Notes under the pieces: model-generated | Databases searched by the model: none | Seen by the model: only the letters and a program-made list of their open reading frames with translations | Told to the model about the DNA's origin: nothing | Made by a program: the position numbers and the translations under genes | DNA from: Roseivivax sp. THAF197b | GTDB lineage: Bacteria > Pseudomonadota > Alphaproteobacteria > Rhodobacterales > Rhodobacteraceae | Direction: 5' to 3' | Length of the DNA: 64,000 bases | Assembly: GCF_009363255.1 (NCBI RefSeq) | Contig: NZ_CP045318.1 | Location: 1,787,501 to 1,851,500, forward strand | In this document: positions 1 to 64,000 of the stretch, in pieces | Layout: every line of letters begins with the position of its first letter | Numbering within the stretch: position 1 is the first letter of the stretch

Positions 1-444
1 GAGCGCACCCTGCAAGATATATGAGGCGGCGACGTGATCGATCAGGGCCGCGCGTTTCTTGCGCGACGTATCGGCCTCAAGCAGGGCGCGTTCGGCGGCC
101 ACGGTGGACAGCCTTTCGTCCCAGAAAGTGATCGGCCCGTCCCAGAGCCCCGAGAGATTGCGCGCAAAGGCACGGGTCTTCTGACATCGCGGCCCTTCGG
201 TGCCGTCCATGTTGCGCGGCAGACCCAGAACGATGCCACCGATCTCGCGCGCGGTCAGGATCGCGATCAGCGCCTCGGCATCGAGGGTAAACTTCTTGCG
301 ACGGATCGTCTCGAGCGGGGTGGCGACGGACAGCAGGCGATCCGAGACCGCGACGCCGATGGTCTTGTCGCCGAGATCGAGGCCCGCAAGTGCGCGCATG
401 GGCGGCAGGGCCTCCACCGCGTCCTCGACGGTTTCATGGATCAT
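1..444 (-). CDS. ruvX: Putative pre-16S rRNA nuclease / Holliday junction resolvase-like RuvX (YqgF), 3' end cut by window
   Basis: The reverse strand is open from the ATG at 444 to the left edge (148 codons), so the C-terminus lies outside the window. The protein shows the YqgF RNase H-like start, GLDLGDKTIGVAVSD (residues 21-35), with the first catalytic Asp, then a GLPRNMDG turn and a FWDERLSTVAAE segment carrying the family Glu. RuvX/YqgF proteins act in 16S rRNA 5' maturation and are about 150-160 residues long, so only a few residues are missing. The start codon overlaps the ccmI stop by ATGA, so the two genes are probably translationally coupled in one transcript. Confidence 0.9.
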   Translation of the reverse strand, partial: MIHETVEDAVEALPPMRALAGLDLGDKTIGVAVSDRLLSVATPLETIRRKKFTLDAEALIAILTAREIGGIVLGLPRNMDGTEGPRCQKTRAFARNLSGLWDGPITFWDERLSTVAAERALLEADTSRKKRAALIDHVAASYILQGAL

Positions 445-1691
445 TGCGCAACGCCCGCGCTGATCGCGCCTTCGCGGACCACTTCGAGTGCCGCTTCATT
501 GCCGAGGAACACTTCCTGTGCGTTGTTCCAGATCGCACGCGCCTGATCGGTGTCATTCAGAACCCCGTAGGCGGTGATGAGACGCGCCCATTCCTCGGGC
601 GTGCCGCCCTGACGCGAGAGCCGGTCCGAGAGGCGCGCGACCATGCCCGCGATCATCGCCTCGCGGTCCTCGGCGCTCATGTCGCCTGCCGCATCCATGT
701 CATCCGCGCTCGGGCCGGGCAGGGGCGCGTCTGGCAGGGATGGGTCGGGCAGGGGCGGCGTATAATCGTTCACGCCTGCGCGCCAGGCCATCTCCTCGAT
801 CTGGCTGGCGATGGGCGCGACCCACGGATCGTCCGCGCCGGAGCGGCGCAGCAGGCCGTCCCAGATGCGGAAGGCGCGATCGGGACGTCCGGTCTGCGCA
901 AAGCTCAAACCCGCGTAATAGGTGGCCACGCCGTTCTCGGGATCGCGTGCAAGGCCCGCCTGCAACGCGCGCTCCGCCTCGGGCGAGATGTAACCGCCTG
1001 CGGCGAGGATCATCATGTCCGCGAGATCGACGTAATCCTTCGCCGTGGCCGCATCGCCCTTGAGCGCGATGATCCGTTCCTGCGCCTGATAGGCTTCGCG
1101 GTAATTGCCAAGCGCGGCCTCGGACCGGGCGAGAAGCTGGAAGCCCTGAAGGTCATCCTGACGCTCGGCCACCGCGTTGCGCAGCCGCTCCACGAGTTCC
1201 AGGTATTCGGGCGCGGGCGGCTCGGTGGGCGCCGTTGCGGGCACCTGCGCTTCGGCGGTTTCCTGATCGGGGCGGTTTGCCCGCGCCTCCTCCGCCTGCG
1301 CGATGCGGTCCGCGAGGCCCAGATCGCCGTAGCCGGGCGCGCCCAGATTGGCGTAAAGATAAAGGCTCGCGCCCATGAGGAAGGACAGGACCAGCACTGC
1401 CATGGCCAAAGTCAGGCCGCGCGGCTCGGTCGATTGGGCGGCCTTGGCCTGAGCGGCGGCATCCGCGCTCAGAAGGCGGCGCGACACCTCGGTGCGCAGG
1501 CGCTCTGCCTCCTCCGGGCCGATCACGCCGCGTTCGAGATCTCGGTCCACCTCGCGCAGCTGGTCGCGATAGACGCCGATATCAGACGCCTCGCCGGTAT
1601 TGTCCGCGCGCCGCCTGCGCAACAAGGCCAGGCCGATCAAGGCGGCCACCAGAAGCGTCATGGCGACGCTCACGATCCAGAAGGCAATCAT
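441..1691 (-). CDS. ccmI: c-type cytochrome biogenesis protein CcmI
   Basis: This is a 416-residue inner-membrane protein. It has an N-terminal helix starting MIAFWIVSVAM followed by RRRR, a cytoplasmic segment rich in acidic and basic residues, a second helix near residues 91-113, and then a periplasmic TPR-like part. This is the layout of CcmI, which presents apocytochrome c to the CcmFH heme lyase. I chose ATG 1691 because GGAG lies 5 bases upstream; a start at 1724 would put 11 poorly fitting residues before the first helix. It overlaps the downstream ruvX by 4 bases. The other ccm genes are not nearby. Confidence 0.88.
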   Translation of the reverse strand: MIAFWIVSVAMTLLVAALIGLALLRRRRADNTGEASDIGVYRDQLREVDRDLERGVIGPEEAERLRTEVSRRLLSADAAAQAKAAQSTEPRGLTLAMAVLVLSFLMGASLYLYANLGAPGYGDLGLADRIAQAEEARANRPDQETAEAQVPATAPTEPPAPEYLELVERLRNAVAERQDDLQGFQLLARSEAALGNYREAYQAQERIIALKGDAATAKDYVDLADMMILAAGGYISPEAERALQAGLARDPENGVATYYAGLSFAQTGRPDRAFRIWDGLLRRSGADDPWVAPIASQIEEMAWRAGVNDYTPPLPDPSLPDAPLPGPSADDMDAAGDMSAEDREAMIAGMVARLSDRLSRQGGTPEEWARLITAYGVLNDTDQARAIWNNAQEVFLGNEAALEVVREGAISAGVAQ

Positions 1692-1931
1692 GCCTGCTCC
1701 CCATTCTTCCCTGAGTGACGGCATATCGTTCCGCAGGCGCGATCAAAAGCCAAAACCGCCTGTGGAAGGGCGGTGCGTCCATGTGGCAGTCTCTGCGCGG
1801 GGCGGTGGAACAACGGCGCCCCGAGAAAGTTGTCCCAGTGACGGCTCCGGACGGGCGACTTGACCGCGGAGCCTTGTCGGCGCACCAACGGCGCTATGTC
1901 GCAGATTAATCACCAAACCAAGAGGACTGTC

Positions 1932-2540
1932 ATGGCTTTCGAACTTCCCGACCTCCCGTATCCCCACGATTCACTGGCCTCCAAGGGCATGTCGCAGGAA
2001 ACGCTCGAGTTTCACCACGACATCCACCACAAGGCCTATGTCGACAACGGCAACAAGGCGATTGCCGGCACCGAGTGGGAAGGCAAGTCCGTCGAAGAGA
2101 TCATCAAGGGCACCTATGACCCGAAGGCGGTCGCGCAGAGCGGCATCTTCAACAACGCCTCGCAATACTGGAACCACAACCAGTTCTGGGAAATGATGTC
2201 GCCCGACAATGTGGCGATGCCGACAGAGCTGGAAAACGCCATCACCGAAAGCTTCGGCTCGGTCGAGAAGTTCAAGGAAGACTTCGCCGCCGCGGGTGCC
2301 GGTCAGTTCGGCTCCGGCTGGGCATGGCTCGTGAAGGACACCGATGGCGGGCTGAAGGTCACCAAGACCGAGAACGGCGTGAACCCGCTTTGCTTCGGTC
2401 AGACGGCACTGCTGGGCGTCGATGTCTGGGAGCATTCCTACTACATCGATTTCCGCAACAAGCGTCCGGCCTACCTCAACAACTTCCTGGAAAACCTGGT
2501 GAACTGGGAAAACGTGGCGGAGCGCCTGTCCAAGGCCTGA
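1932..2540 (+). CDS. sodB: Superoxide dismutase, iron type
   Basis: This 202-residue cytoplasmic enzyme converts superoxide to peroxide and oxygen. The metal ligands are visible as His28, His82 (in QYWNH), Asp164 and His168 (in DVWEHSYY). Second-shell His32 and Tyr36 are also present. Gln78, just before the second ligand, sits where Fe-SODs carry Gln, while Mn-SODs place it in the C-terminal domain; this favours iron. The start at 1932 has AGAGGA 5 bases upstream; the reading frame extends back to 1860 but without a ribosome site. It is monocistronic, followed by a strong terminator. Confidence 0.95.
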   Translation: MAFELPDLPYPHDSLASKGMSQETLEFHHDIHHKAYVDNGNKAIAGTEWEGKSVEEIIKGTYDPKAVAQSGIFNNASQYWNHNQFWEMMSPDNVAMPTELENAITESFGSVEKFKEDFAAAGAGQFGSGWAWLVKDTDGGLKVTKTENGVNPLCFGQTALLGVDVWEHSYYIDFRNKRPAYLNNFLENLVNWENVAERLSKA

Positions 2541-2583
2541 TCGCCTGAGGAACGCCTCGTAAGGCATTGTGAGAACGTGATTT

Positions 2584-2610
2584 CGCCCCGGGTATCCCCC
2601 GGGGCGTTTT
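2584..2610 (+). terminator. Rho-independent terminator of sodB
   Basis: A perfect 9-bp stem (CGCCCCGGG at 2584-2592 with CCCGGGGCG at 2598-2606) closes a 5-base loop and is followed by TTTT. It lies 44 bases after the sodB stop. Confidence 0.9.
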
Positions 2611-2704
2611 CGTATGTTTCGGTGAAATTCGGCACAGCCAGAGGAACATCACGGCCCAGCTCGCGTTGATATTCTGAACACGTAATACAGCAAAGGAGAC
2701 AGTC

Positions 2705-2935
2705 ATGGCAGACCGCATCAAATCCAAGGATGGCGTCCGCGAGACAGAAGAAATCCTTGGCCAGAAGCCCGAAAACCTCGACCAGGCGCCCAGCCAGGGT
2801 GGCCGCGGTGGCGGCGCGATGGCCCGCAAGGTCGGCACCCGCGACGAAGAAAAGGCGGTTGATGAAACCTCCAACGGGCGCACCGCACCCAAGGCGCAAG
2901 ATCAGGACGGAAGCGGCGACAAGGAGAAGGTGTAA
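2705..2935 (+). CDS. Small hydrophilic protein, function unknown
   Basis: This is a 76-residue, highly charged, Gly-rich protein with no hydrophobic segment and no motif I recognise (N-terminus MADRIKSKDGVRETEEILG). AAAGGAGACAG directly upstream is a strong ribosome site, which supports a real gene. Its TAA overlaps the ATG of the host-attachment family gene by one base, so the two are co-translated. The composition suggests a disordered, soluble protein. The partner gene gives the only hint of role. Confidence 0.75.
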   Translation: MADRIKSKDGVRETEEILGQKPENLDQAPSQGGRGGGAMARKVGTRDEEKAVDETSNGRTAPKAQDQDGSGDKEKV

Positions 2936-3390
2936 TGGCCCGCATCGACAACGGCACTTGGGTCCTCATCGCCGACGGTGAGAAGGCGCTTTTCCTGCGC
3001 AATGACGTGGATGCGGAAAACCCGGATCTGTACGTCGTCCGTCTTGAGGAGCAGGACAATCCCTCGGACATGGAGCAATCCGCAAATCGTCCGGGTCGCA
3101 TGAATGACGGCGGTGCGGGCCAGCGCTCCGCACTGGACGACACGGATTGGCACGAACTGGCCAAGGACCGCTTCGCGAAGGATCTGTCGGATATCCTTTA
3201 CAAACAGGCGCATAAGGGCGCCTTTGACAAGATCGTCCTCGTGGCCCCTCCGCATGTTCTGGGTGAGCTGCGCGACGATCTGCACGAAGAGGTCAGCTCG
3301 AAAGTCGTGGCGGAGGTCGACAAGACCCTGACGAACCATCCGCTCGACAAGATCGAGACCCTTCTGCGCGACACCTTGGCCGAGATGTAA
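2935..3390 (+). CDS. Host attachment family protein
   Basis: This 151-residue cytosolic protein matches the family named 'required for attachment to host cells', first described in Agrobacterium. Its features are the start GTWVLIADGEKALFL, the middle block with FAKDLSDILYK, and the segment KIVLVAPPHVLGELR, followed by a C-terminal helix ending in LLRDTLAEM. The biochemical role is not established; the fold resembles peptide-release-factor-like domains. Translation is coupled to the upstream 76-residue protein by TAATG. A hairpin follows at 3417. Confidence 0.85.
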   Translation: MARIDNGTWVLIADGEKALFLRNDVDAENPDLYVVRLEEQDNPSDMEQSANRPGRMNDGGAGQRSALDDTDWHELAKDRFAKDLSDILYKQAHKGAFDKIVLVAPPHVLGELRDDLHEEVSSKVVAEVDKTLTNHPLDKIETLLRDTLAEM

Positions 3391-3416
3391 CGCTCAGGCG
3401 GATATCGCGATCACCG

Positions 3417-3449
3417 AAGGCCCGGTTGCTTTGCGCAAGCCCGGGCCTT
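3417..3449 (+). terminator. Probable terminator after host-attachment gene
   Basis: A 9-bp stem AAGGCCCGG/CCGGGCCTT is continued by TTGC/GCAA (3426-3429 with 3435-3438). The following T-tract is weak, so termination may be partial. It falls inside the longest possible reading frame of rarD, which argues for the later rarD start at 3515. Confidence 0.6.
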
Positions 3450-3514
3450 CGTTGCGTCTGGCGGCACGCTCTGCCAGTGATTTGCGCAGACAGCAGCGAA
3501 CGGACAAGACGGAT

Positions 3515-4432
3515 ATGGATGGGCATAGGGCGGGCGTCATCGCGATGGTGCTGTGTTGCGCCTTCTGGGGCCTTTCCCCGCTTTATTACAAGCTTCTGGC
3601 GGATGTTCCGACGCTCGAAGTCCTGGCCCATCGCACCTTTTGGGCGCTCATTTTCTTCGTTCTCTATCTCGGCATCCAAGGCCGGTTGAGGGCGCTCTTC
3701 GAAGGGCTTCGCGATCCGGGTACCTTCCTTGCGATGGCCTTTGCCGCCGCCGTGATCGCGGTGAACTGGTTTCTGTTCATCCTTTCGGTCCAGAACGGTC
3801 GCACCACCGAAGCGAGCCTTGCCTATTACATCTTTCCGCTTGTGGCGGTGCTGTTCGGCATGGCCGCCTTCGGCGAAAAGCTTGGCCGGTTGCAGGCCGT
3901 GGCCGTCGCCTTGGCTGCCATCGCCGTCGCGATCCTGACCCTGCGTCTGGGCCATCCACCATGGTACGCGCTGACCATCGCGGTCTCGTTCGGGCTTTAT
4001 GGCGTGGCCAAGAAACGCCTGAAGATGGGGCCGGTCATGTCCGTGGCGGGGGAGGTGCTGTTGGTGCTGCCGCTCTCGGCTGGCTGGCTGTTCAAGCTGC
4101 ATGCGATCGACGGGACCGGGATCTTCGGCCAGGATTGGGGGATCAGCTTCCTTCTGATGCTGTCGGGACCGCTGACCTCCGTGCCGCTGATCCTGTTCAG
4201 CTATGCGTCGCAGCGCGTCTCCATGGCGACGCTGGGGCTCATCCAATACTTGAACCCCACGCTGCAATTCCTTGTGGCTGTTGCGATTTTTCGTGAACCT
4301 TTCGGCGCCGCGCACGCGGTTTCCTTCGCGTTGATCTGGGCGGCGCTGGCGATCTATTCGACCGCGGTGCTCCGCGATGACAGGAAGCGGCGCAAGGCTT
4401 CGATGGCGCCACCCACATCATCGGCGACCTGA
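3515..4432 (+). CDS. rarD: EamA-family transporter RarD
   Basis: This is a 305-residue integral membrane protein with about ten hydrophobic helices arranged as two EamA repeats. RarD-like signatures are FWGLSPLYYKLL near the N-terminus, the helix with VNWFLFI, and QYLNPTLQFL near the C-terminus. RarD proteins are described as chloramphenicol-sensitivity-type permeases; the physiological substrate is unknown. ATG 3515 begins MDGHRAGVIAM, which places the first helix correctly; the upstream in-frame extension overlaps a terminator hairpin. The 3' end overlaps the convergent LOG-family gene by 79 bases. Confidence 0.85.
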   Translation: MDGHRAGVIAMVLCCAFWGLSPLYYKLLADVPTLEVLAHRTFWALIFFVLYLGIQGRLRALFEGLRDPGTFLAMAFAAAVIAVNWFLFILSVQNGRTTEASLAYYIFPLVAVLFGMAAFGEKLGRLQAVAVALAAIAVAILTLRLGHPPWYALTIAVSFGLYGVAKKRLKMGPVMSVAGEVLLVLPLSAGWLFKLHAIDGTGIFGQDWGISFLLMLSGPLTSVPLILFSYASQRVSMATLGLIQYLNPTLQFLVAVAIFREPFGAAHAVSFALIWAALAIYSTAVLRDDRKRRKASMAPPTSSAT

Positions 4433-4926
4433 ACCGCCGCACGGGTATCCGCGCCTGCGAAGCCTTCGCCCACGACATAATCCAGAAGCTGGATGAGCTT
4501 GGTCCAGTAACCGCCTGAATTCACGAGGATGATGGGCTTGTCATGCAGTCCGAGCTGATGCCAGGTCAGCACCTCGAAGAACTCGTCGAGCGTGCCGGCA
4601 CCGCCGGGCAGAACCACGATGGCATCGGCATTCATCAGCATGACCTTCTTGCGCTCATGCATGGTCTCGGTGACCACGAAGCGCGTCAGGTCCCGCTTGC
4701 CGACTTCCCATTTCACTAGGTGGTCGGGAATGACCCCGAACGTGTCGGCCCCGGCGCCTTGCGCCGCGCGGGCAACGCGCCCCATCAGCCCGACATCGCC
4801 CGCACCATAGACCAGCCGCCAGCCTTCCGCGCCGATGGCCCGACCGAGCGCCTCCGCCGTTTCGGCATATTCGGGACGTGCCCCGTCACGGGCACCGCAA
4901 TAGACGCAGATTGAGGCCTGTGGCAT
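4354..4926 (-). CDS. LOG-family protein (TIGR00730), putative cytokinin riboside 5'-monophosphate phosphoribohydrolase
   Basis: This 190-residue Rossmann-fold protein starts ICVYCGARDG and carries the family's PGGAGTLDE motif (within VLPGGAGTLDEFFE), together with the Arg/Lys in METMHERKK-type context (TETMHERKKVM). LOG enzymes hydrolyse the N-glycosidic bond of nucleoside monophosphates; many bacterial members act on AMP-like substrates. GGAG lies 9 bases upstream of the ATG. It converges on rarD, with which its last 26 codons overlap. Confidence 0.88.
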   Translation of the reverse strand: MPQASICVYCGARDGARPEYAETAEALGRAIGAEGWRLVYGAGDVGLMGRVARAAQGAGADTFGVIPDHLVKWEVGKRDLTRFVVTETMHERKKVMLMNADAIVVLPGGAGTLDEFFEVLTWHQLGLHDKPIILVNSGGYWTKLIQLLDYVVGEGFAGADTRAAVQVADDVGGAIEALRRFLSSRSTAVE

Positions 4927-5017
4927 GGGCGCACTCCGGATGTGGCAAGGCTTTTGACCTGAATACGCGCGTTGATATAGTGTCGCAATAGCGCTGGCCG
5001 TCAGGGTCAGCCGTTCG

Positions 5018-6565
5018 ATGGGGATGCGGACGTTTATGAAAAAGCTCGCCTTTACAGGTGGCCCCGGCGGGATCGTGGCGGGGATCGCCGCCGTGCTCGG
5101 GGTGTCGCTGCTGGCGCTTTACGCGACAGGACGGCTTGCTCCTGACCTGCCGGAAGAGGCCGACGCGACGGAGGCTGCCGCTGCCGTCCCGGCCCGTCCC
5201 GCCGAGGGGACGGCGCCACCTGAAACGTCGGTGGATGAGGCGGCCCAGACCGCACCCGTCCCGGAGCCTGTGGGGTCGGAAGAGGCGAGCACGGAGGCTG
5301 AACGCGACGCGCCGCAAGCGCCGCCTGACGAGGGCCAACCGATTGATACCCAGGCGTCGGAGGCCGCCCCGTCGGTAGCTCCTGCCGCCACCGAGACCGA
5401 AAGCGCGTCACAGGACCCGCAGGAGACAGGTCCGACCGCGCCCAGCATCGACATCGTGCGTGTGGATCGCGACGGAAGCGCGGTCATCGCCGGGCGCGCC
5501 GATCCCGGTATCCGGATCAGCGTGACGGTCGATGGTGTCCACATCGCCACCGAAAACGCTGATTCGTCTGGAAATTTCGTTTTGTTCCTGGATCTCGGAA
5601 CGAGTGCCGACGCGCGTGTTCTGGAAGTGTCGGCGGAGGGGCCTGATGGGCCGGTTATGGCGGAGGCCGAGGTGATCCTCGCACCGCGCACGCGTGTTGC
5701 GGTCGCGCGTGCAGAACCGGATGCGGCGCGGCCTGCGGCTCCATCTCCTAAGAACGATGAGGCCCAGACAACCACGGACACGAGTGAGGACGTTGCTACC
5801 ATTTCCGATGACGGCGAAAGCGGTGAGACAGAGCGCGCGGATGCCGGTTCTGCTCCTGCCCAAGATCCCCCCGCACCAGCAGATGAGACCGAAGAGGTCG
5901 CGCTATCTTCCGAAGGTGCTGGACGTGCGGAACCCGACAGGGCGCCGCCGTCTCCTCCGGACCCCATTGCCGTACCCGATGTCCAGGTCACGACGGACAC
6001 AGCACCGGACGACGCGCAGGCAAGCCCTTCGGCGGTTCTGATCTCGCGCCCCGAGGGCGTCGAAATCGTCCAGCCCGCAAGCGATCCGGCGACGCCCCCC
6101 GAAGGGGATTTCGTGGCGCTAGACAGCATTTCCTACGATGCGGCGGGGCAGGTGGTCCTGACCGGGCGGGCGAGCCCGAATGGCAGCCTTCGCGTCTATC
6201 TCGACAACCAGGAAATCGTGCTGACGGATGTGGGAGATAGCGGGCGGTGGCAGACCGATCTCGCCGGGACGGAGGCCGGGGTCTACGCGCTTCGGCTTGA
6301 CCGGGTGGATGCTGAGGGCAGGGTGATTGCCCGGATCGAGAGCCCGTTCCAACGGGAAAGCCGCGCCGCGCTCGATGCGGCCAGCGCCGAGGCTGAAACC
6401 CCTGTCTTTGCGGTCACTGTCCAGCCCGGCAACACGCTTTGGGGCATTTCGCGGGAGCGCTACGGCGAGGGCCCGCTTTTCGTGAAGGTGTTCGAGGCCA
6501 ATCGCGACCAGATCCGCGATCCGGACCTGATTTATCCCGGCCAGGTTTTTGCATTACCTGAATAG
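5018..6565 (+). CDS. LysM-domain envelope protein with long acidic/Pro-Ala linker
   Basis: This is a protein of up to 515 residues. A short basic N-terminus and one hydrophobic segment (residues about 15-40) act as an anchor or signal. A long Ala/Pro/Glu/Asp-rich low-complexity region follows, with two beta-rich repeats (near 145-225, IDIVRVDRDGSAVIAG; and 365-440, LDSISYDAAGQVVLTG). A C-terminal LysM domain (about 463-515, VTVQPGNTLWGISRERYG) binds peptidoglycan. The two repeats share the pattern Asp-x-x-Gly-x-x-x-hydrophobic-x-G-R-A. The ATG at 5036 (MKKLAF) is an equally likely start. The role is probably cell-wall-associated scaffolding; it is unassigned. Confidence 0.82.
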   Translation: MGMRTFMKKLAFTGGPGGIVAGIAAVLGVSLLALYATGRLAPDLPEEADATEAAAAVPARPAEGTAPPETSVDEAAQTAPVPEPVGSEEASTEAERDAPQAPPDEGQPIDTQASEAAPSVAPAATETESASQDPQETGPTAPSIDIVRVDRDGSAVIAGRADPGIRISVTVDGVHIATENADSSGNFVLFLDLGTSADARVLEVSAEGPDGPVMAEAEVILAPRTRVAVARAEPDAARPAAPSPKNDEAQTTTDTSEDVATISDDGESGETERADAGSAPAQDPPAPADETEEVALSSEGAGRAEPDRAPPSPPDPIAVPDVQVTTDTAPDDAQASPSAVLISRPEGVEIVQPASDPATPPEGDFVALDSISYDAAGQVVLTGRASPNGSLRVYLDNQEIVLTDVGDSGRWQTDLAGTEAGVYALRLDRVDAEGRVIARIESPFQRESRAALDAASAEAETPVFAVTVQPGNTLWGISRERYGEGPLFVKVFEANRDQIRDPDLIYPGQVFALPE

Positions 6566-6567
6566 GA

Positions 6568-7494
6568 TCAACGCGGTAGACGGTCGTCTTCACCCTCGGC
6601 CGTGTTGGCCAGCCAGTCGCGGAAAGCCTTGAGCGCGGGGGTGACGGGCCGGTCCGTAGGCCAGGCCAGGTGATAGGCCCCCAGCGTCGCGGGCGGTGCA
6701 TTCGTCGCGCGGATGAGCGGGCCGCGGGCGAGGTCCTCCTCGATGAGGTAATCCGGAAGCAGTGCGACCCCCAACCCGTGAAGGGCGGCTTCGTGGATCG
6801 TGGTGAACTGGTCGAAACTGGTGCCGGGCAGGGCGCCCTGGCCTGCACCCTGGGCGGCGAACCAATCCTCCCAGGCGGTGGGTCGGGTGTCGATATGCAG
6901 AAGCGGCAGCTTGGCCAGCGCCGCCAGCGCGACCGGACCATCGGGCAGCAGCGAGGGCGCTGCCACGGGCAGCACACGCTCTGGCCGGAGAAACAGTCGT
7001 TCCGTGCCGGGTCGGGCAGCGGCCCCGAACTCCACAGCGGCATCGAAAGGCTCCGCACTGAAATCGGGCGGGCGAAGCCGCGTTGTGAAGGAGATCGTCA
7101 CTTCCGGGTGGCGCCGGGTGAAATCGGGCAGACGCGGCACCAGCCATCGCATCCCGAAGGAGGGCAGGATCGACAGCGACAAGGCGCCTGCCTTCGAGGG
7201 CATCCGAAGCGTCAGGGAGGCCTGCGCGATGCGCTTCAAGGCCGCGCGTACTTCGGCGGCGTAATCCTGCGCCTCGGGCGTCAGCGCCAGCGCGCGCCCC
7301 TCGCGGTTCACGAGCGTCAGGCCGAGCTGTTCCTCCAGCGTCTTGATCTGCCGCGAGATTGCGCTTTGACTGAGGTCCAACTCGCGCGCGACAGCGGACG
7401 CCGTGCCCAGCCGATCCAGCGCTTCGAGCGCCCGGAGCGCGGTCAATGGCGGCAACAGACGCCGCGACAGGGGGGATACTTGCGTCTCGTGCAT
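6568..7494 (-). CDS. LysR-family transcriptional regulator (GcvA-like)
   Basis: This is a 308-residue regulator. An N-terminal winged helix-turn-helix (about residues 10-70: ALRALEALDRLGTASAVARE, then LSQSAISRQIKTLEEQLG) precedes a periplasmic-binding-like effector domain. The tail of the effector domain (GLGVALLPDYLIEEDLARG) matches the GcvA subgroup. ATG 7494 is chosen; the frame extends to a TTG at 7536 without a ribosome site. It is divergent from glutaryl-CoA dehydrogenase with about 78 bases between starts, so it probably controls that gene and itself. It converges on the LysM gene with only 2 bases between stops. Confidence 0.9.
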   Translation of the reverse strand: MHETQVSPLSRRLLPPLTALRALEALDRLGTASAVARELDLSQSAISRQIKTLEEQLGLTLVNREGRALALTPEAQDYAAEVRAALKRIAQASLTLRMPSKAGALSLSILPSFGMRWLVPRLPDFTRRHPEVTISFTTRLRPPDFSAEPFDAAVEFGAAARPGTERLFLRPERVLPVAAPSLLPDGPVALAALAKLPLLHIDTRPTAWEDWFAAQGAGQGALPGTSFDQFTTIHEAALHGLGVALLPDYLIEEDLARGPLIRATNAPPATLGAYHLAWPTDRPVTPALKAFRDWLANTAEGEDDRLPR

Positions 7495-7572
7495 GGGTTC
7501 TTGAGGTAATGTCGCTTTTTGTTGCCATGGGCGCAAGGTAAGAACAAGGCAACCGATTTAGGAGGACGTGCG

Positions 7573-8802
7573 ATGAAAGACCTGACAGAGACGCCGGAAC
7601 TCAAGGCCAAGGACGCCCCCAACCTTGGCGCATTCGACTGGGAAGATGCCTTCCGCCTCAGCGATCAGCTCGAGGAAGATGAACGCATGATCGCCGACAG
7701 CGCCCGTGCCTATGCGCAGGAAAAGCTGCAGACGCGCGTGATCAAGGCTTATGAGGATGAGACCGTCGAGCCTGAGATCTTCCGAGAGATGGGCGAGATG
7801 GGCCTTTTGGGCACGACGATCCCCGAGGAATATGGCGGGCTTGGCGCGGGCTACGTGTCCTACGGCCTCGTCGCGCGCGAGATCGAGCGCGTGGATTCCG
7901 GCTACCGATCAATGATGTCGGTGCAATCCTCGCTCGTGATGTATCCGATCTACGCCTATGGCACCGAGGCGCAGCGCCAGAAATACCTGCCGAAGCTGGC
8001 CTCTGGCGAGTGGATCGGCTGTTTCGGCCTCACGGAACCCGATGCGGGCTCCGATCCTGCGGGCATGAAGACGCGGGCCGAAAAGATCGACGGCGGCTAC
8101 AAGATCACCGGCTCGAAGATGTGGATTTCGAACTCGCCCATCGCTGATGTGTTCGTGGTCTGGGCCAAGTCCGAAGCCCATGGCGGCAAGATCCGTGGCT
8201 TCGTGCTGGAAAAGGGCATGAAGGGCCTGTCCGCGCCGAAGGTCGGCAACAAGCTGAGCCTGCGCGCCTCGGTCACGGGCGAGATCGTGATGGAAGGTGT
8301 GGAAGTGGGCGAAGACGCGCTTCTGCCTAATGTCGAAGGGCTGAAAGGTCCGTTCGGCTGCCTCAACCGCGCGCGCTACGGCATTGCATGGGGTGTCATG
8401 GGTTCGGCCGAGTTCTGCTGGCACGGCGCGCGTCAATACGGGCTCGACCGCAAGCAATTCGGCAAGCCCATTGCGCAGACGCAGCTCTTCCAGAAGAAGC
8501 TCGCCGACATGCAGACCGAGATTTCGCTGGGCCTTCAGGCCGCGCTGCGGGTCGGTCGCCTGATGGACGAAGCCAAGGCCGCGCCCGAGATGATCTCGAT
8601 CATCAAGCGCAACAATTGCGGCAAGGCTCTGGATATCGCGCGGATGGCGCGGGACATGCATGGCGGCAACGGCATCTCGGCGGAGTTCCAGGTGATCCGG
8701 CACATGGTCAACCTCGAGACGGTGAACACCTATGAGGGCACCCATGACGTGCACGCGCTGATCCTGGGCCGCGCGCAGACCGGCCTGCAGGCCTTCTTCT
8801 GA
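7573..8802 (+). CDS. gcdH: Glutaryl-CoA dehydrogenase
   Basis: This 409-residue FAD enzyme oxidises and decarboxylates glutaryl-CoA to crotonyl-CoA in lysine and tryptophan breakdown. It shows the acyl-CoA dehydrogenase blocks [13 protein letters not shown] and KMWISNSP, and the GcdH-specific C-terminus [20 protein letters not shown] with the catalytic Glu at about 388. TAGGAGGAC lies 7 bases upstream of ATG 7573, which fixes the start. A divergent LysR gene sits upstream. The fused E1 dehydrogenase follows after about 105 bases and may be co-expressed. Confidence 0.95.
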
Positions 8803-8907
8803 GGCGCAGCTTTTCGAGCCCTTGCGGCCTCTCATCGCGGGGGCCAAGGTAGCCGGGCGCGGGGATCTTCCTCGCGCCCTTTTCTATGCAAGGCATTGGG
8901 GCCGATT

Positions 8908-11076
8908 ATGGACGCAGCGACACGGGTGCATGAGCAATTTCTGGAGCGGGTCCGCGCGCGGGATCTTCCGGAAACCGGGGATGTGCGGGCAGGGGATGCG
9001 GGCCTCGATCTCGACGGCCTTCTGGGGCTCTGGCGCGCGCAGCTCGTCTCACGGCACATGGATCGCGCCGGGCGCTGGCTGCAGGCGCAGGGGCAGGGGT
9101 TCTACACGATCGGCTCCTCGGGTCATGAAGGCATGGCTGGGGTTGCAGGCGCGCTTCGCGTCGAGGATCCGGCCTTCCTGCATTACCGTGACGGTGCCTT
9201 TCAGACCGCGCGCTCCGCGCAGGCAGACATCGACGCGATGCGTGACATGGCCCTGTCCTTCGCCGCCTCGAGCGAGGACCCGATATCGGGCGGACGGCAC
9301 AAGGTTTTGGGGTCAAAACACCTGAACATCCCGCCGCAAACCTCTACGATTGCGTCACATTTGCCGAAAGCCGTCGGCGCGGCCTTCGCGCTAGGACTGA
9401 ACCGGCGGCGCGGCCAGCCGGAAGACCGGCTGGTGATGTGCTCCTTCGGGGATGCCTCGCTCAATCACTCGACCGCGCAAGGTGCGCTCAATTGCGCGGG
9501 CTGGACCGCCTGGCAGGGCGCGCCGCTTCCGCTGATGTTCGTCTGCGAAGATAACGGCATCGGGATTTCGACCGCCTCGCCGGAGGGCTGGGTGGATGCG
9601 GTCCTGCGGGCGCGTCCGGGCCTGTCCTACACCCGTGTCGATGGTTGCGACGTGGTCGCCACCCATGCCGCAGCACTCCGTCTTGCCGCGGAGATCCGCC
9701 GCACCAAACGCCCCGGTCTTCTGCATCTGAGTTGCGTGCGGCTTTACGGCCATGCCGGGGCGGATGTGGAGAATGCCTATCGCAGCGAGGCGGAAATCGC
9801 CGCGAACGAGGCGCGCGATCCCTTGCTCTACACCGCGCGCCACCTGCTTCATGCAGGACTTGAAGAACCCGATATTCTCTCATCGTATGAGGATGTTGCA
9901 GCACAATGCTTCCAAGCGGCGGAACACGCGATGACTCGTCCGCATCTGGAAAGCGCCGCGGAGGTGAGCGCGGCTCTGATCCCGCCACGCCGCAGCGTCC
10001 CGCACCGCAACGGGCCATCGCCCGAGGCGCGCGCGGAAACGCTTGGGCCCGTGGATCTGCGCGCCATGGAGCAGAAGCAGCCGATGAACAAGCTCATCAA
10101 TCTGGGGCTTGCGGAGCTGATGCTGGACGTTCCCGAAATCATCGTCGCCGGAGAGGATGTTGGCCGCAAAGGCGGCGTTTACGGGATCACCAAGGGCTTG
10201 CAATCCAAGTTCGGACAGATGCGGGTGATGGACACGCTTCTCGATGAGCAATCCATCCTGGGCCTCGCCATCGGGTTGGGTCAGCAAGGTTATCTGCCCA
10301 TGCCGGAAATCCAGTTCCTGGCCTATCTGCACAATGCAGAGGATCAGATCCGAGGCGAAGCCGCGACGCTGCCGTTCTTTTCCAATGGTCAATACAGCAA
10401 CCCGATGGTGCTGCGCATCGCGGGGCTGGGCTATCAGAAGGGCTTTGGCGGGCATTTCCACAACGACAACTCGCTGGCCGTCCTGCGCGACATTCCCGGC
10501 ATCATCATCGGCTGTCCGTCAGACGGCGCGGACGCCGTTCGCATGTACCGTGAAGCCGTGCGGCTGGCACAGGAAGAGCAGAGCGTGGTCGTGATGATCG
10601 AACCGATCGCGCTCTATCCCATGCGCGACCTCATGGAGCCCGGCGATGGCGGCTGGATGCAGCATTATCCCGAACCCGACGAGACCGCGCCGCTGTCGGT
10701 GCCGCGCGTTCTGGGGCAGGGTACGGACCTGGCCATCGTTACCTATGGTAATGGGGTATTCCTGTCGGAACAGGCGCGCCAAGACCTGGACGCCCAGGGC
10801 ATATCCGCACGGATCGTCGATCTGAGATGGCTTGCGCCGCTCGATGCGGAGGCGATCGTCGCGGCGACGGAGGGCTGTCGTCAGGTGCTGATCGTCGATG
10901 AGTGCCGCCGCACCGGATCGCAATCCGAGGGGTTGATGACGCTCTTTGCGGAAGCCGGACGGACGGGCGTGTCGCGTATCACGGCAGAAGACTGCTTCAT
11001 CGCGACGGGCCCGGCTTATGCGGCGACCTTGCCGTCGCGGGATGGCATTGTGGCTGCGGCGCGGGCGCTTTTCTGA
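8908..11076 (+). CDS. Fused 2-oxoacid dehydrogenase E1 alpha-beta, thiamine-diphosphate dependent
   Basis: This 722-residue protein joins an E1-alpha-like half (to about 340) and an E1-beta-like half (about 390-722). In the alpha half the TPP/metal site is seen as FGDASLNHSTAQG followed by CEDNGIGIS. The beta half has VAGEDVGRKGGVYG, MDTLLDEQSILGLAIGL and, near the end, IVDLRWLAPLDAEAI. Such fusions decarboxylate branched-chain or related 2-oxoacids; the substrate is unproven here. No E2 or E3 gene is adjacent; an insertion sequence follows 115 bases after the stop. ATG 8908 has GGGG 6 bases upstream; TTG 8896 is an unlikely alternative. Confidence 0.88.
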   Translation: MDAATRVHEQFLERVRARDLPETGDVRAGDAGLDLDGLLGLWRAQLVSRHMDRAGRWLQAQGQGFYTIGSSGHEGMAGVAGALRVEDPAFLHYRDGAFQTARSAQADIDAMRDMALSFAASSEDPISGGRHKVLGSKHLNIPPQTSTIASHLPKAVGAAFALGLNRRRGQPEDRLVMCSFGDASLNHSTAQGALNCAGWTAWQGAPLPLMFVCEDNGIGISTASPEGWVDAVLRARPGLSYTRVDGCDVVATHAAALRLAAEIRRTKRPGLLHLSCVRLYGHAGADVENAYRSEAEIAANEARDPLLYTARHLLHAGLEEPDILSSYEDVAAQCFQAAEHAMTRPHLESAAEVSAALIPPRRSVPHRNGPSPEARAETLGPVDLRAMEQKQPMNKLINLGLAELMLDVPEIIVAGEDVGRKGGVYGITKGLQSKFGQMRVMDTLLDEQSILGLAIGLGQQGYLPMPEIQFLAYLHNAEDQIRGEAATLPFFSNGQYSNPMVLRIAGLGYQKGFGGHFHNDNSLAVLRDIPGIIIGCPSDGADAVRMYREAVRLAQEEQSVVVMIEPIALYPMRDLMEPGDGGWMQHYPEPDETAPLSVPRVLGQGTDLAIVTYGNGVFLSEQARQDLDAQGISARIVDLRWLAPLDAEAIVAATEGCRQVLIVDECRRTGSQSEGLMTLFAEAGRTGVSRITAEDCFIATGPAYAATLPSRDGIVAAARALF

Positions 11077-11190
11077 CGGTATGCGCAGACGCGCTGGGAA
11101 AAGTGCCGATTGCCAAATACTTGCCGCCTTGTCTTGGTGCGGTGGTTGAATGGTCAGGGGGCCCAATTCTGTGCGCCAGTTGTTGCAACC

Positions 11191-11231
11191 AAGTAGAAAT
11201 GTCACCAGCTCTGCAAAGCAGAAGTGTCACC
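11191..11231 (+). repeat. Left terminal inverted repeat of ISNCY-like element
   Basis: It reads AAGTAGAAATGTCACC and then TCTGCAAAGCAGAAGTGTCAC. It pairs imperfectly with the reverse complement of 12671-12710 and contains two tandem transposase-site-like motifs. Confidence 0.7.
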
Positions 11232-11272
11232 AAGGGGCGCTGAGGGGAGCAAAGCCTGACAGGGCGGAGACC

Positions 11273-12619
11273 TTAGATATCGCAGCCCTGGCTGGCTTTG
11301 CGTTTGGCAATTTTCTGTTGGTCGGAAAGCGTGTTCCAGCCGTTATTTCGACGTCCCGTTGGCTCGTAGCGGGTGCGCTGTTTGCCCGCGCGGCGTTTCT
11401 TCGGCGGTGCCTTGTCCTGCTCGGCCTTGATGTGTTCCAGAACGGCGCTCAGATGCTTGTTCTCGGTGATGGCGGCATGGGTCACGCGCTGGTCCTTGTC
11501 GAAGACGGAGTAGGGCAGCGAGACGCCCCTCCATCGGAATTCCAATCGGCCGTCCACGAACTCGAAGGTGTCGATGTACTTGCCGGGCAGATCGCGCGTG
11601 ATTTCGTTCTCGTGGAGAATGATCCGCAACCGATCATAGGAAAAGGCCAGCTGTTGGCCGACATAGCGCTCGTCACGCCAGCACAGGATATCGGTCAGCC
11701 GGTCCGGCTCGGTATTGAGGGGCCGGTGCAGGTTATCCCGGCGCCGCGGGGTCCTGGCGAACTTGGCGTTGTAACGGTCCATGAAGGCGGGAAGGAGCGC
11801 GTTCGCGGCGCCCATGTCCGAGGTGCCTGCCAGACGCAGCTCCTTGACCAGTCGATCCTGTAACGTCCGGTTCGCGCGCTCGACACGGCCCCTGGCCTGG
11901 GAACTGTTGGCGCAGAGGATCTCGATGTTCAGCTCGTTCAGAGCACGGCCAAACTGGGTCATCCCATGGCCTGACTTCGCGCCTTGCTGGGCAACACGGA
12001 ACACTGTGTGCTTATCCGAATAGAACTCCACGGGACGACCATGTGTATGCAGGTAATGCTCAAGCGCGCCGAAGTAGCTGAAGGTGCTCTCGGACTCCAC
12101 GAACTCCAGATGCATCAGCGTGCTGGTCGCATCGTCGATGAAGACGAGTAGGGTGCAGGACGGCCCGCGATCCTCGAACCAGTGATGACCCGAGCCGTCG
12201 ATCTGGATCAGTTCGCCGTAGCACTCCCGGCGCAAACGCGGCTGATGGAATGTCCGTCGTTGCTTGCGCGAGAGCCAGATCCCGGCACCGGACATCCATT
12301 TGCGCAACGTCTCGCGCGAGACCTTGAGCCCGTGGTCTTCCTCGAGCTTCTCAGCTGCAAAGGTCGGGCCGAAGTCGATGTAGTTCTCGGGCACCAGCGT
12401 GACAGCGAACTCACGCACCGCCGGATCAATCCGATTGTTCGAGGCCCGGCCACGCGCCTTGTGCCGGATCGCTGCCGGACCGTCAGACTGAAACACCTTC
12501 AGCAGTCGGTGAACTTGTCGTCGGCTCAATCCGAGCACGTTGGCCGCCGTAACAGACGTCATCCGGCCTTGGGTCACTTGGCTCAGTACTTCTATGCAGT
12601 TCAGCTCGCGCTCGCTCAT
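11273..12619 (-). CDS. ISNCY-family transposase (DDE integrase core)
   Basis: This is a 448-residue transposase. An N-terminal helix-turn-helix (VTAANVLGLSRRQVHRLL) is followed by an rve-type catalytic core. The DDE residues are visible as Asp in LIQIDGSGHHWFE, Asp in EFYSDKHTVF and Glu in ARGRVERANRTLQDRL. A basic C-terminal tail (PPKKRRAGKQRTRY) closes the protein. The gene appears intact. ATG 12619 (MSERELNCIEV) has GGGA upstream; the frame extends to a TTG at 12661 near the inverted repeat. It is the only gene of its element. Confidence 0.9.
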   Translation of the reverse strand: MSERELNCIEVLSQVTQGRMTSVTAANVLGLSRRQVHRLLKVFQSDGPAAIRHKARGRASNNRIDPAVREFAVTLVPENYIDFGPTFAAEKLEEDHGLKVSRETLRKWMSGAGIWLSRKQRRTFHQPRLRRECYGELIQIDGSGHHWFEDRGPSCTLLVFIDDATSTLMHLEFVESESTFSYFGALEHYLHTHGRPVEFYSDKHTVFRVAQQGAKSGHGMTQFGRALNELNIEILCANSSQARGRVERANRTLQDRLVKELRLAGTSDMGAANALLPAFMDRYNAKFARTPRRRDNLHRPLNTEPDRLTDILCWRDERYVGQQLAFSYDRLRIILHENEITRDLPGKYIDTFEFVDGRLEFRWRGVSLPYSVFDKDQRVTHAAITENKHLSAVLEHIKAEQDKAPPKKRRAGKQRTRYEPTGRRNNGWNTLSDQQKIAKRKASQGCDI

Positions 12620-12670
12620 GATCACCAGTCCCACAGACGCACTCCAATCCTGCTTGCTCAACAGGGAAGT

Positions 12671-12710
12671 GTGACACTTCTACTTTGCAGATGTGGGACA
12701 TTCTAACTTT
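12671..12710 (-). repeat. Right terminal inverted repeat of ISNCY-like element
   Basis: Read on the minus strand it gives AAAGTTAGAATGTCCC and then TCTGCAAAGTAGAAGTGTCAC, matching the left end with one indel and a few substitutions. Confidence 0.7.
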
Positions 12711-12725
12711 GCGCTGATGGCTCAA

Positions 12726-13789
12726 GGGTCGTTGCGACGTTTTCCGCTATCTCAGTTTCTTCATCTCTTCTCTGAAGGCTTCAGTTGGGGTGCGCCATCC
12801 GAGGCATTTTCTGGGTGTCCCGTTCAGGCGGTCACAAATCGCCTTCATATTGCGATTTGAGAGCGCCGCGAGCTGGGTGTCACGCGGTAGATATCTGCGT
12901 GCACGTTTGTTTAGGTTCTCGACCGAACCCTTTTGCCAGGGTGCCTGCGGATCGCAAAACCAGCTTTCCGTTCCGATGCCGGACTTCAGCTTGCGCCATG
13001 CGCGGAACTCGAAGCCACGGTCGAAGGTGATCGAACGGCGAGCGGGCTGGGGCAGGGGTTCCATCACGTCCATCAGCTTGTTTATGAAGTGTGTCGAGCT
13101 GCGGTCGTTGTTGCGGAACAGGACGGCAAACCGGGTCTTTCGCTCGACCAGTGAGGCGACGTTCATCGTGCCTTGGGAACGTTCAAAGATCATCAGATCA
13201 CCTTCCCATTCGCCAAAAGTCTCGCGCGTCTTCACGTAGTCCGGGCGTTTATGGATCGATCGATCTGGCGGAAATACTTGGCCTCTGGGGCGTCTGGCAT
13301 AGCGCGGCTGACGCTTCTTGCGTCGGCTTGTTAAGTGGCGCGCCAGTTGTTCGGATTGGCCTTCGCGGCTGTAGACATACGCATAGATCGTCTCGTGGCT
13401 GACGCGAATTGGCTGCCCATCGAAATCAAGACGCCCGGCAATTTGCTCTGGCGTCCAGCCGACCTTCAGTTGAGCGATGACATGGGCACGCAGACCATCG
13501 AGGCGGATCAGCTTGCGCCTTCGAGCGCGTCGGTCAGACGCATATTTCTGCGCATTCATGCCGTAGTAGCCGTTCAGATTTGGCAGCTCTTCGTCGGTAA
13601 AATAGTTCCGCTTGATCTCGCGATAGACGGTTGAGCGGTGCCTGCCGATCTCAGCTGCGATCTTGCTGACAGGCACTTCTGCATTCAGCATGTCTTCGAT
13701 TGTGCGCCTCTCACGCAAATCCAGTTCTGTGTGGGCCAATTCCACTCTCCTTGCTTTCCAGCAAGATAGGGGATTTGTCGCAACCCAGT
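12726..13789 (-). mobile_element. IS30-family insertion sequence, about 1.06 kb
   Basis: An IS30 transposase gene is flanked by imperfect inverted repeats of about 26 bp: left 12726-12752 (GGGTCGTTGCGACGTTTTCC) and right 13763-13789, whose reverse complement begins ACTGGGTTGCGACAAATCCC. Both share the core TTGCGAC and end in TATCT. It lies immediately beside the ISNCY-like element, and the LuxR gene begins about 190 bases further right. Confidence 0.8.
12747..13742 (-). CDS. IS30-family transposase
   Basis: This is a transposase of about 331 residues. The N-terminal helix-turn-helix has the IS30 hallmark (TIEDMLNAEVPVSKIAAEIG, then HRSTVYREIKRNYF). The catalytic core shows Asp in FGEWEGDLMIF, Asp in ITFDRGFEF and Glu in KGSVENLNKRARRYLPR. 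The C-terminus ends RTPTEAFREEMKKLR. The reading frame extends upstream to 13955, but that part would lie outside the inverted repeat. TTG 13742 has AAGGAG 7 bases upstream and is preferred; GTG 13748 is the alternative. No frame damage is seen. Confidence 0.9.
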   Translation of the reverse strand, partial: ELAHTELDLRERRTIEDMLNAEVPVSKIAAEIGRHRSTVYREIKRNYFTDEELPNLNGYYGMNAQKYASDRRARRRKLIRLDGLRAHVIAQLKVGWTPEQIAGRLDFDGQPIRVSHETIYAYVYSREGQSEQLARHLTSRRKKRQPRYARRPRGQVFPPDRSIHKRPDYVKTRETFGEWEGDLMIFERSQGTMNVASLVERKTRFAVLFRNNDRSSTHFINKLMDVMEPLPQPARRSITFDRGFEFRAWRKLKSGIGTESWFCDPQAPWQKGSVENLNKRARRYLPRDTQLAALSNRNMKAICDRLNGTPRKCLGWRTPTEAFREEMKKLR

Positions 13790-13980
13790 TTAGAATGTGC
13801 CCGCGTACACCAGTAAGTCTCATAATCAGTATTATGTAAACAGAAGATGTGGCTGAAGCCAGCGCTATCGCGGTCAGACCTCCTGCACATCTCTTGGCCC
13901 CTCCACGGATGACGACAAGCCGCGCTAGACAGACAAGGCAAGCTGACGCTATCACAGACGCATTCTACGGAGACGTTTTC

Positions 13981-14781
13981 ATGGACTGCATCAACGTGAA
14001 GGCAACGCTCGACCCGGTGGATCCGGTCGATCTTCAGAAACGCGTTCTTGCACTCACCCAGCATGAGAAGATCGAGGAAGTCTGGGCCGATCTGTGCGAC
14101 GCCATGGCGCGCTACGGTTTCGACCGGCTGTTCTACGGGTTCACGCAGTTCCGCTCCGGACAATCGCTTGGCGATCCCGACGATTTCCTCGTGCTGACGA
14201 ACCACCCGCCGAGCTACACGCAAGCCTTCTTCGACGATCAGTATTACCGCGACGCGCCGATGGTCCGCTGGGCCCTCAATCACGATGGCGCGTGTTCGTG
14301 GAACGTCCTCAAGCAGATGGAGGACGAGGGCGTTCTGAGCGCGGCTGAACGGCGCGTTCTGATGTTCAATCGTGCGCGCAACGTGACCGCAGGTTATTCG
14401 GTGTCGTTCAGATCGGTGTCGCGCCGGGCCAAGGGCGCCATCGCATTGACCGCACGGATCGGCCTTGACCAGGACGCGGTGGATGCCATTTGGGAGGCGC
14501 ATTCGGACACGATCCTGATCCTGTGCAATGTCGCGCATCTCAAGATCCTGACCCTGCCCTATACGCCACCCAATCAATCACTGACGCGCCGCCAGCGCGA
14601 AGCGCTCGAATGGGTTGGCGATGGAAAGACCACGGCGGATACCGCGGCCCTGATGGGTTTGACGCCCGCGACGGTCGAGAAACATCTCAGGCTCGCCCGG
14701 GCCGCGCTGAACGTCGAGACGACCGCGCAGGCGGTGCTGAAAGCGTCGTTTCAGAACCAGATGTTCGTGCTCGATCTCTGA
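13981..14781 (+). CDS. LuxR-family regulator with autoinducer-binding domain, no luxI nearby
   Basis: This is a 266-residue regulator. An N-terminal acyl-homoserine-lactone-binding-type domain (about 30-170) precedes a LuxR helix-turn-helix (about 200-255: LTRRQREALEWVGDGKTTAD, then LTPATVEKHLRLARAALNV). In the sensor domain Tyr52, Asp91 and Trp107 (in YYRDAPM and CSWN) resemble ligand-contacting residues of TraR-type proteins, but the Asp-Pro pair is Asp-Ala here. ATG 13981 has GGAG about 9 bases upstream; the longer frame from 13849 has none. No synthase gene is in the window, so it is a solo receptor. Two insertion sequences lie just upstream. Confidence 0.88.
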   Translation: MDCINVKATLDPVDPVDLQKRVLALTQHEKIEEVWADLCDAMARYGFDRLFYGFTQFRSGQSLGDPDDFLVLTNHPPSYTQAFFDDQYYRDAPMVRWALNHDGACSWNVLKQMEDEGVLSAAERRVLMFNRARNVTAGYSVSFRSVSRRAKGAIALTARIGLDQDAVDAIWEAHSDTILILCNVAHLKILTLPYTPPNQSLTRRQREALEWVGDGKTTADTAALMGLTPATVEKHLRLARAALNVETTAQAVLKASFQNQMFVLDL

Positions 14782-15111
14782 TCTGACAGGCCGAATACGC
14801 GCGGCTTACCTTAAGGTCAGGTTTTCCGGACTTTCCTTACGCTGCGTCAAATGAGACGCTTACGGTGTTCCAACGATGTTGGCCCTAAGGGTCAGGAACA
14901 GTCCACGGCCACATATCCCTGCAATTTCAGGGCTCTGCGTGGTTTCTGGTGCAAACCGTTCGACGTGTCGGCTGCATTTTCAGTCCGGCCGCCGAAGCCC
15001 GACCGATCTTGTTCTCATCCCCAATGTCATTGATCGGTCGGGTCCTTGCGCTGAGACAGCGCGGTTTGCGCGACCGGTGAAAAAGGGTGCGTAACGAGTT
15101 CTCTGGTAAGG
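14782..15111. other. Intergenic region with several hairpins, no gene assigned
   Basis: About 330 bases between luxR and the tsf terminator contain no convincing reading frame. Three inverted repeats are visible: CCCTG/CAGGG near 14916-14931; a perfect 11-bp stem CCCGACCGATC/GATCGGTCGGG at 14998-15008 and 15032-15042 around a 23-base loop; and GCGCT/AGCGC near 15048-15062. It may encode a structured RNA or hold old mobile-element ends. I recognise no known RNA family. Confidence 0.4.
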
Positions 15112-15141
15112 AAAAAGCCGCTTCGAAAGAAGCGGCTTTTT
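15112..15141 (-). terminator. Strong terminator of rpsB-tsf
   Basis: A perfect 13-bp stem AAAAAGCCGCTTC/GAAGCGGCTTTTT encloses a four-base loop (GAAA on the plus strand). It lies 43 bases beyond the tsf stop. With A and T runs on both sides it can end transcription in both directions. Confidence 0.93.
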
Positions 15142-15183
15142 CCCGTCTTTCACAAGGAGCAGCGCAAGATGCGCCGCGCAGGA

Positions 15184-16062
15184 TCAGCCGCCCTGGGCAG
15201 CCTTTGCGACCTCTGCTGCGAAATCCTCTTCCTTCTTCTCGATGCCTTCACCGACCTGCATGCGCACGAAGCCGGTGACCTCGACGCCCGCATCCTTCGC
15301 GGCCTCGGCCACGGTCTTGTCGGGGTCGATGACGAAGGCCTGACCGAGTAGCGTGATCTCGGAGAGGAACTTCTTCATGCGGCCTTCGATCATCTTCTCG
15401 ATGACCTGCTCGGGCTTGCCGGATTCGCGCGCGATGTCGATCTGGACCTGACGCTCCTTCTCGACAACGGCGGGGTCGAGATCGGCTTCACCGAGCGATG
15501 CGGGGTTGGCCGCAGCGATGTGCATCGCGACCTGACGGCCGAACGCGGCATTGTCGCCCGACAGCGCGACCAGCACGCCGATATTGCCCATGCCGTCTGC
15601 GGCTGCATTGTGCACGTAGGATACGACCTGACCGCCTTCGATCTTCGCCATGCGGCGCAGGGTCATGTTCTCGCCGATCTTGGCGATGGCGTCCGTGATC
15701 TTGTCCTTCACGGGCTTGCCATCGACCTCGGCTTCGGCCAGCGCCTCGACGCTGTCGACGCCAAGCGCCGCGCCGGAGATCTCCGAGACCATGTTCTGGA
15801 ACTCGGCGTTCTTGGCAACGAAGTCGGTCTCCGCGTTGACCTCGACCGCGACGCCGGTGCCGCCATCGACGGACACGGCCACGAGGCCCTCTGCCGCCGT
15901 GCGGCCGGACTTCTTCGCGGCCTTGGCAAGGCCCTTGGTGCGGAGCCAGTCGACCGCCGCCTCCATGTCGCCGTCATTTTCGGTCAGCGCCTTCTTGGCA
16001 TCCATCATGCCAGCGCCGGTCATTTCGCGCAGTTCTTTCACCTGTGCAGCTGTGATCGCCAT
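15184..16062 (-). CDS. tsf: Translation elongation factor Ts
   Basis: This 292-residue cytoplasmic factor recharges EF-Tu with GTP. The N-terminal UBA-like domain ([20 protein letters not shown]) is followed by the core with the signature [13 protein letters not shown] and the second domain ([20 protein letters not shown]). AGGAG sits 8 bases upstream of ATG 16062. It follows rpsB by 105 bases in the usual rpsB-tsf order, and a strong terminator closes the operon. Confidence 0.97.
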
Positions 16063-16167
16063 GGGGCTCTCCTCAAGATATTGGGTCATCGGGCGGGACG
16101 ATGCAGGCCCCTGCCCGGTCAAATCGCATGGGAATTCGGGCCGCGAGCCAGACGCGGCCCGAAAGGA

Positions 16168-16947
16168 TCAAGCGTCGGCGGCCGGTGCTGCCTCTTCGGA
16201 AACCGCCTCTTCTGCGGGGGCTTCCTCGAGCGCGCCGAGATCGACGCCAGCCGCTTCCATCTGGCCGGACATGCCGTCGAGTGCCGCGCGCGATGCCAGA
16301 TCGCAGTAAAGCGCGATGGCCCGTGCGGCGTCGTCATTGCCGGGGATGATGTAGTCGATGCCGTCGGGCGAGCAGTTGGTGTCGACCACGGCCACGACCG
16401 GGATACCCAGCTTCTTGGCTTCGAGCACGGCCAGCGCCTCTTTCTTCACGTCGATGACGAAAAGGAGGTCGGGCAGGCCGCCCATCTCGCGGATACCGCC
16501 CAGCGAGGCCTGCAATTTGCCCTGCTCGCGCTCCATGCCGAGACGCTCTTTCTTGGTGAGGCCTTCTGCGCCACCTTCCATCTGCTCGTCGATGGACTTC
16601 AGACGCTTGATCGACTGCGAGACGGTCTGCCAGTTGGTCAGCGTGCCGCCGAGCCAACGGTGGTTCATGTAGAACTGCGCGCATTTCTCAGCGGCTTCCG
16701 CGACCGGCAGCTGGGCCTGGCGCTTGGTGCCGACGAAGAGCACGGAGCCGCCCTTTGCGACGGTTTCGCGGATGACGTTCAGAGCAGCGTCCAGCATCGG
16801 GACGGTCTGCGTCAGATCCATGATGTGAATGCCGTTACGCTCGCCGTAGATGAACTCGCCCATGCGGGGATTCCAGCGCTGCGTCTGGTGGCCAAAGTGA
16901 ACGCCAGCTTCCAAGAGCTGACGCATGGAGAACTCGGGAAGAGCCAT
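16168..16947 (-). CDS. rpsB: 30S ribosomal protein S2
   Basis: This 259-residue protein of the small ribosomal subunit opens [20 protein letters not shown] and contains [15 protein letters not shown] and the zinc/RNA-binding-region block [20 protein letters not shown]. An acidic Ala/Glu-rich C-terminal tail is typical of alphaproteobacterial S2. ATG 16947 has GGAAA just upstream; the longer frame to 17010 runs into leader hairpins. It is the first gene of rpsB-tsf. Confidence 0.97.
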
Positions 16948-16987
16948 GCCGTTTCCTTTCCGGTTTTCGCCTTGGCGGGGATGTGAT

Positions 16988-17039
16988 CCGGGGCATCTGC
17001 CCCCGGACAACCGGTGGACGTCAGGGATGTCTCCCCTGA
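16988..17039 (-). promoter_or_regulatory. Structured 5' leader of rpsB
   Basis: Two hairpins lie 41-92 bases before the rpsB start: CCGGGGCA/TGCCCCCGG (16988-17006, one bulge) and TCAGGG/CCCTGA (17021-17039). S2 is known to repress its own operon through a leader in other bacteria; that role here is inference. Confidence 0.4.
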
Positions 17040-17213
17040 ACGCCCGCCCCGCCTGCGGGATTAAGTGAGTGCGCGTTACACCGGCCGGGCCTGCTTCGCA
17101 AGGGTGTGAAGCGCAGAAAATCGGTTAACGCGAGTATCGTTTACAAATTCGCGTTTTGCATGTACGCTCATACCATATTTTAAGACTGTTTTTCACATCC
17201 GAGACCTTTCGCA

Positions 17214-17402
17214 ATGGCTTATTTGTCGCTCATTTTCCTATTGTCTGCGGTCATTTCTCCCGCGCCAGAGCGTCCGTCCTGCATGCCCATGGACGCCGAT
17301 GGGCCCGCCCTGCATTGCTGCCAGCTTTCCAATGGCCTGACATGCTGCAGCGAAAGTCTCGATTCAGACGGGACGATCACGGGATGCGACTGTTCGGGAT
17401 AA
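17214..17402 (+). CDS. Candidate exported Cys-rich microprotein
   Basis: This 62-codon frame starts with a hydrophobic signal-like stretch (MAYLSLIFLLSAVISPAP). A short mature part carries seven cysteines in the pattern C, CC, CC, C, C (HCCQLSNGLTCCSESL, then GCDCSG). Small secreted Cys-rich peptides normally form disulfides or bind metal; nothing here identifies which. The ribosome site is weak. Its last 19 bases overlap the start of the next exported protein, so it would lead a four-gene overlapping cluster. I do not recognise a family. It could be a chance frame, but the signal plus Cys pattern makes that less likely. Confidence 0.5.
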   Translation: MAYLSLIFLLSAVISPAPERPSCMPMDADGPALHCCQLSNGLTCCSESLDSDGTITGCDCSG

Positions 17403-18595
17403 TTGCGGCTGCGAGCCTGTCGGCCACGCTCGGCACCACGGGGTCGGCGCAGGACCGATATCGTTTCGAAGTCACGATCGAGGACCAGTCCTACACGTTG
17501 CAGACCGCACCGGCCGTGCATTACCGCCTCTACGAGACGGAGCCGGGACCGGGTGCCGATCTCGATGCGCATTATGACGCAAAGAACCCCGAAGCCACCG
17601 GCAATCCCAACAGGTTCGTCTATGGCGCGGGCAGGCTCGATCATGTCGGGGACAGCAGCGATACGCGCAGCTATGTCCGGGTCGATATCGGTCAGTTCGA
17701 GAACCTTCTGCCTGCGGATCCCACGCTTCTGGTGGCGCGGCTCACGCCGAATTACCTGGGCGGCCCACCGATCAAGCGCACGGTCGTTCTGAAGACACGC
17801 GCGCAATTCGCAGAGCTTTACCGCCTTGAGGTCAATCAGATCCTGCGCCTGTCGCAACTGGGCGAGGATGATTTCGAACGGGCCTACAAGGCGGCCTTGG
17901 GCGCGATCGACTATTCCCCCGATCTCGACAATTACCTGCTGTTCATAAAGGTCCTGCGGGCCGAGTTGGACAGCGGAAGCGGCAGGCTCACCCATACCCC
18001 CGCCACGCGAGAGGAATTGGCACTTCTGCTGCCGAAATATTCCGAGCTCGATTTCGGCAATCGCTGGCTCATCGACGTGGACCTTCTCGATACGCTTGTA
18101 GGCGCCCGCGATCCCGACCGGTCCTACGGCACAGCGGGTACTGTGCGCGATGCGGCGGTGATGCTGGGCACGAGCATGATCGAGGCGCTGGAGACGGCGG
18201 ATGCGGATCTGGCCAGCTTGCCGATCGTTCGGGTATATCAGCACCTCTCGGCCCTACATGCAGGTGCGGGCGATTGCATCTCCTTGTCAGAAAACGCAGC
18301 CCGCGCGCTGGCCGATGCAGATGAAATCCGCATGGCATGGTCGGCCCAGCGTCGACTGTTTCTCGACTGGGCCACCTGCCTTGAGCAGATGTCGGGCTTC
18401 GGCACAGGGCCCGATATCGACACGATCATCGCGGATGCCGCCGAAAAACCCTTCCTGAAAGCGCAATGGTCCGCCTTCGCGGAGGCCGGTCAGCGCGCCG
18501 GGACGCGGCTCGAATTTGCGACCGCCGCACCGGATGTCCGCATCCGCGACCTCAAAGACATCTCCCTGCGCATTTCAGAAAGGAGCCCGGAATGA
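17384..18595 (+). CDS. Exported protein of unknown function
   Basis: This is a 403-residue protein with a signal peptide (MRLFGIIAAASLSATLG, cleavage near AQDR). The mature part starts with a beta-rich segment (YRFEVTIEDQSYTLQTAPAV) and turns mostly helical after residue 150. Two cysteines (in GAGDCISL and DWATCLEQM) could form a disulfide. I recognise no domain. The start at 17384 gives a clean signal peptide; the longer frame from 17156 does not. It overlaps the upstream Cys-rich frame by 19 bases and the next gene by ATGA. Its periplasmic location and neighbours suggest work together with the solute-binding protein downstream. Confidence 0.75.
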   Translation: MRLFGIIAAASLSATLGTTGSAQDRYRFEVTIEDQSYTLQTAPAVHYRLYETEPGPGADLDAHYDAKNPEATGNPNRFVYGAGRLDHVGDSSDTRSYVRVDIGQFENLLPADPTLLVARLTPNYLGGPPIKRTVVLKTRAQFAELYRLEVNQILRLSQLGEDDFERAYKAALGAIDYSPDLDNYLLFIKVLRAELDSGSGRLTHTPATREELALLLPKYSELDFGNRWLIDVDLLDTLVGARDPDRSYGTAGTVRDAAVMLGTSMIEALETADADLASLPIVRVYQHLSALHAGAGDCISLSENAARALADADEIRMAWSAQRRLFLDWATCLEQMSGFGTGPDIDTIIADAAEKPFLKAQWSAFAEAGQRAGTRLEFATAAPDVRIRDLKDISLRISERSPE

Positions 18596-18885
18596 ACACA
18601 CCGACCCCCGTCACCAAGCCGGAGGTGCGCACGACCCGCGTGGGCCTCGATCAGGCCTCGAAACGCTTTGTCGTGTATTGCGCGGTTTCGGTCTCGTCGA
18701 TCATCGCGCTGGCGGTGATCGGTGTGGTGGCTTTGATGCCGCTCCTGTCCCCGGGATACGAGGTGCCGGAGACGCTGGCCAATTGGGGCGGGCTGATCAT
18801 CGGCTTCTACTTCGGCTCCTTCGTCACGCTGCTCAAGGACTGGTCTCAGGAGAGTGTGGATGTGCATCAAACGCCCGGAAGCTAA
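18592..18885 (+). CDS. Small membrane protein with two transmembrane helices
   Basis: This is a 97-residue protein. A soluble N-terminus of about 30 residues is followed by two hydrophobic helices (about 29-53, VVYCAVSVSSIIALAVIGVV; and about 66-84, GGLIIGFYFGSFVTLLK). It starts with AAAGGAG 6 bases before an ATG that overlaps the preceding stop (ATGA). Its own 3' end overlaps the solute-binding protein gene by 26 bases. No family is recognised. Such a pattern could be an anchor or small subunit, but it is far too small to be a full permease. Confidence 0.75.
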   Translation: MNTPTPVTKPEVRTTRVGLDQASKRFVVYCAVSVSSIIALAVIGVVALMPLLSPGYEVPETLANWGGLIIGFYFGSFVTLLKDWSQESVDVHQTPGS

Positions 18886-19708
18886 CCTGCGGCGCCTGGG
18901 ATCGGTCGCTCTGGGCGTCGCCCTGTTCGTCGGGCTGGTCACCGGCGACGGCGCACAGGCGCAGGACGTCACCCTGCCCTTTGACAGCGAGTATCCACCC
19001 CTGTCGTTTCGTGGTCCCGATGGCGTGGCCGATGGCTTCGACGTGGCCGTGGCGCGCGCCTTGTCCGACAAACTGGGATTGGTGCCGGACTTCATCCCGG
19101 CCGATTTCGTCCGGATCCAAAGCGGTAACTGGCCCGACGACTGGCCCTTTGCGGTGGCCTCCATGTCGATCACCGATCAACGCCGGGAAGTCTTCGATTT
19201 CGTGGGCGCCTATTACTACGATTTCGTGGTGCTGATCGGGGCGGAGACCGGTGGCGACCCCCTGCCCCAGCCCGGCCCGGGTGACCGGATCGGCGTCTGT
19301 TCGGGCTGTGTCTACCGCGCCTTTCTGGAGGGCAACTTCATGATCGGCGATGGCGAGATGGGATCGCCGCGCTATCCCGATGCCGAGATCGTGGATTTCG
19401 CGACCGATACCGACATGCTGCGCCAGCTCGTGGCCGCGGATGGCAGCATCACGCATGGTGTGACCAGCGCCCGCTTCGCCGAGTATTTTCGGGATCTCGG
19501 CTTCGCGATCACCGTCTCATCCGAAACCGTCTTCGTCACACCGACCTATATCGCGGTGCCGAAGAACAGCTCCGTGGCACAGCAGGACGTCGCCTCGGCC
19601 TATGATGCGCTGAAGGCGGAAGGCATTCTGTCGGAGCTGTCGGTCGAGCATCTGGGCCGGGATTACACCGACCCCGAGATGTTCAACGAAGACGGGCCCA
19701 CCGAATGA
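18860..19708 (+). CDS. Periplasmic solute-binding protein, family 3 (amino-acid type), with CxxC
   Basis: This is a 282-residue protein with a signal peptide ending GDGAQAQD and the family-3 binding fold: YPPLSFRGPDGVADGFDVAV, SMSITDQRREVFDFVGAYYY, and a C-terminal lobe. At the second crossover, where relatives usually read IGVQ-x-G-[ST], this protein reads IGVCSGCVY, so a CxxC replaces the usual ligand-contact turn. AGGAG lies 7 bases before ATG 18860, inside the preceding gene. No ABC permease or ATPase gene adjoins it, so it may be a receptor rather than a transport subunit, or it may use a distant transporter. Confidence 0.85.
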   Translation: MCIKRPEANLRRLGSVALGVALFVGLVTGDGAQAQDVTLPFDSEYPPLSFRGPDGVADGFDVAVARALSDKLGLVPDFIPADFVRIQSGNWPDDWPFAVASMSITDQRREVFDFVGAYYYDFVVLIGAETGGDPLPQPGPGDRIGVCSGCVYRAFLEGNFMIGDGEMGSPRYPDAEIVDFATDTDMLRQLVAADGSITHGVTSARFAEYFRDLGFAITVSSETVFVTPTYIAVPKNSSVAQQDVASAYDALKAEGILSELSVEHLGRDYTDPEMFNEDGPTE

Positions 19709-19726
19709 AGGGCAAGGTTGGGCAGG

Positions 19727-21028
19727 TTACAGAAAGACCCGCTCGACGAACCAATAGGTGCCCACCAGCGCAATCCCTGCCGAGGCAGGAATGGCGACAA
19801 AGGTGCGGTAGGCATCCAGCTTGTCGACATTGGTCGCCGCCAGCAGGCACAGCAACGAGAGCGCCGCGAGCGGGATCAGGAAGACCGGCGCCGACGCCTC
19901 GAAGCCCGACAGAAGACCGCTGCTCGACAAAAGCACGGTCAATATGATGAAGATCACCGCCATCACGCCGTAGAAGACCTGGCCCGTGCGCTCCGAATAA
20001 TCGAGCGCGTCGACCCGCAGGGCCACGAAGACCAGCGCGAAGACGATGCCGATCACGGTCAATTGTCCCAGCTCCACGCCGATATTGAACCCGATCAGCG
20101 CCGGGATGAACTGGCCCGCGGGCAGGCCGAACTCCCCCAGTACCGAGGCAAATCCGAGCCCGTGCAGGAGGCCAAAGGCGAAAACCACCAGCGGCCGCCA
20201 TTTCGACCACCCCTTCGAGACGATGTTCTCGACCGCGACGAAGACGATCGAGGCCGCGATGATAGGCTCCACGATAAAGCCCGGCACGTTCACATAGCCG
20301 AGCGCGCCAAGGGCCAGCGTCACCGTATGGGCCAGCGTGAAGGCCGAGACCTGCCAGAGAAGCGGGCCGAGCCGCGCCGACAGGAAGAAGAGCCCCAGCA
20401 CGAACAAGATGTGATCTAGGCCCATGGGCAGGATGTGTTCGAACCCGACCGGGATGTAGCTCAGGAACGCTTGCAGCCCGGTCTCGGCGCCGCCCCCGCT
20501 GATGTCGATGGGACCCGAGGGTGTGCCGCCTTCGAGGAACCCGGTGAAGGGTTCCGCGACGCCCTGCTGGCGCAGGACCAGCGTGCCCCATTCGGCAGGC
20601 CAGGTCACGGTGATGCTGTCGGCGCCTGCGGGCAGCCGGCCCTCGAACCCGAGCACCGTGTCGCGGGGAATCTCGACATTGCCGACGGGGCCGGGGCTGA
20701 TCTCCGTCATAGTGAGCGGCACCGCCTCCGTGCCCGCGTCGATCTCGATCCGATCGGTCAGCGTGCCGCGCATCTCGGACAGGCGCGCGCCCAGCTCTTC
20801 AGGGGACAGCGCGCGCAGGGCGTCGATCTCGTCCGACAATTCCAGCGCGTTGGTATCCTCCACCCCTTCAAGATCCGCACCGGCCACGATCGCCTCGGCA
20901 TTCAGCGTGACCGACAGGCGCAGCATGTCGCCATCGGTGGTCATATCGGCGATGGTCGGCCGGACCTCATGCGCCGTGGCAAGGCCGGCCAGCGTACAGA
21001 AGAGGGCAATGAGGACGGAGCGGACCAT
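19727..21028 (-). CDS. HupE/UreJ-family membrane protein
   Basis: This is a 433-residue protein. A signal peptide (about 1-19, ending TAHE) leads a periplasmic domain of about 160 residues. About seven membrane helices follow, with the HupE/UreJ_2 motifs GLDHILFVLGL, FTLAHTVTLALG and FGLLHGLGFA, whose histidines may coordinate metal. Relatives are proposed nickel or cobalt permease accessories, but no urease or hydrogenase genes are near, so the substrate is open. It converges on the solute-binding protein gene with 18 bases between stops. Confidence 0.85.
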   Translation of the reverse strand: MVRSVLIALFCTLAGLATAHEVRPTIADMTTDGDMLRLSVTLNAEAIVAGADLEGVEDTNALELSDEIDALRALSPEELGARLSEMRGTLTDRIEIDAGTEAVPLTMTEISPGPVGNVEIPRDTVLGFEGRLPAGADSITVTWPAEWGTLVLRQQGVAEPFTGFLEGGTPSGPIDISGGGAETGLQAFLSYIPVGFEHILPMGLDHILFVLGLFFLSARLGPLLWQVSAFTLAHTVTLALGALGYVNVPGFIVEPIIAASIVFVAVENIVSKGWSKWRPLVVFAFGLLHGLGFASVLGEFGLPAGQFIPALIGFNIGVELGQLTVIGIVFALVFVALRVDALDYSERTGQVFYGVMAVIFIILTVLLSSSGLLSGFEASAPVFLIPLAALSLLCLLAATNVDKLDAYRTFVAIPASAGIALVGTYWFVERVFL

Positions 21029-21176
21029 GCGGGACGACTTTCGTGAACTGGAAGATGCCCCGAACCAAGTGGCGCAAAGCGCGCGATGTCAAGGCGCGGG
21101 CCTCATGACGCGAGGGGAATTAGCCGACCGCCGCCAATGACTTGCGGCGATCCGCGCACTCGGTCAGAACGGAGAT

Positions 21177-22070
21177 ATGACGCGCACACCTGACATCCTC
21201 TGCATCGGCTCCGTCCTGTGGGACATGATCGGACGCGCGCCGTCCCATATGGAAAAGGGTGCGGATGTGCCGGGCCGGATCATCCGCCTGCCGGGCGGCG
21301 TGGCGCTGAACATCGCGATGACGCTCGCACGATTCGGCATGCGTCCCGCCCTTCTGAGCGCGGTGGGGCGCGACGCAGAAGGGGACGAGCTGCTGCACCA
21401 ATGCGCGGGCCTCGGGCTCGAGACGGCGTATGTCTACCGCTCCGACGACCTGCCGACGGACCGCTACATGGCGGTCGAGGGCGCGAACGGGCTGATCGCG
21501 GCGATTGCCGATGCGCATTCGCTGGAAGCGGCAGGGGCCAAAATCCTGGCCCCCCTGGGCGACGGCGCGTTCGGCACGGCAGAGGCGCCCTATCCGGGTC
21601 CCGTGGCCATCGACGGCAACCTGACCGCGCAGCTCCTCGAGGAAATCGCCCATGATCCGCGCCTCTCCCGCGCGGATCTGCGCATCGCGCCTGCCTCGCC
21701 CGGCAAGGCCGAACGTCTGATGCCCTTCCTGCGCGCAGCCCGCGGCACGCTTTACGTCAATCTCGAAGAAGCGGGCATCCTGTGCCACCAGAGCTTCGCA
21801 ACCGCCGCCGAGGCCGCCACGGCGCTTGTTGAACGGGGCGCGGCACGCGCGCTCGTGACCGATGGTGGACAACCCGCTGCCGATGCCAGCACCGATGGCG
21901 TTCTGACCGCAACGCCAAGGCAAGTCCTCGTCACCCGCGTCACCGGGGCGGGCGACACGTTCATGGCCGCCCATATCGCCAGCGAGGCCCGCGGAGCCGA
22001 GCGCGCGACCGCCCTCGCCCGCGCCCTCGACGCAGCCGCCCAATACGTATCCGGAGAGACCCCCTCATGA
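21177..22070 (+). CDS. psuK: Pseudouridine kinase, PfkB family
   Basis: This 297-residue ribokinase-fold enzyme phosphorylates pseudouridine at the 5' position. The N-terminal motif is ILCIGSVLWDMIGRAP, with a Gly-rich PGGVALNIAMTL, and the PfkB signature with the catalytic Asp is VTGAGDTFMAAH. The assignment to pseudouridine rests on the directly coupled psuG downstream (ATGA overlap), the usual pairing. GGAG lies just 2 bases before the ATG. Confidence 0.9.
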   Translation: MTRTPDILCIGSVLWDMIGRAPSHMEKGADVPGRIIRLPGGVALNIAMTLARFGMRPALLSAVGRDAEGDELLHQCAGLGLETAYVYRSDDLPTDRYMAVEGANGLIAAIADAHSLEAAGAKILAPLGDGAFGTAEAPYPGPVAIDGNLTAQLLEEIAHDPRLSRADLRIAPASPGKAERLMPFLRAARGTLYVNLEEAGILCHQSFATAAEAATALVERGAARALVTDGGQPAADASTDGVLTATPRQVLVTRVTGAGDTFMAAHIASEARGAERATALARALDAAAQYVSGETPS

Positions 22071-22981
22071 GCCTGATCCACCTCTCGCCCGATGTTGCCG
22101 CCGCCCTGGAGGCAAAACAGCCCGTCGTGGCGCTGGAATCGACGATCATCACGCATGGCCTGCCCAAGCCGCAGAACCTCGATGTGGCCCGCCAGATCGA
22201 GGATGTGGTGCGCGATGCGGGCGCGGTGCCCGCCACGGTCGCCGTGCTGGATGGCACGCTTTGCGTGGGGCTTGATGCGGCACAGCTCGAACAGCTCGCC
22301 GAGGCAGAGCGGGTCGCCAAGCTCAGCCGCGCGGATCTGGCCGTCTGCATGGCCGAGGGGCGCACCGGCGCCACCACCGTGGCCGCCACGATGATCGCCG
22401 CGCGTCTTGCGGGCATTTCGGTCTTTGCCACGGGCGGGATCGGCGGCGTGCATCGCGGCGCGGAGCAGAGCTTCGATGTCTCTGCCGACCTGCAGGAGCT
22501 GGCGCAGACGCCGATCACGGTCGTGGCCGCCGGGGCCAAGGCCATCCTCGATCTGCCGAAGACCCTTGAGGTGCTGGAGACGTTGGGCGTGCCGGTCATC
22601 GCCTATGGTCAGGACGCCCTGCCCGCCTTCTGGTCCCGCTCCGCCGGGCTGCGCGCGCCGCTGCGCATGGACAGCGCGCGCGCCATTGCAGAGGCGCACA
22701 CGATGCGCGGCAGGCTGGGGCTCGCCGGGGGGCAGCTTGTGGCCAACCCCATCCCGGAGGCCGCGGAGATCCCGCGTTCCGAGATGACGCCGATGATTGC
22801 GCGCGCGATGAAGGACGTCGAGGCCCATGGCATCCACGGCAAGGATGTGACGCCCTACCTCTTGCAGCGCATCTTCGAGCTGTCCGAAGGCCGGTCGCTC
22901 GATGCCAATGTGGCGCTGGTCCTGAACAATGCGGCGCTGGGCGCGCAGATTGCCCGCGAAATGGTCAGCATTTCATCCTGA
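22067..22981 (+). CDS. psuG: Pseudouridine-5'-phosphate glycosidase
   Basis: This 304-residue enzyme splits pseudouridine 5'-phosphate into uracil and ribose 5-phosphate. Conserved pieces are VALESTIITHGLPKPQN with the catalytic Glu, the metal-site region FATGGIGGVHRGAE, and GAKAILDLPKTLEVLE with the Schiff-base Lys. The C-terminal LVLNNAALGAQIA is also typical. It is translationally coupled to psuK, giving a two-gene salvage and catabolism unit. Confidence 0.95.
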   Translation: MSLIHLSPDVAAALEAKQPVVALESTIITHGLPKPQNLDVARQIEDVVRDAGAVPATVAVLDGTLCVGLDAAQLEQLAEAERVAKLSRADLAVCMAEGRTGATTVAATMIAARLAGISVFATGGIGGVHRGAEQSFDVSADLQELAQTPITVVAAGAKAILDLPKTLEVLETLGVPVIAYGQDALPAFWSRSAGLRAPLRMDSARAIAEAHTMRGRLGLAGGQLVANPIPEAAEIPRSEMTPMIARAMKDVEAHGIHGKDVTPYLLQRIFELSEGRSLDANVALVLNNAALGAQIAREMVSISS

Positions 22982-23074
22982 GCGCCGCCGGAGATCGGTC
23001 CTTTTTCAACGGACCATTGTAGTTTCGCGCGTCGCGGCATAGCTCTGTGATGTAACGAGAGCCAAGCCGCGACC

Positions 23075-23776
23075 ATGACCGAACCTTTCGATCCCACACC
23101 GCCCCGGCCGAGCCTGCTGTCGCGTTTGCGCGCGTCCTTTCTGACGGGCCTTGTCGTGATCCTGCCGGTGGGTCTGACGATCTGGCTTGTCTGGACCGTA
23201 ATCGGCTGGATCGACGCCTTCGTGCTGCCGCTCGTGCCCGCGCGCTTCAATCCCGAGGAATATATCGGCATCAACCTGCGCGGCGTGGGCGTGATCTTCC
23301 TGTTGCTGTTCACACTGCTGGTGGGCTGGGTCGCCAAGGGGCTGATCGGTCGCTCGCTCATCCGCTGGGGCGAGACGCTAGTGCTGCGCATGCCCATCGT
23401 GCGCTCGGTCTATTCCGGTGTGAAACAGATCGCGGAGACGGTCTTCGTGCAATCCGACCGCAGCTTCGAGAAGGCTTGCCTCATCGAATATCCCCGCAAG
23501 GGACTTTGGGCGATCGGCTTCATCTCGACGGAGACGCGCGGCGAGGTTGCGAAAAAGGCGGTCACGTCGAACGGCCTCGTGTCGATCTTCATCCCGACCA
23601 CGCCGAACCCGACCTCGGGCTTCCTTCTCTTCTGTCCGGTCGAAGACGTGATCGAGTTGGACATGTCGCTTGAGGAAGCGGCCAAACTCGTAATCTCGGC
23701 CGGGCTCGTTTATCCGAACGAGAAAGATCCCAGCGGCCCGCCCCTGGTCGCCAACCAGGTGCGCGCTGCGGAATAA
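23075..23776 (+). CDS. DUF502 membrane protein
   Basis: This 233-residue protein has two membrane helices (about 22-46 and 68-88). The DUF502 signature follows: RMPIVRSVYSGVKQIAETVF, then PRKGLWAIGFISTE and FIPTTPNPTSGFLLF, and VEDVIELDMSLEEAAKLVIS. Function is unknown in general. It stands alone about 90 bases after psuG, with a weak ribosome site. Confidence 0.9.
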   Translation: MTEPFDPTPPRPSLLSRLRASFLTGLVVILPVGLTIWLVWTVIGWIDAFVLPLVPARFNPEEYIGINLRGVGVIFLLLFTLLVGWVAKGLIGRSLIRWGETLVLRMPIVRSVYSGVKQIAETVFVQSDRSFEKACLIEYPRKGLWAIGFISTETRGEVAKKAVTSNGLVSIFIPTTPNPTSGFLLFCPVEDVIELDMSLEEAAKLVISAGLVYPNEKDPSGPPLVANQVRAAE

Positions 23777-23924
23777 TCCTCCACACGCTACCCACCGCAA
23801 GGTTTGCGCCGAATGGCGCCGCGCTGGCCGAAACGGTTCCGCCGCACGTCTTCTCGTGGCTTAAGTATCGGAAGCGTCGCCAGGCTGCGGTAGCTATTCC
23901 CGTCTACCGACGACGCGGTCCGGA

Positions 23925-24956
23925 TCAGTTGAACATCGCGACGAGGTCGGCAGATTGCCGTTCGTTTAGATCGCTCTTGTGATCGCCTAAAAACGCATCC
24001 GCCCGCGCGCGCCCCGCCGCCTTCAGCTGTGAGATCAGCGCCGGGATAGGGATCAGCTTGGTCGCGACGGACAGTTCCGTCATGAAATCGTCGTCGGCGA
24101 TCATGTGCACCAGCACGCGCTTCATCGTGCCGGGTTTCACCGCACCATCGCGCAGAAGCCGCTGGACGAATTCAATCGCGCGCAATTCCTTCAAGAGCGC
24201 CGAGTTGAAGCTGATCTCGTTGATCCGGTTCTGAATCTCGTTGGCCGATCTCGGCACCTCGTCGCGGATCAACGGATTGATATTCACGATCACGACGTCG
24301 TCGGGCAGATCCTTGTCGTAGAGCGGGAAGAGCGCCGGGTTGCCGGAATAGCCGCCATCCCAGCAGGCCTCACGGCGGCCCGAATAGGGGCATGTCACCT
24401 CGACAGCCTGAAAGAGCGTGGGCAGGCAGGCGGAGGCCAGGATCGCTTCTGTATCGACTTTCTCGCCCGAGAAGATGCGCACCTTGCCGTCGCGCACGCT
24501 CGTCGCGCCGACGAAAAGGCGCGGGCCGTCATCGGCGCAGACGGATCCGAAATCGAACTCCTCCACGATGGGGATCAGCGGATTGCGGTAAAGCGGCCCC
24601 CAGGCATAGGGCGACATGACGCGGCTTGCCGTGTCGCTGAAGGCGTAGGCGGGCGAGAATTCCAGCGCGCGCGCGGTCACACCGGGATGCGGCAGCCAGG
24701 CATTCATCCATTCCGGCAGACCGATATCCCGGACCTGCGCGATCTCGTGCCAGAGCCAGTCGAGCGCTTCGCGCGCGCCCTCGCGGCCGTTCTTGTGCCA
24801 GCCCGATTTGAACGCCGCACCGTTGAGCGCGCCGGCCGAGGTGCCCGAGATGGCGGCGATCTCGATATCGGGCTCGTCCAGAAGACGGTCCAGCACGCCC
24901 CAGGTATAGGCACCATGCGCGCCGCCGCCCTGCAGGGCCAGGTTGATGCGTTTCAT
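23925..24956 (-). CDS. Patatin-like phospholipase
   Basis: This is a 343-residue lipid acyl hydrolase. The oxyanion loop is GGGAHG (10-15), the nucleophile is Ser40 in GTSAG, and the dyad Asp lies in CWDGGYSGNP. The intracellular form lacks a signal peptide. AAGGAGACCCG lies just before ATG 24956. It follows phoB on the same strand after 64 bases, so read-through from the pho operon is possible. The lipid substrate is unknown. Confidence 0.9.
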   Translation of the reverse strand: MKRINLALQGGGAHGAYTWGVLDRLLDEPDIEIAAISGTSAGALNGAAFKSGWHKNGREGAREALDWLWHEIAQVRDIGLPEWMNAWLPHPGVTARALEFSPAYAFSDTASRVMSPYAWGPLYRNPLIPIVEEFDFGSVCADDGPRLFVGATSVRDGKVRIFSGEKVDTEAILASACLPTLFQAVEVTCPYSGRREACWDGGYSGNPALFPLYDKDLPDDVVIVNINPLIRDEVPRSANEIQNRINEISFNSALLKELRAIEFVQRLLRDGAVKPGTMKRVLVHMIADDDFMTELSVATKLIPIPALISQLKAAGRARADAFLGDHKSDLNERQSADLVAMFN

Positions 24957-25020
24957 ATCGGGTCTCCTTCGCCGCCGCTTGAAGGTGCAGACCTAATGCT
25001 GCAATGCGGCGATGCAATGA

Positions 25021-25710
25021 CTAACCCAATGCGTAGCCCGCGCCGCGGACCGTGCGTAGCACATCGGTCCCACCATGTTGCGCGAGCGCCTTGCGCAGAC
25101 GCCCCACATGCACGTCGACGGTGCGGGTGTCGACATAGACATCCCGGCCCCAAACCCGATCCAGAAGCTGATCCCGGCTCCAGACTCGGCCCGGCTTCTC
25201 CATGAAGGTCGACAGGAGACGAAACTCGGTCGGGCCAAGCTTCAGCGGCTGGCCTGCGCGGGTCACGCGATGGGTCTCGGCATCGAGGCGGATATCGTCG
25301 AATTGCAGCGCCTGCCCCGCCGCCGAGGGACGCGTCCGGCGCAATTGCGCCCGCACACGGGCCATCAGCTCGATCACGGAATAAGGCTTCACGACGTAAT
25401 CATCCGCACCCGTCTCAAGCCCGCGGACGCGGTCCACTTCCTCGGCCCGCGCCGACAGCATGATGACGGGAACGTCGCGCGTCTCTGGCCGGATCTTGAT
25501 CTGCCTGCAGACCTCGATGCCCGACAGTTTGGGCAGCATCCAGTCGAGGATCACGAGGTCGGGCCGGTCTTCCTCGAAAAGCATGACGGCTTCCTCGCCG
25601 TCGCCCGCGCGAGAGACGTCGAAGCCCTCGGCCTCCAGGTTATAGGCGAGGACCTCGCGCTGTGCGGCCTCGTCCTCGACCAACAGAACGGTGGGTTTGC
25701 CGCCGGACAT
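25021..25710 (-). CDS. phoB: Phosphate regulon response regulator PhoB
   Basis: This 229-residue OmpR-class regulator has a receiver domain with acidic Glu12/Asp13, phospho-acceptor Asp56 (VILDWMLP) and Lys in YVVKPYS. The winged-helix domain ends with DVYVDTRTVDVHVGRLRKAL and RTVRGAGYALG, typical of PhoB. It binds Pho boxes under phosphate starvation. It is the last gene of pstSCAB-phoU-phoB; phoR lies separately at 32803-33819. Confidence 0.95.
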   Translation of the reverse strand: MSGGKPTVLLVEDEAAQREVLAYNLEAEGFDVSRAGDGEEAVMLFEEDRPDLVILDWMLPKLSGIEVCRQIKIRPETRDVPVIMLSARAEEVDRVRGLETGADDYVVKPYSVIELMARVRAQLRRTRPSAAGQALQFDDIRLDAETHRVTRAGQPLKLGPTEFRLLSTFMEKPGRVWSRDQLLDRVWGRDVYVDTRTVDVHVGRLRKALAQHGGTDVLRTVRGAGYALG

Positions 25711-25716
25711 GCCTGA

Positions 25717-26451
25717 TTATCCCTGATCCACGTCCAGCGAATACGCCGGATCGAAAGAGGTCCGGTCCGCCTTTTCGCGCGGGGTGTCGGGGTGTTCGCC
25801 GGAGACGACGAAGACCACCTGCTCCGCGATGGAGGTGATGTGATCCCCCATGCGTTCGATGTTCTTGGCGATGAAATGCAGATGCATGCAGGCGGTGATC
25901 GAGCGGGGATCTTCCAGCATGAAGGTCAGAAGCTCCCGGAAGAGCGTGTTGTACATCTGGTCGATCTCGCCGTCGCGGTCGATCACGTCGCGCGCCAGGT
26001 CCGCATCGCGCTGGATATAGGCGTCGAGCGCGTCCTTGAGCATGCGCTCCACATCCCGCGCCATGCGGCGCAGCGACTTGGCCGAACCGTTGACCGGCGG
26101 GAATTGCGCCAGAACGGAGGTGCGCTTGGCCATGTTCTTCGACAAATCGCCGATCCGCTCAAGGTTCGCGGACATCCGCATGACCGACAGGACGACGCGC
26201 AGATCGGAGGCCTGCGGCGCGCGCAGGGCGATGACGCGCGCGGCCTCGTCGTTGAGGCTGTCTTCCAGCGCGTCGATGGCCTTGTCGCCCGCGCGGACCT
26301 GTTCTGCCAGTTCCTCGTCCCGGGTCTCGAGGCTCCGGGCGGAATCGCGGATCGCCGTCTCGACGAGGCCACCCATCTTCATGATCTTGGCCTGGATGCC
26401 TTCGAGATCGCGGTCGAAGGCCGAGTGGATGTGCCGGTTCATATCGCTCAT
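25717..26451 (-). CDS. phoU: Phosphate transport system regulator PhoU
   Basis: This 244-residue helical protein is built of two PhoU repeats, each with the metal-binding motif: NLERIGDLSKNMAKR and NIERMGDHITSIAEQ. It links the Pst transporter to PhoR, keeping the Pho response off when phosphate is ample. It starts 3 bases after the pstB stop and ends 6 bases before phoB. Confidence 0.95.
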   Translation of the reverse strand: MSDMNRHIHSAFDRDLEGIQAKIMKMGGLVETAIRDSARSLETRDEELAEQVRAGDKAIDALEDSLNDEAARVIALRAPQASDLRVVLSVMRMSANLERIGDLSKNMAKRTSVLAQFPPVNGSAKSLRRMARDVERMLKDALDAYIQRDADLARDVIDRDGEIDQMYNTLFRELLTFMLEDPRSITACMHLHFIAKNIERMGDHITSIAEQVVFVVSGEHPDTPREKADRTSFDPAYSLDVDQG

Positions 26452-26454
26452 GGT

Positions 26455-27255
26455 CTATCCAATCCGTCCGGTGATGTAGGACTCGGTGCGGCTGTCCTGA
26501 GGGTTGGTGAAGATCTTGTCGGTGCTGTCGTATTCCACGAGATTGCCGAGGTGGAAGAACGCGGTCTTCTGACTGACGCGGGCGGCCTGCTGCATGGAGT
26601 GGGTGACGATCACCACCGAGTAATCCTGGCGCAGCTCGTCGATGAGCTCCTCGACCTGCCCCGTGGCGATGGGGTCGAGCGCCGAGCACGGCTCGTCCAT
26701 GAGCAGCACTTCGGGTTCGGTGGCCACGGCGCGCGCGATGCAGAGGCGCTGCTGCTGACCGCCCGAAAGGCCGGTGCCGGGCGCGGCAAGCCGGTCCTTC
26801 ACCTCGTCCCAAAGGGCCGCGCGGCGCAGGGCCCGCTCGACGATCCCGTCAAGCTCGGCACGGTTCTTGTTGAGACCGTGGATCTTCGGACCATAGGCCA
26901 CGTTGTCGTAGATCGATTTCGGGAACGGGTTCGGCTTCTGGAAGACCATGCCGACCTTGGCGCGCAATTGCACCGGATCGACGCGCTTGTCGTAGATGTC
27001 CTCGTCGTCGATGCGGATATCGCCCTCGACGCGGCAGATGTCGATCGTATCGTTCATCCGGTTCAGGCAGCGCAGGAAGGTCGACTTGCCGCAGCCCGAC
27101 GGACCGATGAAGGCGGTGACGGTCTTGTCCCTGATCTCGACGGAGACGTCCTTGATGGCGTGGGTGTCGCCGTAGAAGACCTGCACGTCACGTGCCGCAA
27201 TCTTGATGTCAGTGGCGCTCACTTCGTTCTCCAGGCGTGTTGCTGTGTCGTACAT
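26455..27255 (-). CDS. pstB: Phosphate ABC transporter ATP-binding protein PstB
   Basis: This 266-residue ATPase has Walker [10 protein letters not shown], signature [14 protein letters not shown], Walker B VLLMDEP and the His switch IVTHSMQQA. The segment [21 protein letters not shown] is diagnostic for PstB. It has an excellent ribosome site (AAGGAG, 8 bases). It works with PstA and PstC at the inner membrane to import phosphate. Confidence 0.97.
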
Positions 27256-27266
27256 GGTATATCTCC

Positions 27267-28628
27267 TTACCAGCGGCGCTCAAAGCGGCGGCGCAGGATG
27301 ATCGCGATTGCGTTCATCACGAACAGGAAGACGAGAAGGATGATGATGCCTCCCCAAGCGCGTTCGTAATAGGCCGGATCGGCGCGCTTCGCCCATTCGA
27401 AGATCTGTGCGGGCATGGCCGAGTTCGGATCAAGAAATCCCGAGGAGAACCCGTCCGGATAATTGGTCGCGATATAGCCCACCATGCCGATCAGAAGCAG
27501 CGGGGCCGTCTCGCCCAAAGCCTGCGCGAGGCCGATGATCGTCCCGGTCAGGATGCCGGGCATCGCGAGCGGCAGAACATGGTGGAACACCGATTGCATC
27601 TTCGAGGCCCCGACGCCCAAGGCCGCATCCCGGATGGAAGGCGGCACGGATTTCAGCGACGCCCGCGTCGAGATCACGATGGTCGGCAGCGTCATCAGCG
27701 TCAGCGTCAGACCACCCACAAGCGGGGCCGATTGCGGCAGATGCGCAAACTGGATGAACACGGCAAGACCGAGGATGCCGAAGACGATGGAGGGCACCGC
27801 GGCAAGGTTTGAGATATTCACCTCGATGAAGTCGGTGAACATGTTCTGTGGCGCGAATTCCTCGAGGTAGATCGAGGCCGCGACGCCGATGGGCAGCGAC
27901 AGAATCAGAACCACCAGCATCATGAAGAACGAGCCCAGCATGGCCACGCCCATACCGGCCTGTTCCGGGCGGCTCTCGGAGGCGTCGGAGCCCGTGATGA
28001 AGGCCCAGTTGAACACGCGGTCGATCGCGCCCGCTTCGACCAGACCGTCGACCACATCGAGGTGTTCGGGTGTCAGGTTGGGGTCGCGGGCCAGGCTCTC
28101 GCGGGTGACGCGGCCTTTCATGTAGCCGTCCACGCGGGAGGAGCCCAGCAGGACGAATTCCTGCGTCGTGCCAATTAGGTCGGGATTGGCCAGGACGGCG
28201 TCGCGCACCTGGGCGCCGGCACCGCTCGACAGCATGTCGCGCAGATCGCCGCCATCCGTGATCTCGGTCGCGATGCCCGCGTCGGCGACGGCCCGCTCGA
28301 GCGCATCCTCGATCAGGGGATTGTAGCCGAAGGTCGACACCTTCTTGATATCCTCGATATCGCGATTGCCATTCTTGTCGAGCTTCTCTGCCGGCAATTC
28401 GATCTGCAGCGTCAGGTAGGTCTGCGTGAAGGCCGGAATGCCGTTGCGCACGATCGCGAAGAGGAGTGCCACGAGGAAGATCAGGCCGACCGCGACAGCG
28501 CACATGCCATAGAGCCGGAAACGCTTCTCGGCGGCATTGCGGCGCTTGGTCTGGTCGGTTTCCTTCAGCAGAGAGCCGTAGCGCTTGGCACCGCTCTCGG
28601 GCAGGGAAGCGGAGGTTGCATCGGTCAT
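27267..28628 (-). CDS. pstA: Phosphate ABC transporter permease PstA
   Basis: This is a 453-residue inner-membrane permease. A cytoplasmic N-terminus and one helix (about 40-62) precede a large periplasmic insertion of about 170 residues. Five helices then carry the BPD transport core ([20 protein letters not shown]). The insertion is longer than in E. coli PstA (296 residues) but is common in alphaproteobacteria. ATG 28628 overlaps the pstC stop (ATGA) and has GGGAG 8 bases upstream. Confidence 0.92.
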
Positions 28629-30106
28629 TCGAATTGCTCCCGGTAGCGGCGGACGATCCATAGGGCGAAGATGTTGAGGCCAAGGGTGATCACGAAGAGC
28701 GACATGCCGAGCGCGAAGGCCACGAGCGTCTCGGGGCTGTTGAACTCACCGTCGCCGGTCAGCTGGCTGACGATCTTGGCTGTCACGGTCGTCATCGCCT
28801 CGAAGGGGTTCAGTGACAGCGAGGCTGCGGCCCCTGCCCCGAGCACGACGATCATGGTCTCGCCGATGGCGCGGGACGCGGCCAGAAGGATCGCGCCCAC
28901 GATCCCCGGCAGCGCGGCGGGCAGGATCACCTGGCGGATCGTCTCGGAATGCGTGGCCCCAAGGCCGAGCGAGCCGTCCCGCATCGCCTGAGGCACCGCG
29001 TTGATGATATCGTCGGAAAGCGACGACACGAACGGGATCAGCATGATCCCCATGACAAGGCCCGCGGTCATGGCGGCGGTCCCGCCGGACATCCAGTTGA
29101 CGCCCAGAAGCCCGTCATTGCCGAACACATCCAGTAAGAGCGGCCCGACGATCAGCAGCGCGAAGAGACCGTAGACGATGGTGGGGATACCGGCCAGCAC
29201 CTCGATCAGCGGCTTGGCAAAGGTCCGCACCCGGTGAGAGGCGTATTCCGACAGGTAGATCGCCGAGAAAAGCCCAAGCGGCACGGCCACGGCCAGCGCG
29301 ATGACGGAGATGAACATCGTGCCCCACAGCAGCGGCAGAAAGCCCAGATCGGACGCGCCCCCGCGCCCGGAGAAGCTGGGCTGCCAGATCGTTCCGAAGA
29401 AGAAGTCATCCGCCGGGAAGCGGGAGAAGAAATCGACCGTGTTGAAAATGAGCGAGAAGATGATGCCCAGCGTCGTCAGGATCGCAACGCAGGCCGCGGC
29501 GATCAGAAGCGCAAGGGTCGCGCGCTCCACAAAGGTGCGGGCGCGGAAATCCTTCTGCGTCATCATGTAGGCCGCGCCGAAACTCGCGACGGCCACGATC
29601 AACACGAGGACCGACCGCCAGATGTCGGCCGTGCCGGTCACGTTGCGATATTGCTGCGCGAGACGCAGTGTGGTCGCGTCCACGTCCGAACCAAGCGCCA
29701 CACCGACACTGGCCAGTTGCTCCCGCACATCGGCGCTTTCGGTGCTGAGGTTATTGGCCTCGGCCGCGCTCATCGCGCCCTGGGCCACGGCCGCATCGAG
29801 CCCGTTGGCCACGCGGCGGATATCGGCCATCGCAAGCGACCGCTCCCCTGCCTGCGACTGGATCTCGGCGGGCAAGCCCCCCGACACATAGACATCGGTG
29901 AAGATCGGCTGCGCGATGAGCCAGACGGCCAGCAGACCCAGCGCAGGGCCGGCCGCGGCCAGGGCGGCATTGGCGCCATAATAGCTCGGAAGCGAATGCA
30001 GGACGCGACGGTCATGACCGGCAGATGCCAGGGCCCGCGATTTGGCGAGGAAATAACCGGCAAACGCGATGGCCAGTACGATCAGAAAGATCCAGCTTGC
30101 GGGCAT
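28625..30106 (-). CDS. pstC: Phosphate ABC transporter permease PstC
   Basis: This is a 493-residue inner-membrane permease. Two N-terminal helices and a periplasmic insertion (about 70-150) precede the usual six-helix core with GLGATHSETIRQVILPAALPG (the loop that contacts PstB). Like its partner PstA it is longer than the E. coli protein (319 residues). It is separated from pstS by 115 bases with two hairpins. Confidence 0.92.
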   Translation of the reverse strand: MPASWIFLIVLAIAFAGYFLAKSRALASAGHDRRVLHSLPSYYGANAALAAAGPALGLLAVWLIAQPIFTDVYVSGGLPAEIQSQAGERSLAMADIRRVANGLDAAVAQGAMSAAEANNLSTESADVREQLASVGVALGSDVDATTLRLAQQYRNVTGTADIWRSVLVLIVAVASFGAAYMMTQKDFRARTFVERATLALLIAAACVAILTTLGIIFSLIFNTVDFFSRFPADDFFFGTIWQPSFSGRGGASDLGFLPLLWGTMFISVIALAVAVPLGLFSAIYLSEYASHRVRTFAKPLIEVLAGIPTIVYGLFALLIVGPLLLDVFGNDGLLGVNWMSGGTAAMTAGLVMGIMLIPFVSSLSDDIINAVPQAMRDGSLGLGATHSETIRQVILPAALPGIVGAILLAASRAIGETMIVVLGAGAAASLSLNPFEAMTTVTAKIVSQLTGDGEFNSPETLVAFALGMSLFVITLGLNIFALWIVRRYREQFE

Positions 30107-30139
30107 CTGAAACAGGCCTTCTGTCTAGATTAGGAGGCA

Positions 30140-30211
30140 CTGCACCCGGACGGACATCGTGTCGCCGGGTGCAGAGGATAATGCAGGATGCGGTGGTCCG
30201 AAGACCACCGC
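30140..30211 (-). promoter_or_regulatory. Two hairpins between pstS and pstC
   Basis: Perfect stems CTGCACCCGG/CCGGGTGCAG (30140-30149 with 30165-30174) and GCGGTGGTC/GACCACCGC (30190-30198 with 30203-30211) lie in the spacer. Neither has a T-run on the minus strand, so they more likely stabilise the pstS mRNA or attenuate read-through than fully terminate. Confidence 0.6.
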
Positions 30212-30221
30212 GCCGCCCTTA

Positions 30222-31247
30222 TTACAGGGTCTCTTCGTTGGCCACCTTTTCCTGAGTAGCGCTCAGTTCCGGGTCGGAGACAAGGCCGTAGTTCGACAGC
30301 GGACCGTCGGGTCCTGCGATCTCGTCGGAGATGAAGAATTCCGCGAATTCCTTCAGGCCGGGGATCACGCCGATATGCGCCTTCTTGATGAAGAAGAACA
30401 GCGGACGCGAGACCGGGTATTCGCCCGACGCGATGGTGTCGGTGTTAGGCTCAACGCCGCCCATGGTGGCCACTTTCAGCGAGTCGGTATTGTTCTCGTA
30501 GAATGCGAGGCCGAAGACGCCGATGCCGTTGGGGTTGGAGTCCACGCGAGCGAGGGTCTCGGTGTAGTCGCCGTCGATGTCGACGGTGATGCCGTTGCCG
30601 CGCACGTCGATGCACGCATCTTCGGCGTCGTCCTCGGACATGCCGCCATCCATCATCGCCTGCATGGCGCCGGTGTCTTCACAGCCCTGCAGCAGGACGT
30701 TGTCTTCGAAGACTTCACGCGTGCCGTGCTTGGTGCCGGGGATGAAGGCCAGGATGTCGGCTGCCGGCAGATCGGAGTTGAAATCTGCCCACTGGGTGTG
30801 CGGGTTGTCGACGATCTCGCCGTCAACCAGAACCTGCGCGCCGAGCGCGTTGAAGATGTCGGCCGCTTCGAATGCGGTGAAGGCCGGGCCGTCGATCTGG
30901 CTGGCGAAGACGATGCCGTCATAGCCGATGCGCACTTCGATGATGTCGTCGACGCCGTTCTCGGTGCACACTTCGATGTCGCTTTCGCGGATCGGCCGCG
31001 AGGAGTTCGCGATGTCGATGGTGTTCTCGCCCACGCCCTCACAGAAGCGCTTGAGACCGGCCGAGGAACCACCGGATTCGACCACGGGCGTCGGGAAATC
31101 GAAGTTCTCGCCGAAAGCTTCCGCCACGATCGAGGCGTAAGGCAGAACCGTCGAGGAACCGGCCACCTGCACATTGTCGCGCGACTGCGCGAAGGCGGGT
31201 GCTGCGACGGCCAGAGCCAGCGCGGAAACGGTAAGTGTCTTGGTCAT
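30222..31247 (-). CDS. pstS: Phosphate ABC transporter substrate-binding protein PstS
   Basis: This 341-residue periplasmic protein has a signal peptide cleaved near AFAQSRD. Phosphate-binding segments are visible: VAGSSTVLPYASIV, ESGGSSAGLKRFC, DIANSSRPI and PGTKHGTREVF. ATG 31247 has GGAG 5 bases upstream; GTG 31253 is an unlikely alternative. It is the first gene of the operon, with a Pho box 92 bases upstream. Confidence 0.96.
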   Translation of the reverse strand: MTKTLTVSALALAVAAPAFAQSRDNVQVAGSSTVLPYASIVAEAFGENFDFPTPVVESGGSSAGLKRFCEGVGENTIDIANSSRPIRESDIEVCTENGVDDIIEVRIGYDGIVFASQIDGPAFTAFEAADIFNALGAQVLVDGEIVDNPHTQWADFNSDLPAADILAFIPGTKHGTREVFEDNVLLQGCEDTGAMQAMMDGGMSEDDAEDACIDVRGNGITVDIDGDYTETLARVDSNPNGIGVFGLAFYENNTDSLKVATMGGVEPNTDTIASGEYPVSRPLFFFIKKAHIGVIPGLKEFAEFFISDEIAGPDGPLSNYGLVSDPELSATQEKVANEETL

Positions 31248-31338
31248 AGTCACTCCATTCGAGTGTGTTTTGTCATTGGCAGCGGGCCCAAACCCGAGCC
31301 CCCGTGACGCCGACCTATTGGCGTTGCGCTAAGCTTTT

Positions 31339-31367
31339 GTGACACGCATGTAACGGTTTCATGACAA
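31339..31367 (-). promoter_or_regulatory. Pho box, three tandem 7-bp units, upstream of pstS
   Basis: Read on the minus strand, three units spaced 11 bases apart are TTGTCAT, CCGTTAC and GTGTCAC, separated by 4-base spacers GAAA and ATGC. The consensus unit is CTGTCAT/C, so the outer units match 6 of 7 and the middle 5 of 7. The position 92-120 bases before the pstS start fits PhoB-activated transcription of the whole operon. Confidence 0.8.
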
Positions 31368-31526
31368 ATCGCGCCTCAAGGGCATTCCCGGCGCAGTCAC
31401 GAATTCCTTTACGCAAGGTTAATTTTGGGAATACCGCCCGCTTGCATTAGTATTTTGTTGTCTAGTTTCGCTTATTTGACGTGGAACAGTCACAAAACCG
31501 GCAATTTGGACGAGTATGGGAATCGT

Positions 31527-32210
31527 ATGACCCGCGATCTGACATATTGGGGCGCCGCGCTCCACGGAGGCCAGCCGCTGCCGGTGCGGGCCTGGGTGTC
31601 GGATGCAATCGTGAATGTCAGCGGCTTGATTCTGTCACTGGGCTCTGCGGCCTATCTTCTGGGACATGCAGCACATCAGGGCGCCGATTTCGGCGTCCTT
31701 TTTGCATTATCCGCCTATTCCGCAGCACTCGTGGCCAGCTTCCTGGCATCGCTCGTTTACAATTCCGGTCCCTGGCATTCGGTGCGCCCGCTTTTGCGCA
31801 GGCTCGATCACGCGGCGATCTACATAAAGATCAGCGGCACCGCGACGCCCTTCGTCGTCATGCTGTCGACCCCCATCGCGCTCAGCATGCTGGCCCTCGT
31901 CTGGACCCTCGCGCTTTATGGCGCCTCACGGAAGCTGTTCTTCTGGCAGAACCCCAGCCGTTGGGACCCGCTGATCTATCTCGGGCTCGCGTGGTTCTCT
32001 GCCGCGCCGATGATCGCCCTGCCCGGCCTCGTGCCGTGGCAGACGATTGCGCTGATGGCGGCGGGCGGCGGGCTCTACACGTCTGGCGTGTTGATCTATG
32101 TGCAGCACGATTGGCCTTATGCGCGGGCGCTCTGGCACCTTTTCGTGCTGGCCGCATCGGGATCGTTCTACGCGGCCCTGCTGATCGGCGCTCCCGGCAC
32201 GCTCTATTAA
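31527..32210 (+). CDS. Hemolysin III / PAQR-family membrane protein
   Basis: This is a 227-residue protein with seven predicted helices. PAQR motifs are seen: Ser and His in ASLVYNSGPWHSVRPLLRRL, Asp in LDHAAIYIKISGTATPF, and the C-terminal His in ALWHLFVLAAS. These residues bind zinc in the family's hydrolase-like site. The true role in bacteria is unclear; hemolysin activity is an old annotation. The start is uncertain: ATG 31527 is taken because the frame back to 31425 uses a TTG without ribosome site. Confidence 0.82.
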   Translation: MTRDLTYWGAALHGGQPLPVRAWVSDAIVNVSGLILSLGSAAYLLGHAAHQGADFGVLFALSAYSAALVASFLASLVYNSGPWHSVRPLLRRLDHAAIYIKISGTATPFVVMLSTPIALSMLALVWTLALYGASRKLFFWQNPSRWDPLIYLGLAWFSAAPMIALPGLVPWQTIALMAAGGGLYTSGVLIYVQHDWPYARALWHLFVLAASGSFYAALLIGAPGTLY

Positions 32211-32245
32211 GCGCAGGCTAAATCACCCACTCGAAACCCGCAGGA

Positions 32246-32734
32246 TCAGGCGCCGAAGCGCTCCATGGCGACGGTCACGCGGCCCTCGGCGTCAGCACTG
32301 ACAAAGGCGATATCGCCGTAAGCCAGCGGTGCAGACCCCGGCAGCCCTATGGCCTCCCACATCGGGGCGAGATTGCCCTTGTTGCCGACCCAGAGGATCG
32401 TGCGTCCCGCATTGCCCGGAAGAATTCTGCGCGCGACGTTGGAATCCGGCACCGTTTCCACGGGCAGACCTTTCTGGTCCGCCACGGGCTGCGCGGTCAG
32501 AACGTTGCGCGTGTAGCTTGTCGAATAGATCCGGTCGATCGGCGTGGCGGCCAACCGTGCTGCCAGCGCGGCCGCCCGTGCCTGCCCGGCTGCGGTCAGG
32601 GCATCCCCATCTTTTTCGCCGTGGCGCACCATGATCAATGTCGTGCCCGGCGGCACGGCGACATCGGTATCGCGCGTCGCGCAGCCCGCCAGCACCAAAG
32701 CGCCCAGTCCAAAAACCATCTGACGTCTTTGCAT
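32246..32734 (-). CDS. Histidine phosphatase family lipoprotein
   Basis: This 162-residue protein has a lipoprotein signal (lipobox LAGC, Cys18) followed by a compact phosphoglycerate-mutase-like fold. The phospho-acceptor is His38 in MVRHGEKDGD; a second Arg is in YSTSYTRN. The expected later His motif is weakly conserved (WVGNKGNLAPM), so catalytic competence is uncertain. AAGGAG is found 8 bases before ATG 32734. It is predicted to be anchored to a membrane facing the periplasm and lies 68 bases from the phoR stop. Confidence 0.82.
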   Translation of the reverse strand: MQRRQMVFGLGALVLAGCATRDTDVAVPPGTTLIMVRHGEKDGDALTAAGQARAAALAARLAATPIDRIYSTSYTRNVLTAQPVADQKGLPVETVPDSNVARRILPGNAGRTILWVGNKGNLAPMWEAIGLPGSAPLAYGDIAFVSADAEGRVTVAMERFGA

Positions 32735-32802
32735 GCCCCTGCTCCTTCCCTTGTCCCTCCGCGCAGTCTGCAACGAGATCGACAATGGGCAAAGCCCCGC
32801 AC

Positions 32803-33819
32803 TCAGCAGGGCAGGACGATCCGCACCTCGAGACCCTGCCCCGGCTCCGACATCAGGTGGATGCGTCCCCGGTGGCGATTCACGATGTGCTTCACGATCG
32901 CGAGGCCAAGACCCGTGCCGCCCTTTTCGCGCGACCGGTGCGAATCGACGCGGTAAAACCGCTCCGTCAGGCGCGGGAGGTGCTGCGGATCGAGGCCGGG
33001 GCCCGTGTCGCGCACCGACAATCGCACGCCATCTCCGCGCAGCCGCGCCTCGAAAGCGGGGCCGGTCAGGGTGATCGACACCCGCGCATCACTGCCCGAA
33101 TACTTGATCGCGTTTTCCAGAAGATTGACGAGGACCTGCCGCAGCTGATCGGCATCTCCACGGACGGGCGCCGCCTCGGGGGCGATGATATCGACCGTGA
33201 TCCCGGCATCCTCCGTCAGGCGCGACAGCCCCAGCACGACAGAGCGTACGAGCGGCACCAGATCGACGGAGTCCTTGGGCCGCACCCGTTCCTCGGCTTC
33301 CACACGGCTCAGCGACAGAAGATCCGCGATCAGGCGGTTCATGCGCTCGGCCTCGGCCGCCATCACGTCGAGAAAGCGCGCGCGCGCCGCCTCGTCGCTG
33401 CGTGCAGGCCCCTTCAGCGTCTCGATAAAGGAGGTGAGCGCCGTCAGCGGCGTCTTCAATTCGTGACTGACATTGGCGACGAAATCGCGCCGCATCGCGT
33501 TCGATTGCGCAAGCGGCGTCTCGTCCTCGAAGGCGACAAGGACCGCGCCCTCGTCCACCGGCCCGACGGCGACCTTGAAGGTCGTGTCCTGTTCCCCGTC
33601 ATTGGTCAGATAGCCGGCCGTGCGCGCCTGCGCATCGCGCATGACCGCCTCGACCGCATCGAGAACGCCCGGCTGGCGCAGGGCGGTGATGAAGTGGCGT
33701 CCCTCGATCGTCGGGCCCAGAAGCGCCTTGGCGGCCGCATTGGCGGCCTCGATCCGCTCGTCCCGGCGGATGATCAGGGCAGGCAGCGGCAGCGCATCCA
33801 GGATCGACTTCGGTGTCAT
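32803..33819 (-). CDS. phoR: Phosphate regulon sensor histidine kinase PhoR-like
   Basis: This 338-residue kinase has an N-terminal PAS-like domain (about 10-100), the dimerisation box FVANVSHELKTPLTALTSFI with the phospho-acceptor His, and an ATPase domain with N box LLENAIKYSG, DTGPGLDP and GTGLGLAIVKHI. The core reads RFYRVDSHRSREKGGTGLGL, as in PhoR. No membrane helix is present, unlike E. coli PhoR, so sensing through PstB/PhoU is likely. ATG 33819 lies 4 bases after the stop of the preceding gene. It is unlinked to phoB but close to the operon. Confidence 0.85.
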   Translation of the reverse strand: MTPKSILDALPLPALIIRRDERIEAANAAAKALLGPTIEGRHFITALRQPGVLDAVEAVMRDAQARTAGYLTNDGEQDTTFKVAVGPVDEGAVLVAFEDETPLAQSNAMRRDFVANVSHELKTPLTALTSFIETLKGPARSDEAARARFLDVMAAEAERMNRLIADLLSLSRVEAEERVRPKDSVDLVPLVRSVVLGLSRLTEDAGITVDIIAPEAAPVRGDADQLRQVLVNLLENAIKYSGSDARVSITLTGPAFEARLRGDGVRLSVRDTGPGLDPQHLPRLTERFYRVDSHRSREKGGTGLGLAIVKHIVNRHRGRIHLMSEPGQGLEVRIVLPC

Positions 33820-33823
33820 GACA

Positions 33824-35011
33824 TCAGGCCGCCCCGGACCGCGCCGCAGCCAGCCCCGCATCGAACGCCGCCAGCAGCGCTTCGGGCTCCTCGAGGCCGA
33901 CGGAGACGCGGAAGAAGCCTTCGGAAATGCCGAGCTTCGCCCGCGCCTCGGGGCTCAGCGCCCGGTGCGACGAGGACGCGGGATGCGACAGCGTCGTGCT
34001 CACATCACCCAGCGTCGGCGCAAAGGCCAGCACGTCCGCGCCCTTGGTAAAGGCATTGGCCGCAGCGCGCCCGCCTTCGATCTCGAAACTGACCATGTTG
34101 CAGCCCTGCCCCTTCAGGAGCCCTTGCGCGCGATCCCGGTCCGGGTGATCCGCCCGCGTCGGGTAGAGAACGCGCGTCACACCCGCCTGCCCGGCCAGAT
34201 GCGCCGCCAGCCGCTCCGCCGTCTCCTGCGTGCGGGCAAAGCGCAGACCGAAGGTCATGAGACCCCGTTCCGCGAGCCAGCAATCGAAGGGCGACGGCGT
34301 CATGCCCGTCGTGACCGCGAAATCGTAGATCGCCTTGCGCTGCGCGGGATCCTTCGCCGCGACCCAGCCCAGCGTCACGTCCGAATGGCCGGCAAGAAGC
34401 TTCGTCACGGAGTGGATCACGATGTCCGCGCCGTGATCGACCGGACGGATCGCGGTGGGCGTGGTGAAGGTGTTGTCCACCACGAGCGTCACGCCCTTGG
34501 CGCGGCACAGCTCCGCGATGCCGTCGATATCGGCCACCCGCAGCGTGGGGTTCGAGACGACCTCGATCAGGACGAGCTTCGTCTCGGGCCGCAGAGCGGC
34601 GGCGAACGCGGCGGCATCAGTCGGATCCGCGAGCGAGGTCGCGATACCCAAGCGCGGCAGGTCTTCGTTCATGAGGCGCAGCGAGCGCCCGTAAAGCTGA
34701 TCGCCGCCAAGCACGTGATCACCCGCCCGGCACAGGCCCATCAGAACCGCCGTGACAGCCGCCATGCCGGAGCCCAGCGTCAGGCCGTCTTCCATCCCCT
34801 CCATCCGGGCGATGGCATTGGCCAGAAGCGTCGCGTTGGGATGGCCTTCGCGCGCATAGGTGTAGCCCTGCACCCGGCCCTCATATTGCGCATCAAGCGC
34901 GTCCGGCGTCTCGGACGCATAGACGACCGAGGGCTGAATGCCGTTCACCACCGGGCGCGACGCGCCGGGTTCGAGGATGTCGGGACGCATGAGCGTGCGT
35001 TTTGTGGCCAT
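33824..35011 (-). CDS. PLP-dependent trans-sulfuration enzyme (cystathionine beta-lyase / gamma-synthase family)
   Basis: This is a 395-residue Cys/Met-metabolism enzyme. The PLP lysine is at about 204 in HSVTKLLAGHSD, the cofactor Asp is in LVVDNTFTTP, and YAREGHPNATLLANAIARME lies near the N-terminus. Members interconvert cystathionine, homocysteine or methionine-related substrates; sequence inspection does not settle which. A GGAG-containing site precedes the ATG. It is directly upstream of phoR and nearly overlapping, an unusual pairing. Confidence 0.85.
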   Translation of the reverse strand: MATKRTLMRPDILEPGASRPVVNGIQPSVVYASETPDALDAQYEGRVQGYTYAREGHPNATLLANAIARMEGMEDGLTLGSGMAAVTAVLMGLCRAGDHVLGGDQLYGRSLRLMNEDLPRLGIATSLADPTDAAAFAAALRPETKLVLIEVVSNPTLRVADIDGIAELCRAKGVTLVVDNTFTTPTAIRPVDHGADIVIHSVTKLLAGHSDVTLGWVAAKDPAQRKAIYDFAVTTGMTPSPFDCWLAERGLMTFGLRFARTQETAERLAAHLAGQAGVTRVLYPTRADHPDRDRAQGLLKGQGCNMVSFEIEGGRAAANAFTKGADVLAFAPTLGDVSTTLSHPASSSHRALSPEARAKLGISEGFFRVSVGLEEPEALLAAFDAGLAAARSGAA

Positions 35012-35110
35012 GAGGGCGCTCCGTTTTTTGGCGCGGGCGCATGGCCCCGCGCGTGTCTTGTCATCTCTGGGGCTTAAACGCGCCCGGGAGGTGCGAAATG
35101 CGTTATCGTG

Positions 35111-35632
35111 TCAAAGCGCGCGCAGGCCCTTGCGGAACCGGGCGGCATTGGCCTGGTAGCGGCGGGCCGACTCGCGCAACGCTTCGATGGCGGCTTCGTC
35201 AAGCTCGCGGACCACCTTGCCCGGCATGCCCATGGCAAGGCTGCCATCCGGGATTTCCTTGTTCTCGGTGATGAGCGCGCCCGCGCCGATCAGGCAATTC
35301 TTGCCGATCTTCGCGCCGTTCAGGATCGTGGCGCCCATGCCGATCAGGGTGTTTTCACCGATCTTGCAGCCATGCAGCATGACCTTGTGACCGATGGTGC
35401 AGCCGGGCCCGATGATCAGCGGCGATCCGGGATCGGTGTGGCAGACGACGTTTTCCTGCACATTGCTGCCCGCGCCCACCACGATCGGTTCATTGTCGCC
35501 GCGCAGCGTCGTGCAGAACCAGATCGAAGACCCGGCCTCAAGCGTCACGTCCCCGATCACGTTGGCATCGGGGGCGACCCAGGCATCTTCCGCCAGCTTG
35601 GGCGTCAAATCATCCAGCGCGTAGAGCGTCAT
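35111..35632 (-). CDS. Gamma-carbonic-anhydrase-family hexapeptide protein
   Basis: This 173-residue left-handed beta-helix protein has the hexapeptide repeats and family residues: [28 protein letters not shown], and the zinc-type histidines in [10 protein letters not shown]-terminal [10 protein letters not shown] is typical. Some members are carbonic anhydrases; others are CoA-binding or structural. Its start overlaps the gmk stop (ATGA), so it belongs to yicC-gmk-CA. Confidence 0.9.
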
Positions 35633-36276
35633 GTCCGTCCCTCCTCGAATTCCATCTGCAGATTGCGCACATGCTCGGTCAGTCCCGGCTGCTGCATCCG
35701 TTTCAGCCGCGAAGCCGCGACGATGGATTTCAGCTGCGCTTGCGTCTCGTCCTGACCTTTATTCACCAGCACGTAGTCATAGCCATCCCAATGGCTGATC
35801 TCGTCCCAGCTTTTCAGCATGCGCTTTTCGATGATCTCCGGCCCGTCCTGGCCGCGCCCCTCGAGCCGCCGCTTCAGCTCCGCGATGGAGGGCGGCAACA
35901 GGAAGATCGACAGCGTGTGGGGCGCGAGAGCGGAGTTCCGGATCTGCTGCGCGCCCTGCCAGTCGATGTCGAACAGGACGTCGCGCCCGGACTCGATTGC
36001 CTCCGAGACGGCAGCCTTGGGCGAGCCGTAGAAATTGCCGAAGACGTGGGCGTGTTCCAGCATCTCGCCCTCGGCGACCATGCGCTTGAACTCGGCCTCC
36101 GAGACGAAGTGGTAATCCTCGCCATCGACCTCGCCCTTGCGGGGTGGCCGCGTCGTGGCCGAGACGGAGAAGACGATATTCTCGTCCCAGTGGCGCATTG
36201 CCCGCGCCATGGTGGATTTGCCCGCACCCGAAGGCGAAGAAAGGATGATGAGAAGGCCGCGCCGCGTCGCTTGCAT
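35629..36276 (-). CDS. gmk: Guanylate kinase
   Basis: This 215-residue enzyme phosphorylates GMP to GDP. The P-loop is [10 protein letters not shown] (Lys20). The GMP-binding block is [19 protein letters not shown], and later [11 protein letters not shown] and [17 protein letters not shown] are typical. It follows yicC by 5 bases. Confidence 0.96.
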
Positions 36277-36281
36277 AGAGG

Positions 36282-37172
36282 TTATTCCACGTTCTGAACC
36301 TGTTCGCGCATCTGGTCGATGAGCGTCTTCAATTCGAGACCCACTTCCGTCAGGGGCGCCGATTGCGCCTTGGAGCAGAGCGTATTGGCCTCACGGTTGA
36401 ATTCCTGCATCAGGAAATCGAGCTTGCGGCCCACAGCGCCGTCGGCCTCCAGCATGGCGCGGGCTGCCTCGACATGGGCGCGCAGGCGGTCGATCTCCTC
36501 GGTCACGTCGGCCTTGACGGCGATCATCGCGAGTTCCTGGGCGATCCGCGCCTCGTCGATGCCGTCGACATTCTCGGTCACGCGCGCAAGCTGGCTCCGC
36601 AGCCTTTCCGTCTGATCCGCCCTACGCGCCTCGGCCCGGCGCGCAGCCTCTTCGGTCAGCTCCGAAATGCGGACCAATTGGCCATCGAGGATCGCGCGCA
36701 GCGCCTGGCCTTCGGTCTCGCGCGCGGCCACGAAGGCTGCGAGGACCGTCTCGAAATCCGCCAGCAGCGCGGCACGCAGCGCGTCGATATCCGGCACGGG
36801 CTGGGTGTCTTCCATCACGCCGCGCAGACCCAGGATGTCGGTGGGCGACGGTGCCGTGAGGCTGACGCCCTGCACCCGCGCCTCCGCCTCGACGCTGCCG
36901 ATTGCGGCCAGCACGTCGCTCAGCACGTCGGAATTGACGCCAAGTTTTCCGGCGCCGCCATCGGCGGCCAGTTTCAGATTGACCGAGACGGAGCCCCGGG
37001 TGATGCGCGCCTGCAGCCCCTTGCGCAAGGCAGGCTCCAGCCCGTCGATCCAGTCCGGGACACGCATCCGCAGATCGAGCCCCTTGCCGTTCACCGACCG
37101 GATATCCCAACTCCAGCCGAAACCGTGTCCGGCCCCTTCGAGTGCGGCAAATCCCGTCATCGACTGGCGCAT
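36282..37172 (-). CDS. YicC-family endoribonuclease
   Basis: This is a 296-residue protein with the conserved N-terminus [29 protein letters not shown], and the C-terminal DUF1732 segment [20 protein letters not shown]. YicC proteins are RNA endonucleases in E. coli. The start at 37172 is supported by GAGGAG 9 bases upstream; the frame runs back to 37439 without support. yicC-gmk linkage is common. Confidence 0.93.
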
Positions 37173-37374
37173 CGTTGCGCGCTCCTCATCCCTTTGCGTC
37201 CGATATCGGCTACAGGAGCCCCGTCGGCATGGCAAGGTTTCGCCGGGATTAACCAAGCCGCGCGAAATGAGGCGCAATTTGGGCAAAATTGGCATAATTA
37301 AGGTTTTAGTAAGACTGATGAACACAGACTTAGGCATGGGGCTGCCTCGGCACTGCAAGAGACGGGAGAGAGCA

Positions 37375-38043
37375 ATGCTCGGCCGTGGAAAAGATGGACA
37401 AGACGTAATCCCGATGACCGGACGCGATCCGCATCGCAAGGCGCCCGCCCTGTCGGAGATCGAAACCTATTGGCAGGCCCTGAGCGCTGAACATGGCCTC
37501 GTGCCGCCGCGAAACGCGGTCGACCCGCGTGGCATGGACCGCGCCCTCGCCCATGCGTTCCTGATCCATCATATCGCGCCCGGCATCGGACGGTTGCGTG
37601 TTGCGGGCGCCCATCTCAACGAGGTGTCGGGCATGGAAGTGGCGGGCATGCCGCTTTCGGCGCTCTTCACCCCGGATGCGCGCGACGAGCTGTCCCACGG
37701 ATTGAAGGCGGTCTTCGACAACCCGGCGATCCTGCGGCTGCGCCTGCGCAGTATTGCGGGCTGGTCGCGCGGACCGATGAGTGCCGAGATGGTGATCCTC
37801 CCCCTGACCTGCGAAGCCGGTCACGTCGACCGCGCGCTGGGCGGCCTGGTCACGGAGGGCGCGATTGGCCGCACACCCCGGCGGTTCGGCATCACCGATC
37901 TGCAGATCGAGATCTTGCGCAAGCGGCCCGAGCGCCCCGCGCAGCCGACCCGCCCGAAACATTTCGCGGAAGAGCCCGCCCCTTTCACGCCGCGACCGCC
38001 AAAGCGCGCGCCGCATTTGCGGGTGGTCGTTTCAAACGACTGA
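37375..38043 (+). CDS. PAS-domain protein (PAS_5 type)
   Basis: This 222-residue protein matches the alphaproteobacterial PAS_5 family: SEIETYWQALSAEHGLVPPR, LIHHIAPGIGRLRVAGAHLN, MPLSALFTP and a C-terminal Pro/Arg-rich tail. It probably senses a small ligand or redox state; the output is unknown. ATG 37375 has GGGAGAG 4-10 bases upstream. It is divergent from yicC and followed by a bidirectional terminator. Confidence 0.85.
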   Translation: MLGRGKDGQDVIPMTGRDPHRKAPALSEIETYWQALSAEHGLVPPRNAVDPRGMDRALAHAFLIHHIAPGIGRLRVAGAHLNEVSGMEVAGMPLSALFTPDARDELSHGLKAVFDNPAILRLRLRSIAGWSRGPMSAEMVILPLTCEAGHVDRALGGLVTEGAIGRTPRRFGITDLQIEILRKRPERPAQPTRPKHFAEEPAPFTPRPPKRAPHLRVVVSND

Positions 38044-38087
38044 GTGCTGGGTCGCTATCGGCAAAAAACGCCTCTGAGGACATGAAA

Positions 38088-38122
38088 AAACGCCGCGCAT
38101 CCTCGCGCGGCGTTTCTGTTTT
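38088..38122. terminator. Bidirectional terminator between PAS gene and galU
   Basis: An 11-bp perfect stem AAACGCCGCGC/GCGCGGCGTTT with a 6-base loop (ATCCTC) is flanked by A-run and T-rich tracts, placed between two convergent genes. Confidence 0.9.
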
Positions 38123-38155
38123 GCGGATCGTTCGATCCATTCCGAAAGCTGAGGA

Positions 38156-39076
38156 TCACTCCGCCGCAGTCACCGCCACGTCCGCGGCTTCAACCGTGCG
38201 ACCGACAACCGCGTGGTACTCCGTATCCTCGGACGCCACAGCAAGCGTCGCCGACAGCATGCCCGCCTTCGAGCCGCAATCGTAACGCGTGCCGGTGAAG
38301 CGGAATCCGCAAAGTCCTTCGCCGTCCACGGCTTTCGCGATGGCATCGGTCAACTGGATTTCGCCACCGGCCCCCGGCGGCAGGCCCTCAAGGTCGTCGA
38401 AGATCTTGCCGGACAGCACATAACGACCGACCACCGCCTGACGCGAGGGCGCATCCTCGGGGGCCGGCTTTTCAACCATGCCCTTGGCGAGGATCAGCGC
38501 CCCGTCCCGGCCCGTCGCATCAAGCACACCGTAAGACGATACCGCCTCTTCATCGACCTGCATGGTCGCAACCATGTGGCCCGCCTTCTGCGGGTCATAG
38601 GCGTCGATCATCTCGGACAGGCATCCCGGCTCGCCCAGGATCAGATCGTCCGGCAGGATCACGGCCACCGGCCCCGGTAGGACATGATCCTTTGCGCACA
38701 GCACCGCATGGCCCAGACCCAGCGGTTCGTCCTGCATGACGAAGCGGATCTGCGTTTCGGATTCGTCGAGCGCGTTGTCGCTCAGCATGTCGGCAAGCCG
38801 CGCCTTGCCGCGCTCGCGCAGCGTGGCTTCCAGCTCCTCATCGGCGCGGACATACCGTTCGATCGCGGATTTGGAGGGATGGCTGACGAAAACCATGCGT
38901 TCGATCCCGGCGGCCCGCGCCTCGTCGATGGCGAACTGGATCAGCGGCGTATCGAGCACCGGCAGCAGCTCCTTCGGCGTGGCCTTGGTCGCGGGCAAGA
39001 ACCGCGTTCCCAACCCCGCCACGGGAAAGATTGCGGTGCGGACACGCGCGGTTTGGGCGGACGGATTGCGATCCAT
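38156..39076 (-). CDS. galU: UTP-glucose-1-phosphate uridylyltransferase
   Basis: This 306-residue nucleotidyltransferase makes UDP-glucose. The nucleotide loop is FPVAGLGTRFLPATKATPKE, with LGLGHAVLCAKDHV, VILPDDLIL, the Lys/Glu-rich VEKPAPEDAP and GGEIQLTDAI. GAGGAGA lies 7 bases before the ATG. UDP-glucose feeds envelope polysaccharide; the glucosylglycerol operon beyond uses ADP-glucose in known systems. Confidence 0.95.
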   Translation of the reverse strand: MDRNPSAQTARVRTAIFPVAGLGTRFLPATKATPKELLPVLDTPLIQFAIDEARAAGIERMVFVSHPSKSAIERYVRADEELEATLRERGKARLADMLSDNALDESETQIRFVMQDEPLGLGHAVLCAKDHVLPGPVAVILPDDLILGEPGCLSEMIDAYDPQKAGHMVATMQVDEEAVSSYGVLDATGRDGALILAKGMVEKPAPEDAPSRQAVVGRYVLSGKIFDDLEGLPPGAGGEIQLTDAIAKAVDGEGLCGFRFTGTRYDCGSKAGMLSATLAVASEDTEYHAVVGRTVEAADVAVTAAE

Positions 39077-39528
39077 TGTATGATCTCCTCAAATGCGTTG
39101 GGTCAGGCGAAACTGCCAGCGTGGCCAAAGCCTTCGCTACTGCAGAAAATAAGTCAAAAACCGTGCCACATGTTCCCATCGCACTGGGCGGAACCCGGCC
39201 CGAAATGAGCAAAGCATTGTAAAAGATATATATTTTGTCGATCCGCCGCCTGCGGCGCGTGTCCACCCGGACGTTCCGACCTTGTGCGGGCATGTCTCAC
39301 ATGATGGTCAGTGGTGTGTTTCAGGGCACGTCAGAAGACGAACGCACAGTTTTTAATCGCTCGAAAAATTGCAGCGCACCAATCGGATCAATGCGCTGCG
39401 TCATCTGGACACTGCGCCGCGACCCGCTAGCCTTAGCGCATATCGCATCACGAAAAGACCCGCCCAACGGGTCGTAATTCATGGACGGAAATACTCTGGC
39501 TTCTCGAAAATCCCCCCGCCCCGAAGGC
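39077..39528. other. Long intergenic region upstream of galU and the glucosylglycerol operon
   Basis: About 450 bases separate two divergent starts. No convincing reading frame is seen. An AT-rich patch (39217-39240, containing AAAGATATATATTTTG) could hold promoter elements for either side. A small hairpin GACCCG/CGGGTC at 39457-39473 sits just before gpsA and, on the minus strand, is followed by TTTT. Confidence 0.5.
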
Positions 39529-40638
39529 ATGACCACGCCGCGCTCGGCCAAACCCTATCGCCGCATTGCCGTCCTCGGCATGGGCAGTTGGGGCACGGCG
39601 CTTGCATCGGTTGCCGCAACAACGGGCTGCGCGGTCCGCCTCTGGGGACGGCGCGACGCGCTCGCAAAGGCCATCAACACCGAGCGACGCAACGTGGATT
39701 ACCTGCCCGACGCGCCCCTGCCGGAGGGGATCGAGGCGACCACCGACCTTGCCTATGCGCTGGCCGATGCCGAGGCCGTGCTTCTGGTCACGCCGTCGCG
39801 TACCTTGCGCAAAATGTGCGGTCAGATCCGCGCGCACCTGCCGAAAAACGTGCCCTTGGTGCTGGGCTGCAAGGGGATCGAGCAAGGCACGGGCTACCTG
39901 CTTTCCGCCCTCGTGGAGGAAGAGCTGCCCGGTCATCCTGTCGGCGCGCTCTCCGGCCCGACCTTCGCGAAAGAGACGGTTCTCGGACACCCCTCCGCCG
40001 CGACCATCGCCTTCGAATTCAGCTACAAGGATCGCCTGGCGCCGCAGGACAGCCCCGCCGCGCGGATGTCGGTCACCATGTCCTCTGCCGCATTCCGGCC
40101 CTATATCTCGGACGATCTGACCGGGGTTGAAATCGGCGGCGCGGTCAAGAACGTCATCGCCATCGCCTGCGGGATGATGACCGGTGCGGGCTTTGCCGAG
40201 AATACCCGCGCGGCATTGATCGCGCGCGGCATGGACGAGATGAAGTTCCTCGCCGAAGCCCTTGGCGGAAGACGAGAAACCGTCACCGGCCTCTCCGGCG
40301 CGGGCGATCTGACGCTGACCTGCTCTTCGCTCACATCGCGGAACATGTCGCTTGGCCACCAACTGGGTCAGGGCATTCCGCGCGATCAGTGTTTCGATGG
40401 CAAGAAGGTGGTCGTCGAGGGCGAAGTCAACGCCATCTCGGTCGTCGATCTGGCACGTCGGATCGGCGTGACGATGCCCATCTCCGAGGCGGTGCATGCC
40501 ATCCTGCATGAAGGCGCGGACCTGTCATCGACCTTCGTGGAGCTGTGGTCCCGCCCCATTGAAAGCGAGCCTCGCGCCTTGTCCATCGAACTTGATCATC
40601 CCGCATCCCGGCCCGCATCCCGAAAGGAGCGTACATGA
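39529..40638 (+). CDS. gpsA: Glycerol-3-phosphate dehydrogenase [NAD(P)+]
   Basis: This enzyme of about 369 residues reduces dihydroxyacetone phosphate to sn-glycerol 3-phosphate. The Rossmann motif is VLGMGSWGTALA. LGCKGIEQGTGYL, LSGPTFAKE and the catalytic Lys in GGAVKNVIAIACGM are GpsA signatures. ATG 39529 has GAAGG close upstream; ATG 39481 adds 16 unremarkable residues. Its stop overlaps the HAD phosphatase start (ATGA). Coupling to ggpS suggests a dedicated supply of glycerol 3-phosphate as glucosyl acceptor rather than phospholipid synthesis. Confidence 0.92.
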   Translation: MTTPRSAKPYRRIAVLGMGSWGTALASVAATTGCAVRLWGRRDALAKAINTERRNVDYLPDAPLPEGIEATTDLAYALADAEAVLLVTPSRTLRKMCGQIRAHLPKNVPLVLGCKGIEQGTGYLLSALVEEELPGHPVGALSGPTFAKETVLGHPSAATIAFEFSYKDRLAPQDSPAARMSVTMSSAAFRPYISDDLTGVEIGGAVKNVIAIACGMMTGAGFAENTRAALIARGMDEMKFLAEALGGRRETVTGLSGAGDLTLTCSSLTSRNMSLGHQLGQGIPRDQCFDGKKVVVEGEVNAISVVDLARRIGVTMPISEAVHAILHEGADLSSTFVELWSRPIESEPRALSIELDHPASRPASRKERT

Positions 40639-41411
40639 CGCAACCGCCCCCCATCTCCACCGCTTTGCATGAGCGCCGCTTCGTTCTGGCCACCGATCTC
40701 GACGGCACGTTTCTGGGCGGATCGGACGCGGATCGGAAGCGCCTATACGACTGGATCGAAGCCCATCGCGAAACCATCGGCCTCGTTTTCGTCACCGGGC
40801 GCGATCCCGCCTTCATCCGCACGCTCTGCGACAGTGGCGTACCCTGGCCGGAATACGTGATCGGGGATGTCGGCACGACCATCGCCAAGGTCGTGGACAA
40901 GGACATCACGCCGATTGCAGAACTTGAAGAAGAGATCGCAAGCCTCTGGAATGATGGCGGTCCTGCCGTGCGGGCGGCCCTTGAGGGGCATCCCGGCCTC
41001 ATCCTGCAGCCGACATCCTTCAGGTATCGGGTGAGCTATGATCTGCAACCCTCTGATTTTGATGACTCAGCAAAAACCCTGGTCACGGATCTGGGCCATG
41101 ATTGGCTGATCTCCGACAACAAGTATTTCGACGTCCTGCCGCGCGGCGTCTCCAAGGGCCCGTCCCTGCGCCGCTTCGTGGCGCACATGAACATCCCCGA
41201 GAAGCGCGTCCTCGCGGCGGGCGACACGTTAAACGATGCCTCGATGCTGGAATGCGGCCTGCCCGCCGTCGCGGTCGGCGGCTCTGAGGCCGCTTTGCTC
41301 GACCGGGTCGGGCATCTCGATCACGTACACAAGGCCACCGCGATCGGCGCGGGCGGCATTCTGGAAGCAGTGGGCGCGATGGATCTCCATCCCGTCCCGG
41401 AGGGCGTTTGA
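40635..41411 (+). CDS. HAD-IIB phosphatase, probable glucosylglycerol-phosphate phosphatase
   Basis: This 258-residue HAD hydrolase has motif I DLDGTFLGG, motif II VFVTGRDP, the Lys in SKGPSLRR and motif IV AAGDTLNDASML. It resembles sucrose-phosphatase-type enzymes. Context, between gpsA and ggpS with no gaps, predicts removal of phosphate from glucosylglycerol phosphate. This differs from cyanobacteria, where GgpP belongs to another protein family, so the assignment is inference. AAAGGAG precedes the start; the TGA abuts the ggpS ATG. Confidence 0.8.
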   Translation: MTQPPPISTALHERRFVLATDLDGTFLGGSDADRKRLYDWIEAHRETIGLVFVTGRDPAFIRTLCDSGVPWPEYVIGDVGTTIAKVVDKDITPIAELEEEIASLWNDGGPAVRAALEGHPGLILQPTSFRYRVSYDLQPSDFDDSAKTLVTDLGHDWLISDNKYFDVLPRGVSKGPSLRRFVAHMNIPEKRVLAAGDTLNDASMLECGLPAVAVGGSEAALLDRVGHLDHVHKATAIGAGGILEAVGAMDLHPVPEGV

Positions 41412-42896
41412 ATGGGCAGCGATCTTGTTATCGTCTATCACCGGCAACCCTATGAAGAGGTTGTGGAAAACGGCAAAACGGTTTTTCGGGAAAACAAGAG
41501 CCCGAACGGCATTGTACCCACGCTCAAAAGCTTCTTCGGACGCGTGGAGAACGCGGCCTGGGTGGCCTGGAAAGAAGCCGAGGACGTCACCAATCCCGGC
41601 TTTGATCGGGTCATCGAGATCGAGGACAGTTTCGGAAAATACACCGTCTCGCGCCTGCCTCTGACGGCGGCTGATGTCAGCAGCTTCTACCATGTCACCT
41701 CGAAAGAGGCGTTCTGGCCGATCCTGCACGGTTTCAAGGACAAGTATAATTACGACCCGGTCGATTGGGGCACGTTCCGCAAGGTGAACCAGGCCTTCGC
41801 GGAGGCCGCCGCGGCGGAAGCGGCCAAGAATGCCTCCGTCTGGGTGCATGATTACAACCTCTGGCTCGTGCCCGGCTACCTGCGCCAGATGCGCCCGGAC
41901 CTGCGCATCTCCTTCTTTCACCACACGCCCTTCCCGGCCGCCGATATCTTCAACATCCTGCCTTGGCGGGGCGAGATCGTGGACAGCCTTCTGGCCTGCG
42001 ACGTGGTGGGTTTCCACATCCCGCGCTATGCGTCGAATTTCGTGTCGGTCGTCCGCTCGCAATATGATGTGGGCGATGTGCCGCGCGTGACCGTCGGCGA
42101 CGATTTCATCTCTGAGGGCTCGGCGCTGTCGGACCGCACGCAGCCCGTGAAGATCAAGACACCCGACCGCGATGTCCTGCTGGGCGTCACGCCCGTGGGG
42201 GTCGACACGGATTACATCGCGGATGTCACGGCGCGCGAACAGACCCACAAGCGGGCGGCGGAGATCCGGGAAGAGCTGGGCGATGCGAAACTGGTCCTGT
42301 CCGTCGGGCGCACCGATTACACCAAGGGTGGCGCGGAGCAGCTTCTGACCTTCGAGCGGTTCCTCGAAAAGCACGAAGACATGCGCGACAAGGTGCGGCT
42401 CTTGCACGTCTCGGTGCCCGCCAACCGCAACATGACGGTCTATGCGGAAATCCAGGACGAGATCGAACAGATCGCAGGCCGCATCAATGGCCGGTTCGGG
42501 AAGTTCAACTCGAACCCCGTCTCGCTGATCTCCCGCGCGATCCCGTTCGAGAACCTCGTCGCCTATTACAGGGTGGCCGATGTGGCCTGGATCACGCCGC
42601 TGGCCGATGGCATGAACCTCGTTTGTAAGGAATTCGCGGCGGCGCGGGATGACGAGGACGGCGTGCTGATCCTGTCGGAATTCGCGGGCGCCGCGATAGA
42701 GCTCGGCTCCGCGGTCCTGACCAATCCCTACAGCCACAAGAACATGGATCACGCCATCGAGACCGCGCTCGCCATGAGCCCGGAGAACCGCAAAAGCCGG
42801 ATGGTGGAGCTGCGCCGACAGGTCCACACCTACAACACGGCGCGATGGGCGCAGGATCAGCTGGCCTTGCTGTCACCCGAAGATTTTGGCGACTGA
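41412..42896 (+). CDS. ggpS: Glucosylglycerol-phosphate synthase
   Basis: This 494-residue GT20 glucosyltransferase transfers glucose from ADP-glucose to glycerol 3-phosphate. The N-terminus [18 protein letters not shown], then [14 protein letters not shown], closely follows cyanobacterial GgpS and not OtsA. Catalytic-core motifs are [42 protein letters not shown] (Arg and Lys for phosphate) and [15 protein letters not shown]. Length matches the cyanobacterial enzyme (about 500). GGAGGG lies 7 bases before the ATG. It is the key enzyme for the osmolyte glucosylglycerol. Confidence 0.92.
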
Positions 42897-42995
42897 TCCG
42901 CACGTGCCGGGCCGCGCCGCGTGTCTCCTCGGACCATCCGAGGGCGCGGCGCGCGCAGCACTCTGGGCCCGAGGACAGTGATCGATGCGGCGTCC

Positions 42996-44189
42996 ATGAT
43001 GCGCCGGAACGTCGTGCGCTATCCGTGGTTCAAGGCGGCGCAGAACCTGCTCTTCTGGCAAGCCACCTGGTTTCTCTACTTCCAGCAGGCGCTGACCCCG
43101 GCAGAAGCGATCCTGCTCTATGCCGTCTACGATGTGTCGGCCACGCTTCTCGAAGTGCCCTCGGGCGTCATGTCCGACCGGTTGGGGCGGCGCGTCACGC
43201 TGGTTTTGTCCGCGCTGAGCATGGCCGCGGGGGCTGCCCTGCTGGGTCTGGGCGGCGAATTCGCGCTCTTCGTGGCGGGTCAGGCGCTTCTGGGCGCGGG
43301 CATGGCCTTCGCCTCCGGCACCGACAGCTCCTTCCTCTACGAGTCGCTGCAAGCGAACGGCGAGGAGGCCTCGATCGAGGCCGAGGAGCTGCGCGCCTGG
43401 CGCTTCTCCTTCGCGGCCCTTCTGGTCTCGGCGCCCTTGGGCGGGCTTGCGGCGCTTTGGTCGCTGGCCCTGCCGTTCTGGTTGTCCGCGGCCGCCTCGG
43501 GCCTTGCGCTGATCATAGCGGCACGCTTCGTCGATCCGCCGCGTCTGCGCCGCGATGCGCTGCATCCGCAATCCCAATGGGGCGCGATCCGGCAGGCCTT
43601 CCGCGATCCGGTGCTGGTCTGGATCTTCGTGCTCGCGGTCCTGATGTATGGCTACAGCCACCTGCCCTTCATTTTCGGCCAACCCTTTATTGAGACGGCC
43701 CTGGACAGGTTTGGCCTTTCAGAGGACGCCCCCCTGGTTAGCGGTCTGATCACCGCTCTGATGATGGCCGTCTCGCTGCTCGCCTCCCTGGCCGCCCCGC
43801 GCCTGCGCAAGGCCTTCGGTCTGGCGGCCGTTCTGCTCTTTGCCTTCGGGCTGCAAATCGCGCTCATCTCTACCTTGGCGCTGACGGGGTCATTACTTGC
43901 GATCCTTGCCCTCACGCTGCGCATGGTGCCGGACGCCTTTTCCCGGCCCTTCCTCCTCGCGCATATTCAGCCACGCCTCGAGGGCGAAGGCCGCGCGACC
44001 TACCTTTCGATCCAGAGCCTTGTCGGGCGGCTCGCTTTCGCGGCCTCGCTCTATCTGGCAGCGGGTGGGGCCTCCGGCGCCGATGCGATGCCTCATAACG
44101 AGATTGCGATGATCCTTGGCCTCTATGCCGCGATTGGCGGCGTGGCGCTGATTGTTCTCGCGCTGACCGCGCGGCGCGCAGGCATCTGA
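42996..44189 (+). CDS. MFS transporter
   Basis: This is a major-facilitator permease of about 397 residues with 12 helices. The family loop between helices 2 and 3 is GVMSDRLGRRVTLV. The start is uncertain: ATG 42996/42999 or GTG 42978; GAGGA at 42971 favours neither clearly. It follows ggpS by about 100 bases on the same strand and may export or import the solute or an unrelated compound. Substrate unknown. A terminator follows. Confidence 0.8.
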   Translation: MMRRNVVRYPWFKAAQNLLFWQATWFLYFQQALTPAEAILLYAVYDVSATLLEVPSGVMSDRLGRRVTLVLSALSMAAGAALLGLGGEFALFVAGQALLGAGMAFASGTDSSFLYESLQANGEEASIEAEELRAWRFSFAALLVSAPLGGLAALWSLALPFWLSAAASGLALIIAARFVDPPRLRRDALHPQSQWGAIRQAFRDPVLVWIFVLAVLMYGYSHLPFIFGQPFIETALDRFGLSEDAPLVSGLITALMMAVSLLASLAAPRLRKAFGLAAVLLFAFGLQIALISTLALTGSLLAILALTLRMVPDAFSRPFLLAHIQPRLEGEGRATYLSIQSLVGRLAFAASLYLAAGGASGADAMPHNEIAMILGLYAAIGGVALIVLALTARRAGI

Positions 44190-44214
44190 GAGACGCCGAG
44201 CGCGCGACATGAAA

Positions 44215-44240
44215 AAGGCCGACCCAATCGGATCGGCCTT
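44215..44240. terminator. Bidirectional terminator between MFS gene and DAHP synthase
   Basis: An 8-bp stem AAGGCCGA/TCGGCCTT around a 10-base loop lies between two convergent stops. The plus-strand flank is only moderately T-rich (CCCGTTCTTT); on the minus strand a TTTTTC run follows. Confidence 0.8.
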
Positions 44241-44272
44241 CCCGTTCTTTACCGTAAAAAAACGACTGGCGA

Positions 44273-45640
44273 TCAGCCGTTCACTGCCGCCTTCGCCTCG
44301 CGGTACGCGGTCAGTTCCTCGGCTACGAGGAACGCGAGTTCGAGAGATTGGGACGCGTTGAGGCGCGGATCGCAGGCCGTGTGATAGCGGTCCGACAGGT
44401 TCTCGTCCGAGACCGCATAGACACCGCCGGTGCATTCGGTGACGTCTTGACCGGTCATCTCGAAATGCACACCGCCGGGGATCGTGCCCTCGGCCTTGTG
44501 CACCGCGAAGAAGTCCCGCACTTCGCGCAGCACCGCATCGAAGGGTCGGGTCTTGTAGCCCGATTGGCTCTTGATCGTGTTGCCATGCATCGGGTCGCAC
44601 ACCCAGGTGACGTTCGCGCCCTCTTCGCGCACCGCCTGGATCAGGCGCGGCAGGTTTTCACCGACCTTGCCCGCACCGAAGCGCGCGATGAGCGTGAGCC
44701 GCCCCTCTTCGTTGGCGGGGTTCAGCTTCTGCATCAGGACCTTCAGATCCTCCGCCGTGGTCGTCGGGCCACATTTCAGGCCGATCGGGTTCAGCACGCC
44801 GCGCGCGAATTCCACATGCGCGCCGTCAGGCTGCCGCGTGCGGTCGCCGATCCAGATCATGTGACCGGACCCCGCGAGCCACTTGCCGGACGTGGAATCG
44901 AGACGGCACAAGGCCTCCTCATATTCCAGCAGCAGCGATTCGTGGCTGGTGTAGAAATCCACGGTCTTGAGGTTGTGGTTCGTTTCGCTTTCGAGGCCCG
45001 CCGCCTTCATGAAATCGAGCGTGTCGGAGATCCGGCTCGCCATTTCGCGGTACTTCAAAGCCTCGTCGGCATCGGTGAAGCCCAGCGTCCAGGCATGGAC
45101 CTGGTGCACATCGGCATAACCGCCCGTCGAGAAGGCGCGCAGCAGATTCAGCGTGGCCGCTGCCTGTGTGTAGGCCTGCAGCATCTTCTGCGGATCGGGG
45201 ATCCGCGCCTCGGCGGTGAAGGGCAGATCGTTGATGATGTCGCCGCGGTAGGAGGGCAGTTCCACACCATCCACCGTCTCCGTCGGCGCAGAGCGGGGCT
45301 TGGCGAACTGACCGGCCATCCGGCCCACCTTCACCACCGGAACCTTGGCGCCGTAGGTCAGCACCATCGCCATCTGCAACATGACCTTGAACGTGTCACG
45401 GATGCTGTCGGCGGAGAACTGGTCGAAGGCCTCGGCGCAATCGCCCCCCTGGAGCAGGAACGCCTCACCCCGGCCCGCGGCGCCAAGCTGTGTCTTGAGC
45501 GAGCGCGCCTCGCCCGCAAAAACGAGCGGCGGATATTTTGCAAGCTGGGCCTCCACGGCCTCCAGCGCAGCCTGATCCGTATAATCCGGCATCTGCACCC
45601 GGGGCTTCTGCCGCCACGTTGTCTTCTGCCAATCGCTCAT
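44273..45640 (-). CDS. 3-deoxy-7-phosphoheptulonate synthase, class II
   Basis: This 455-residue enzyme starts the shikimate pathway, condensing PEP and erythrose 4-phosphate. The plant-like class II is shown by its length and by [39 protein letters not shown]-type [32 protein letters not shown] and CDPMHGNT, which include the metal-binding Cys, His, Glu and Asp. A GGAGAAAG site precedes the ATG. It is monocistronic, divergent from the GlxA-type regulator. Confidence 0.95.
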
Positions 45641-45885
45641 TTTCTTTCTCCAAGCTCAAACGCGGCCCGTCCCGCCGCGCGCCGGTCTTAACGGATCGGC
45701 CCCATCGTGGCCATATCCAAAACGCGCCGCGTCCCTTTGGCCTGACCGACCCGACCCAACCTGACTTGCTGTCGCCGTTTTCGGAACGCTCCAGGACCGT
45801 GCCTTCTTGACGCGCAAGGCGAGTTCTGAATTGTGGATTGACCAACCGGGCGCGGCGGGACGCGCGGTCATTTTCGAGGTCGCCG

Positions 45886-46887
45886 ATGCAAAAAGAGCGT
45901 CAAAGCGTCGATTTGCACGAGGCAGGCGCGCCATCGCGCTTCGTGTTCGTGCTTCTCGATCAGTTCACCCTGATTTCCTTCGCCTCGGCGATCGAGCCCT
46001 TGCGCCTGGCTAACCGCATGGCGGGTCGCGAGATCTACACCTGGACGATGATCGGCGAAGGCGGGGGCACCGTCACCTGTTCGGCCGGCACGACCTTTCA
46101 GCTGGACGGCGATCTGATGCCGCTGCGGCGGGATGATACGATCGTGATCTGTGGCGGCGTCGAAGTTCAGGCCGCGACCACCAAGCCCCTGCTCAACTGG
46201 CTCAGGCGCGAGGCGCGCGGGGGGCTGCGCGTGGGCGGGCTCTGCACCGCGGCCCATGTTCTGGCGCGGGCGGGCCTGATGGACGGCAAACGCGCCACGA
46301 TCCACTGGGAAAACCAGGACAGCTTCCTCGAGGAATTCGACGAGGTGGAGCTGACCAAGGCCGTCTTCACCCTCGATGGCAATCGCTTCACCACTGCGGG
46401 CGGCACCGCGTCGCTCGATCTGATGCTCAAGCTCATCGCCGATCAGCATGACGAGACGCTGGCCAACGCGGTGGCCGATCAGATGATCTATTCCGCCATC
46501 CGGACCGATCAGGACGTGCAGCGCCTTTCGGTGCCCACGCGGATCGGCGTGCGCCACCCAAAGCTCGCGGAGGTCATCCACCGCATGGAGGCGCATATCG
46601 AGGAGCCGATCAGTCCCGCGACTCTCGCGCGCGACGTGGGCATGTCCACGCGCCAGCTCGAGCGGCTGTTCCGCCGCTACCTCAACCGCTCGCCCAAGCG
46701 CTATTACATGGAATTGCGCCTGCAAAAAGCCCGCAACCTCTTGATGCAGACGGATATGAGCGTGATCAACGTGGCGCTGGCCTGCGGCTTCACCTCGCCT
46801 TCGCATTTCTCGAAATGCTACCGCGCGCATTACGAAACGACACCGTACCGAGAACGCGGCAGCCACGGGAAACTGCGCGACGTCTGA
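45886..46887 (+). CDS. GlxA-family AraC-type transcriptional regulator
   Basis: This is a 333-residue regulator. An N-terminal DJ-1/PfpI-like domain (about 15-190) has a nucleophile-elbow Cys in GGLCTAAHVLARAGLMDG. Two AraC helix-turn-helix motifs at the C-terminus (SPATLARDVGMSTRQLERLF, then VINVALACGFTSPSHFSKCY) bind DNA. Relatives control betaine, carnitine or choline catabolism. ATG 45886 has GAGG 7 bases upstream. It precedes the liv-type operon by about 195 bases and may regulate it. Confidence 0.87.
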   Translation: MQKERQSVDLHEAGAPSRFVFVLLDQFTLISFASAIEPLRLANRMAGREIYTWTMIGEGGGTVTCSAGTTFQLDGDLMPLRRDDTIVICGGVEVQAATTKPLLNWLRREARGGLRVGGLCTAAHVLARAGLMDGKRATIHWENQDSFLEEFDEVELTKAVFTLDGNRFTTAGGTASLDLMLKLIADQHDETLANAVADQMIYSAIRTDQDVQRLSVPTRIGVRHPKLAEVIHRMEAHIEEPISPATLARDVGMSTRQLERLFRRYLNRSPKRYYMELRLQKARNLLMQTDMSVINVALACGFTSPSHFSKCYRAHYETTPYRERGSHGKLRDV

Positions 46888-47082
46888 GGCCCAATTGCCG
46901 CGCGCGGCCCCACAAGCGCCCAGGATCGACGACCGGGCCGGGCCCGCGGCATCTGCCCCTGTGAATGCCGCGCCTTGACGCATGGTCAGCCCGGCTTCAC
47001 GGCCTTCATGCCCTCTTTTCTTTTCCAAAAGCGCCGCCTACCCTCCGCGCCAGGACAACGATCCGTACACAGGGAGATACCG

Positions 47083-48279
47083 ATGAAAAAGTTGCTGATG
47101 GCATCCGCCGCGACGGCACTCACCGCAGGCGCCGCGATGGCTGCAGGGCATTCCAGCGAAGTGAAACTGGGCGTGCTGCTCAGCTTTACCGGCCCGATCG
47201 AAAGCCTCACCCCCGCGATGGGCGCGGGCGCCGAGATGGCGATCTCCGAGGTCTCGGGCAATGAGAACTTCATGGAAGGTGCCACCGTCACGCCGGTGCG
47301 CGGCGATGCGACCTGCGTCGATGCCGCGGCCGCCACGGCGGCTGCCGAACGCCTGATCACCTCGGACGGTGTCGTGGGCATCATGGGCGCCGATTGCTCG
47401 GGCGTGACCACCGCCGTTCTGGCCAACGTCGCCGTGCCGAACGGGGTTGCGATGATCTCGCCCGCGGCCACCTCTCCGGCCCTCTCGACCGCAGAAGATA
47501 ACGGCCTGTTCTTCCGCACGGCACCCTCCGATGCGCGTCAGGGCGAGGTTCTGGCCACGATCCTAAACGAAAAAGGCGTGAGCTCGGTCGCCGTGACCTA
47601 CACCAACAACGATTACGGCAAGGGCTTCGCGGATGCCTTCACCGCCGCCTTCACGGGCATGGGCGGCGAGGTCACTCTGTCGGCCGCGCATGAGGACGGC
47701 AAGGGCGACTATTCCGCCGAAGTGGGTGCGCTGGCCTCCGCGGGCGGCGACGCGCTCGTCGTGCTGGGCTACGTGGATCAGGGCGGCGCAGGCGTCATCC
47801 AGGGCGCGCTCGATACCGGTGCCTTCGACATGTTCGCCTTCGGCGACGGCATGGTCGGCGACAGCCTGACCGAGCGTTTCGGCAGCGACATTGAAGGCTC
47901 CATCGGCACGGCTCCGGGCGGCGAGAACGAGGGCGCGGCCCTCTTTGCCGAGATGGCGTCCGAGGCGGGCATCGACGGCACGTCGGTCTATGCGGGCGAA
48001 AGCTATGATGCGGCAGCACTTCTGCTGCTGGCCATGGCGGCTTCCGGCTCGACCGATGCAGGCGAGTATGCGGGCAGCATCATGGATGTGGCCAACGCCC
48101 CCGGCGAGCCGATCCTGCCGGGCGAGCTGTCCAAGGCGCTCCAGATCATCGCCGATGGCGGTGAGGTCGACTACCAGGGCGCATCGGGTGTGGAACTCGT
48201 GGGCTCCGGCGAAGCGGCCGGTTCCTATGCTGAGTACACCGTTGAGGATGGCGCGCTGAGCGTGGTCGGCTACCGCTGA
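47083..48279 (+). CDS. Branched-chain-amino-acid-type ABC transporter substrate-binding protein
   Basis: This 398-residue periplasmic binding protein has a signal peptide (ending GAAMAAG). It has the Leu/Ile/Val-type fold: VKLGVLLSFTGPIESLTPAM, GADCSGVTTAVLANVAVP, and FRTAPSDARQGEVLATI with YTNNDYGKGFADAF. AGGGAG lies 7 bases before ATG 47083. The true ligand is unknown; LivJ-type proteins also bind amides, urea and aromatic acids. A terminator follows, separating it from the other subunits. Confidence 0.92.
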   Translation: MKKLLMASAATALTAGAAMAAGHSSEVKLGVLLSFTGPIESLTPAMGAGAEMAISEVSGNENFMEGATVTPVRGDATCVDAAAATAAAERLITSDGVVGIMGADCSGVTTAVLANVAVPNGVAMISPAATSPALSTAEDNGLFFRTAPSDARQGEVLATILNEKGVSSVAVTYTNNDYGKGFADAFTAAFTGMGGEVTLSAAHEDGKGDYSAEVGALASAGGDALVVLGYVDQGGAGVIQGALDTGAFDMFAFGDGMVGDSLTERFGSDIEGSIGTAPGGENEGAALFAEMASEAGIDGTSVYAGESYDAAALLLLAMAASGSTDAGEYAGSIMDVANAPGEPILPGELSKALQIIADGGEVDYQGASGVELVGSGEAAGSYAEYTVEDGALSVVGYR

Positions 48280-48300
48280 TCGCCTGCGACAGCATTTTGG

Positions 48301-48332
48301 AACGGCCCGGGGTTTGCATCTCGGGCCGTTTT
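48301..48332 (+). terminator. Terminator or attenuator between binding-protein and livG genes
   Basis: A stem AACGGCCCG/CGGGCCGTT is followed by a run of four T. It lies within the operon 22 bases after the binding-protein stop, so it should give more binding protein than ATPase or permease. Confidence 0.8.
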
Positions 48333-48390
48333 GCGTAAACGACGCCGCCAATCGGCCCGATGAGGCCGGGAGACAACAGGGGATGGATAC

Positions 48391-49170
48391 GTGATCCGGG
48401 TCGAGAACCTTCACCGCCATTTTGGTGGCTTCCGCGCGGTCGATGGCGCGTCGCTGGAAATCGCCACCGGCTCCATCACCGGGCTGGTCGGGCCGAACGG
48501 TGCTGGTAAATCCACGCTCTTCAACGTGATCGCGGGCGCGCTGCCGCCCACCTCGGGCCGCGTCGTCATGGACGGCGAGGATATCTCGGGCTTGCCGCCG
48601 CATGTGCTGTTTCACAAGGGCTTGTTGCGCACCTTTCAGATTGCGCATGAGTTTTCGTCGATGACCTGCCGCGAGAACCTGATGATGGTGCCGGGCAGCC
48701 AGTCCGGAGAGACGCTCTGGAATGCGTGGTTCGGCCGGGGGCGGATCGCCGAGGAAGAGGCCGCCCTTCTGAAGAAAGCCGATGAAGTTCTTGATTTCCT
48801 GACCATTTCGCATCTCAAGGACGAGAAGGCAGGCAACCTCTCCGGCGGTCAGAAGAAGCTTCTCGAGCTCGGCCGCACGATGATGGTCGACGCCAAGATC
48901 GTCTTTCTCGACGAGGTGGGCGCAGGTGTGAATCGCACGCTTCTCAATACGATAGGCGACGCAATCAAACGTCTGAATGAAGAACGTGGCTACACGTTCT
49001 GCATGATCGAGCATGACATGGATTTCATCGGCCGCCTCTGCGACCCGGTCATCGTGATGGCCGAGGGCAAGGTGCTGGCGGAAGGCACCATCGACGAGAT
49101 CAAGGCGAACGAGCAGGTGATCGAGGCCTATCTGGGCACCGGTCTCAAGAACAAGGAGGTCCCGGCATGA
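48391..49170 (+). CDS. livG: ABC transporter ATP-binding protein, LivG type
   Basis: This 259-residue ATPase has Walker A GPNGAGKST, signature LSGGQKKLLELGR, Walker B IVFLDEVGAGV (Val replaces the usual Pro after Asp-Glu) and the His switch MIEHDMDFI, a LivG-type feature. GTG 48391 is the start, with AGGGGA 8 bases upstream. Its stop overlaps livF by ATGA. Confidence 0.9.
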   Translation: MIRVENLHRHFGGFRAVDGASLEIATGSITGLVGPNGAGKSTLFNVIAGALPPTSGRVVMDGEDISGLPPHVLFHKGLLRTFQIAHEFSSMTCRENLMMVPGSQSGETLWNAWFGRGRIAEEEAALLKKADEVLDFLTISHLKDEKAGNLSGGQKKLLELGRTMMVDAKIVFLDEVGAGVNRTLLNTIGDAIKRLNEERGYTFCMIEHDMDFIGRLCDPVIVMAEGKVLAEGTIDEIKANEQVIEAYLGTGLKNKEVPA

Positions 49171-49988
49171 GCGACGCCTATTCGGGCCGCGGCAACAAGG
49201 ACCGCTCCCTCGGGCCCGAGACCGCGCCCTCCTCCGCAGATCCGGTCAAGAAGGGCGGCACCGCGCACCCTGCCCCGGACGGCCCGTTCCTCATCGGAGA
49301 TGCCATGACTGGCGGTTACGGCAAGGGCGCGGACATCCTGCATGGCTGTACCATCGCCGTCGATCCGGGCGAGATCGCCGTAATCGTGGGCCCGAACGGC
49401 GCCGGTAAATCGACCGCGATGAAGGCTGTGTTCGGCATGCTGAACCTGCGCGAAGGTTCCGTGCGGCTCGATGGCGAGGACATCACCGCGTTGAGCCCGC
49501 AGGAGCGGGTGCTCAAAGGCATGGGCTTCGTGCCGCAGACGCACAACATCTTCACCTCGATGAGCGTCGAGGAAAACCTCGAGATGGGCGCCTTCATCCG
49601 CGAGGACGACATCTCGGAGACGATGGCGCAGGTCTATGAGCTGTTCCCGATCCTGAAGGAAAAGCGACGCCAGGCGGCGGGCGAACTGTCAGGCGGCCAG
49701 CGCCAGCAGGTGGCCGTGGGTCGTGCGCTCATGACCAAACCGAAGGTCCTGATGCTCGATGAGCCCACCGCGGGCGTCAGCCCCATCGTCATGGACGAGC
49801 TGTTCGACCGCATCATCGAGGTCGCCCGCACCGGCATCCCGATCCTGATGGTGGAACAAAACGCCCGCCAAGCTCTTGAGATCGCGGACAAAGGCTATGT
49901 GCTGGTGCAGGGCGGCAATGCCCATACCGGCACTGGAAAAGAGCTTCTGGCCGACCCGCAGGTCCGGCGCTCTTTCCTGGGCGGATGA
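49167..49988 (+). CDS. livF: ABC transporter ATP-binding protein, LivF type
   Basis: This is a 273-residue ATPase. Walker A is GPNGAGKST, signature LSGGQRQQVAVGRAL, Walker B VLMLDEPTAGVSP, and the His position reads MVEQNARQAL as in LivF. An N-terminal extension of about 40 hydrophilic residues (with SSADPVKKGGTAHPAPDG) is unusual; LivF normally starts near the first strand. Coupled to livG upstream; the small exported protein gene starts inside its stop. Confidence 0.92.
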   Translation: MSDAYSGRGNKDRSLGPETAPSSADPVKKGGTAHPAPDGPFLIGDAMTGGYGKGADILHGCTIAVDPGEIAVIVGPNGAGKSTAMKAVFGMLNLREGSVRLDGEDITALSPQERVLKGMGFVPQTHNIFTSMSVEENLEMGAFIREDDISETMAQVYELFPILKEKRRQAAGELSGGQRQQVAVGRALMTKPKVLMLDEPTAGVSPIVMDELFDRIIEVARTGIPILMVEQNARQALEIADKGYVLVQGGNAHTGTGKELLADPQVRRSFLGG

Positions 49989-50494
49989 TCATGCGGGTCG
50001 CTGGGAACATGCGTGTATCTGGACAGGAAACGTCGCTCGGGCTGGCGCTTGCGATGGCCCTCGCAGCGCAGGCCCCGGCGCCCGCTCAAGCGCAGAATGC
50101 GGGCGATCCCGCCGGTGATGCGTGGCAGTCCGCCGGACCGCTCGCGGAGCTGATGGGCATCGCCAACATGCCCGAGCAGCGGTCCATCGACCTCACCTGC
50201 CGGTTCGAGACCGAATGCGTCGATGGCGAGGCCTGCCAGCCGACCGAATATGAAGTGACCGTGACCGGGCGCGCGGGCGGCTTGGACGCCGCGCGAATGG
50301 CCGTCGCCGCCACGATCTCGACCCTGTCGGGCGATGAGGAAAGCCTCGGCGCCTTCGAGAACGGCGTGCTGTCGGTCTCGGGCGGCGAGATTGACGCGCG
50401 CTTTCTGCTGACCGTCTCCGAGGGCGGCGCGCGCCTGACACAGCATTACGGGGACGGCCCGATGGCCATCTCCTATCTGGGAGCTTGTAAATAA
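49985..50494 (+). CDS. Small exported protein inside the liv operon, function unknown
   Basis: This is a 169-residue protein with a signal peptide (Ala-rich, cleavage near AQAQNAG). The mature part contains four cysteines (LTCRFETECVDGEACQ and the terminal GACK) that could form disulfides. No family is recognised. It overlaps livF (ATGA) and abuts livH (TAATG), so it is a true operon member, perhaps an accessory binding factor. Met codons at 49991 and 50009 are alternative starts. Confidence 0.75.
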   Translation: MIMRVAGNMRVSGQETSLGLALAMALAAQAPAPAQAQNAGDPAGDAWQSAGPLAELMGIANMPEQRSIDLTCRFETECVDGEACQPTEYEVTVTGRAGGLDAARMAVAATISTLSGDEESLGAFENGVLSVSGGEIDARFLLTVSEGGARLTQHYGDGPMAISYLGACK

Positions 50495-51504
50495 TGGATC
50501 TCCTGAACGCCTTCGTGGCGCTGTCGAATTTCGTCCTGATCCCGGCCATCGCCTATGGCAGCCAATTGGCCATCGGGGCGCTGGGGGTCACACTCGTCTA
50601 CGGCATCCTGCGGTTTTCGAACTTCGCCCATGGCGACACGATGGCCTTCGGCACGATGGTCACGATCCTCGCCACCTGGGGCTTGCAGGCGCTGGGCGTC
50701 TCGCTCGGACCGCTGCCGACCGCCCTTCTGGCGATCCCCGTGGGCATTGCGGGCTGTGCGGCGCTGGTGCTCTTCACCGACCGCGTCGTCTATCGCTTCT
50801 ATCGCGGACAGAAGGTCGTGCCGGTGATCTTCGTCATCGTCTCCATCGGGGTGATGTTCATCTATAACGGCATCACGCGGCTTGTGCTGGGCCCCGACGA
50901 CCAGCGCTTTGCGGATGGCGAGCGTTTCATCGTCTCGGCGCGGGATTTCCGCGACATGACCGGCCTCGATGAGGGGCTGGCCATTCGCACCACGCAAGGT
51001 CTGACCGTGATCACCGCGATCATCGTGGTCGTGGCGCTGTTCTGGTTCCTGAATCGGACCCGCACCGGCAAATCCATGCGCGCCTATTCCGACAACGAGG
51101 ACCTGGCGCTTCTGTCGGGGATCGACCCCGAGCGCGTGGTGCGCGTGACCTGGCTGATCGTGGCTGCGCTGGCCACCATTGCGGGCGTGCTTTACGGCCT
51201 CGATAAAAGCTACAAGCCCTTCACCTATTTCCAGCTTCTGCTGCCGATCTTCGCGGCGGCCATCGTGGGCGGGCTCGGCTCGCCCCTGGGGGCGATCGCG
51301 GGCGGCTTTGTCATCGCCTTTTCGGAGGTGGGCATCACCTACGCCTGGAAGAAGGTGCTGGACTACACCCTGCCCGAGGCCATGGCGCCTGAGGGGCTCG
51401 TTCAGCTTCTCTCCACCGACTACAAATTCGCGGTGAGCTTCGTGATCCTGCTCATCGTGCTTCTGTTCCGCCCGACGGGCCTATTCCGGGGGAAATCGGT
51501 ATGA
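50494..51504 (+). CDS. livH: Branched-chain-type ABC transporter permease, LivH type
   Basis: This 336-residue inner-membrane protein has eight or so helices. LivH-type motifs are ALGVTLVYGILRFSNFAHGD, RTGKSMRAYSDNEDLALLSG (the ATPase-contact loop) and PIFAAAIVGGLGSPLGAIAGG. Overlaps livM by ATGA. Pairs with LivM to form the channel. Confidence 0.92.
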   Translation: MDLLNAFVALSNFVLIPAIAYGSQLAIGALGVTLVYGILRFSNFAHGDTMAFGTMVTILATWGLQALGVSLGPLPTALLAIPVGIAGCAALVLFTDRVVYRFYRGQKVVPVIFVIVSIGVMFIYNGITRLVLGPDDQRFADGERFIVSARDFRDMTGLDEGLAIRTTQGLTVITAIIVVVALFWFLNRTRTGKSMRAYSDNEDLALLSGIDPERVVRVTWLIVAALATIAGVLYGLDKSYKPFTYFQLLLPIFAAAIVGGLGSPLGAIAGGFVIAFSEVGITYAWKKVLDYTLPEAMAPEGLVQLLSTDYKFAVSFVILLIVLLFRPTGLFRGKSV

Positions 51505-52799
51505 ACGACACGCTGCGTGCCACCGGGCTATTTGCCCTCGTCGCCCTGCTGATCCTGGGCACCGGGATCTTTCAGAGCTGGAATTCCGCCCTTCTCATCC
51601 TGAACATGGGGCTCGTCTCGGCGCTGATGGCGCTGGGCGTGAACCTGCAATGGGGCTTTGCGGGGCTCTTCAATGTGGGTGTCATGGGCTTCGTCGCCCT
51701 TGGCGGGCTGGCTGTCGTGCTGACCTCGATGCCGCCCGTGGGCGCGGCCTGGGCGGCGGGCGGTCTGCGCGTTCTGGCGGGGCTCGCCTTGGGTATTGCC
51801 ACCATCGTCGGCGCGGTCTTCGCATGGAAGCGCGTCTCGGGCCGTGCGCGCGGCTGGATCGTGGCGGCGGTTTTGATCGTGGGCTTCTTCGTCTTCCGCA
51901 CCGTCTTTGATGCGGGCGTCGAGGCGGTCGAAGCCGTGGATGCCGCCACATCGGGCTATCTGGGCGGTCTTGGCCTGCCGGTCCTGCTGGCCTGGCCCGT
52001 GGGCGGCCTGCTGGCAGCGGGCGCGGCCTGGATCATCGGCAAGACCGCGCTGGGCCTCCGCTCGGATTACCTCGCCATCGCCACGCTGGGCATTGCCGAG
52101 ATCGTCATCGCCATCCTGAAGAACGAAGACTGGCTGGCGCGCGGCGTGAAGAACGTGAACGGCCTGCCCCGGCCCGTTCCTTATGAGGTCGATCTGCAAG
52201 CCGACCCGGCCTTCACCGAACGCGCGGCGGGGCTTGGCCTCGATCCCACGACCGCCTCGACCCTTTACGTCAAGCTCGGCTATTCGATCCTCTTCGCCAT
52301 CGTGCTGATCGCGGTGCTGGTTCTCGCGCAGCTTGCGCTGAAAAGCCCCTGGGGCCGGATGATGCGCGCCATTCGCGACAACGAGACCGCGGCGCGGGCC
52401 ATGGGCAAGGACGTCACCGGTCGGCATCTGCAGGTCTTCATCCTGGGCTCCGCGATCTGCGGCATCGCGGGCGCAATGATGACCACGCTCGACGGGCAGC
52501 TGACGCCGACCTCCTACCAGCCGCTGCGTTACACCTTCCTGATCTGGGTCATGGTGATCGTGGGCGGCTCGGGCAACAATCTCGGCGCCGTTCTGGGCGG
52601 CTTCTTTATCTGGTTCGCTTGGGTGCAGGTGGAGCCTCTGGGTCAGATGCTCATGGGCCTCGTGACGGCGGGCATGTCCGAAGGCGCGCTGAAGGCGCAT
52701 CTGATCGACAGCGTGCAGCACATGCGGCTTCTCACCATGGGGGTGATCCTGCTGCTGGTCCTGCGCTTCAGCCCGCGCGGGTTGCTGCCGGAGCGGTAA
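51501..52799 (+). CDS. livM: Branched-chain-type ABC transporter permease, LivM type
   Basis: This 432-residue permease has an extra N-terminal helical part. LivM-type motifs are LRSDYLAIATLGIAEIV, SPWGRMMRAIRDNETAARAM (ATPase contact) and MVIVGGSGNNLGAVLGGFF. Last gene of the operon; no terminator is obvious after it. Confidence 0.92.
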   Translation: MNDTLRATGLFALVALLILGTGIFQSWNSALLILNMGLVSALMALGVNLQWGFAGLFNVGVMGFVALGGLAVVLTSMPPVGAAWAAGGLRVLAGLALGIATIVGAVFAWKRVSGRARGWIVAAVLIVGFFVFRTVFDAGVEAVEAVDAATSGYLGGLGLPVLLAWPVGGLLAAGAAWIIGKTALGLRSDYLAIATLGIAEIVIAILKNEDWLARGVKNVNGLPRPVPYEVDLQADPAFTERAAGLGLDPTTASTLYVKLGYSILFAIVLIAVLVLAQLALKSPWGRMMRAIRDNETAARAMGKDVTGRHLQVFILGSAICGIAGAMMTTLDGQLTPTSYQPLRYTFLIWVMVIVGGSGNNLGAVLGGFFIWFAWVQVEPLGQMLMGLVTAGMSEGALKAHLIDSVQHMRLLTMGVILLLVLRFSPRGLLPER

Positions 52800-52892
52800 G
52801 GCCGCTTGGTTGCGACCTTTGGGCAAGAGACGTTGCGCAGAGACATGGCGTAGGCTTCCTGCGACAAAGCGTACCAATCAGGACCGGTTCCC

Positions 52893-53594
52893 ATGATCCA
52901 AGCCGCCAGAGACGCCGACACTTCCCGCCTTTCGAGCGCGCTTGTCGTGGACGATCATCCGCTGTTTTGCGACGCGCTGACGCTCACCCTGAACTCGATC
53001 TCCGATTTCGAGACGGTGGCGACGGCGGGCACCTTGGCGGATGCGCTTGATGTGATCGACGAAGGCGCTGTGGATTTCGTCGTGCTGGACCTGAACCTGC
53101 CCGATGTGAACGGGCTCGACGGACTGGTGCGGCTGCGCAAGGCCGCCCCCGAGGCGAAGATCCTCGTCGCCTCCTCGATGGCGGATAACCGCATGATCTG
53201 TCACGCGTTGAAGGCTGGCGCGAACGGCTTCGTGCCCAAGCATTCGCAACGCGCCGTCTTCGCCAAGGCCTATGAGGCGATGACCGAGGGCCGCGATTTC
53301 CTGCCCGACGGCTATATCGATCCCGATGGCGGCCAGACCGGATCGGCGCCCGCCGATGCGCTGGAGCGGCTGGGCACGCTCACCAATCAGCAGGCGCGCA
53401 TCCTGTCGCTGATCTGCGAGGGCCGCCTCAACAAGCAGATCGCCTATGAGCTTTCCATCGCAGAAACCACGGTAAAGGCCCACGTCACGGCGATCATGCG
53501 CAAGCTCGGCGTGCACAGCCGCACACAGGCGGTGCTGATCGCGCAGGAGGCCAGCTTCGCGAAGGTCTTGCCAAGCGGTGAGGAGACCTCCTAA
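52893..53594 (+). CDS. NarL/FixJ-type response regulator
   Basis: This is a 233-residue regulator. The receiver domain has Asp20/Asp21, phospho-acceptor Asp66 (VVLDLNLPDVNG) and Lys in GFVPKHS. The LuxR-type helix-turn-helix (about 165-220) reads LTNQQARILSLICEGRLNKQ, then AETTVKAHVTAIMRKLGVHS. It is followed by the FIST sensor and hybrid kinase on the same strand within 30 bases, so the three form a signalling unit. The kinase downstream is its likely phosphate donor. Confidence 0.92.
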   Translation: MIQAARDADTSRLSSALVVDDHPLFCDALTLTLNSISDFETVATAGTLADALDVIDEGAVDFVVLDLNLPDVNGLDGLVRLRKAAPEAKILVASSMADNRMICHALKAGANGFVPKHSQRAVFAKAYEAMTEGRDFLPDGYIDPDGGQTGSAPADALERLGTLTNQQARILSLICEGRLNKQIAYELSIAETTVKAHVTAIMRKLGVHSRTQAVLIAQEASFAKVLPSGEETS

Positions 53595-53623
53595 CCTCTG
53601 CCCCAGGGAGAGGACATTCTATC

Positions 53624-54814
53624 TTGGACGGAGCACTCGACAGCTCGGGCGGCGCTGCGCGGCATCACGCCGCCATTCTGCGCACGGCACAGGTTTCGGC
53701 GGACACGCCGGATGCCATGGCGCGGATCGAAGCGGCAATCGGACCCGGCCCCTTCGCCCTCATCTGTCTGTTCGTCACCGATAGCGCGGATTTCGCGGGC
53801 CTTCTTGCCGACGCGCATCGCCGCTTTCCCGGAACGCCGATCATGGGCTGCACCACGGCCGGTGAGATCGGGCGCACGGGCTACGAGGAGGGCCAGATCG
53901 TTGCCAACGCGTTCCCCGCGTCGGACTTCCACGTGCGGCTGGTCAGCGTGCCCAACGTGCATGACATCGCCGCACAGCCCTTCATCGACAAGGTGATCCA
54001 GACCCGCCATGAGCTGAGCGGTACGGCCCCGCAGAACTGGTCGGAATTCGCCTATCTGATGATCGACGGTCTGTCGCTGCGCGAGGAACATCTGACCTTC
54101 ATGCTGGCCACGGCGCTGGGCGCGATGCCCCTTTTCGGTGGCTCTGCGGGGGACGGGACGCGCTTCATGCGCACGCAGCTGGCCTGCGACGGCGCCCCGC
54201 GCCAAAGCGCGGCGGTGGTTGCGCTGATCCGGTCGCGGGCCCCGGTCAAGGTCTTCAGCATCGACCACCTGGTGCCGACGGAGACGCGTATGGTCGTCAC
54301 CGGCGCCCGCTCGGGCGAGCGGATCGTGACGGAGATCAACGCAGCCCCCGCCGCGCAGGAATATGCGCGCCTTCTGGGCAAGGATCCCAACCAGCTCGAT
54401 CCCTTCACCTTCGCGGCACACCCTGTGGTCGTCCGCCTCGGAGACAGCCACCACGTGCGCGCGATCCAGCGGGTGAACGAGGACGGAGAGCTCGTGTTCT
54501 TCTCCGCCATCAATGAAGGCATGGTGCTGACCCTGGCCGAACATGCCGATATCGCGGACCATCTGGACCGGGCATTCGGTGATCTGGCCGCATCACAGCC
54601 GCCTGTTCAGATCATGGCCTGCGATTGCATCCTGCGCCGGATCGAGGCCGAGAAAAGCCAGCGCAGCCGCGACATCTCGGAGATCTTTCGCCGCCACAAC
54701 GTGACCGGATATTCGACCTATGGCGAACAGATCGGCGCGCTGCACGTCAACCAGACCCTGACCGGCGTCGCCTTCTATCCGCCCGAGACCGCATTGGACG
54801 ACCTGCCGCAATGA
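53624..54814 (+). CDS. FIST-domain sensor protein (NosP-like)
   Basis: This 396-residue soluble protein has FIST N and FIST C domains: MGCTTAGEIGRTGYEEGQIV, LPLFGGSAGDG-type MPLFGGSAGDGTRFM, and later MACDCILRRIEAEKS. Proteins of this family next to a kinase include NosP, a heme-based nitric-oxide sensor that inhibits its kinase; others may bind amino acids. The start is TTG 53624, with GAGAGGA about 9 bases upstream; no ATG fits before residue 33. Its stop overlaps the kinase start (ATGA). Confidence 0.85.
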   Translation: MDGALDSSGGAARHHAAILRTAQVSADTPDAMARIEAAIGPGPFALICLFVTDSADFAGLLADAHRRFPGTPIMGCTTAGEIGRTGYEEGQIVANAFPASDFHVRLVSVPNVHDIAAQPFIDKVIQTRHELSGTAPQNWSEFAYLMIDGLSLREEHLTFMLATALGAMPLFGGSAGDGTRFMRTQLACDGAPRQSAAVVALIRSRAPVKVFSIDHLVPTETRMVVTGARSGERIVTEINAAPAAQEYARLLGKDPNQLDPFTFAAHPVVVRLGDSHHVRAIQRVNEDGELVFFSAINEGMVLTLAEHADIADHLDRAFGDLAASQPPVQIMACDCILRRIEAEKSQRSRDISEIFRRHNVTGYSTYGEQIGALHVNQTLTGVAFYPPETALDDLPQ

Positions 54815-57027
54815 GCTCCGCCTCGCTGATCAATCCAGCCGATTCCGTCGAGACCCAGAACGCCAAGCTTCTGCACATTGCCGATGCGCTGATGCGCCGG
54901 ATCGAGAACCAGACCGCGCAATCGGGCGCGGCCTATGCCCAGTTCGAACGCGCGGCCCTTCTGGAGAAACGGGTGCGCCAGCGCACCGAGGAGTTGGAGC
55001 GCACGCTCGATCTGCTGCAGGATTCGAACGCGCAGCTGGCCCGCGCCAATGCCGAGGCCGAGGATGCCCGCCGTGACCTCGCCGATGCGATCGAGACGGT
55101 GAAGGAGGGCTTTGCGCTCTTTGATCCGCAGGACCGGCTGGTGATGTTCAATTCGCGCTTCTGCCGCGATTTCCGCGATGTCGCCTCGGATCTCGCCCCC
55201 GATCTCAGCTTCGAGAGCTACATCGAGCGGATCGCCCATAGCCGGTACCTCGCCCTGCCCGATGGCGTCACCGCCGAGGCGTGGCGCGCGCGCCGGCTGA
55301 TGCGGCACAAGGACCGCAATGTCATGTTCAACGTCGAGCTGACGCAGGACCGCTGGCTGCAGGTGTCCGAACAGCGCACCGGCAAGGGCGGCACGGTGGT
55401 GCTGCAAACGGACGTGACCGACCTTGTCCGGATCGAACGGCAGGAACGCGCCCGGCTGGAAAGCGCGCAGGCGCGGATGATCCAGGCCACGCTCGACCAT
55501 CTCAACCAGGGCGTCGCGATCTTCGATGCGGATGGCAGGCTTCTGGGCTGGAACAAGAAGATCGGCACGCTTTTGTCGGTGCCCGCCCGGCTTATGCAGC
55601 TCGGGGTGAGTTTCACCGTGATCCTCGACCAGCTCAGCCACGGCTTTGCCTTCCTGGGCGGGGTCGATCGGACGATCTTCCGCAGCTGGGCGCAGACCGG
55701 ATATCTCGAAAACCCCATTTCCTTCGAGGTGCGCCACGGCGCGCGCGACATCCTGCATGTCTTCGGACGCGGCCTTCCCGATGGCGGCTTTCTGATCTCC
55801 GTGACCGATGTGACCGCCGAGCGCGAGGCAGCGCAGCGTCTGTTCGAGATCAACGAGATGCTGGAGCAGCGCGTGATGGAGCGCACGCTCGAGCTGGAAG
55901 ATGCGCTGAGTGCCGCGGAACGCGCCAATGCCTCCAAGAACCGGTTTGTCGCCGCCGCCTCGCATGACCTTCTGCAACCGCTTTCGGCGGCGGAGCTGTT
56001 CATCGGCTCCCTCTCGGACAAGCTGGGCGACGCGGCGGACCGGCAGGTTTTGGCCAAAGCCGGATCGGCCATCAAAAGCGCGGTCAGCCTGATCGACGCG
56101 CTGCTCGACATCTCCAAGCTCGACAGCGACAAGCTGCATTTCGACATTCGCGCCGTGGCGCTGTCCGAGATCCTCGATCCCTTGCGTGACGAGATGGAAG
56201 TTCTGGCCGCCGAGAAGGGCCTGCGGCTGACCATCATGCCCACCCGCGCCATCGTCGAAAGCGATCCCGCCTATCTGCGCCGCGTGATCCAGAACCTCGC
56301 GGCCAATGCGATCCGCTACACGGAGGAGGGCCGCGTTCTGATCGGGGTCCGGCGGCAGGGCAATTCGGCCCGGATCGAGGTCTGGGACAATGGTCCCGGG
56401 ATCGCCGAGGAAGATCAGGACGCCATCTTCGAGGAATTCCACCGCCTCGATCAGACGGCGAGCCGCAATGACGGGCTGGGGCTCGGCCTCGCCATCGTGG
56501 AACGGGCCTGCACGCGTCTCGGTCATCCCTTGGGTTTGTGGTCCGAGCCCGGTCGCGGCTCCTGCTTCCAGGTCTCGGTGCCCGTCGCGGGCCAAACCGA
56601 TCCGAAGCGTCACGATCCCGCACGATCCCGCAAGGTCGATCTGGGTCTCAGCGGACTCATTGTGCTTCTGGTGGAGAACGAGCCGGAATTGCGCCGCGCC
56701 ATTCAGCTTCTGATCGAAAGCTGGGGCGTGGACGTGATCGAGGCCGAGAACGGCGATGCCGCGCTGAGCCTTCTGGAAGATCTGGACATCATGCCCGACG
56801 CGTTGATCCTCGATCAGCAATTGGGCGCGGGGCCCAAGGGCACGGAGCTTTTGCAGGAACTCACGCGCCGCTTCGGGCCACGGCCTGCGGTGATCCTGAC
56901 CGCCGACCGGTCGGAAAGCGTGCGACGGACCTGCGAAGATCTCGGTGTCGAGCGGATGCTGAAACCGCTCGACCGGACGCGTCTCGGCGCGTTTCTGAGC
57001 GAGGCCTGCCTGAGCCGGACCGACTGA
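54811..57027 (+). CDS. Hybrid histidine kinase, NahK-like, with PAS domains and receiver
   Basis: This 738-residue cytosolic kinase begins with a coiled coil (about 45-95). Two PAS domains follow (about 95-200 and 225-345, each with an aspartate turn: FDPQDRLVMFN and FDADGRLLGWN). The H box is SHDLLQPLSAAELF with His385, the ATPase domain has NLAANAIRYT, DNGPGI and GLGLGLAIV. A C-terminal receiver has Asp668 (LILDQQLG) and Lys in RMLKPLD. The arrangement resembles NahK/ErcS' kinases that pair with NosP. It overlaps the FIST gene by ATGA. Confidence 0.9.
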   Translation: MSSASLINPADSVETQNAKLLHIADALMRRIENQTAQSGAAYAQFERAALLEKRVRQRTEELERTLDLLQDSNAQLARANAEAEDARRDLADAIETVKEGFALFDPQDRLVMFNSRFCRDFRDVASDLAPDLSFESYIERIAHSRYLALPDGVTAEAWRARRLMRHKDRNVMFNVELTQDRWLQVSEQRTGKGGTVVLQTDVTDLVRIERQERARLESAQARMIQATLDHLNQGVAIFDADGRLLGWNKKIGTLLSVPARLMQLGVSFTVILDQLSHGFAFLGGVDRTIFRSWAQTGYLENPISFEVRHGARDILHVFGRGLPDGGFLISVTDVTAEREAAQRLFEINEMLEQRVMERTLELEDALSAAERANASKNRFVAAASHDLLQPLSAAELFIGSLSDKLGDAADRQVLAKAGSAIKSAVSLIDALLDISKLDSDKLHFDIRAVALSEILDPLRDEMEVLAAEKGLRLTIMPTRAIVESDPAYLRRVIQNLAANAIRYTEEGRVLIGVRRQGNSARIEVWDNGPGIAEEDQDAIFEEFHRLDQTASRNDGLGLGLAIVERACTRLGHPLGLWSEPGRGSCFQVSVPVAGQTDPKRHDPARSRKVDLGLSGLIVLLVENEPELRRAIQLLIESWGVDVIEAENGDAALSLLEDLDIMPDALILDQQLGAGPKGTELLQELTRRFGPRPAVILTADRSESVRRTCEDLGVERMLKPLDRTRLGAFLSEACLSRTD

Positions 57028-57088
57028 GCGTTGCAGGCGTCAGACCCCTGCCCCGACGATCACGCCCTCCGACAGTCAGGCGACCGTC

Positions 57089-57376
57089 TCACAGCATGAT
57101 CTTGCACCGGCTATGGGCGTTGGGCTGGCCGATATGGCGCGGGTTGAGCACCAGCATCCACTGCACCGGATAGCCCGGCGCTTGCGTGCGGCTATAGGAA
57201 CAGCCGTCCGGCGTAGTGAACCATTGGCCGCTATACCCGGCGGGCGGGCTGCCCGCGCGGCCCTGGGCATCGCCCTGCGTGGAAATGATGACGGTGCTTT
57301 GTTGCGAGACTTGTTGCGCCGTGGCCGCCAACGGAAGGGTTGCGGCAAGCGCGGCGAAAATTGCGAGTTTCTTCAT
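57089..57376 (-). CDS. Small exported protein of unknown function
   Basis: This 95-residue protein has a signal peptide (MKKLAIFAALAATLPLAATA). The mature part contains TTPDGCSYSRTQAPGYPVQW and ends SRCKIML; the two Cys probably form a disulfide. No domain is recognised. AGGAG lies 12 bases before the ATG, further than usual. It is located between two convergent/antisense signalling genes and is probably monocistronic. Confidence 0.7.
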   Translation of the reverse strand: MKKLAIFAALAATLPLAATAQQVSQQSTVIISTQGDAQGRAGSPPAGYSGQWFTTPDGCSYSRTQAPGYPVQWMLVLNPRHIGQPNAHSRCKIML

Positions 57377-57560
57377 GGGACGGAGCGCTCCTGCGAGAGT
57401 TGAGAACGCCCCCACAGAAGCCCGCCAATCGCGGCAAAATCGTGCCGCTCCGCGCGTCGAACTCTGGCGATTGCCTAAAGTCTTAGGAAACGGATGCGAG
57501 GGGTCCGAAGGTGCTGCTGCCAGCCCCACCGACCCTGCTCGTATGTGCGATGCCCGAAGA

Positions 57561-58847
57561 CTACCGCGCGATGACGATATCGGCCCGGAGGCCGCCCATG
57601 GTCTCGCTCTCGCCCAGCCGGAGCACGCCGCCATGGGCGCGCGCGATGTCCGCCGCGATCGCAAGCCCCAGCCCCACGCCCGAGCCGCGGTTCTGGTTGC
57701 GCGCGGGATCAAGCCGCGTGAACGGCCGCGTCGCCTCCTCGCGGCTGTCCGGTGCGATCCCCGGCCCGTCATCCTCCACCCGCAGCCTGAGCGCGTTGCG
57801 GGTGACGCTGACCGAGACCTCGCAGCGGGTTCCGTAGCGCACGGCATTGCCAATGAGGTTTTCCAGCGCGCGGCGGATGGCGACCGGGCGCAGGGCCACC
57901 TCGCCCGCGCCCTCGACCTCCCGAAGCGTGACAGCGCGGCCCGCACGCTGAGCGTCCTCCACGACGCGGGTGGCCAGCTCCACGGGATCGGTGGGCTCCG
58001 GCGCGCCCGCTTCGGCATTGTCGCGCGCGAACTCGAGGAAGGCGTCGATCAGACGCTCCATCTCGGCCACATCACCGAGGAGCGGTTCGCTCTCGGCCTC
58101 GTCCAGCATCGACAGGCCCAGCTTCAGCCGCGTGATCGGCGTGCGCAGGTCATGACTGACACCCGACAGCATCATGGTCCGCTGCTCGATCTGGCGCTCG
58201 ATGCGCGCGCGCATGTCGAGGAAGGCATGCCCCGCATTGCGCACCTCGACCGCGCCCGAGGGCGAATATGGCGCGTGCCGCCCCCGTCCGAAGGCCTGTG
58301 CGGCATCGGCAAGCCGCGTGATCGGGCGCAACTGGTTGCGCAGATAGAGATAGGCGATGGCCGTCATCAGCACGCCGAAGAAGATCATGTAGACCAGAAG
58401 CTGGTGCGGATTGGAGGCCGAAGCCCGATCCCGGTCGAAGGTGACCTCGATTAGCCCGTCCGCCCGGCGCAGATAGACGAAGACTTCCTGATCGTTGGGC
58501 AGCCTTGCGGCCACGAAGTTCGGCAAATTCTCCGACAAGGTGCGATTGACGACGAGCGCGGAGAAGTCGAACCAGCGACGCCCGGTGCCGGTCGGAAGGT
58601 CCGCCTCCGTGATCGGGCGGACCTCGAAATCGAGCATCACCTCCCGGAACGCATTGTCCCGGGCCAAGGCGACACTCATCGCCCGCGCCACCTCGCTCGA
58701 CATCTGGCGGGTGACTTCCTCGAAATGTCGCTGGATGAAGATGACCGAGATGACAAGCTGCAGCGTGACCACCGGCAGGATCAGGATCAGGAAAGCCCGG
58801 CCGTAAAGACCGCGCGGCAGGTAGCGTTTGAGCCATTCGAAAGACAT
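57561..58847 (-). CDS. EnvZ-like membrane sensor histidine kinase
   Basis: This is a 428-residue kinase. Two helices (about 16-38 and 155-175) flank a periplasmic domain of about 115 residues. A HAMP domain (RNQLRPITRLADAAQAFGRG) follows. The H box is SGVSHDLRTPITRLKLGL, the N box NLIGNAVRYG, with EDDGPGI and GVGLGLAIAADI. This is the OmpR/EnvZ class. ATG 58847 (MSFEWLKRYL) is supported by alignment of the first helix, though the ribosome site is weak. The cognate regulator gene is not adjacent in the window. Confidence 0.88.
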   Translation of the reverse strand: MSFEWLKRYLPRGLYGRAFLILILPVVTLQLVISVIFIQRHFEEVTRQMSSEVARAMSVALARDNAFREVMLDFEVRPITEADLPTGTGRRWFDFSALVVNRTLSENLPNFVAARLPNDQEVFVYLRRADGLIEVTFDRDRASASNPHQLLVYMIFFGVLMTAIAYLYLRNQLRPITRLADAAQAFGRGRHAPYSPSGAVEVRNAGHAFLDMRARIERQIEQRTMMLSGVSHDLRTPITRLKLGLSMLDEAESEPLLGDVAEMERLIDAFLEFARDNAEAGAPEPTDPVELATRVVEDAQRAGRAVTLREVEGAGEVALRPVAIRRALENLIGNAVRYGTRCEVSVSVTRNALRLRVEDDGPGIAPDSREEATRPFTRLDPARNQNRGSGVGLGLAIAADIARAHGGVLRLGESETMGGLRADIVIAR

Positions 58848-58902
58848 GGTTATTGCTAGCGCAGCGCGCGCGCCGCCGCCATCGCGAAAGGAGCCCTGCC
58901 CG

Positions 58903-59823
58903 ATGTCAGATCCCGCCTCTTCCGGTGCCGCCTCCCCGCCGCATGGTGTCGCGGAGACGCTGGCACCCCGGCTGAGGCGCGTTCTGGCGCCCAACCCATC
59001 GACGATGACCCATCAGGGCACCAATACCTACCTTCTGGGCGAGCGGCAGGTGGCGATCATCGATCCCGGGCCGGACGATCCCGCCCATCTCGAGGCGATC
59101 CTCTCCGCCGTGCCGAAAGGCGGCGAGATCAGCCATATCCTCGTGACCCACGCACATCTCGATCACACCGGTCTCGTGCCGCGTCTCAAGGCCCGGACAG
59201 GCGCGCCGGTTCATGCCTTCGGCGATGCCTCCGCGGGGCGCAGTGCTATCATGCAGGACCTCGCCGCACGCAGCGATGTCGGGGGTGGCGAAGGTCAGGA
59301 CCGGGCCTTTGCTCCGGATCATCTCCTTGCTGATGGCGATGTCCTGGAAGGCACCGATTGGCAACTGACCGCACATCACACGCCCGGCCATACCGGGAAC
59401 CATCTCGCCTTCGAATGGGAAGAGGCATTGTTCGTGGGCGATCTGGTCATGGGCTGGGCCAGCTCGCTCGTCTCGCCCCCCGATGGCGATCTGACCGATT
59501 TCATGACCTCGCTGGAGCGGTTGGGCCGACGTGACTGGCAGCACTTTCATTCCGGTCATGGCCCGGTCATCGAGGCCCCCAATGCGCGCCTTGCCGAGCT
59601 GCGCGATCACCGGCTTGGCCGCGAGGCCCAGATCCGTGCAGCACTTTCGAAACAATCGGGCACCGCCCGCGCCCTGGCAGAGCGGATCTACACTGATATC
59701 CCGCCCGCGCTCCTGCCCGCGGCTTCCCGGAACGTCCTCGCGCATCTCATTGATCTCTATTCCAAATCCGAGGTCCGCCCGCTTGGTCCATTGTCCGCGG
59801 ACGCGATTTTCGAACTTTCCTGA
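58903..59823 (+). CDS. Metallo-beta-lactamase-fold hydrolase
   Basis: This is a 306-residue hydrolase. The zinc motif is THAHLDHTG, with further ligands in HHTPGHTGNH and FVGDLVMGW, and a C-terminal winged-helix-like segment. LACTB2-like members cut RNA; others are thioesterases or glyoxalase-like. Substrate not known. AAAGGAG lies 9 bases before ATG 58903. Divergent from the EnvZ-like kinase. The tRNA-Asn gene follows after 69 bases. Confidence 0.87.
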   Translation: MSDPASSGAASPPHGVAETLAPRLRRVLAPNPSTMTHQGTNTYLLGERQVAIIDPGPDDPAHLEAILSAVPKGGEISHILVTHAHLDHTGLVPRLKARTGAPVHAFGDASAGRSAIMQDLAARSDVGGGEGQDRAFAPDHLLADGDVLEGTDWQLTAHHTPGHTGNHLAFEWEEALFVGDLVMGWASSLVSPPDGDLTDFMTSLERLGRRDWQHFHSGHGPVIEAPNARLAELRDHRLGREAQIRAALSKQSGTARALAERIYTDIPPALLPAASRNVLAHLIDLYSKSEVRPLGPLSADAIFELS

Positions 59824-59892
59824 CCGAGGTGCGATTTTTTCCGCTCGCCCCTCTGGACGCCCGGAATCGCTGTTGCTATACGCACCTCGTGT

Positions 59893-59967
59893 TCCGGCGT
59901 AGCTCAGCGGTAGAGCAGTTGACTGTTAATCAATTGGTCGTAGGTTCGATCCCTACCGCCGGAGCCA
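59893..59967 (+). tRNA. tRNA-Asn (anticodon GUU)
   Basis: A 75-base cloverleaf: 7-bp acceptor stem TCCGGCG/CGCCGGA, D loop AGCGGTAG, anticodon loop CTGTTAA with anticodon GTT, T loop GTTCGATCC, and an encoded CCA end at 59965-59967. The adjoining integrase makes its 3' half the probable attachment site. Confidence 0.97.
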
Positions 59968-59997
59968 ATCACCCAGCAAAGGGTTGATTTAAAAAGA

Positions 59998-60023
59998 AAA
60001 AGCGGTCCCTCGGGGCCGCTTTT
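59998..60023 (+). terminator. Terminator after tRNA-Asn
   Basis: A stem AAAGCGGTCCC with GGGGCCGCTTT (one G-T pair) and a short loop is followed by TTC. It lies 30 bases after the tRNA. Confidence 0.8.
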
Positions 60024-60098
60024 CTCGTCTCGGACACCGAAACTGACACACCCATCACACACTCCGTACACAGCGGAGTCACACGGGAGTCAGACCCA

Positions 60099-62408
60099 GT
60101 GCCGAAGCACCGCCATACCGCCATCCCCCATCTCGAACTGCGCGCTCAAGGATATGTCTGGAGGCGCCGTCTTCCCCGCGATCTGATTCGTGAGAGCGCC
60201 CCGATTCCCGTTTTTCGGCCTATTTCGATCATCCCCCAAGCCTCTGAATTTGTAAGGAAATCCCGCAATTCGAGTCAAACTTCGGGAAATTCGATTCAAA
60301 CCGGGAAAAAAATTTCGACAGGAAAAACGCTGACGGGCCTTAAAAATAGAGAGTCAAACCAAACCGCCCCGAAAATTGCGAAATCTACGCACTTTATTTC
60401 TTTGCGGACACGCGATTACGACGTCGCCGCCGAGCGGGCCCGACGGCTCACGGCGCTGAGTGACCAGATCTTTCTATTCGCGACGACAACGATGTCCCTG
60501 ACCGCACAAGACACATCGAGACTCCTCACCGAATTGGCGCGGTTCGAAATCGCGGCCGCGGATGCCATGCGCGCATCCGAGGATCCGCGCTCCGCCCTGG
60601 CGGCGCAGGCCTCTCTCGATCGCGAGCGCGCCATCCAGGACTGCCTGCGGGATGCCTATTTCCGGCGGGATTACTCGGTCGTGGAGGAGCCTCTCCGCGC
60701 TGTGGCTCAGAACATCGGTGTTGCTCTTCCAGACTTTGCGTCTCCTGACGCGCGATGGATCGCACACGAAGCCACGCGCGTCCTGCTCGATGTGAGCCAG
60801 GAACGCGAGCGGCGCGACCGGGGCGAGTTCTCGCAACCCAGCCCTTATTTCCAGCGCGCTCTGGGGTCCGGTCCAATCCACGCGCCCGATCAGCACGTTC
60901 AGGCCGAAATCCCGGCAGCCCTGCGTGGTGCCTTCGCATCCACGCGTCACGACGAAATGCAAATGAATGAGGACGATATGTTGTTCCCAAGACCAGCCTT
61001 CATAAAGCCGAAATCGACATCAGAGGCATCGCAGGACACCACACCGAAACCGGGCGCAATCCGTGCGTCGCTCAAGGAGCATGGTGTGCTGTCGATCCTG
61101 TCTGAAGACAGAATCCAGCTTCTCGAGAAAGGTCCCTCGATCACTATCTCGGAGGCCTTCTCCGTCTTTCTCGAGCTCAAGACGCAAGGATGCCACGACA
61201 ACTGGGAAACAAAGCAAAAACCGAACAAGTCGGTCGGGCAGAAGTGGCAGAAGTCATCGGCCGGCGCGCTCCGGACCGGTCAAAAGATCTGGATCGACTT
61301 CCTCGGGGACGTGCCGTTTTCGGAGGTGGAAGAGGACGCGATCGATGAGGCGGTCGCAAAGATGTTCGATATTCCGAAGCATCACGGCAAAGGCGGTTTT
61401 TACCGCCCGGTCAACGGCTACGTTGACCTGATCGAACGGGCGCGTGCCAAGGAAGAGGAGGACATGAACGCGGTCGAGCGGACACTCCGGGACGAGGGCT
61501 GCGATGATGACACCTTCATCGAGGACCGGCGCCGCGAAAAAGCAATCCCGACCATGCGCGCCGACACCTACATGCGCCATGTGAGGGCACCGAACAAGGT
61601 GGCCAAGATGCTCCTTGCCTTCGGCGTGATCGACAAAAACCCGTTCCGGCACTGTACCTTCACCAATGACGAGGAGCGCCGCCTTAAGAAGACAGAGGCG
61701 AAGATCGCGCGTCAACGCTGGGATGACAGGTTCTTCCAGCTTCTCGAGACGCCGGTGTTCCAGGGCAAGGCAAACGGCATCGACGACCCGCTGTTCTGGA
61801 TCCCGCTGATCGCCGATCTTCAGGGAGCTCGGAGCGAGGAGGCGGCACAGCTGGGGCCGGATGATTTCGGAAAGGAGGATGGCATTCCCTTCATGCACAT
61901 TCGCCAGGCACCGGGCAATAACGTGAAATCCGAAAGTGGCGACAGAAAGCTGCCCATCCACCCTGCCCTCATCGACCTCGGGCTTCTCGACGTCATGGAG
62001 CACGCCCAGGCGAAAGGTCAGACCCGTATTTTCCCGTCGCTCAATCGCGGAAAGACCAAGGAGACCTTCACCGAAAATTTCACCAAGGCCTTTGGCTATT
62101 ACCGCAGGACCCATGGCGTCTACTGGCATGGCCTCGATCTCCACGCGCTGCGGACGACGTTCCATTACCAGCTGATGAAAAACAGCTGCCCTGGCTACAT
62201 CAAGCGCAACCTCATGGGCCACGAGCCCCTCGATGAGGGCGAGAAGTCTTACGCGCAGGACGGTATCCCGCTGCCGACGCTGCTCGAGCATGTCGCCAAG
62301 GTTCCATTCGATGTCGGGCGAGTGGTCAGCCCCGTGCGGACCAAGGGGCTCACTGCGACCGCCATTAAGGCCGCTCAAACGGGCTTGAGGATGGTCAAGG
62401 CTTCCTGA
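60099..62408 (+). CDS. Large tyrosine recombinase/integrase of genomic island
   Basis: This 769-residue recombinase is nearly twice the usual size. The C-terminal catalytic domain has Arg in LQGARSEEAAQLG, a Lys in GDRKLPIHPAL, His-x-x-Arg in DLHALRTTFHY, the downstream His in LMGHEPLDEG and the presumed Tyr in EKSYAQDG. The N-terminus (YVWRRRLPRDLI, then FISLRTRDYDVAAERARRL) is of the DUF6538 type but split by about 60 Ser/Thr/Lys-rich residues. GTG 60099 has GGGAG 9 bases upstream. Its place 130 bases beyond tRNA-Asn marks it as the integrase of an island. Confidence 0.9.
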   Translation: MPKHRHTAIPHLELRAQGYVWRRRLPRDLIRESAPIPVFRPISIIPQASEFVRKSRNSSQTSGNSIQTGKKISTGKTLTGLKNRESNQTAPKIAKSTHFISLRTRDYDVAAERARRLTALSDQIFLFATTTMSLTAQDTSRLLTELARFEIAAADAMRASEDPRSALAAQASLDRERAIQDCLRDAYFRRDYSVVEEPLRAVAQNIGVALPDFASPDARWIAHEATRVLLDVSQERERRDRGEFSQPSPYFQRALGSGPIHAPDQHVQAEIPAALRGAFASTRHDEMQMNEDDMLFPRPAFIKPKSTSEASQDTTPKPGAIRASLKEHGVLSILSEDRIQLLEKGPSITISEAFSVFLELKTQGCHDNWETKQKPNKSVGQKWQKSSAGALRTGQKIWIDFLGDVPFSEVEEDAIDEAVAKMFDIPKHHGKGGFYRPVNGYVDLIERARAKEEEDMNAVERTLRDEGCDDDTFIEDRRREKAIPTMRADTYMRHVRAPNKVAKMLLAFGVIDKNPFRHCTFTNDEERRLKKTEAKIARQRWDDRFFQLLETPVFQGKANGIDDPLFWIPLIADLQGARSEEAAQLGPDDFGKEDGIPFMHIRQAPGNNVKSESGDRKLPIHPALIDLGLLDVMEHAQAKGQTRIFPSLNRGKTKETFTENFTKAFGYYRRTHGVYWHGLDLHALRTTFHYQLMKNSCPGYIKRNLMGHEPLDEGEKSYAQDGIPLPTLLEHVAKVPFDVGRVVSPVRTKGLTATAIKAAQTGLRMVKAS

Positions 62409-62428
62409 ACCCATCGGTCGGTGCCGAG

Positions 62429-62880
62429 GTGCTCGGCACCGACCTCAAAACCAACCGGCTCTCCTCAGGAAGCCGTCATCCAAATCTCGCGAAGAAAGGA
62501 GCCAATATTAAGCTCAAATATCAACTCGGCCTGCTTGATACCGCCTGCATCGTGAAAGACGGAGCAAATGTCAGCAAGGCCGCGTTCATTGACCTGTTGC
62601 GTCGACTTCTGCCCATTGGCGACCCAAGGGACATTACCCCGAGAAGCTTGAATTGCTGCTCGAAGCCATCGCCTGGCCAACGCCTGCGTCCTGGGAGTTT
62701 CAAAATATCGAAACCATCCAGGACATCCTACAGGCGGCGCACCGTTGTTCTTAGGGCCCTCGAAGTCATTCATCGACACCCTGCGGACCCGTGGTGATGA
62801 TCAGGCGGACTTGGCGCAACCCGATGCGTTCGAGGAGATCCAAAAAACGAAATCAACGAGACGACCAACAAGAACAAAGA
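62429..62880 (+). pseudogene. Possible frameshifted gene remnant
   Basis: Three overlapping frames each give a protein-like stretch in turn: LGLLDTACIVKDGANVSKAA to about 62620; then YPEKLELLLEAIAWPTPASW with IETIQDILQAAHRCS to a TAG near 62753; then GPSKSFIDTLRTRGDDQADL and DAFEEIQKTK to about 62860. Each change is a -1 shift. This suggests a single former gene with two frameshifts. No ribosome site or family is recognised, and it could be coincidence. Confidence 0.35.
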
Positions 62881-63045
62881 GGGCAGGCAGCATACTTCTT
62901 CCACCTCCGAACAGAAAATTTCTTTTGTGGGAAAATGAAGGATATAGCTTCCGTCTTCTCCCGGAAGAACAATTTCCTATTCAAGGAGCTTGCTCGCACC
63001 CTTGGCAACCCAAAGCAAAAATTGTCCTATCAAATGGAGAACATC

Positions 63046-63276
63046 ATGGACTTGAAAATTGTAAAACTGACCGACCAAACCTTCGCTTTGGCAGAAGTTC
63101 ACACCAATCAAGGTGTGATTCAAATCGAGGCTGAAGTTATGTCTGGAGGGCTTCCCGCCGAAATTGGCAGCATCACCTGGAAGGAAAGTGGTGAAGACGC
63201 CCTGCTGCATATCGCCAACTGCCTTGATGAAGTACGGAAAACCATTTCTTCCGCCGCGAACGAAATTTTGGGCTGA
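63046..63276 (+). CDS. Small protein of unknown function
   Basis: This is a 76-residue protein, MDLKIVKLTDQTFALAEVHT at the start, with a beta-rich first half and a helical C-terminus (LLHIANCLDEVRKTISSAAN). GGAG is 6 bases before ATG 63046, so I prefer this start to the longer frame from 62791, whose upstream part overlaps the apparent gene remnant. No homology recognised. AT-richer than the chromosomal genes, as expected for island cargo. A hairpin follows at 63308. Confidence 0.65.
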   Translation: MDLKIVKLTDQTFALAEVHTNQGVIQIEAEVMSGGLPAEIGSITWKESGEDALLHIANCLDEVRKTISSAANEILG

Positions 63277-63615
63277 ACAACCTCTCGTCTTTCGTGTCAA
63301 GAACATTGGGCGGCCCTCGTGGGACGCCCTTTATTGTTCTCATTGAGTACACTTACCCAAGAATATTAAATATGATTCTCAGAGCCAGTGGTGCGCTTTA
63401 TTCCTTGCATAGCTTTCAATCCCAGAATTACTGAGGCCAAAAATGTGTGCACTTAAAACTTTCAGTAGGTAATGTGCCGATAACGCAGTGCCAAAAATTT
63501 GAAGCTGCGTTGCGTTTTCTTTTTTCGACGCTTCAATCGAAAAACTTTGAACATGGCTTCTGCACACTGCGTACGGATCCATGTACTGCTAAATGAAAAC
63601 AGAAGGATAGAGAAA
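63277..63615. other. Island intergenic region
   Basis: These 339 AT-rich bases hold the hairpin described at 63308 and otherwise no convincing gene. A 67-codon minus-strand frame (63379-63582) lacks a ribosome site. Confidence 0.5.
63308..63333 (+). terminator. Probable terminator after the 76-residue island gene
   Basis: A stem GGGCGGCCC/GGGACGCCC with one G-A mismatch and loop TCGT is followed by TTTATT. Flanking GAAC/GTTC may extend the stem. Confidence 0.65.
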
Positions 63616-63957
63616 ATGATCATGGAGCCAACCATCAAACAAATTTCCGAAGAACGCGGATACTCTGCAGCCGATATTTCTGCAGGAAATATGTTTTATA
63701 AGCGAAAGAACCGGCTTGAAAATCCACCGGGAGAATTTGACAAGGCAGGACGTTTTGAGGCCTATGAACGGACAGCTTCCGTCACCAATGCACGCACGCC
63801 CAGCCGAGCTTATCCATATTCAGAGCTGAAGGCCGCGCGAACGGCAAAACACTGCGCCGAACTTTGCGCAGAAAAGGAGCTGCACACCAAAAGAATATGC
63901 CGGGCATATGAAGTCGCTCAAGACGTTGAGGCCGCGCATGACGAGATTGCTTTTTAA
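63616..63957 (+). CDS. Small island protein of unknown function
   Basis: This is a 113-residue, mainly helical, charged protein: MIMEPTIKQISEERGYSAAD, FYKRKNRLENPPGEFDKAGR, and a C-terminal half with CAELCAEKELHTKRICRAYE. AAGGA lies 8 bases before ATG 63616; the ATG at 63622 is an alternative. No signal or membrane segment is present and no family is recognised. Three Cys in the C-terminal half are spaced C-x3-C-x9-C. Confidence 0.65.
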   Translation: MIMEPTIKQISEERGYSAADISAGNMFYKRKNRLENPPGEFDKAGRFEAYERTASVTNARTPSRAYPYSELKAARTAKHCAELCAEKELHTKRICRAYEVAQDVEAAHDEIAF

Positions 63958-64000
63958 AGCACACTAAAGACGATTCTGAAGAAAGTATAATTAAAAAATT

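Follow-up and report, generated by a model that had tools for sequence, protein, structure and literature searches.

A conserved four-gene cassette of Roseivivax and its relatives as a candidate mobile envelope receptor or gating device

What could be accomplished by four overlapping genes for exported and membrane proteins, one of which encodes a family-3 solute-binding protein (SBP), when no transporter genes accompany them? Such a set is present in Roseivivax sp. THAF197b, within a stretch of 64,000 nucleotides (contig NZ_CP045318.1, positions 1,787,501 to 1,851,500) that was analysed as a whole and is referred to here as the window. The initial annotation had regarded the four genes as one coupled set that corresponds to no described system and might sense a ligand rather than transport it. 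The cassette and its insertion flanks are as follows.

16951..17213: left insertion flank, comprising the rpsB upstream region and then the cassette's own leader (based on the empty sites of congeners G002, G004 and G005 and on upstream sequences)
17214..17402, plus strand: microprotein, 62 aa, seven Cys
17384..18595, plus strand: exported protein, 403 aa, predicted N-terminal beta domain and C-terminal helical solenoid
18592..18885, plus strand: small membrane protein (hairpin), 97 aa
18860..19708, plus strand: family-3 SBP, 282 aa, CxxC in the predicted ligand cleft
19709..19726: right insertion flank, 18 bp up to the end of the HupE/UreJ gene

The four open reading frames (ORFs) at 17214-19708 overlap by 19, 4 and 26 bases in turn, as the initial annotation had it, and an in-frame GTG at 18854 offers the SBP gene an alternative start. 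They are taken to be real genes because Roseivivax lentus keeps the same order and all three overlaps, and because the microprotein frame shows a third-position bias. Differences between the two microprotein genes fall 10/6/25 by codon position, with 16 synonymous and 15 non-synonymous codons; over 55 codons of the region, the synonymous/non-synonymous counts by frame are 15/14, 3/26 and 2/28, and amino-acid conservation at other loci also backs coding. No Pfam family matches any of the three proteins other than the SBP at E<=1, and in NCBIfam only the 97-aa protein of these three matches, far below the cut-off (E 0.044). The left neighbours are rpsB/tsf on the minus strand (named from reading translations) and the right neighbour is the HupE/UreJ gene, also on the minus strand (PF13795, E 2.8e-47); thus, the proposed absence of a permease or ATPase beside the cassette is borne out. 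The left flank carries a promoter-like TTTACA-N17-TACGCT in the window and TTTACA-N17-TACCGT in R. lentus, both read by eye. Control by CtrA was considered and set aside: among 11 upstream regions a single full TTAA-N7-TTAA site was seen, in L027, where it precedes the microprotein gene at about 45 bases before position 3280, while the other 10 hold none and L028 has a site with one mismatch. Searched for Rfam families and tRNAs, the window yielded only a tRNA-Asn (59893-59967), and an ORF near the cassette (13849-14781, plus strand) reads, in translation, like a LuxR-type regulator.

All four genes recur in the same order in seven distinct loci: the window, R. lentus (G007, L032), a Rhodobacteraceae metagenome-assembled genome (MAG; L027), an uncultured Roseovarius (L034), Sulfitobacter aestuariivivens (L035), Yoonia maritima (L037) and a phage contig (L093). 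Conservation of the order in other Rhodobacteraceae with intact small genes, which the initial annotation had named as support for a system, was therefore found. Identity of R. lentus to the window is 76/64/88/70% for the microprotein, exported protein, hairpin and SBP, and across the other loci identity to the window covers 31-76%, 30-64%, 57-88% and 34-70%, respectively. Overlap of the exported, hairpin and SBP genes is not universal, as the exported and hairpin genes lie 24 bases apart in the MAG and the hairpin and SBP genes 2 bases apart in Yoonia; the chosen start of the exported protein falls within the microprotein gene in 6/6 bacterial loci. No permease or ATPase was recognised by eye in the DNA beside the other six loci, of which L093 and L027 have short flanks. 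Distance correlations between components lean on two close pairs among the seven loci, and those involving the microprotein are weak. A single 403-aa query of genome contigs returned no confirmed relative, and an alignment query returned eight loci, three of which (L033, L036, L038) repeat loci already counted; L040 (Rhizobium; a short weak match) and L041 (G547) were left out of the counts and L084 (G834) was dropped as the same record as L035. Tight overlap of genes is by itself no proof of one physical complex.

A sister form bears on how fixed this unit is. Four loci, in Phycocomes zhengii (L028), Palleronia pelagia (L039), G334 (L030) and G067 (L031), keep the exported and membrane genes and have a TPR protein in place of the SBP and microprotein. 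In these, a relative of the 97-aa protein directly follows a protein of 409-452 aa, whose export was read from the N-termini. The third genes align together (A6), and Pfam calls TPR repeats in L030, the one scanned. Neither SBP nor microprotein was found in the four, tblastn with the microprotein giving chance-level matches only (E 0.18 or more) or, in L039, nothing. Comparison by hhalign identifies the two exported families as homologues (probability 98, E 1.7e-13, 354 columns). Since the exported/hairpin pair persists without SBP and microprotein, the third protein is exchangeable on a common core, which would comprise a periplasmic scaffold and a glycine-zipper hairpin. The idea of one coupled set thus holds as a conserved unit of seven loci and fails as a fixed one.

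Across the seven loci no component is as well conserved as the hairpin (55-88% identity, against 25-76% for the other three). Its alignment (A1; the window protein with 35 of the 67 relatives found) has 16 invariant columns among 36 sequences, including G66, G67, G71 and G75. Hydropathy (19-residue window, threshold 1.5) flags one segment, 24-58, with the second below the cut-off; a second helix is suggested by a conserved segment with the near-invariant NWGGLIIGFYFG[ST]F, in which the glycines are spaced as G67xxxG71xxxG75, a glycine zipper. Such spacing is usual in oligomers. For a phage holin, a small membrane protein encoded next to an endolysin, there is little sign: matches to PHROGs are weak and without names, and no lysis gene was recognised by eye beside the cassettes. 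A hairpin conserved beyond the other parts, in combination with an exchangeable third protein, suggests that the membrane output is fixed and that its periplasmic inputs vary.

The 403-aa protein, encoded just before the hairpin, is modelled with a mean pLDDT of 86.9 (nine sequences) as a beta domain (about 26-138) followed by a helical solenoid (about 139-399). No segment passes 1.5 in the 19-residue hydropathy window, and Cys298 and Cys332 are invariant in its alignment (A2; nine sequences). Its structure matches in the PDB are helical repeats of a generic kind, no more than helical models share through a common arrangement, a viral structure library returned only helical-repeat look-alikes and glycosyltransferases, and a PDB sequence search with A2 gave 0 matches at E<=1.

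The cassette is rare and appears to come and go as a block. The hairpin family is found in 7/394 genomes of the family, 4/390 of the order (a sample overlapping that of the family) and 2/385 of the class, one being the window's own and the other weak; the exported family (A2) occurs in 5/394 family genomes, all within the seven of the hairpin, and a search of 61 relatives with the 403-aa protein matched 2. The SBP gene is present at high score in 2/9 genus genomes. In the congeners G002, G004 and G005 the site is empty, with HupE/UreJ adjoining rpsB and about 210-240 bases between them, which may reflect gain in two congeners or loss in three. No match to the 97-aa or 403-aa protein was found in 72,556 plasmid records, nor to the 97-aa protein in 50,697 phage records of INPHARED. 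Scans of viral contigs with A1, A2 and A7 gave the same contig, L093 (1-7143), A1 adding one weak match (L094) and A3 giving none. On L093 an intact cassette separates the terminase genes (PHROG E 3.9e-27 for the small subunit and 3.1e-213 for the large one, which is on the cassette side; Pfam gpA domains) from a head-tail joining gene (E 1.4e-57) and a lambda-type portal gene (PF05136, E 6.1e-35).

This placement invites the strongest rival explanation, that of a phage-exclusion or defence cassette, an envelope device, spread by phages and other mobile elements, that would use the hairpin oligomer to block the entry of phage DNA or to kill the infected cell. Like prophage morons and superinfection-exclusion genes, the L093 cassette consists of extra genes within a phage morphogenesis region, and its GC content (0.545) is below that of the phage genes on either side (0.613, 0.617). 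By exported protein, hairpin and SBP its nearest relative among the seven loci is that of Yoonia, which is followed at a distance of some 400 bases by a TniQ gene (9504-11336; PF06527, E 2.6e-12), and a decayed copy in G061 (L029), consisting of a hairpin match with TAG and without detectable SBP or microprotein, has transposase-type ORFs nearby (Pfam: one above and two below the cut-off). The patchy distribution and the conserved membrane part beside diverging partners point the same way. Nevertheless, the microprotein places the phage copy closest to that of the MAG and not to that of Yoonia, phage carriage rests on one contig that may be a chimeric assembly, and the GC content of the window copy is ordinary (0.626 vs 0.635). 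Named exclusion proteins offer no counterpart in PADLOC or PHROGs for the cassette proteins searched: PADLOC 2023 gave 0 families for the exported protein, hairpin and SBP of the window and for the scaffold and hairpin of L030, whose TPR partner yields weak TPR matches. No defence island was recognised when the neighbours were read by eye, and phages can carry any useful cargo. The phage copy renders phage exclusion a plausible role, general fitness cargo fits phage carriage equally, and the explanation as a whole is judged unlikely. Upstream of the Yoonia cassette an Imm11 immunity-type gene is present (L037, 3380-4150).

The SBP itself matches PF00497 (SBP_bac_3; E 1.5e-17), and its model (pLDDT 86.5, 22 sequences) shows a standard family-3 fold, with amino-acid and opine receptors as the closest structures. 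Its alignments (A4, A7) used 17 of 18 matches, the eighteenth being the window's own protein. Two cysteines, Cys147 and Cys150, form a CxxC that is invariant in 22/22 sequences and reads CKSC in the phage copy; in the model, C147 closes strand 143-147 and the next helix begins at 152. The CxxC aligns to the Q and S of VGVQLGS in AncQR (Q-L-G-S), which places Cys150 at the AncQR pocket Ser, and Ser203 (at least 90% conserved) stands where AncQR has a pocket Asp; the carboxylate-binding Arg108 is retained. In LAO, the corresponding residues Ser120, Asp161 and Arg77 contact the ligand. Compared with importers of the polar amino-acid transport (PAAT) type, whose SBP_bac_3 receptors include LAO, OccJ and TTC0807, the cassette SBP is alike in fold and carboxylate-binding Arg; it differs by the CxxC in the pocket and Ser in place of the AncQR pocket Asp, and the cassette differs by lacking permease and ATPase and having three extra proteins.

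Could the SBP then be a scavenging aid, which hands its substrate to an amino-acid permease encoded elsewhere while scaffold and hairpin tether it? It is a bona fide family-3 protein with the carboxylate Arg, related to ABC-linked SBPs: the eight nearest non-cassette SBPs in 198 family genomes, with neighbours named from reading translations, include five that adjoin an amino-acid-type ABC permease (L049-L052, L055), two that adjoin an FAD oxidoreductase (L053, L056) and one with neither (L054). The clade at large is thus mostly transporter-linked, and the cassette SBP may be used by a distant permease. The initial annotation had seen such ABC-linked relatives as an argument against its proposal; they exist, but the CxxC of the cassette SBPs is missing in 8/8 of them. 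Moreover, the window's genome has four TIGR01726 (PAAT-type permease) matches, three over the cut-off, in two clusters that each adjoin their own SBP, so that no orphan permease of this type appears to be available, although the cassette SBP might share one of these. A sister form without SBP, a pocket occupied by CxxC and a hairpin that, as the most conserved component, is unsuited to serve as a mere tether render scavenging quite improbable, and a remnant of an ABC importer was set aside, there being no permease nearby and the genome's PAAT-type permeases having their own SBPs. Elsewhere in this genome, another family-3-type SBP lies beside a cytochrome-c-like gene (L088, 638-2232), a pair that we take to resemble XoxJ/MxaJ systems.

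The microprotein opens the operon, and all seven of its Cys are kept in 6/6 bacterial loci and in the phage contig (7/7). Its motif is CC-x-L-x-[NS]-G-x2-CC ... G-x-[IV]-x-G-C-x-C, plus one more Cys upstream. The N-terminus is hydrophobic with few or no charges in six loci, which would fit export, and no hydrophobic segment passes 1.5 in the 19-residue hydropathy window. A further rival holds that the operon responds to copper or thiols and that the microprotein acts as a leader peptide through which translation of the 403-aa gene is controlled, in the way that CutF governs cutO. Its shortness, hydrophobic start, C-terminal Cys cluster and first position in the operon recall the CutF-like metal-responsive leaders, which are numerous in Pseudomonadota (PMC9973294), and the next start codon lies inside its gene. 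The filter for CutF-like proteins requires a Pro-Pro motif within the 15 C-terminal residues (PMC9973294), but such a motif is present in 0/6 loci. Nor is there a sign of the mRNA stem-loop that would cover the next ribosome-binding site in a CutF-like leader, as RNA structure at the junction with the exported gene is not unusual (z +0.80, +0.52, -1.00 and +0.55 at four loci; no better than shuffles beyond z -1.00), and seven Cys, four of them as CC-x7-CC, would suit a folded product. A CutF-type leader was accordingly set aside, and this rival as a whole is considered very unlikely. Least credible is a lone periplasmic enzyme built on the SBP fold, in the manner of cyclohexadienyl dehydratase, that uses the CxxC and has the other proteins as its holders.

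The reading preferred here, at a rough probability of 0.45, is that the four genes together make up a single mobile functional unit, which builds an envelope receptor or gating device and not a transporter, and for which we infer a physical complex, a ligand and an output; most likely, the device is ligand- or thiol/metal-responsive. In this envelope device, the 97-aa hairpins would oligomerise via their GxxxGxxxG face in the inner membrane, and the 403-aa scaffold would lie on the periplasmic side and hold a sensor, either the SBP or, in the sister form, the TPR protein. Because Arg108 is kept, Ser203 replaces Asp and Cys150 replaces the pocket Ser, the SBP would probably respond to a ligand that is acidic or linked to thiols or metals, or else to the redox state of the CxxC within it, and the seven-Cys microprotein might be a thiol or metal partner or a stabilising subunit. 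Closure of the sensor would be passed through the scaffold to the hairpin oligomer, thereby changing permeability or blocking passage. A bolder version, put forward tentatively and with the odds leaning against it, sees a new phage-mobilised envelope system, a modular ligand/redox-gated glycine-zipper oligomer with interchangeable sensors (CxxC SBP plus Cys-rich microprotein, or TPR protein) on a periplasmic scaffold, for phage exclusion or cell protection.

With regard to known systems, the importer part of the original contrast between sensing device and transporter stands, as the cassette, with no permease or ATPase, is not an ABC importer operon. In SBP-fold receptors that work outside transport, such as the histidine-kinase sensor 3h7m and the GluR0 receptor 1ii5, the receptor protein itself contains the SBP domain, whereas the cassette SBP is a separate protein; a GluR0-type ligand-gated channel was ruled out on this ground and because the 97-aa sequence has no GYG-type K+ filter motif. 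The claim that no described system has this set was upheld in so far as no Pfam, NCBIfam, PADLOC or PHROGs description matches (the microprotein was searched in Pfam and NCBIfam) and no account of the gene set appeared in the open-access literature searched. If the preferred reading is true, the cassette represents a new class of small envelope device, one whose SBP works independently of any transporter and whose sensor is interchangeable on a constant membrane part; carriage by a phage, together with block-wise presence/absence, makes carrier benefit directly testable in culturable Roseobacters. In addition, three protein families without any profile gain a shared context.

Two further hairpins deserve mention. 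On the phage contig L094 (4986-5764), a two-helix protein ending in LIIGFYFG, which could be a holin, directly precedes a possible endolysin (PHROG E 0.012); its likeness to the 97-aa protein (33.9 bits) rests mostly on LIIGFYFG and is a lead only. In Rhizobium johnstonii (L040, 7364-8105), a 72-aa hairpin with SNWGGLIIGFFIGSF directly follows a small protein that bears Cys and looks exported; this may be a third architecture, hinted at also in G547 (L041).
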